A stretch of 22,836 nt of DNA, taken from the IMG/VR virus record IMGVR_UViG_3300017746_000178, positions 1 through 22,836 of that record; one strand, 5' to 3'. The position numbers and the translations under genes are program-made. Shown piece after piece: positions 1 to 22,836 of this stretch (position 1 is its first letter; every line of letters begins with the position of its first letter). This stretch comes from a virus. The notes under the pieces are model-generated. The model searched no databases and was not told the origin of the DNA. It saw only the letters and a list, made by a program, of their open reading frames with translations.

Positions 1-1001
1 CTCGGGACTACCTGCCTTGGGCAAAACGTTGTGTCAACATTACACAAGAATGGTGGGATGCGCTAAACACTGAGATGAAATCTCTGCTGCTTCTCGGCAT
101 GAGACGTGGTGATATTTGGCTTGTCAAAGTTAAACACGATAATAATAAAAATAGAATTTTTGCGAACGTGTGCCAGGAAGTCTTCTTACAATCAAGGGGC
201 AGTTGTTTGCTACAACATGTAAATTTAGCAGCCTGTGAGTTTGATTCAATCCCTCAAGCTTTTGTTGAAGGTATGCAAGGTTTATGTGACCTGCATCCAC
301 ACACTGGTGTAGGCAATACCGGAGAGTATCTGCCACCTGAAACTGATCGTCAAGTTGGTCTTGGGATGCTTGGACTTGCAAACCTACTCCGTCGATACAG
401 AGTGACTTACCAACAATTTGGTAATGCTCTTGAGTCCTATAACAAAGGCGAAGTAAAAGCTTCACCTGCCTACGAGTTGGCTTGTCAACTTGCTACTGGT
501 ATTGACCGGGCAGCAACCATCGCTAGGGAACACAATATGGTGCGAGCTTTTGCTATCGCTCCTACAGCGTCTTGCAGCTATCGTTCAAAGGATCTGGATG
601 GTTACACATCAACGCCTGAGATTGCTCCTCCAATTGCACGTACTGTCGATCGTGACAGTGGCACCTTTGGAGTACAGACATACAACTATGGTGAAGTAGA
701 AATTGCATCCGAAGTAGGATGGGATAACTTCATCAAAGTTGCAAATAATATAATGATTTTATTGGATAAGACTGGACTTCTGCACGGTTATTCTCTAAAT
801 TGGTGGGCTGATTTAGTCACCATGGATGAGAATTTCATTGAAGAGTGGCTTGAATCGCCCCAGACTTCCCTTTACTACAGCCTTCAAGTTATGGGCGACG
901 TACAGGATAAGTCAAGCGCGTATGCCGCTTTAGATGAAACTGATGTTAACGATTACTTGGAGCAACTATTAAATGAACCTCAATGTGATTGCCAAGAATG
1001 A
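1..1001 (+). CDS. nrdA: Ribonucleotide reductase catalytic (alpha) subunit, class I-like, 5'-truncated by window
   Basis: This enzyme reduces ribonucleotides to deoxyribonucleotides for phage DNA synthesis. The reading frame is open from base 3, so the gene begins before the window; the ATG at 75 is internal. The active-site motif N-x-C-x-E is intact (NVCQE), followed by a second cysteine in GSCLLQHVNL, the candidate redox partner. The PTAS phosphate-binding loop appears as IAPTASCSY. Near the C terminus is a Tyr-Tyr pair (SLYYS, codons 873-878), matching the class I tyrosine dyad that carries the radical from the beta subunit. The protein ends in CDCQE, a compact C-x-C version of the mobile redox tail. 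The stop overlaps the next gene's start at ATGA, and that gene encodes a beta-like subunit, which supports class I. Cyanopodovirus enzymes of this type were earlier labelled class II. The family call is firm; the class rests on the dyad and the neighbour. Confidence 0.9.
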   Translation, partial: RDYLPWAKRCVNITQEWWDALNTEMKSLLLLGMRRGDIWLVKVKHDNNKNRIFANVCQEVFLQSRGSCLLQHVNLAACEFDSIPQAFVEGMQGLCDLHPHTGVGNTGEYLPPETDRQVGLGMLGLANLLRRYRVTYQQFGNALESYNKGEVKASPAYELACQLATGIDRAATIAREHNMVRAFAIAPTASCSYRSKDLDGYTSTPEIAPPIARTVDRDSGTFGVQTYNYGEVEIASEVGWDNFIKVANNIMILLDKTGLLHGYSLNWWADLVTMDENFIEEWLESPQTSLYYSLQVMGDVQDKSSAYAALDETDVNDYLEQLLNEPQCDCQE

Positions 1002-1711
1002 ACCCTTATCAGAAACTATTAAACAGAAAACGAAAATGGACACCAGTACCGATGACTGCTGGTACATGCAAGGAGGGCACGGAGGAGACAATATTCCGTG
1101 CGCTTGCCTTAAGGAATTTGGAAGTACCTGTGGGAGATTTTATAACTGATGCACTTTCCAATGAAGTTCCAGACGTGGCACGGGAACTACTCGAATCCAA
1201 TGTCAGGGACGAGATTAACCACGACTTGGCTCTTGGCTTCGTCGCCAAAGCTTACGGGGTGGATGAGAAAGCTGAAGCTGAAGCGCTACGGTTACGAGAT
1301 GCTTGGATTTCGCATCCTGATCACACGATCGCAAAAGCAATGGTTGCCGAGCGTTCAATTTTCTTCGTTCTTTTACCATTCTTCCGCGCTAATGGTACAG
1401 CTGGTATGCGAACAGTAAGTGCTGACATAAGTAGAGATGAACAAATTCACGTTGCTACCAATAGTCTTGTTTGTCGGGAGTTGGGGCTTGATATCAGTCC
1501 TAGTCTTGATAAGCTCCGCCTGGCCACGATTAACTGGGTGATGCAACCACTAGGTGTCAGCACCGATAGAACCTTAAACAAACAAACTTGGTTAGATTCT
1601 AGTGACAACCTGATGTATCAGGGTAAAGCCCCAGAACTATCATTTACACGCTCTGCCAGAATGCCTGCCTTCTTTGAACATGATGCAAGAAATCTCCCCC
1701 AATACGCTTGA
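998..1711 (+). CDS. nrdB: Compact ribonucleotide reductase beta-like (ferritin-fold) subunit without the canonical radical Tyr
   Basis: The likely role is to generate the radical or oxidised metal centre that activates the adjoining alpha subunit. Numbered from the ATG at 998 (237 residues), it has metal-ligand motifs of class I beta proteins: E72-x-x-H75 (DEINH), E118 (VAERSIFF) and D147-E148-x-x-H151 (SRDEQIH), the last closely like E. coli IARDEALH. The first carboxylate ligand cannot be placed with certainty. The position four residues after the first His, a radical Tyr in E. coli NrdB, is Leu79. The protein is short against the usual 320-390 residues, mainly through compaction between the ligand helices and at the C terminus. 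It ends LPQYA, and that Tyr could serve in radical transfer. I chose ATG 998, which makes an ATGA overlap with the alpha gene, over an in-frame TTG nine bases upstream. Other ferritin-like proteins are possible, but the alpha neighbour argues for NrdB. Confidence 0.8.
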   Translation: MNPYQKLLNRKRKWTPVPMTAGTCKEGTEETIFRALALRNLEVPVGDFITDALSNEVPDVARELLESNVRDEINHDLALGFVAKAYGVDEKAEAEALRLRDAWISHPDHTIAKAMVAERSIFFVLLPFFRANGTAGMRTVSADISRDEQIHVATNSLVCRELGLDISPSLDKLRLATINWVMQPLGVSTDRTLNKQTWLDSSDNLMYQGKAPELSFTRSARMPAFFEHDARNLPQYA

Positions 1712-1871
1712 GATCTTTGGAATGGAAGCGCGAGCAGTCCTTCATGAAATGGAGACGATGTACCCACCTATCACCCCTTCTCCTGATGACTCTATTGAAA
1801 AGATCATGTACCGCTCTGGTCAACGTTCAGTTGTTGAGTGGTTAATTAACCGGATGGAAACTAATGGCTAA
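1680..1871 (+). CDS. Small protein of unknown function between RNR and structural genes
   Basis: I do not recognise a named family. The product is 62 or 63 residues depending on which of the adjacent ATGs (1680, 1683) is used. It is acidic in the N-terminal half (MEARAVLHEMETMYPP) and ends with a helical, basic-amphipathic stretch, IEKIMYRSGQRSVVEWLINR. It overlaps the end of the RNR beta gene by about 30 bases and the next gene by 8 bases, so it lies in a tightly packed transcript. The well-formed C-terminal helix and the overlaps on both sides favour a real gene. T7 has several small genes of mixed function just before its portal gene, and this one sits in the same place. There is no clear ribosome-binding site, so coupling to upstream translation is likely. 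Confidence 0.65.
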   Translation: MMQEISPNTLEIFGMEARAVLHEMETMYPPITPSPDDSIEKIMYRSGQRSVVEWLINRMETNG

Positions 1872-2709
1872 AAAAAAGAACAAAAAAGCACGTAACAAAT
1901 TATCAAAGCCAAAACAAGTTGCAAGGGCGGTTAAACAAGCCGCTAAAGATGGCGAAGTTACTGGCAAAGAAATTAGGCAAATTTCTAGACGCAGTGTAGG
2001 CACTGTTAATTCTAAGACAATCACAAATCTTGTCAAAGACAAGGATGTAAAGGCACCAAAAAAAGTACGCGCACTAGCTAGAAAAGCAAGAGGCCACAGT
2101 AATAATAAAGATAAAAATAAGGGTAAGAAATTAAAAGGCATTAATAGCAATACGCCTCCTGATAAGTCAAAGAAAGATAAGCCTAAAGGTAAGCCTAAAG
2201 ATAATGAATTTGGAACAACTATTAACCCGACCAACGATACGGAGCCAAACAAATTTAAAAAATGGGAACCTGGCGAAGTTGAAGCAGCAGTTAAAAAGAA
2301 CTGGAACGAACTTAAGAAGCAATATTCTGGACCTAAGCGCTTAAAAATTAATACTAGTAACACTGGATTCCTTAAAAAATATGAAAATGAGAAAGGTAAC
2401 TTTCAACGCAGTAAATTCTTAAGTGATATTAAAAGTAGTACCTTAGAACGTTACAAGCGCAAAGGTGGTACTGCTGCTTCTTTGGAGAAAGATCCTACTC
2501 CTGATTTTGATAAGATACCTACTAAGTATGGAAGGTCATTAGATAATGTTCGTAGCAGCTTGTCTGGAATTAAAAAGAAACCAACTGCAGATTCTGTAGG
2601 TTCTAAACTTACAAAATCTTATACACCAAACCCTGCTAAGAAAGTAACACGTAAAAAAAGAGGACTTAATATTCTAGGTATTTCAAACAGTAGCATAACT
2701 GCCTCATAA
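1864..2709 (+). CDS. Lysine-rich basic protein upstream of portal, T7 gp7.3-like position
   Basis: The 281-residue product is strongly basic and low in complexity. Its N terminus (MAKKKNKKARNKLSK) is followed by Lys/Asp/Asn/Pro-rich tracts around residues 90-125 and a second basic patch near the C terminus (KKVTRKKRG). It has no signal peptide, no hydrophobic segment and no enzymatic motif, and is probably largely disordered. T7 carries small basic virion proteins, gp6.7 and gp7.3, in this same place before the portal; gp7.3 also has a Lys-rich start and a short hydrophobic end. The ending here, GLNILGISNSS, is loosely similar. A minor virion protein or a nucleic-acid-binding protein is therefore plausible, but this is inference from position and composition. 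The ATG at 1864 overlaps the previous stop by 8 bases, and the stop is one base before the portal start. Codons here are visibly AT-rich, partly because of the Lys and Asn content. Confidence 0.7.
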   Translation: MAKKKNKKARNKLSKPKQVARAVKQAAKDGEVTGKEIRQISRRSVGTVNSKTITNLVKDKDVKAPKKVRALARKARGHSNNKDKNKGKKLKGINSNTPPDKSKKDKPKGKPKDNEFGTTINPTNDTEPNKFKKWEPGEVEAAVKKNWNELKKQYSGPKRLKINTSNTGFLKKYENEKGNFQRSKFLSDIKSSTLERYKRKGGTAASLEKDPTPDFDKIPTKYGRSLDNVRSSLSGIKKKPTADSVGSKLTKSYTPNPAKKVTRKKRGLNILGISNSSITAS

Positions 2710-2710
2710 C

Positions 2711-4288
2711 ATGACAGCCCAACAACGATACGAAGCTCTCAGTTCTGACCGTAACCAGTTTCTACAATCCGCAATAGATGCATCTAAATTAACCTTACCA
2801 TATTTGATTAAACAAGATGAGGACAATGGTTCTCATAAAGTGTTAGTCAATCCATATCAAAGCGTAGGAAGTAAAGGAGTTGTGACGCTGGCATCAAAGT
2901 TGATGCTTGCGTTACTCCCTCCACAAACAAGCTTTTTTAAGCTACAACTAGATGAAGCTAGTTTCTTGAATGAAGAGATTGATCCTGAAGTTCGTTCTGA
3001 ACTTGACCTTTCTTTTTCTAAAATTGAACGCACCATGATGGAAGCTATTGCAGCTTCAGACGATCGTGTTGTTGTTCATCAAGCACTAAAGCATTTAGTT
3101 GTCAGTGGTAACGCATTGATTTACATGGCAAAGGACAAGCTCAAGTTGTATCCTTTGAATCGGTATGTTGTAGATAGAGATGGCCTCGGTAATGTAATTG
3201 AGATTGTAACTAAAGAACGCATCAACAAAAAAATTATTGAAGCACTGGTCCCTGACCTTAAAAGTGTTTACGATAAGACAGATGAAACATACGCTGGTAC
3301 TGGTCAAACCAATCAGTGCGATGTTTATACACATGTTAAACGTGACAACAATAGATTTATTTGGCACCAAGAGGTGTACGGGAAGATCATTCCTAAGTCT
3401 CAAGGTAAGTCACCGCTTGACACTAATCCTTGGCTAGCACTTAGGTTTAATACTGTAGATAATGAAGCCTACGGTAGAGGTAGAGTAGAAGAGTTTATTG
3501 GTGATCTTAAATCACTAGATGCTTTATCTCAAGCAATTATTGAAGGCTCAGCTGCAGCTGCTAAAGTTGTATTTGTTGTTTCACCTTCTAGTACAACTAA
3601 ACCTTCTACTCTTGCCAAGGCAGGTAACGGTGCAATTATACAAGGAAGGCCAGATGATATTGGAGTCATCAATGTTGGTAAGTCAGCTGACTTCAACACT
3701 GCTTATCAAATGATCCAAACAATTGAAAAGCGTTTAGCTGAGGCATTCCTTATTCTTCAAGTAAGAAATAGCGAACGTACTACAGCTGAAGAAGTACGGA
3801 TGACACAGATGGAACTAGAGCAACAGCTTGGTGGTCTCTTTAGTCTGCTTACAGTTGACTTTCTTGTTCCGTATTTAAATCGTAAACTTAGCATCTTCCA
3901 ACGCAACGGAGATATTCCACGTCTACCTGCCAAGCTTGTAAAACCAACCATTGTGGCTGGTGTCAATGCACTTGGTCGTGGTCAAGACCGTGAGAGTCTA
4001 AGTATGTTTATGCAGACCATTGCACAAACAATGGGTCCAGACTCTATTGCTAAGTACATCAACCCTGATGAAGTGATTAAACGTCTTGCAGCTTCACAAG
4101 GTATCGACGTACTTAACCTTGTACGTGGTTCTGAAGAGGTACAGCAAGGTGATCAGCAAGCAATGGATCAGCAGAAAGATTTAGAAATAACTAAACAAGC
4201 TAGTAAGTTTGCACAAATTGATGGTGCACAACCACAAGGTGGTCAAGCCCCAGAACTACCCCCACAACTTCAACAACAACCTGAATAA
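2711..4288 (+). CDS. Portal (head-tail connector) protein, T7 gp8 family
   Basis: This protein forms the dodecameric portal at one vertex of the capsid, through which DNA is packaged and ejected, and it nucleates procapsid assembly with the scaffold. Its 525 residues compare with 536 in T7 gp8. The N-terminal start (AQQRYEALSSDRNQFLQSA) and the following PYLI segment are typical. The strongest signature is residues 358-375, TAEEVRMTQMELEQQLGG, with the following segment rich in Leu and ending VPYLNRKL; T7 has a very similar AEE/ELE/LGG block. The C terminus is Gln-rich (QQGDQQAMDQQ, then a Pro/Gln tail), as in many T7-like portals. It begins one base after the preceding stop with no Shine-Dalgarno sequence, and is followed 8 bases later by the scaffold gene. 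The identification is secure. Confidence 0.95.
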   Translation: MTAQQRYEALSSDRNQFLQSAIDASKLTLPYLIKQDEDNGSHKVLVNPYQSVGSKGVVTLASKLMLALLPPQTSFFKLQLDEASFLNEEIDPEVRSELDLSFSKIERTMMEAIAASDDRVVVHQALKHLVVSGNALIYMAKDKLKLYPLNRYVVDRDGLGNVIEIVTKERINKKIIEALVPDLKSVYDKTDETYAGTGQTNQCDVYTHVKRDNNRFIWHQEVYGKIIPKSQGKSPLDTNPWLALRFNTVDNEAYGRGRVEEFIGDLKSLDALSQAIIEGSAAAAKVVFVVSPSSTTKPSTLAKAGNGAIIQGRPDDIGVINVGKSADFNTAYQMIQTIEKRLAEAFLILQVRNSERTTAEEVRMTQMELEQQLGGLFSLLTVDFLVPYLNRKLSIFQRNGDIPRLPAKLVKPTIVAGVNALGRGQDRESLSMFMQTIAQTMGPDSIAKYINPDEVIKRLAASQGIDVLNLVRGSEEVQQGDQQAMDQQKDLEITKQASKFAQIDGAQPQGGQAPELPPQLQQQPE

Positions 4289-4296
4289 AAACACCC

Positions 4297-4932
4297 ATGT
4301 CTGAAACACTTTCTATTGACAACACAACATCTGATTCAAGTACATTAAATGCTGACGAACAAGAATCCTTAGCTATTGGCGAAGGGATGGTTGAAGAGCA
4401 GCAAGCTCTACTTGCTGGTAAGTATGATTCCCCTGCTGCACTTGAAAAAGCTTACCTAGAGCTACAACAGAAACTAGGTGAGCAAGACGGTGCTGAAGAG
4501 TCAGAGGAATATGAAGAGACTGAAGAGTCAGAGGAATATGAAGATGAGGATGAAGAAGTTGGTGAAGGTCTTGACGACGAGGATGTAGCTGCCCTTCAAG
4601 ATATGGCTGGAGGTGAAGAACAGTATGGCCAGCTACTTGAATGGGCATCAGATAATTTCAGTTCAGAGGAGATTGATTTGTACGATGCTGTTATGGACGG
4701 TGGCGATCCAGCTGCCTGCTTCTTTGCTGTACAAACTTTGATGGCACGTTATGCCGACTCTGAAGGTTATGAAGGTGAGCTGCTAACAGGTAAGGGTGCA
4801 CCTACTGAATCCAAAGGTTTCCGTAGTCAAGCTGAACTAATTGCAGCTATGGCTGATCCACGATATGACAACGATCCTGCTTACAGGCAGGATGTAATTA
4901 ACACTCTAGAAAATTCTGACATTGATTTCTAA
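4297..4932 (+). CDS. Capsid assembly scaffolding protein, T7 gp9-like
   Basis: This is the internal scaffold that directs MCP into a procapsid and then leaves. The 211-residue product is very acidic, with an N-terminal half carrying a Glu/Tyr-rich stretch (EESEEYEET twice, about residues 66-83). The C-terminal segment is the family signature: FRSQAELIAAM, then D187-P-R-Y and D-P-A-Y-R through R197, like the T7 gp9 C terminus that contacts the capsid protein. It is shorter than the T7 protein (307 residues). It lies between the portal and MCP, as expected. The stop overlaps the next ATG as TAATG. The acidic region contains an exact DNA repeat, listed separately, which could change the copy number of the acidic module. 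Confidence 0.9.
   Translation: MSETLSIDNTTSDSSTLNADEQESLAIGEGMVEEQQALLAGKYDSPAALEKAYLELQQKLGEQDGAEESEEYEETEESEEYEDEDEEVGEGLDDEDVAALQDMAGGEEQYGQLLEWASDNFSSEEIDLYDAVMDGGDPAACFFAVQTLMARYADSEGYEGELLTGKGAPTESKGFRSQAELIAAMADPRYDNDPAYRQDVINTLENSDIDF
4494..4544 (+). repeat. Exact 24-bp direct repeat inside the scaffold gene
   Basis: Positions 4494-4517 and 4521-4544 are identical over 24 bases, with a 27-base (nine-codon) period. They encode consecutive copies of EESEEYE. Because the period is a multiple of three, slippage would add or remove one acidic module without a frameshift. Confidence 0.9.
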
Positions 4933-5123
4933 TGGCACGTAAAAAGAAAGGCATCACAGCACTCAAGGTGCTACAAGGTTTATCGATCGCTGCAAAAGGT
5001 GTAGCAGATTCTGGCGTACTAAAGTCTTTTGCTGAAGGTAACAAAACTAATTTACCTGGAGCTGAAGGTGGTATAACACAAAAGAAAAGGATTAATCAAG
5101 TACAGCATTATATTGACAACTAG
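4932..5123 (+). CDS. Small basic protein between scaffold and MCP, unknown function
   Basis: A 63-residue product beginning MARKKKGITALKVLQGL. The first half is a basic amphipathic helix; the second half is polar, with NLPGAEGG and a basic KKR patch, ending QVQHYIDN. The ATG overlaps the scaffold stop as TAATG, so translation is probably coupled. I recognise no family and see no signal peptide or clear membrane segment, although LSIAAKGVADSGVL is mildly hydrophobic. Position suggests a head-related accessory such as a minor head or assembly protein. That is inference only. The stop TAG at 5121-5123 sits directly against the structured MCP leader. Confidence 0.65.
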   Translation: MARKKKGITALKVLQGLSIAAKGVADSGVLKSFAEGNKTNLPGAEGGITQKKRINQVQHYIDN

Positions 5124-5132
5124 GTAGATGGT

Positions 5133-5162
5133 GTAGAGGGGGTTCGATTCCCTCTCCTACTA
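5133..5162 (+). other. tRNA T-arm/3'-end-like hairpin in the MCP leader
   Basis: Bases 5138-5154 form a canonical tRNA T-arm: a five-base G stem, the loop TTCGATT and the complementary CCCTC strand (one G-T pair). GGTTCGATTCC (5141-5151) matches the universal T-loop consensus exactly. Downstream, TCCTACT plus A (5155-5162) could be the 3' acceptor strand and discriminator. No matching 5' acceptor strand, D-arm or anticodon arm is visible upstream, where a coding gene runs to 5123. The RNA can also fold into a longer hairpin, 5133-5160, of ten pairs with a single bulged base. It may be a decayed tRNA, an attachment-site core copied from a host tRNA 3' end, or a structural element of the MCP leader. 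Some T7-like cyanophages carry a short match to a host tRNA gene as an attP, but no integrase is in this window. Confidence 0.6.
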
Positions 5163-5167
5163 TTGGC

Positions 5168-5182
5168 ATTGGCCCTTACGAG
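5168..5182 (+). promoter_or_regulatory. Weak candidate phage RNA-polymerase promoter before MCP
   Basis: The string ATTGGCCCTTACGAG shares ATTGG and a CCC/TTA core with the short promoter described for the Synechococcus phage Syn5 single-subunit polymerase (recalled as ATTGGGCACCCGTAA). The match needs gaps and there is only one copy in the window. The location, about 90 bases before MCP, is where T7 places strong late promoters. Confidence 0.2.
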
Positions 5183-5193
5183 GATACCCTTTG

Positions 5194-5205
5194 CCGTCTA
5201 GACGG
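5194..5205. repeat. Perfect 12-bp palindrome CCGTCTAGACGG in the MCP leader
   Basis: The twelve bases equal their own reverse complement. In RNA they give a short hairpin around a CTAG loop, flanked by CCC (5187-5189) and GGG (5207-5209), which could extend it across a small internal loop. Possible roles are a protein-binding site or part of an RNA processing or stability structure. No function is shown. Confidence 0.85.
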
Positions 5206-5227
5206 TGGGATAGACCACAAAAATTTT

Positions 5228-5239
5228 CTAAGATCTTAG
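5228..5239. repeat. Perfect 12-bp palindrome CTAAGATCTTAG in the MCP leader
   Basis: A second perfect 12-bp inverted repeat, 22 bases after the first and 28 bases before the MCP start. It directly abuts the 8-bp palindrome AAAATTTT (5220-5227). The pair of 12-bp palindromes in one short gap is more than chance would readily give. Confidence 0.85.
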
Positions 5240-5246
5240 TCCTGTT

Positions 5247-5252
5247 TATATT
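5247..5252 (+). promoter_or_regulatory. Possible -10 box TATATT before MCP
   Basis: TATATT lies in an AT-rich stretch 15 bases before the MCP ATG. A -35 hexamer at the right spacing (TTTTCT, 5224-5229) is poor. If used, the untranslated leader would be very short. There is no Shine-Dalgarno sequence before MCP, so the AT-rich tract may instead simply keep the start unstructured. Confidence 0.2.
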
Positions 5253-5267
5253 TAATTTACCAATTTA

Positions 5268-6392
5268 ATGGCACAACAAAATTCTACACTGACCACTAAC
5301 CTTACAAGGGCTGGTCAGTCAAACGCAACGGGAGATGCCCGCGCTCTTTATCTTAAACTCTTCAGTGGGGAGATGTTTAAAGGGTTCCAAAATAATACAA
5401 TCGCTCGTGATTTGATCATGAAGCGTACACTTAAGAACGGCAAATCTTTGCAGTTCATCTACACTGGCCGTACCAAAAGTGAATTTCATACGCCTGGAAA
5501 TAGCATTTTAGGTAACTCTGATGGTGCACCTCCGGTCGCTGAAAAGACAATCACATGTGATGATTTGTTAATTAGTTCAGCCTTTGTTTATAATTTAGAT
5601 GAGGTACTATCTCACTATGACCTGAGGTCTGAGATAAGTCGTAAAATCGGCTATGCTCTCGCAGAAAAATATGACCGTCTTGCATTCCGTGCAGTAGCAC
5701 GCGGTGCACGTCAAGCATCACCTATTACTAAATCTGGCTTTGTTGAGCCAGGTGGTACTCAGGTTCGCGTTGGTGCAACCACTAACGATTCTGATGCTTT
5801 CTCTTCTGCTGGTCTAGTGTCCGCCTTTTACGACGCGGCGGCTGCACTAGACGAAAAGGGTGTAAGTTCTGACGGACGAGTGGGCGTTCTAAATCCACGT
5901 CAGTACTACGAATTGATCCAAGCTGTTGGTTCCAATGGTCTTGTAAACCGCGATACTCAAGGAACGTCATTGCAAAACGGTAATGGCATCATTGAGATTG
6001 CAGGCATTAAGATCTACAAGAGCATGAATATTCCTTTCTTGGGCAAGTACGGCACTGCTTACGGCGGCACTACTGGTGTCACCTCTCCTACCAATGTAGG
6101 TTCTTTCGTGGGTGAAACCATGGAAGATGCCTCTGGTGCACAAACCGGTATCAACAACGATTACGGCACAGCTTCTGAAGTTGGCGCTAAGTCTTGCGGA
6201 CTTATCTTTCAAAAAGAAAGTGCTGGTATTGTTGAAGCCATTGGTCCCCAGGTGCAAGTCACCAGTGGAGACGTATCAGTCGTTTACCAAGGCGACGTGA
6301 TGCTTGGCCGTTTGGCCTGTGGTGCGGATTATCTAAACCCTGCTGCAGCGGTTGAGCTGTATGTAGGTGCTTCTGCTCCTTCTGCATTCTAA
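5268..6392 (+). CDS. Major capsid protein, T7 gp10A family
   Basis: This protein builds the icosahedral head shell (HK97 fold in this family). Its 374 residues compare with 345 in T7 gp10A. Conserved blocks are visible in order: an N-terminal ALYLKLFSGEMFKGFQNNTI, then KSLQFIYTGRT, then CDDLLISSAFVYNLDEVLSH with DLRSEISRKIGYALAEKYD, followed by the recombinant-like variable central region, and a C-terminal VVYQGDVMLGRLACGADYLN. It is isolated between the 144-base structured leader and an intrinsic terminator, the same isolation T7 gives gene 10. No Shine-Dalgarno sequence precedes the ATG. I looked for a -1 shift giving a longer 10B-type product; the gene ends in TAA with no slippery heptamer near it, so a T7-style minor capsid form is not supported. 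GC content is a little higher here than in neighbouring genes by eye, in line with high expression. Confidence 0.96.
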   Translation: MAQQNSTLTTNLTRAGQSNATGDARALYLKLFSGEMFKGFQNNTIARDLIMKRTLKNGKSLQFIYTGRTKSEFHTPGNSILGNSDGAPPVAEKTITCDDLLISSAFVYNLDEVLSHYDLRSEISRKIGYALAEKYDRLAFRAVARGARQASPITKSGFVEPGGTQVRVGATTNDSDAFSSAGLVSAFYDAAAALDEKGVSSDGRVGVLNPRQYYELIQAVGSNGLVNRDTQGTSLQNGNGIIEIAGIKIYKSMNIPFLGKYGTAYGGTTGVTSPTNVGSFVGETMEDASGAQTGINNDYGTASEVGAKSCGLIFQKESAGIVEAIGPQVQVTSGDVSVVYQGDVMLGRLACGADYLNPAAAVELYVGASAPSAF

Positions 6393-6405
6393 TTTATCTA
6401 TACAC

Positions 6406-6435
6406 AAGGGTTCCTTCGGGAGCCCTTTTTTTTTT
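6406..6435 (+). terminator. Intrinsic terminator after MCP
   Basis: A stem of AAGGGTTCC pairs through a TTCG tetraloop with GGAGCCCTT (one G-T pair). A run of T bases, starting inside the stem and continuing to 6435, follows. UUCG-closed stems with a U-tract are textbook strong terminators. The position just after the capsid gene corresponds to T7 T-phi, which limits read-through and keeps MCP expression above that of the tail genes. Confidence 0.95.
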
Positions 6436-6454
6436 ATTCTTACGAGATCTCTTT

Positions 6455-7078
6455 ATGGCTATTCCTAGTTCTCCAACAACTGATCAACTAACTGCAGTAA
6501 ATGAGATCCTCATGTCTGTAGGCCAAGCTCCTGTCACTAAACTTGAAAACACCAACCCGGACGTTGCGCTTGCTTTTGAAACACTGACCAATGTGTCGCG
6601 TGAAGTGCAGGCTGAAGGCTGGACATTTAATAAAGAATATCACCTTAGTTCTTTTGTTCCTGATACAACTACAAAAGAAATCCTAGTACCTAGTGATGTG
6701 TTGCAGGTTGACCTGTCAAACCATCATGCAAACAAAAGCAAAGATGCTGTACAGCGTAAAGGTAAGTTGTACGATCGTCAGAATCATACTTATCAATGGA
6801 CTGAAACTCCCACTGTAGATGTTGTTTACTTCTACGACTGGGGTGATTTACCTAAACCTATTAGAGACTATGTTGTAGCACGCGCAGCATCAATCTTTTC
6901 TAGTCGAATTGTAGGAGACCCTACTCAATACCAACTACTCCAACAGAAGGAACAGTACAACCGAGCCATGGCTATGGAGTACGAATGTAACCAAGGTGAT
7001 TATTCATACTTTGGTGCACCTGAAGGTGGCGACTTCTATATCAGCTACGAACCTTACAAAGCTCTTTACCGATACTAA
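6455..7078 (+). CDS. Tail tubular protein A, T7 gp11 family (adaptor/gatekeeper)
   Basis: This protein forms the ring that joins the portal to the tail nozzle in podoviruses of this type. Its 207 residues compare with 196 in T7 gp11. Typical blocks are LTAVNEILMSVGQAPV near the N terminus, EVQAEGWTFNKE in the middle, the DWGDLPKPIRDYVVARAAS segment, and a Glu/Gln-rich helix QQKEQYNRAMAMEYECNQGD. It is the first gene after the MCP terminator; the 62-base gap holds only the terminator and a GAGATCTC palindrome (6444-6451). There is at best a weak GAG ribosome-binding match. The stop overlaps the tail tube B start as TAATG. Confidence 0.93.
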   Translation: MAIPSSPTTDQLTAVNEILMSVGQAPVTKLENTNPDVALAFETLTNVSREVQAEGWTFNKEYHLSSFVPDTTTKEILVPSDVLQVDLSNHHANKSKDAVQRKGKLYDRQNHTYQWTETPTVDVVYFYDWGDLPKPIRDYVVARAASIFSSRIVGDPTQYQLLQQKEQYNRAMAMEYECNQGDYSYFGAPEGGDFYISYEPYKALYRY

Positions 7079-9129
7079 TGGCAAACATCACTCAACAAAT
7101 ACCAAACTTTCTGGGTGGTGTTTCGACTCAACCTGATAACCAAAAATTACCTAACCAAGTTTCTGAAATCATCAATGGCTATCCAGATCCCACCTTTGGT
7201 CTAATTAAACGGCCAGGGTTTAGTTGGATTGCCAACCTTGGATCTGCTACTACTTATGCTACAGGCCATTGGTTTTACTATCGCTACTCAAGCACTGAAG
7301 CATATGTAGGTGTCATTAAGTCTCAGACTATCCAGCTGTGGAATACAAACGGAACAGCAGCGACCATGACAAATGGTACAGGGCAAGCCTATCTAAACAA
7401 TGGGCACAATGATTTTCATGTGGTCTCTAGACAAGATCAGGTCATCATTATTAATAAGACAGTAACTGCTGCTATGTCTTCTAGTACTGTAAGTGGTTCT
7501 GTATCTGCAACAGTAGACAGTGTTGCCAATCTTCCAGCTGCTAGTTCTAACAATGCTTCCATCATTAAAGTATCTAATACTTCTGCTGCTGCTGATGACT
7601 TCTATGTTCTTTCAGATGGAACAACATGGAATGAAACTGTTAAGCCTGGTGTTCCTGTAGGTTTAAATAATACTACTTTACCGCATAAGTTATCTCGAAC
7701 AGCTGTTAATGCATTCACCTTTTCAACTATTACATATGACGATAGAGCTGTAGGGGATGCTGTTACTAATCCTGAACCAGGGTTTATTGGGAAAAAAATT
7801 AACTATGCTTTCTTTGCTAACAACCGTCTTGGCCTGTTAGCCGGTGATGCTGTGATATTAAGCCAGCCTGCTAAAGGAGAGAACTTTTTTAATTTCTTTG
7901 TTAACTCAGCACAAGTACAGACTGATGCAGATCCTATTGACCTGAAGTGTGGAAGCAATAAACCTGTCACTTTGACAGCTGCTTTGCCTGTCACACAAGG
8001 TGTAGTTCTATTTAGTCAACAGCAACAATTTATGCTGTTTTCAGATTCAGCTGTGTTAACTCCTACCCTTGCTGTAATTAAATCTATATCTAATTACGAA
8101 GTTGATCCCGTTGTTCCCCCTGTAGAAAATGGTACTAGTATCACCTTTATCAATAAGACTACTGACTACTGCCGTGTGTTTGGAATGCAGACACAAGGAC
8201 AAGGTGCTAGCCCTTTATTTGTTGACTTAGGTAAGACTGTTACTCAATACATACCGCAGACAGTTTCTGCAATGTTCTCTGATACGCAAAACTCTTTCAT
8301 TGGTTTATATGGTCAGACTAGTAGCAAGGTTTATTTTTATAGGTCATACACAGAAGGACAACAGAACATCATGCGTGCATGGTATAGCTGGGATATGCCC
8401 GGTAATGTCCAGTTCTTTGTAACAGATACCGATTCTGTTATTTCTGTTGTTAAGGGTAACGGTCAAATGACCTTGGTTACCTCTCAACTAAATGCTTTAC
8501 CTACTAGCACTACAACTGTTAGTGGTAATTCATCGTTTGATTTTATGGTAGCTCCTACCAGTAAAACATATGATGTAACTACAAAGACTACAAAGTTATT
8601 TGTGCCCTTCGAGTTGCTTTCTAATCTGACTCCTGTATGTGTGCAAGACGCTACGTCTGGATCTACAGAGTCTGGTTTATTTCTGACACCAACGACTAGT
8701 GCAAGTGGAGGTAATCACTTTATTCTTACAGGTAAAGATTATACTTCTGTTAATTGGAAAGTTGGTTATAAGTTTAACTTTGACATTAAACTACCTAGGA
8801 TGTTTGTCCGTAATGGTGAACGTGTTGACTATACCGGATATTTAACAGTTGCACGCATGAAGTTCTCTATTGGTTTGTCCGGTGATGTTCAGTTTAAAAT
8901 TAAACCGAGAGAAGAAACTGAATTTGCAATCACTGGAGACATCTTTAATACTGGCTACTCACCACTAAACCAAGTACCTATTGAAGACAGTAATGTATTT
9001 ACTGTTCCAATCAATCAACGCAATAACAACTATACCCTTCGTGTATTTAGCGATACACCCTTTATTGTTTCCATGAACTCGGCTATGTGGGAGGGAAATT
9101 TTTCTACTAAATTTTATAGGAGAGCCTGA
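7078..9129 (+). CDS. Tail tubular protein B, T7 gp12 family (nozzle)
   Basis: This is the hexameric nozzle at the tail tip, contacting the fibres and forming the channel exit. Its 683 residues compare with 794 in T7 gp12. The N-terminal signature is clear: QQIPNFLGGVSTQPDNQKLP followed by NGYPDPTFGLIKRPG, the conserved T7-like entry. The middle has NRLGLLAGDAVILSQPAKGE and LFSQQQQFMLFSD, conserved nozzle beta-propeller segments. The C terminus is beta-rich and Thr/Ser-rich. It starts on the TAATG overlap with tail tube A and ends in TGATG overlap with the next gene. A good AGGAGAG ribosome-binding site for the next gene lies inside its last codons. Confidence 0.95.
   Translation: MANITQQIPNFLGGVSTQPDNQKLPNQVSEIINGYPDPTFGLIKRPGFSWIANLGSATTYATGHWFYYRYSSTEAYVGVIKSQTIQLWNTNGTAATMTNGTGQAYLNNGHNDFHVVSRQDQVIIINKTVTAAMSSSTVSGSVSATVDSVANLPAASSNNASIIKVSNTSAAADDFYVLSDGTTWNETVKPGVPVGLNNTTLPHKLSRTAVNAFTFSTITYDDRAVGDAVTNPEPGFIGKKINYAFFANNRLGLLAGDAVILSQPAKGENFFNFFVNSAQVQTDADPIDLKCGSNKPVTLTAALPVTQGVVLFSQQQQFMLFSDSAVLTPTLAVIKSISNYEVDPVVPPVENGTSITFINKTTDYCRVFGMQTQGQGASPLFVDLGKTVTQYIPQTVSAMFSDTQNSFIGLYGQTSSKVYFYRSYTEGQQNIMRAWYSWDMPGNVQFFVTDTDSVISVVKGNGQMTLVTSQLNALPTSTTTVSGNSSFDFMVAPTSKTYDVTTKTTKLFVPFELLSNLTPVCVQDATSGSTESGLFLTPTTSASGGNHFILTGKDYTSVNWKVGYKFNFDIKLPRMFVRNGERVDYTGYLTVARMKFSIGLSGDVQFKIKPREETEFAITGDIFNTGYSPLNQVPIEDSNVFTVPINQRNNNYTLRVFSDTPFIVSMNSAMWEGNFSTKFYRRA
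9118..9124 (+). promoter_or_regulatory. Strong Shine-Dalgarno AGGAGAG for the gene at 9129
   Basis: AGGAGAG sits four bases before the ATG at 9129. It is the clearest Shine-Dalgarno site among the structural genes of this window, most of which start on overlaps or with no such motif, and it fixes this start. Confidence 0.7.
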
Positions 9130-10382
9130 TGACTAGTGCATTGAAAAAAATGCGTCAGTTTAATAGAGCTGTAGCGCAAAAACAGTACGAAACTAATTTA
9201 AACAATTTCTATTCTCAGGAGTTTCAGAATAAGGTCAAAAAGGATCTTACTGATTCTCAGGCTAAGGATACCTGGAAACGCAATATGCAGATCCGGGACA
9301 TTCAAGAGAATGCCAAACTTGAGGCTTACGAAAAGTCTGAAAAAACTTTTGTAGATCAACTTGTATTTAATGAAGAAGCTGCAAAGGTTGCACGTGAAGG
9401 TGAACAACGTGTATTTCAGGAACGTATTCTCGAAACTGCATTTCAAACTGATGAACTAAACCTTCAATTCGAGCAGCAAGTAACTAAAAGTAAGTTTGAC
9501 TATGACCAGCAAGATCAGAATATTAAAAATGCTATAACTGATTTTGAGACTAATCAAGCTTTAATTGACCTTCAAACTGATAAGTCAAAAAGTGATGTTA
9601 ATTTTAGTCTAAAGCAAGCTGATCAAAAAGAAGCTAACGCTAGAGCTGATTCAAACATCAAACAAAACCAAACCCGGATTGAATCTCTACAGGAAACTGG
9701 TCAAGTTAGAGCACAAGGTCGTCGTGGCAACTCAGCCGCTAAAGCCTTGCAATCAATTACAGCGTTGTCTGGTGTTAACTCAGCTCTGATTGCTGACCAA
9801 CTTACACGCTCTGAACTTTCTATTAATACAGATAGGGAGATTCTTAAAGCTACATACAATAAGGATACTGAGTCTGGGTTTGCTTTGCGTCAGCAAAAGG
9901 TATCAACTAGACAAGCTTCTAACAAGAAAACTCAAACTGTTGAATCTGCAGAAAGATCTAAATCTTTTGTTGCTGAAACATTGGGTATGTCAGAAGAACA
10001 GTTTAATATGTCTCGTGAGCAACTAGGTAACTCATTACTTAGTGCAGCTGATACCTATGAAGCTAACCTTAAAAAGGTTAACCGTCAGAAATATGCTGCT
10101 GACCTTCAAACATACGCTAATCGTCAACTCAAACCACGAGTTGCTCTTCCGTATCCGAAGCCGTTTGAGTCAGAAATGCCTATTAATATCATGCCACCTC
10201 GTCCTATTGAACCCGTTCGAGGCGCTGGTGCAACTGGTCAAGCTACTGGTTCTAGTACTGCAGGCATTATCACTGGTGTTGCCGGAACAGTTGCTAGTGT
10301 TGCCGCAGCCTTTGGACCTGCTGGTGCACCTGTAGCTGCTGGCGCTGCAATCGTTGGTGGCATTGCTTCTATATTTAGTTAA
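9129..10382 (+). CDS. Internal virion (ejection) protein, T7 gp14-like
   Basis: A 417-residue protein placed where T7 encodes gp14, the smallest ejection protein, which inserts into the host outer membrane during DNA entry. Residues from about 15 to 330 are highly charged and Gln/Lys/Glu-rich, probably long alpha-helical coiled coil. Around residues 195-225 is GRRGNSAAKALQSITALSG, a segment recurring in phage gp14-like proteins. The C-terminal 40 residues (from about 378) are Gly/Ala/Val-rich and hydrophobic (GIITGVAGTVASVAAAFG, then AAIVGGIASIFS), suitable for membrane insertion. It is about twice the length of T7 gp14 (196 residues). The TGATG overlap with tail tube B and the gene order support the call. 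Confidence 0.75.
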   Translation: MTSALKKMRQFNRAVAQKQYETNLNNFYSQEFQNKVKKDLTDSQAKDTWKRNMQIRDIQENAKLEAYEKSEKTFVDQLVFNEEAAKVAREGEQRVFQERILETAFQTDELNLQFEQQVTKSKFDYDQQDQNIKNAITDFETNQALIDLQTDKSKSDVNFSLKQADQKEANARADSNIKQNQTRIESLQETGQVRAQGRRGNSAAKALQSITALSGVNSALIADQLTRSELSINTDREILKATYNKDTESGFALRQQKVSTRQASNKKTQTVESAERSKSFVAETLGMSEEQFNMSREQLGNSLLSAADTYEANLKKVNRQKYAADLQTYANRQLKPRVALPYPKPFESEMPINIMPPRPIEPVRGAGATGQATGSSTAGIITGVAGTVASVAAAFGPAGAPVAAGAAIVGGIASIFS

Positions 10383-10391
10383 GTATTAATT

Positions 10392-13232
10392 ATGTCAAAA
10401 TTTCGTGGGTACGCCCAAGGTGAGGGCTTTGAACCAATTAAAGCACCTGACACTTCACAACGAATTCTAAATCGAGCTGACGATACTATACGTGGTATCA
10501 GGGAAGTTCGAGATGCAGATATTGCTAATACTGCCGCTTATCTCAATTCTTTCAATGAAAAGATGGAGGCTGAGCGGGAAAGTTTTAGTAACTATTCCAA
10601 ACTGCTACAACTAAACGATAAGACCAAAAGAGATGCTGTTGAAATACGTGCACAGCAAAACGCTGAACGTCAGCAACAATTAGGAGCTAACCGTGCAGGT
10701 ATTTATAAAGCAGTAGCTGGTCTAAGTGCTCAGGCTGCCGGGATGATTTCTAAGTACAGAGAGGATAAGTACCAATCTGATTACGACGAACATCTTTATC
10801 GGTTGTACACACAAGGACCATCTGAGCAAAGTGACGCTGCTGGATACATTGCTGATAAGTACACGATGTATAACCTGCAAATGACTGACATCAGTCGTCT
10901 TGGTGGCGCTGCTGCTGCAGAAGCTAATGGTTCTAGTCCTATACAGACTGCTGAGTTACGCTCGCAAGCGCATGGCCTTAATACAGCTGAGCTACATGCA
11001 CAAGCTGATTTTATGGCACAACGTTGGCCGATGTTTTTACAGCAGTCCTTTATGAATGATAAAGAAACTCAAGTTAAACTTTATGGTCCTAATGGTGCTT
11101 TTCGTACTGGCACTCCTAGTGACGCTCATTCAAGTAAAGATAAGGCACTTGTAGCGCAACAGCTATTAAAAAAGCATATTCAAGATAATGGCTTTTATGG
11201 TAAGAGCCCTGCTTTTTTGACTGATGCTTTGACTAAAATGTCTCAAGGTACTAATCAGATTGTTGCTTCTGCAATGACAAGCGAAGTAAGCCTTCAACGT
11301 CAACAGCAGATTGATAAAGTTGAAACTAAATTTCGTAGTAGTGATGGTAATGCCGCTCAGCGGTTTCACTTCGCGTATAACTATATTTCTAACATACATC
11401 CAGGTCAGCAGGCGGCTGCTAGAGAAAGGTTGTTTAAAATCATGCATGATCAGCGCCAAATTATAAATGGTGTTGTTGTAGGAATGAGTGACGAGGAAGT
11501 TTCTGAAATTATGAATTCTTCTTTCTCACACCAACCTGATAAGTCTCTTGCACAATTATTTCCTGGTGAACTGTTAAAAATAGATAAAGCGAGGAGGAAT
11601 ACACGAGAGCAACTCCATACAGCTGAAGTTACTCAGCGCAGACATGCTATTGAAAAAGATCTAATTAATTTAAAAAATACCGTTAAAGATGATTTGCTTG
11701 GAGATCGAACTTTAGATTTAAATGATGAAAATATTACTGAGATGGTTAAAAGGTATCAGCAACTCGGACCTGATTATAGTGAACAGATTGCCTTTTTAGA
11801 AAGCCTGCGCGACAAGACATACCAAGCAATTAATGCAGCTCCTGTCATTGCTGACATTGAAAACAAAATTTTGCATGGCAACATCTCACCTGACACCATT
11901 ATGGATAATCAGAGAATTCCTCCAGATGAGCGTGTCAGATTGATGAAACTAGCTGATAAATCTGATAAAACTAATCCGTCAGATTCTTTGATGGATGATG
12001 CTAAGGAAGTTATTCAGGAACGTTTAAGCTCTAGAGCCAAGACTAAAGGAGCTAAATCTATTCATTATTCTCTTGGTGTTATGAGGCGTCATGCTTTAAG
12101 TGAGTTTCGTTTAGCGTATAAACGTGAAATGGAAAATACTAATGATTCGTCTACTGCTTATACCAACGCAATAAGTTCTTTCATTAATGAATTTAAAGAC
12201 GAAGAAGGTAAATATGGCATTGTAAATAACCAAGATATAATAAATGCACTCAAAGCTGGCAAACCATTTGACTCAGGTACATTTAGAAATTATACCAATC
12301 ACGACGCTAAAGCTGTAACCCCAGAAACTACAATTAGTGAAATACAAACTCTTCTTAGCGGTAATCCTGCTGCTATCAATACCTCTATTATTGCGGAGCC
12401 AGTTCTTAAAAAAGTAATTACGCAGTACAACAATGGTCAAAAACATTCTTTAATTCCTCAGCTACAAATTATCCAAAAAACAGTGACTAAGCCTAATGGT
12501 GATCGCTATTCTTATGCTGAATTATTAGAGAAACAGTTTAACGCTACTGAAGGTTTAGATATACCGGAAGGTTTGGGTACTGCACTAAAATTTGAAAACT
12601 CAATTCCCAGTAGTTATAAAAAATTTGGACTTTATCCTAGCGCTACCAATAGCGATATTATGATTATGGCGTCTGGATCGCCTTCAGTTTATAGCCGTAA
12701 TTTTGAAATTAGTAATGACCAAGTTAGGGCTTTAAATGTCCTAGCTAAATATGAGTCATCTGCTTATATACAAAATTATGATGGTGGCTACAATGCCATG
12801 AATCAAGGCGGAACTAAAGAAGGCCGTGAAGCCATCAATCCTGGTCATAGCACAGTTCTTTTAGGTAAACTTTTAACTGATATGACTATTGGTGAAGTTA
12901 TCCAAGCACAAAAAAATGGTCGATTACATGCTGCTGGACGCTATCAATTTACTAATAATACTGGTACTTTAGACGATACAATTAAGCTGGCTGGGGGCAT
13001 TTCACTTAATTCAAAATTTGACGCAAAGACCCAAGACTTTTTAGCTCTTACTCTTATGCGTTCTCGTGGTATTACACCTTGGATTGGTCCTGTTGACTAC
13101 GCATCCCCAGATGAACGTCAACTAATTGAAAGTGCCAGATCACAACCTATCAGCTTTGGCCCTTCTGTCTGGGCACAGGGTGACAACATGAACCCTGAAC
13201 TTGTAAAGCGTAAATTAGCAGGTGCTAAATGA
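10392..13232 (+). CDS. Internal virion protein, gp15-like, with C-terminal muramidase-like domain
   Basis: A 946-residue protein in the T7 gp15 position (747 residues in T7), part of the internal core that is ejected and builds a channel across the periplasm. The first ~700 residues are helical and charged, without catalytic motifs I can recognise. From about residue 773 it resembles phage lambda R-type lysozyme folds: a candidate catalytic Glu788 in LAKYESSAYIQNYDGGY, then a helical MTIGEVIQAQ segment, AAGRYQF (847-853), and FDAKTQDFLALTLM with RG. Lambda R has SEGTDN, AGRYQL and SPKSQDAVAL with ERG in the same order. A peptidoglycan-cutting activity for DNA injection is therefore likely. 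In T7 this activity is at the N terminus of gp16. The stop overlaps the next start as ATGA. The gp15 assignment rests on order; the enzyme domain on motifs. Confidence 0.82.
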   Translation: MSKFRGYAQGEGFEPIKAPDTSQRILNRADDTIRGIREVRDADIANTAAYLNSFNEKMEAERESFSNYSKLLQLNDKTKRDAVEIRAQQNAERQQQLGANRAGIYKAVAGLSAQAAGMISKYREDKYQSDYDEHLYRLYTQGPSEQSDAAGYIADKYTMYNLQMTDISRLGGAAAAEANGSSPIQTAELRSQAHGLNTAELHAQADFMAQRWPMFLQQSFMNDKETQVKLYGPNGAFRTGTPSDAHSSKDKALVAQQLLKKHIQDNGFYGKSPAFLTDALTKMSQGTNQIVASAMTSEVSLQRQQQIDKVETKFRSSDGNAAQRFHFAYNYISNIHPGQQAAARERLFKIMHDQRQIINGVVVGMSDEEVSEIMNSSFSHQPDKSLAQLFPGELLKIDKARRNTREQLHTAEVTQRRHAIEKDLINLKNTVKDDLLGDRTLDLNDENITEMVKRYQQLGPDYSEQIAFLESLRDKTYQAINAAPVIADIENKILHGNISPDTIMDNQRIPPDERVRLMKLADKSDKTNPSDSLMDDAKEVIQERLSSRAKTKGAKSIHYSLGVMRRHALSEFRLAYKREMENTNDSSTAYTNAISSFINEFKDEEGKYGIVNNQDIINALKAGKPFDSGTFRNYTNHDAKAVTPETTISEIQTLLSGNPAAINTSIIAEPVLKKVITQYNNGQKHSLIPQLQIIQKTVTKPNGDRYSYAELLEKQFNATEGLDIPEGLGTALKFENSIPSSYKKFGLYPSATNSDIMIMASGSPSVYSRNFEISNDQVRALNVLAKYESSAYIQNYDGGYNAMNQGGTKEGREAINPGHSTVLLGKLLTDMTIGEVIQAQKNGRLHAAGRYQFTNNTGTLDDTIKLAGGISLNSKFDAKTQDFLALTLMRSRGITPWIGPVDYASPDERQLIESARSQPISFGPSVWAQGDNMNPELVKRKLAGAK

Positions 13233-16200
13233 ATATCAACGAACAATTTGGACAAATAGGATATGATCCTTCTGATGAGGTTGAACAACGTTTTGAAGCT
13301 CACCGAGCGGAAGAACAACGTCAGGCTGCTTTAGAAGAAGAGAACAAATTAAAAGCAGAAAAGGAAGAAGCCAAAGCTACTGCTGCAAAAGAGGCGCAAG
13401 CCAAAGAAGACAGTAAGCATCTTGGCGACAAGATCTTAGACACACCAGTTGTAGGTCAAGTGGCAAGTGTTGGTGCTGGTGTCCTTGATACTGCCTTCGA
13501 CGTTGGTGGTCTAGTACCGTGGCTTAAGCCTGCAGATGAATGGTGGGATACTCACCATGGTAGAGATAAAGAAGACAACCCACTTAACAAATTCATTCGA
13601 GATGCTTCAGGCATTATTGTTCCTGCTCTTACTGGCGGTGGCATTATTGCTAAGGGGCTTCAGGGAGCTGCAGCAGTAGGTAAGCTTGGAAGGGGTGTGC
13701 AGGCTGCTTCTGCTTTGACTCGTACCAAAGTAGTAGGTCGCATTGCTGTTGACCTAGGTGTCAGTACAGCAATTGAAGCTACTTCTGAACAAACTGATGA
13801 AGCAGGTAACGTTGCAACTGCACTTGAAGAAGTTTTAGGTACACAGATTCCTTGGGCTAGCCGCGACGGTGAAAGTCCTGATGTAATCAAAGCAAAAAAT
13901 ATTTGGGAAAGTGTTGCCATCGGTGGCTTTACTGGTCTTTTAGATGCTTTCTTTTCTCTCAAGGCTGCTACTAAACTAATCCCCAAAGATGAGGCAGCAA
14001 AGGTTGTCCTTGACGATCGTCTTGCAAAAGAATCTAAGGAACTAATGGCTGCTGATGGTGATGAGCTAGTAGCAAAAGTTGAATCTGCAAGAACTTCTAG
14101 AGAAGCAGCTATTACAGATGAAGCAGAAAAAAGGTTTAATGTAACTGGTGGTCAGGATTATGACCCTTATGTTAACGAACCACACCTTTCTACTGATCGT
14201 CCAATGCCTAACTGGGACGCTGATCCAATCTTAGCCAAAGTTGATTACGTTCGTATGGCAAAAAATATTGATGTGTCTGACGGTAGAGCTAGAGCAGTCG
14301 TTACTGATTCCTATAAAAAAGAGCTTTTAAACTCTGATGCTGCTGGGCGTAATGTAATGCTTGATAGGCTTACTGCTAAAGCTAGTCCTAAATTTAATGC
14401 TGTTGTTAAGACAGCTAAAGGTGCTGTAACAATCACGGCTAACGAACAAGATTTAGCAGTTCAAGAGCTTACTCGTGCTGTTACTAGAGTTGATCCTAAA
14501 GAAATGGAAGTTCTAGTTAAGCAGATGCTTGGGTTTACAGAAGAGCAACTAGTTGACGGTGGTAAGAAATTTAAGACGCTAAACGTAGCTAGCGCTAAAA
14601 AAGCAACTGAAGTGCTGATGCGTGGCTTAGAAATTATTGATCCCCAAAAGTTAAAAGCCTCAGCTATGGTTGTCAACCAATCAGCTGGTGATGCAGCAGA
14701 TGTTTCTACTGCGATTGGTAAGATGGATAATCTAAATACTACGAGTCAGCAAGAACTAGCCATTGATAATTTATCAATTTTATTACGTGAAGTTGGTATT
14801 CATAATTCTATTAATGGTACGCGACTTCAAGCTACTAAACAACTTAAGTTAGCTCAGCAACAAAAGAAACTTGATACATCTTGGTGGAAAAATCAAGTTG
14901 ATTCATTCGATGAAAAAGTTGCCGAAAGAACTAGAAATGCTCAAAAAGTTGCTTCTACTCTTAAAGAAGTAGCAAAGGTTAACCCAGAATACCTTAAACC
15001 TCTTTACCGGGAGATTGCTAAAACAGGTGGCCGTGTTCACGATATTCACTCTCTTAATAAGTTAGTTGAAAACCGCTTAGGTTTTATTAAAAAAGCTTTT
15101 GTTGATGGTGACTCTGAGATGCCATCTAACCTTGTACGTGAATTGCAAACAGCACGTTATAACAGCGTTTTGACTGGCCTTGCACCTATACGTGCCGCTA
15201 GTGGTGCCGCTATTTCATTGATTGGTAAACCTCTCACTGTGTTTGCTGGTTCAGCCGGTGGAAAATTATCCGGTACTGCTGAAGGTGCTGCAGCTTGGAA
15301 ACGTGCAATGTACACCTACGGCGGTGTTACAGAAAACTTTCAGCGTGCATTTAAAAACCTTCAATCTGAATGGAAGTTTGCTCTTGAAAATCCGCGTACA
15401 TATGGCAGTGGAATGCGGCAAGATCTTAAATTTAATGCTTTAGATGACTACGAAACTCTGGAAGAGCTTTCAGAGTCTTGGCACAAAAATAAAGAATACG
15501 GCAAAGTAGCTATTTGGAATTTGACTAAGGCTGTTTCGCGCATGAATGATGGTGTTATTCCTAGGTTTGGCATCAACGCAATGCGAGCAATTGATGGTTT
15601 TACTCAATCATTTACTGGAAGCATGGCAGCAAGAGCTAAGGCTTATGATGCACTATTTAGTGAAAGCAATGGTGTTTATAACGATCTTGACTTTCAAAAG
15701 ATGCAGCGTAACATCTATGATGATATGTTTAATGCAGACGGTGGCCCAAAAACTAGCAAAGGTTTTGAAGCTAAATTATATGCAGAAAATGCTGCCGGTG
15801 AAATTAATTTAAACTTAGATGTTGCAGTCGTTGATTCCTTGGAAAATGCGATGAAAAATTTTCCGGTCTTAAAGTCAATCTTTATGTTCCCTAGGACTGG
15901 TGTTAACGCCTTGCAACTTGCTGCAACATTTAGTCCTGGCAATACTATTACAACTATCACAAACGGTAGACTAAACCTTGCACTTGGGAAAGCTCGCCGT
16001 GTTCTAACTGCTGAAACAAAAGAGCAAATTCGTGATGTTTTATCTGAACATGGTCTTGCTGGTTTTAATGATGAATTAGCTTTTCGTCAACTTAAGTCTG
16101 AATACATCGGTCGTCACACCATGGGAAGTGCCGTAACTATGGGCGCTGCACTTATGGCAGCTAACGGAATGATGACAGGATCAGGTCCACAGGATGCTGC

Positions 16201-17191
16201 AGAAAAGCGGCGTATGCAAGCTATGGGTTGGAAGCCTTTTTCATTTTGGGATCCAATTACTAACCAATGGCGCAGTTATCAAGGGTTAGAACCTTTCGAT
16301 ACATTCCTTGGTCTTACTGCTGATATTGTTTATAATTTTGACCGTGTAGATGAAGCAGTTACAGAAGATATGTTCCGTGCAGCTACACATGCTATTACTA
16401 TGAACATTAGTGCTAAGTCTTTTCTTAGTGGTTTTGAACCTTTGGCTGGAGTTATTGGCGGTGACCCTGGTGAACTAAATAAGTTCCTTGTTAATTATGC
16501 TGACTCTACACTTCCTATGGCAGGTGTTCGCAGTATTTTAAACAAAGCTATTACCCCACAATTAAAGGATGTTGAAAACAATTTACTTGAGCGCTGGGCT
16601 AATAGGAACAAATGGTTAATGGGCCATGGTCTAGAAAATTATACTGACATTTATACTGGTAATCCAATTAACTATCCAGACCCTTTAACTAGAGCTTGGA
16701 ATACCTTTGCTCCTTTCTTCAAAACTAATCCTGGTATGGAACCTTGGCGTCTTTGGTTACTTGGCACAGGCTGGGACGGCTTGCAAACAGTTCGACGTAA
16801 CAAGACTACCAACGAAGCGTTGACACCAAAAGAACGCCAATTTATGAATAATTGGATTGGTCAACATTATCAACTGGGTAAAAAAGTTGAAGACCTGATG
16901 AATGCTGGGCCAGGTTTTTGGGACAAAAAAATGAAAGAGTATGTCCAGGCAAGAGGCTTAAAATCTCAAGAGGAGATGCCTATCAAAGAAACTGTGCTTC
17001 ATCAACTTCTTTCTGACATGCATAATGATGCATTTACGGCTGCTTCCACAGCATTAAGCATGGAAAATGAAGACTATGCACGCAAGAAAGTCCTTAACGC
17101 TATGCGTGATGCTGCCTTGAATCGTGGTGATAGTGAAGGTGCCAGTCGAACGGCTGATCAAATTAAATCGTTAACTTCTATTCCTAAATAA
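13229..17191 (+). CDS. Large internal virion protein, T7 gp16-like, lacking the N-terminal transglycosylase
   Basis: The 1320-residue length is nearly identical to T7 gp16 (1318). It is the largest ejection protein and is expected to span the cell envelope during genome entry. The N terminus is a charged Ala/Glu/Lys helix (about residues 20-65). It is followed by hydrophobic Gly/Ala segments near 70-100 (VVGQVASVGAGVL), 128-150 (GIIVPALTGGGIIAKGL) and 225-245 (VAIGGFTGLLDAFFS). Another such segment begins at about 964 (TMGSAVTMGAALMAANGMM). A conserved-looking KSIFMFPRTGVNALQLAATF lies near residue 880, and PFDTFLGLTADI near 1030. I see no soluble lytic transglycosylase motif at the start, unlike T7 gp16; the muramidase-like domain is at the end of the upstream gene instead. 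The ATGA overlap suggests the two proteins are made in a fixed ratio. Confidence 0.83.
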   Translation: MNINEQFGQIGYDPSDEVEQRFEAHRAEEQRQAALEEENKLKAEKEEAKATAAKEAQAKEDSKHLGDKILDTPVVGQVASVGAGVLDTAFDVGGLVPWLKPADEWWDTHHGRDKEDNPLNKFIRDASGIIVPALTGGGIIAKGLQGAAAVGKLGRGVQAASALTRTKVVGRIAVDLGVSTAIEATSEQTDEAGNVATALEEVLGTQIPWASRDGESPDVIKAKNIWESVAIGGFTGLLDAFFSLKAATKLIPKDEAAKVVLDDRLAKESKELMAADGDELVAKVESARTSREAAITDEAEKRFNVTGGQDYDPYVNEPHLSTDRPMPNWDADPILAKVDYVRMAKNIDVSDGRARAVVTDSYKKELLNSDAAGRNVMLDRLTAKASPKFNAVVKTAKGAVTITANEQDLAVQELTRAVTRVDPKEMEVLVKQMLGFTEEQLVDGGKKFKTLNVASAKKATEVLMRGLEIIDPQKLKASAMVVNQSAGDAADVSTAIGKMDNLNTTSQQELAIDNLSILLREVGIHNSINGTRLQATKQLKLAQQQKKLDTSWWKNQVDSFDEKVAERTRNAQKVASTLKEVAKVNPEYLKPLYREIAKTGGRVHDIHSLNKLVENRLGFIKKAFVDGDSEMPSNLVRELQTARYNSVLTGLAPIRAASGAAISLIGKPLTVFAGSAGGKLSGTAEGAAAWKRAMYTYGGVTENFQRAFKNLQSEWKFALENPRTYGSGMRQDLKFNALDDYETLEELSESWHKNKEYGKVAIWNLTKAVSRMNDGVIPRFGINAMRAIDGFTQSFTGSMAARAKAYDALFSESNGVYNDLDFQKMQRNIYDDMFNADGGPKTSKGFEAKLYAENAAGEINLNLDVAVVDSLENAMKNFPVLKSIFMFPRTGVNALQLAATFSPGNTITTITNGRLNLALGKARRVLTAETKEQIRDVLSEHGLAGFNDELAFRQLKSEYIGRHTMGSAVTMGAALMAANGMMTGSGPQDAAEKRRMQAMGWKPFSFWDPITNQWRSYQGLEPFDTFLGLTADIVYNFDRVDEAVTEDMFRAATHAITMNISAKSFLSGFEPLAGVIGGDPGELNKFLVNYADSTLPMAGVRSILNKAITPQLKDVENNLLERWANRNKWLMGHGLENYTDIYTGNPINYPDPLTRAWNTFAPFFKTNPGMEPWRLWLLGTGWDGLQTVRRNKTTNEALTPKERQFMNNWIGQHYQLGKKVEDLMNAGPGFWDKKMKEYVQARGLKSQEEMPIKETVLHQLLSDMHNDAFTAASTALSMENEDYARKKVLNAMRDAALNRGDSEGASRTADQIKSLTSIPK

Positions 17192-17194
17192 ATA

Positions 17195-19819
17195 ATGTCA
17201 TACTCACCATTTACTGCTACAGGTGATGGTTCTACAACAGCTTTCACTATTGCCTTTGAATCTATTGATACTGCTGATATTAAAGCCCGTATTAATAACG
17301 TAGCTACTACTGCTTTTTCTGTTTCTGGTAGTACTGTTACTTTTACTTCAGCACCGCCTAGTGGTCACAGTATAAAGATCTTTCGAGACACTGATAACCA
17401 AACTATTCAAGCTGATTTTCAGTCTGGTAGCGCTCTTCGAGCCGTAGATCTAAACAGTAACTTTACTCAACTGCTATATGTAACACAGGAATCTACTGAT
17501 ATTGCAGATACAGCAACAACTGATGCTGCAAATGCTGTTACTGCATCTAGTGCTGCTGTAGCGACTGCTAATACAGCATCTACTAATGCTACAAATGCTG
17601 TTAACACTGCCAATACTGCTAATACGACAGCGGCTAGTGCAGTAACGACAGCAAATGCTGCGACTACTACAGCTAACGGAGCAGTAACAACAGCTAACGC
17701 TGCTACTGCCACGGCAAATACAGCATCTACTAACGCTAGTGCTGCTGTTACTACTTCAAACACCGCTAATACAACAGCAGGTGATGCCGTTACCACAGCT
17801 AATAATGCAGTCACTACCGCTAATACGGCTAATACTAACTCAACATCTGCAGTTAACACGGCAAACGCAGCTACTACTACTGCAGGAAATGCTGTTACGA
17901 CTGCAAATGGAGCAGTATCAACAGCGAATACAGCGAGTACAAACGCCACGACAGCAGTAAATACAGCCAACGCTGCGACTACAACTGCAAATACTGCAGA
18001 CACAAACGCAACTGCTGCTGTAGCTACTGCCAATACGGCGTCTACTAATGCTTCTAGTGCTGTAACCACTGCTAATTCTGCTGATGCAAATGCCACAACA
18101 GCATTAACTAACTCACGCGAAAGTGATGGTTCAGGTGGTTTTACAAGTGCTATATCAAAAGCTAACACTGCAATTACAACAGCTAATGCAGCTAGTTCTG
18201 CTGTGTCTAATGCTGTTCTGTTTACGTTGATTGCTAACGTAGCAGCTATTCCTGGTAGTCCATCTAATAATGACTACATTGAGATTGGTAACAGTACAGG
18301 TATTGAATCATTTAGTCCATTAAGTGGTCTTCCTTCAGGTTTTGTAGGCGCTACTGGTTTGACAGTACGTTTAACCTATTCAGCTTCAGGTTCTACTTGG
18401 GTATTCATGAGCTACTTTGCTAATGATTCTGAGTCACGCTATCTGACAAGAAACATCCCAGTAGTGACTGGTGATAGCACGAATGGTTCAGGTCAGATTA
18501 CTCTTAACTGTGAGAATAACTCCCACGGTATTAAGCTAAAAGGACCACCACATAGTGCAGCCGCTAACTATACGTTAACACTACCTATTAATACTGGTTC
18601 TAGTGGTCAAGCCCTTATTACCAATGGATCAGGTGTAACCTCTTGGTCAACCACAGTTGCCGGTAGAGATGTATCTGCAGATGGTACTAAGTTAGATGGT
18701 ATTGAAACTGCAGCAACAGCAGATCAAACTGCTGCTGAAATTCTTACTGCTATTAAGACAGTAGATGGAGGTAGTTCAGGACTGGATGCTGATTTACTTG
18801 ACGGTCAACACGGTTCCTATTACACAGGTTATACAGATACAGCAGTCGCAAACATTGTTGATTCTTCGCCAGCCACCTTAGATACACTCAATGAACTGGC
18901 AGCAGCGTTAGGTGATGATCCTAACTTTGCTACTACAACCGCTAATAGTATTGGTACTAAACTACCGCTAGCTGGTGGTACGTTGACTGGTGGACTTACT
19001 GGTACTACTGCCACATTTGCTGGCGGAGCTTTAGCAATTGCTAGTAGCGGAAACCTGTCAGTCAATCGCACTGCTGGTACTAATGATGTTTTTAACGGTA
19101 AATTAAATGGCACTGTAACCAGCACGATTAACGCGGACGGCAGCGCCACATTTGCTGATGACGTACAGGGGCAGTCTTTCATTGGTGATAGATCAACGGG
19201 TGGTAACGCTGTATTTGCTGGTAAGCAGAATGGCACTCAAACCACACGTATCAATGCCGACGGCAGCGCCACATTTGCAGCATCTGGCAGTTTCGGTAAT
19301 GAAGTTTATGTAAACGGTTCTGATGCCTCGACGCAAAGATATTTAAACTTTAGTCGTCCAACTTCTGGACAATATAGAGCAACATTGAGAAGAGATGCTT
19401 GGTACTTAGGTGAAACTGTTACTAATATTGGAAATGTCACCCCTAGTGGTGCCAATATCACACTGAAAATGAACGGAGATGCCACATTTGCTGGTGCGGT
19501 TACTGCTGACAGTTATAAAACAACAGCGAATGCTGTATCTGCATTAGCTATTGATCTTGCAACTGGTAACTACTTCACTAAAACTATTAACGGTAACTCT
19601 ACGTTTACCTTTACCAACCCTCCAGCTAGTGGAACTGTAGGAAGTTTTACTTTAGAACTTACTCACACGTCAGGTACTGTTACTTGGCCTTCAAGTGTTA
19701 AGTTCCCTGCTGATACTGCACCAACTCTTACCGCTGGTAAAACCCACCTCTTTGTCTTTGTCACCGATGATGGTGGTTCAAGATACCGTGGTGCTGCCCT
19801 CGCCGATTACGTGAACTGA
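17195..19819 (+). CDS. Tail fibre with T7-type N-terminal attachment domain
   Basis: The fibre binds the tail and carries receptor specificity. The first ~100 residues match the T7 gp17 attachment domain: TATGDGSTTAFTIAFE, then IKIFRDTDNQTIQADFQSGS and ALRAVDLNSNFTQLLYVTQE (T7 has DFTDGSILRAYDLNVAQ). Residues 125-306 are 26 consecutive seven-residue repeats (Ala/Thr/Asn-rich with Val or Ala at fixed sites), a probable trimeric coiled-coil stalk. Later come motifs common in marine-phage fibres: DGTKLDGIETAATADQTAAE, DADLLDGQHGSYY, LPLAGGTLTGGL, and two INADGSATFA modules. The C terminus (TLTAGKTHLFVFVTDDGG) resembles a beta-rich tip. It starts 3 bases after the gp16-like stop. The total of 874 residues is longer than T7 gp17 (553), mainly from the stalk and inserted modules. 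Confidence 0.9.
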   Translation: MSYSPFTATGDGSTTAFTIAFESIDTADIKARINNVATTAFSVSGSTVTFTSAPPSGHSIKIFRDTDNQTIQADFQSGSALRAVDLNSNFTQLLYVTQESTDIADTATTDAANAVTASSAAVATANTASTNATNAVNTANTANTTAASAVTTANAATTTANGAVTTANAATATANTASTNASAAVTTSNTANTTAGDAVTTANNAVTTANTANTNSTSAVNTANAATTTAGNAVTTANGAVSTANTASTNATTAVNTANAATTTANTADTNATAAVATANTASTNASSAVTTANSADANATTALTNSRESDGSGGFTSAISKANTAITTANAASSAVSNAVLFTLIANVAAIPGSPSNNDYIEIGNSTGIESFSPLSGLPSGFVGATGLTVRLTYSASGSTWVFMSYFANDSESRYLTRNIPVVTGDSTNGSGQITLNCENNSHGIKLKGPPHSAAANYTLTLPINTGSSGQALITNGSGVTSWSTTVAGRDVSADGTKLDGIETAATADQTAAEILTAIKTVDGGSSGLDADLLDGQHGSYYTGYTDTAVANIVDSSPATLDTLNELAAALGDDPNFATTTANSIGTKLPLAGGTLTGGLTGTTATFAGGALAIASSGNLSVNRTAGTNDVFNGKLNGTVTSTINADGSATFADDVQGQSFIGDRSTGGNAVFAGKQNGTQTTRINADGSATFAASGSFGNEVYVNGSDASTQRYLNFSRPTSGQYRATLRRDAWYLGETVTNIGNVTPSGANITLKMNGDATFAGAVTADSYKTTANAVSALAIDLATGNYFTKTINGNSTFTFTNPPASGTVGSFTLELTHTSGTVTWPSSVKFPADTAPTLTAGKTHLFVFVTDDGGSRYRGAALADYVN
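17567..18112 (+). repeat. Twenty-six tandem 21-bp (heptad-encoding) repeats in the fibre stalk
   Basis: The 546 bases encode 26 uninterrupted heptads, with units such as ANTASTN, ATNAVNT, ANAATTT and ASAAVTT. Many pairs alternate, so a 42-bp unit is also visible. The codons vary between units (gca/gct/gcc, aca/act), so the protein repeat is kept while the DNA has drifted. This argues for selection on the coiled coil rather than a recent expansion. The antisense strand is open through this block only as a by-product. Confidence 0.9.
19136..19278 (+). repeat. Two identical 20-bp blocks 123 bp apart in the fibre gene
   Basis: GACGGCAGCGCCACATTTGC occurs at 19136-19155 and 19259-19278 and encodes the DGSATFA part of each INADGSATFA module. 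The period is 41 codons. A weaker relative (GATGCCACATTTGCTGG) follows near 19478. The block is GC-richer than its surroundings and more conserved than the module it lies in. Confidence 0.9.
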
Positions 19820-19820
19820 T

Positions 19821-21776
19821 ATGGATCCTATTACACAACAAACAATATTAGCTGCAGCAGGTGCAGGCGGAGACAAGGTTTACGTTGATGATGTTTTTAG
19901 TGCGGATGCGTATAAGGGAGAATCTAGCAATCGAAGTATTGTAAATGGGATTGATTTAGCTGGTGAAGGTGGATTAGTATGGATAAAAAACAGATTTGCT
20001 GCTGGTAACCATGTCATGATGGACACTGACACGGGGGTTACTAAATATTTGTCATCTAACACTTATACATTTACTAACCAAACAGGTGCAATTACATCAT
20101 ATAATAATAATGGGTTTAGTTTAGGCACCGACTCAAAGGTTAACGGTGGTAATAATGATCATATTGCTTGGACATTCCGCAAACAACCGGGTTTCTTTGA
20201 TATAGTTTCCTGGACTGGGAGTGGCACCAGCAATAGAGTACTTAACCATAATTTGGGAAGTAAACCAGGAATGATGCTCATGCAGTGTACCAGCACTTCT
20301 CAAAATTGGTTTGTTTATCATCATAGTTTAGGAGCAACTAAAAAGTTAGTGTTAAATGAACAATATGCTGAGGCTGGCGATGGCGGCGATCACTTAAACA
20401 ATACTGAACCAACTGCAACACAATTTACACTGGGAAACTCTGTGTACTTAAATACTTCTAATCGTACATATGTCGCTTATCTCTTTGCAGACGACGATGC
20501 ACAGTTTGGTACTAGCGGTAACGAAAGTATTATTAAATGTGGAAGTTATACGGGCTCTGGAAACTCTACTGATCAAGAAATTGACCTTGGATTTGAACCT
20601 CAGTTTTTACTTATTAAATATACTGGCCCTGCAGGTCAAGCTCCTTGGATGATGGTGGATCAAGCGCGTGGATTTCAGGGATACCCCGGTGATAACCTTG
20701 ATACTTATTCGATAGGTGCCAATGCTACTAATGCAGAAACCTATACTGGTGGCAGAGTAAGACTTACTGCTAGAGGGTTTAAATTTAAATCCGAGGGAGG
20801 ATCGCAGTATAATGATTCTGGGAAAAACTACGTTTACATGGCAATTCGCCGTCCGCATAAACCGCCAGAAACTGCGACGGAAGTGTTTAATGCTATAGCA
20901 TATCTAGGTAATCAGAGTAACCCCCGAGCAATAGCAGCTGGATTTGCCCCTGATACAGTATTTGGCAGGCGAACACAATCGTCTGGCACATTATGGTATG
21001 ACAGAATTCGTGGAGAAGATTATTACCTTAACACCTATAGTAATGGCGCATCAGGTCAAAACACTTATTATATAAATCAATTTTTGTCTAATGGATATGA
21101 AGTAAACTCTAATTGGAATAGCTCCGCTACCAGCAACCCCTACAATCATTATGTTTTTAGACGTGCCCCAGGATTTTATGATGTAGTTGCTTATAGCGGT
21201 ACAGGTTCAGTAGCAAACCATATTCATAATCTTGGTGTTGTGCCAGAATTGATGATAGTTAAGTGTTTAAGTGCTGCTGAAAACTGGAGAGTATATGCTG
21301 CACCTTTAGGAGCCACCAAAGCACTCCAAATCAATGGAACAGGAGGTGTCTCTAGCACATCATCTCTTTATTGGAATAACACTGCTCCGACTTCTTCGGT
21401 TTTTACTGTTCCAAACTATGACGGTGTCAACGGGAGTGGTAAGAGTTATATCAACTTCATGTTCGCAACCCTACCCGGCATATCCAAAATAGGAAGTTAC
21501 ACTGGTACAGGCAATGCAATCAACGTTGACTGTGGATTTACTAATGGTGCAAGGTATATAATAATTAAACGAGACGGTACTGGTGATTGGTATCAATTTA
21601 GTACTACAATGGGAATTTCAAACACAACTAGTCCACATTATTTCTTTAATTTAACTGCTTACGTGACAGGCACCAATTATATTAATCCACTTAGTACCGG
21701 TTTTAAAGTTACTTCATCAGCCCCTGCTGGTCTTAATGCCAGTGGTGGTACCTACATCTTTATCGCTTTCGCTTAA
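19821..21776 (+). CDS. Putative second tail fibre/adhesin with duplicated beta-rich module (DUF7483-like)
   Basis: A 651-residue beta-rich protein following the T7-type fibre, likely a receptor-binding or fibre-tip component. It has no T7 attachment domain but begins with a short MDPITQQTILAAAGAGG lead and then GEGGLVWIKNRFAAGNH, KYLSSNTYTF and GFSLGTDSKVNGG, motifs I associate with the DUF7483-type modules frequent in marine phage tail proteins. An internal duplication is plain. PGFFDIVSWTG/HNLGSKPGMMLM/NWFVYHHSLGATKKL starts at residue 123, and PGFYDVVAYSG/HNLGVVPELMIV/NWRVYAAPLGATKAL starts at 450, a spacing of 327 residues. Each copy is followed by GSYTG and a GF-containing strand with a hydrophobic LLIK or IIIK run. 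No enzymatic motif is seen. It starts one base after the previous stop. Confidence 0.75.
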   Translation: MDPITQQTILAAAGAGGDKVYVDDVFSADAYKGESSNRSIVNGIDLAGEGGLVWIKNRFAAGNHVMMDTDTGVTKYLSSNTYTFTNQTGAITSYNNNGFSLGTDSKVNGGNNDHIAWTFRKQPGFFDIVSWTGSGTSNRVLNHNLGSKPGMMLMQCTSTSQNWFVYHHSLGATKKLVLNEQYAEAGDGGDHLNNTEPTATQFTLGNSVYLNTSNRTYVAYLFADDDAQFGTSGNESIIKCGSYTGSGNSTDQEIDLGFEPQFLLIKYTGPAGQAPWMMVDQARGFQGYPGDNLDTYSIGANATNAETYTGGRVRLTARGFKFKSEGGSQYNDSGKNYVYMAIRRPHKPPETATEVFNAIAYLGNQSNPRAIAAGFAPDTVFGRRTQSSGTLWYDRIRGEDYYLNTYSNGASGQNTYYINQFLSNGYEVNSNWNSSATSNPYNHYVFRRAPGFYDVVAYSGTGSVANHIHNLGVVPELMIVKCLSAAENWRVYAAPLGATKALQINGTGGVSSTSSLYWNNTAPTSSVFTVPNYDGVNGSGKSYINFMFATLPGISKIGSYTGTGNAINVDCGFTNGARYIIIKRDGTGDWYQFSTTMGISNTTSPHYFFNLTAYVTGTNYINPLSTGFKVTSSAPAGLNASGGTYIFIAFA

Positions 21777-21782
21777 TCAATT

Positions 21783-22289
21783 ATGGAAATTAGAAATCGT
21801 TCAAATGGCAAACTAACTACCATTAGTCAGTTTAAAGCCTCACAACCAAACACAAGCTTTCCTAAGCAAATTACAGTTGAAATCCTTGATAGTTATGGCT
21901 ACGATCCTGTATTAAATGGTACTCCAGCTACTGTTGTTGCTCCTTATGAAATAAGCATGCGTAGTGGTGTCGAAGAAGTCGAGGGACAGTGGTTTACGAA
22001 ATTCTTCGCTGGTCCAGTTTTTACTGACACTACCGATGATGACGGCAACGTTACAACAGCAGCAGACAACGAAGCTGCATACAAAGTACGTATTGATGCA
22101 GAAGCTGCTACTTCTGTTCGTACACAACGTGATATCAAATTACACGACACAGATTGGACACAAGCGGCTGATGGCAAACTATCTGATTCAGTTAAAGCTG
22201 CTTGGGTTACCTATCGCCAAGAGCTGCGCGACCTAAGTGCAGCTTCCGGTTTCCCACACACTATGGCCTGGCCAACTAAACCATCTTAA
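21783..22289 (+). CDS. Tail (fibre) assembly chaperone-like protein
   Basis: A 168-residue protein with the C-terminal signature of phage tail-assembly chaperone-like proteins: T123-D-W-T-Q, LSDSVKAAWVTYRQELRDL and the closing GFPHTMAWPTKP. In this widespread family the pattern is TDWTQ, an LSD-x-x-K-x-AW helix with YRQ-LRD, and a terminal FP-x-x-x-W-P. The N-terminal half is polar and variable (NRSNGKLTTISQFKAS) and may recognise the partner fibre. It lies directly after the two fibre-type genes, with a 6-base gap, which fits a role in folding or assembling them; it may also be virion-bound. The family call is good and the exact partner is inferred. Confidence 0.8.
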   Translation: MEIRNRSNGKLTTISQFKASQPNTSFPKQITVEILDSYGYDPVLNGTPATVVAPYEISMRSGVEEVEGQWFTKFFAGPVFTDTTDDDGNVTTAADNEAAYKVRIDAEAATSVRTQRDIKLHDTDWTQAADGKLSDSVKAAWVTYRQELRDLSAASGFPHTMAWPTKPS

Positions 22290-22294
22290 ATATT

Positions 22295-22456
22295 ATGATT
22301 ACACTTATCCGTCCAGTTCTGTTCTCTTTTATCCAATCTCCAAAGGTCAAACGACTAATTATTGACCTGCTACGGAAGTTGGCTTCTACAACAGACAACA
22401 CAGTAGATGATCAAGCTGTAGATTTTATCGAACGTGGATTGTTTGGAGTTAAGTAA
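22295..22456 (+). CDS. 53-residue protein of unknown function
   Basis: The frame reads MITLIRPVLFSFIQS, a short hydrophobic start, then a basic patch (PKVKRLIIDLLRKLA) and an acidic tail (TTDNTVDDQAVDFIERGLFG). It begins 5 bases after the chaperone stop and ends in a TAATG overlap with the next gene. Both junctions, and the sharp hydrophobic-basic-acidic layout, favour a real gene. I do not recognise a family. Small proteins of this shape are seen next to proline-rich membrane-anchored proteins in cyanophages, as far as I recall. A membrane-associated role, including in lysis, is possible but not shown. Confidence 0.6.
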   Translation: MITLIRPVLFSFIQSPKVKRLIIDLLRKLASTTDNTVDDQAVDFIERGLFGVK

Positions 22457-22836
22457 TGGAGTGGGTTAACCCGCCCCAATTACCCTCTTTAAATCTACCT
22501 GAAGCGTTCGTTTTACCTATTCCTATACTAGAGGTACCACAGGCTGATATACCTTCGTATGAGCCGCTTGTAGTACCTCCTAACACGCTTAGACCACCTG
22601 AAGGAATAGAGGGTATTAACTCTGATCCTGCTCCTGAAAAAGAAGCTACTAAATCTACAACTCCTAAATCTGCTACTTATACTCCAAAAATAATTCCACC
22701 TGAAGCTCAGATTATAGAAGTCCCATTTACGGATATTGAAGTCCCAATGCCGACTACTACGATCATGACTACAGCAGCAACTACAGCTTTTATTTCTGTA
22801 GCTGCCACCCTTGCTGGTACATCACTATTTAAATAC
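22456..22836 (+). CDS. Proline-rich protein with C-terminal membrane segment, 3'-truncated by window
   Basis: The frame is open from ATG 22456 to the window end (127 codons). Residues 1-50 are Pro-rich and hydrophobic in a repeated pattern (LPSLNLPEAFVLPIPILEVP). Residues 55-75 are Lys/Ser/Thr-rich and polar. Residues 79-99 carry a second VP/EVP-type stretch (IIEVPFTDIEVPMP). Residues 100-125 form a probable transmembrane segment, TTAATTAFISVAATLAGTSL. The layout recalls a periplasm-spanning, membrane-anchored proline-rich protein, such as a spanin-like or TonB-like rod, although phage tail-associated roles are equally possible. No lipobox or N-terminal signal is seen. The start overlaps the previous stop as TAATG. 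The C terminus is missing, so topology beyond the membrane segment is unknown. Confidence 0.7.
   Translation, partial: MEWVNPPQLPSLNLPEAFVLPIPILEVPQADIPSYEPLVVPPNTLRPPEGIEGINSDPAPEKEATKSTTPKSATYTPKIIPPEAQIIEVPFTDIEVPMPTTTIMTTAATTAFISVAATLAGTSLFKY

Follow-up and report, generated by a model that had tools for sequence, protein, structure and literature searches.

Which protein of the ejected virion core carries the cell-wall enzyme in cyanopodoviruses, and how did the enzyme come to be there? In phage T7, a lytic transglycosylase of the SLT family forms the N terminus of gp16, whereas the stretch of DNA analysed here was originally predicted to carry its muramidase domain at the C terminus of gp15, the domain having moved across from gp16 through a domain swap or boundary shift that changed where in the ejectosome the wall is cut. 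Here we find that the region is very probably a C-terminal wall-hydrolase cassette, in this case of lambda-R type, attached to a tolerant slot of the cyanopodovirus gp15 ejection protein.

The window—the whole of IMG/VR record IMGVR_UViG_3300017746_000178, 22,836 bases—is a cyanopodovirus fragment that encodes, in order, ribonucleotide reductase parts, portal, scaffold, capsid, tail tubular A and tail tubular B (nozzle), followed by gp14-like, gp15-like and gp16-like proteins and the tail fibre. Tail tubular B–gp14–gp15–gp16–fibre is the core-gene order, and the gp15-like gene lies between the gp14-like and gp16-like genes of the core operon, as it does in podovirus relatives. The features considered below are as follows.

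9129–10382, plus strand: gp14-like internal virion protein, 417 amino acids (open reading frame; phrog_20153, 1e-25; synteny with gp14 of relatives)
10392–12656, plus strand: body of the gp15-like protein, residues 1–755 (phrog_24152, 8.6e-39 over residues 3–697; S-CBP3 gp15, 22%, E = 2e-21)
12705–13172, plus strand: predicted lambda-R-type lysozyme or lytic transglycosylase domain (the hydrolase cassette), gp15 residues ~772–927 (homology, profile and motifs)
12753–12755, plus strand: codon of Glu788, the predicted catalytic acid, equivalent to lambda R Glu19 (alignment; invariant in 13 relatives)
12930–12950, plus strand: AAGRYQF motif, residues 847–853 (AGRYQ is common to lambda R)
13017–13040, plus strand: FDAKTQDF motif, residues 876–883 (FSPKSQDA in lambda R)
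13143–13229, plus strand: gp15 C-terminal tail QPISFGPSVWAQGDNMNP..., residues 918–946 (kept in the relative L035 despite a replaced enzyme before it)
13229–17191, plus strand: gp16-like internal virion protein, 1320 amino acids, without an N-terminal SLT domain (phrog_6651 'internal virion protein', 9e-187; homologous to cyanopodovirus gp16)

The gp15-like open reading frame (10392–13232) encodes 946 amino acids, and its stop codon overlaps the start of gp16 (ATGA). The body of ~755 residues, mostly helical and comparable in size to T7 gp15 (747 residues), is clearly homologous to cyanopodovirus gp15 through phrog_24152 and S-CBP3, and synteny marks it as a probable ejection-tunnel protein. 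Searching gp15 and gp16 against the PDB with phmmer returned nothing useful; the top PDB match of a full-length AF2 model of gp15 was chain G of 9jyy (probability 0.84, E = 0.053), a 671-residue chain in an entry described as 'core proteins of mature T7'. Among named phages, gp16 reaches ~42% identity at best, to S-CBP3; the nearest IMG/VR contigs have 80% in common with the window for gp16 (L027, L030 and L036) and 90% for gp15 (L026).

The C-terminal domain matches no Pfam model. Residues 757–946 match the PHROGs endolysin families phrog_90 (5e-6) and phrog_1200 (1.5e-4), as do all 13 relatives, and tblastn finds it in cyanomyovirus virion 'endolysins', with 42% identity over 161 residues in S-CREM2 (E = 1e-26). 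With a profile built from podovirus relatives alone, phage lambda lysozyme (3d3d, 1am7) came top of the whole PDB sequence set, weakly at E = 0.03; a profile lacking lambda R gave it 16.9 bits, whereas none of 2,500 shuffled decoys exceeded 5.5; and hhalign aligned the domain with lambda R at 91% probability (E = 1.1e-6). A848–Q852 of gp15 falls on A64–Q68 of lambda R, and the AGRYQ motif and Glu788 are invariant or nearly so across the 13 relatives. The original prediction of a lambda-R-like domain ending the gp15-like protein, with Glu788, AAGRYQF and FDAKTQDF, is thus confirmed both in the placement of these residues and by HMM search. The kinship is distant (28% over ~100 residues), and lambda R, with which the window domain has in common the glutamate (Glu19/Glu788), AGRYQ and F-x-x-K-x-QD, is unlike it a stand-alone lysis enzyme.

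Structure prediction gave a divided answer. The AF2 model of the domain (pLDDT 74.5, pTM 0.72) had no significant match among PDB folds, lysozyme-like proteins being among the best with E values above 2, whereas its matches in BFVD to S-TIP37 gp15 (E = 5e-9), the phiM12 baseplate hub and a SAR endolysin were significant. The modelled lysozyme fold is therefore backed by relatives and not by a solved structure. Two uncultured marine virus proteins in BFVD that structurally match the lysozyme-type domain are named 'Endonuclease' (A0A0F7LB59, E = 9e-12) and 'Exonuclease' (A0A0F7LA47, 5e-11), names that look wrong for the matched region. As judged from its sequence, the domain is probably a lytic transglycosylase that uses Glu788 and is related to the virion-associated lysozymes of cyanomyoviruses.

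Could this be the T7 enzyme itself, carried across the gp15/gp16 boundary and subsequently diverged into a lambda-R-like domain? The gp16-like protein does lack the T7 transglycosylase, as predicted: Pfam models identified no SLT or other enzyme in the gp16 of the window or in 56 other dereplicated gp16 N termini, and likewise no hydrolase in another 16 gp16 rows drawn from named phages, while the T7 control in the same run scored 1.3e-30 for SLT (1.7e-31 for full-length T7 gp16). In two records gp16 is split into two open reading frames, S-CBP3 (L002:11963-15777, 389 + 863 residues) and S-RIP1 (L013:5202-9199, 263 + 1067 residues), which could be real or could stem from sequencing or annotation. 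The enzyme does lie on gp15 just upstream of the gp15/gp16 junction, and the two systems are alike in that an ejected virion wall enzyme adjoins this junction; SLT domains are also present on some gp15 proteins (S-CBP4, L110), and two gp15 proteins weakly match the T7 gp16 SLT (L076, 7.7e-8; L072, 3.9e-7). However, hhalign gives the window domain and the T7 gp16 N terminus a probability of 0.5%, so that no homology is detectable; SLT is retained in no sampled gp16 of the group; the gp15 body is already the size of T7 gp15 before the enzyme begins; and in the window's clade a conserved tail of ~29 residues follows the enzyme, which therefore occupies an internal slot of gp15. A single shift also cannot give the range of at least seven families found in that slot. 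We consider a boundary crossing very unlikely, and the proposed move from gp16 is likewise not supported. The claim that the enzyme is of a different type holds for its family. Since lambda R, like T7 gp16, is a lytic transglycosylase, the kind of reaction may well be the same.

Across cyanopodoviruses, a predicted wall enzyme is regularly found on gp15 after a body of T7 gp15 size, in named phages mostly after about residue 650–775. At least seven enzyme families occur in this slot—SLT, SLT_3, Phage_lysozyme2, Glucosaminidase, Hydrolase_2, M23, M15 and lambda-R domains—and several further IMG/VR classes are named only by their seed contig. The assignments are as follows.

Glucosaminidase: S-CBP1, DSL-LC07 and S-SRP01 (S-SRP01 with M23)
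SLT with M23: S-CBP4
SLT_3: S-CBP3
Hydrolase_2: S-RIP2; S-B28 (below the Pfam cutoff)
Phage_lysozyme2: L058, L062, L063, L066 and L115; P60 (below the cutoff); Syn5 (through a P60-seeded profile)
SLT with M15: L110, L114 and L120
M23 alone: L078, L104 and L117 (own HMM)
Lambda-R: the window, S-TIP37, L043, L045 and L052; divergent in S-RIP1

In S-RIP1, the one wrong row of an 18-member gp15 set, the 787-residue protein is gp15 and bears the divergent lambda-R-like domain, and the 1067-residue coding sequence is gp16. Several gp15 proteins (in the L071–L122 range, and S-SRP01) carry tandem enzymes, SLT + M23, SLT + M15 or Glucosaminidase + M23, in which the glycan cutter precedes the peptidase.

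Close relatives show how such a range can arise at one position. Between S-B28 and the contig L043, the DNA is 92–100% identical on both flanks and 40–49% identical across the enzyme; the gp15 bodies agree at 95.6% and the gp16 proteins at 94.2%, and the enzymes between them, Hydrolase_2 in S-B28 and lambda-R-type in L043, are unrelated. L031 and L035 agree at 96.8% in gp16 and 83% in the gp15 body, and the gp15 sequence of L031 and L033 is retained in L035 on either side of the cassette, C-terminal tail included, but encloses a different lysozyme-like domain. On the gp16 tree, enzyme class changed at least 24 times among 73 phages with complete gp15, at least 17 times among 64 phages when the eight named classes alone are counted, and 28 times in an earlier run that included partial gp15 proteins, counts that rest on HMM-based classes and on gp16 alignments that are hard at such depth; an alignment of all gp16 proteins was too diverse for a scan of the collection. 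Assembly chimeras are possible for the tightest swap pairs, as each includes a metagenome contig; that L043 and L045, separate contigs of the S-B28 clade, both carry lambda-R domains speaks against a single chimera. We looked for a near-identical swap among isolates only and found none, the closest isolates to S-B28, 7B11-B and WH11-B, having the same Hydrolase_2 cassette. The domain family, the catalytic residue, the SLT-free gp16 and the cassette exchange in relatives can all be read from the sequences themselves, and by the same comparisons the gp15 end is an exchange slot at which unrelated predicted hydrolases have repeatedly replaced one another, the gp15 body and gp16 staying in place. 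A one-off relocation of the T7 enzyme is accordingly rejected: the window domain is an interchangeable part, one of at least seven unrelated slot enzymes that sister phages often swap.

Not every gp15 has such an enzyme. None is recognisable in 41 of the 113 dereplicated complete gp15 proteins, all 41 of which come from the P-SSP7-type gp16 query set or from named Prochlorococcus phages, and a search of the P-SSP7 nozzle protein and of five gp15 proteins from the P-SSP7 clade likewise revealed no wall enzyme. Many of these enzyme-free, P-SSP7-like proteins end instead in one to three W-x-K...GY-V...G-EW repeats (for example, L124, L127, L130, L126, L134 and L123), a number that varies among phages whose gp16 proteins closely resemble one another. 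A gp15 wall enzyme is recognisable in 15 of the 15 Synechococcus-infecting isolates examined and in none of the four that infect Prochlorococcus (P-SSP7, P-SSP3, P-GSP1 and NATL1A-7), counts that are confounded by phylogeny.

These non-enzymatic repeat modules at the same end of gp15 are one reason to ask whether the window domain, the activity of which is predicted, is instead a catalytically inactive lysozyme fold whose role is to bind peptidoglycan or to pack DNA around the core in the capsid. The lysozyme-like domains of Pectobacterium phage PhiM1 border the DNA path, and a DNA groove has been proposed for that of its OEP protein (PMC11440229). Such a structural role is improbable, although less so than a boundary crossing: Glu788 and AGRYQ are kept in relatives, and what takes the place of the domain is in most cases another family of wall hydrolase with an unrelated fold, which suggests that selection acts on the reaction.

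The labels attached to the family raise a further alternative, namely that the domain is an endolysin, joined to a virion protein or mistakenly assigned to one, whose function is in lysis. PHROGs and GenBank name the relatives 'endolysin', and lambda R itself serves lysis. Yet the reading frame runs unbroken from the core protein body of ~755 residues into the domain, and the close homologues of the domain, the S-CREM2 'endolysin (virion protein)' and the phiM12 baseplate hub, belong to virions. In other cyanopodoviruses, a lysozyme is encoded by a gene of its own, located further downstream (P60_gp37, S-CBP1_0040). We give this alternative as little credence as the boundary crossing.

With a virion hydrolase cassette as the preferred reading, its source can be sought among known systems. 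Many more podovirus contigs in IMG/VR have the lambda-R domain at the end of gp15, with gp14, gp16 and nozzle genes as neighbours; the domain is also found inside other, non-podovirus proteins. The closest non-podovirus relatives of the window domain are cyanomyovirus virion proteins. Virion 'endolysins' of Kyanoviridae (up to 42% identity in cyanomyoviruses) and the tail lysozyme of the Sinorhizobium phage phiM12 baseplate hub belong to the same family, but there the domain is internal to other, non-podovirus virion proteins of a different virion machine. In the domain tree, gp15 and non-gp15 contexts are intermixed, and a single origin of the gp15 copies was neither established nor rejected (p-AU 0.25). 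A close named parallel is S-TIP37, in which the gp15-like STIP37_37, annotated as hypothetical, carries a lambda-R-type domain at its C terminus directly before gp16 (42% over 107 residues); S-TIP37 differs in its lineage, which is distant and in the gp16 tree nests with P-SSP7. Beyond cyanobacterial hosts, a lysozyme on a gp15-like protein was reported in the Escherichia phages K1E and K1-5 (PMC8954989), where the protein is gp35, and a lysozyme-like domain in PhiM1 OEP (PMC11440229); in these phages, as predicted for the window, the gp15-equivalent ejection protein bears a lysozyme-like activity or domain. The gp16 equivalent of PhiM1 also has an endolysin-like domain. Domain shuffling has been documented for endolysins and receptor-binding proteins in an article in which we found no mention of ejection proteins (PMC10684548), and a comparison of 20 cyanopodoviruses described phylogenetic incongruence of an internal core protein, with no match in it to gp15, lysozyme or peptidoglycan (PMC4646655). 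A search of open-access journal articles turned up no description of a fixed slot on gp15 that takes such a range of enzymes and exchanges its cassettes rapidly.

Where would the domain act? The gp16 N-terminal domain of the T7 tunnel forms wings on gp15; an enzyme on either partner may therefore reach a similar place, and the change of cutting site proposed in the original prediction is consequently not secured. During T7 infection, gp14, gp15 and gp16 exit the capsid and assemble into a tunnel in the periplasm, the peptidoglycan being opened by a wall enzyme (PMC8954989). By analogy, the gp15 C-terminal domain is the likely cutter in the window phage: it would travel inside the capsid as part of the gp14/gp15/gp16 core, be ejected with gp15 into the periplasm and cut a local hole in the peptidoglycan, making room for the tunnel of gp15 and gp16. 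That the domain is active, is ejected and cuts at this place we infer for this phage.

We suggest, tentatively and as a possibility somewhat short of even, that the gp15 end is a dedicated, fast-turning slot for at least seven unrelated hydrolase families, supplied in part by virion lysozymes of cyanomyoviruses, and that selection by host wall chemistry drives its turnover. If so, the slot would do at the wall what the exchange of tail fibres does at the surface. The cassette reading replaces the story of a one-off domain move by a general rule for a group of viruses abundant in the ocean, namely that the predicted wall enzyme is on gp15 and interchangeable; penetration of the wall then looks like a further, hidden level at which these phages adapt to their hosts once the receptor is bound. 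It also assigns predicted functions to gp15 proteins, most of which are currently annotated as hypothetical. The data also suggest that virion lysozymes pass between cyanomyoviruses and cyanopodoviruses, and S-B28 and L043 offer a natural pair that, in the gp15 region, differ almost only in the cassette.

Elsewhere in the window, a non-coding stretch upstream of the capsid gene (5137–5223) has 82–91% DNA identity to P-SSP2, P-SSP3, P-SSP10 and P-SCSP-R27W, the records of which megablast matched to the window nowhere else. Within it lie GGGGGTTCGATTCCCTC, which resembles a tRNA T-arm, and a palindrome, CCGTCTAGACGG; Rfam and tRNA searches gave no match to it, and its folding energy is not unusual. 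At 21783–22289, 3′ of the tail fibre genes, this podovirus encodes a Phage_tail_APC protein (tail assembly chaperone, PF16778, 3e-20).
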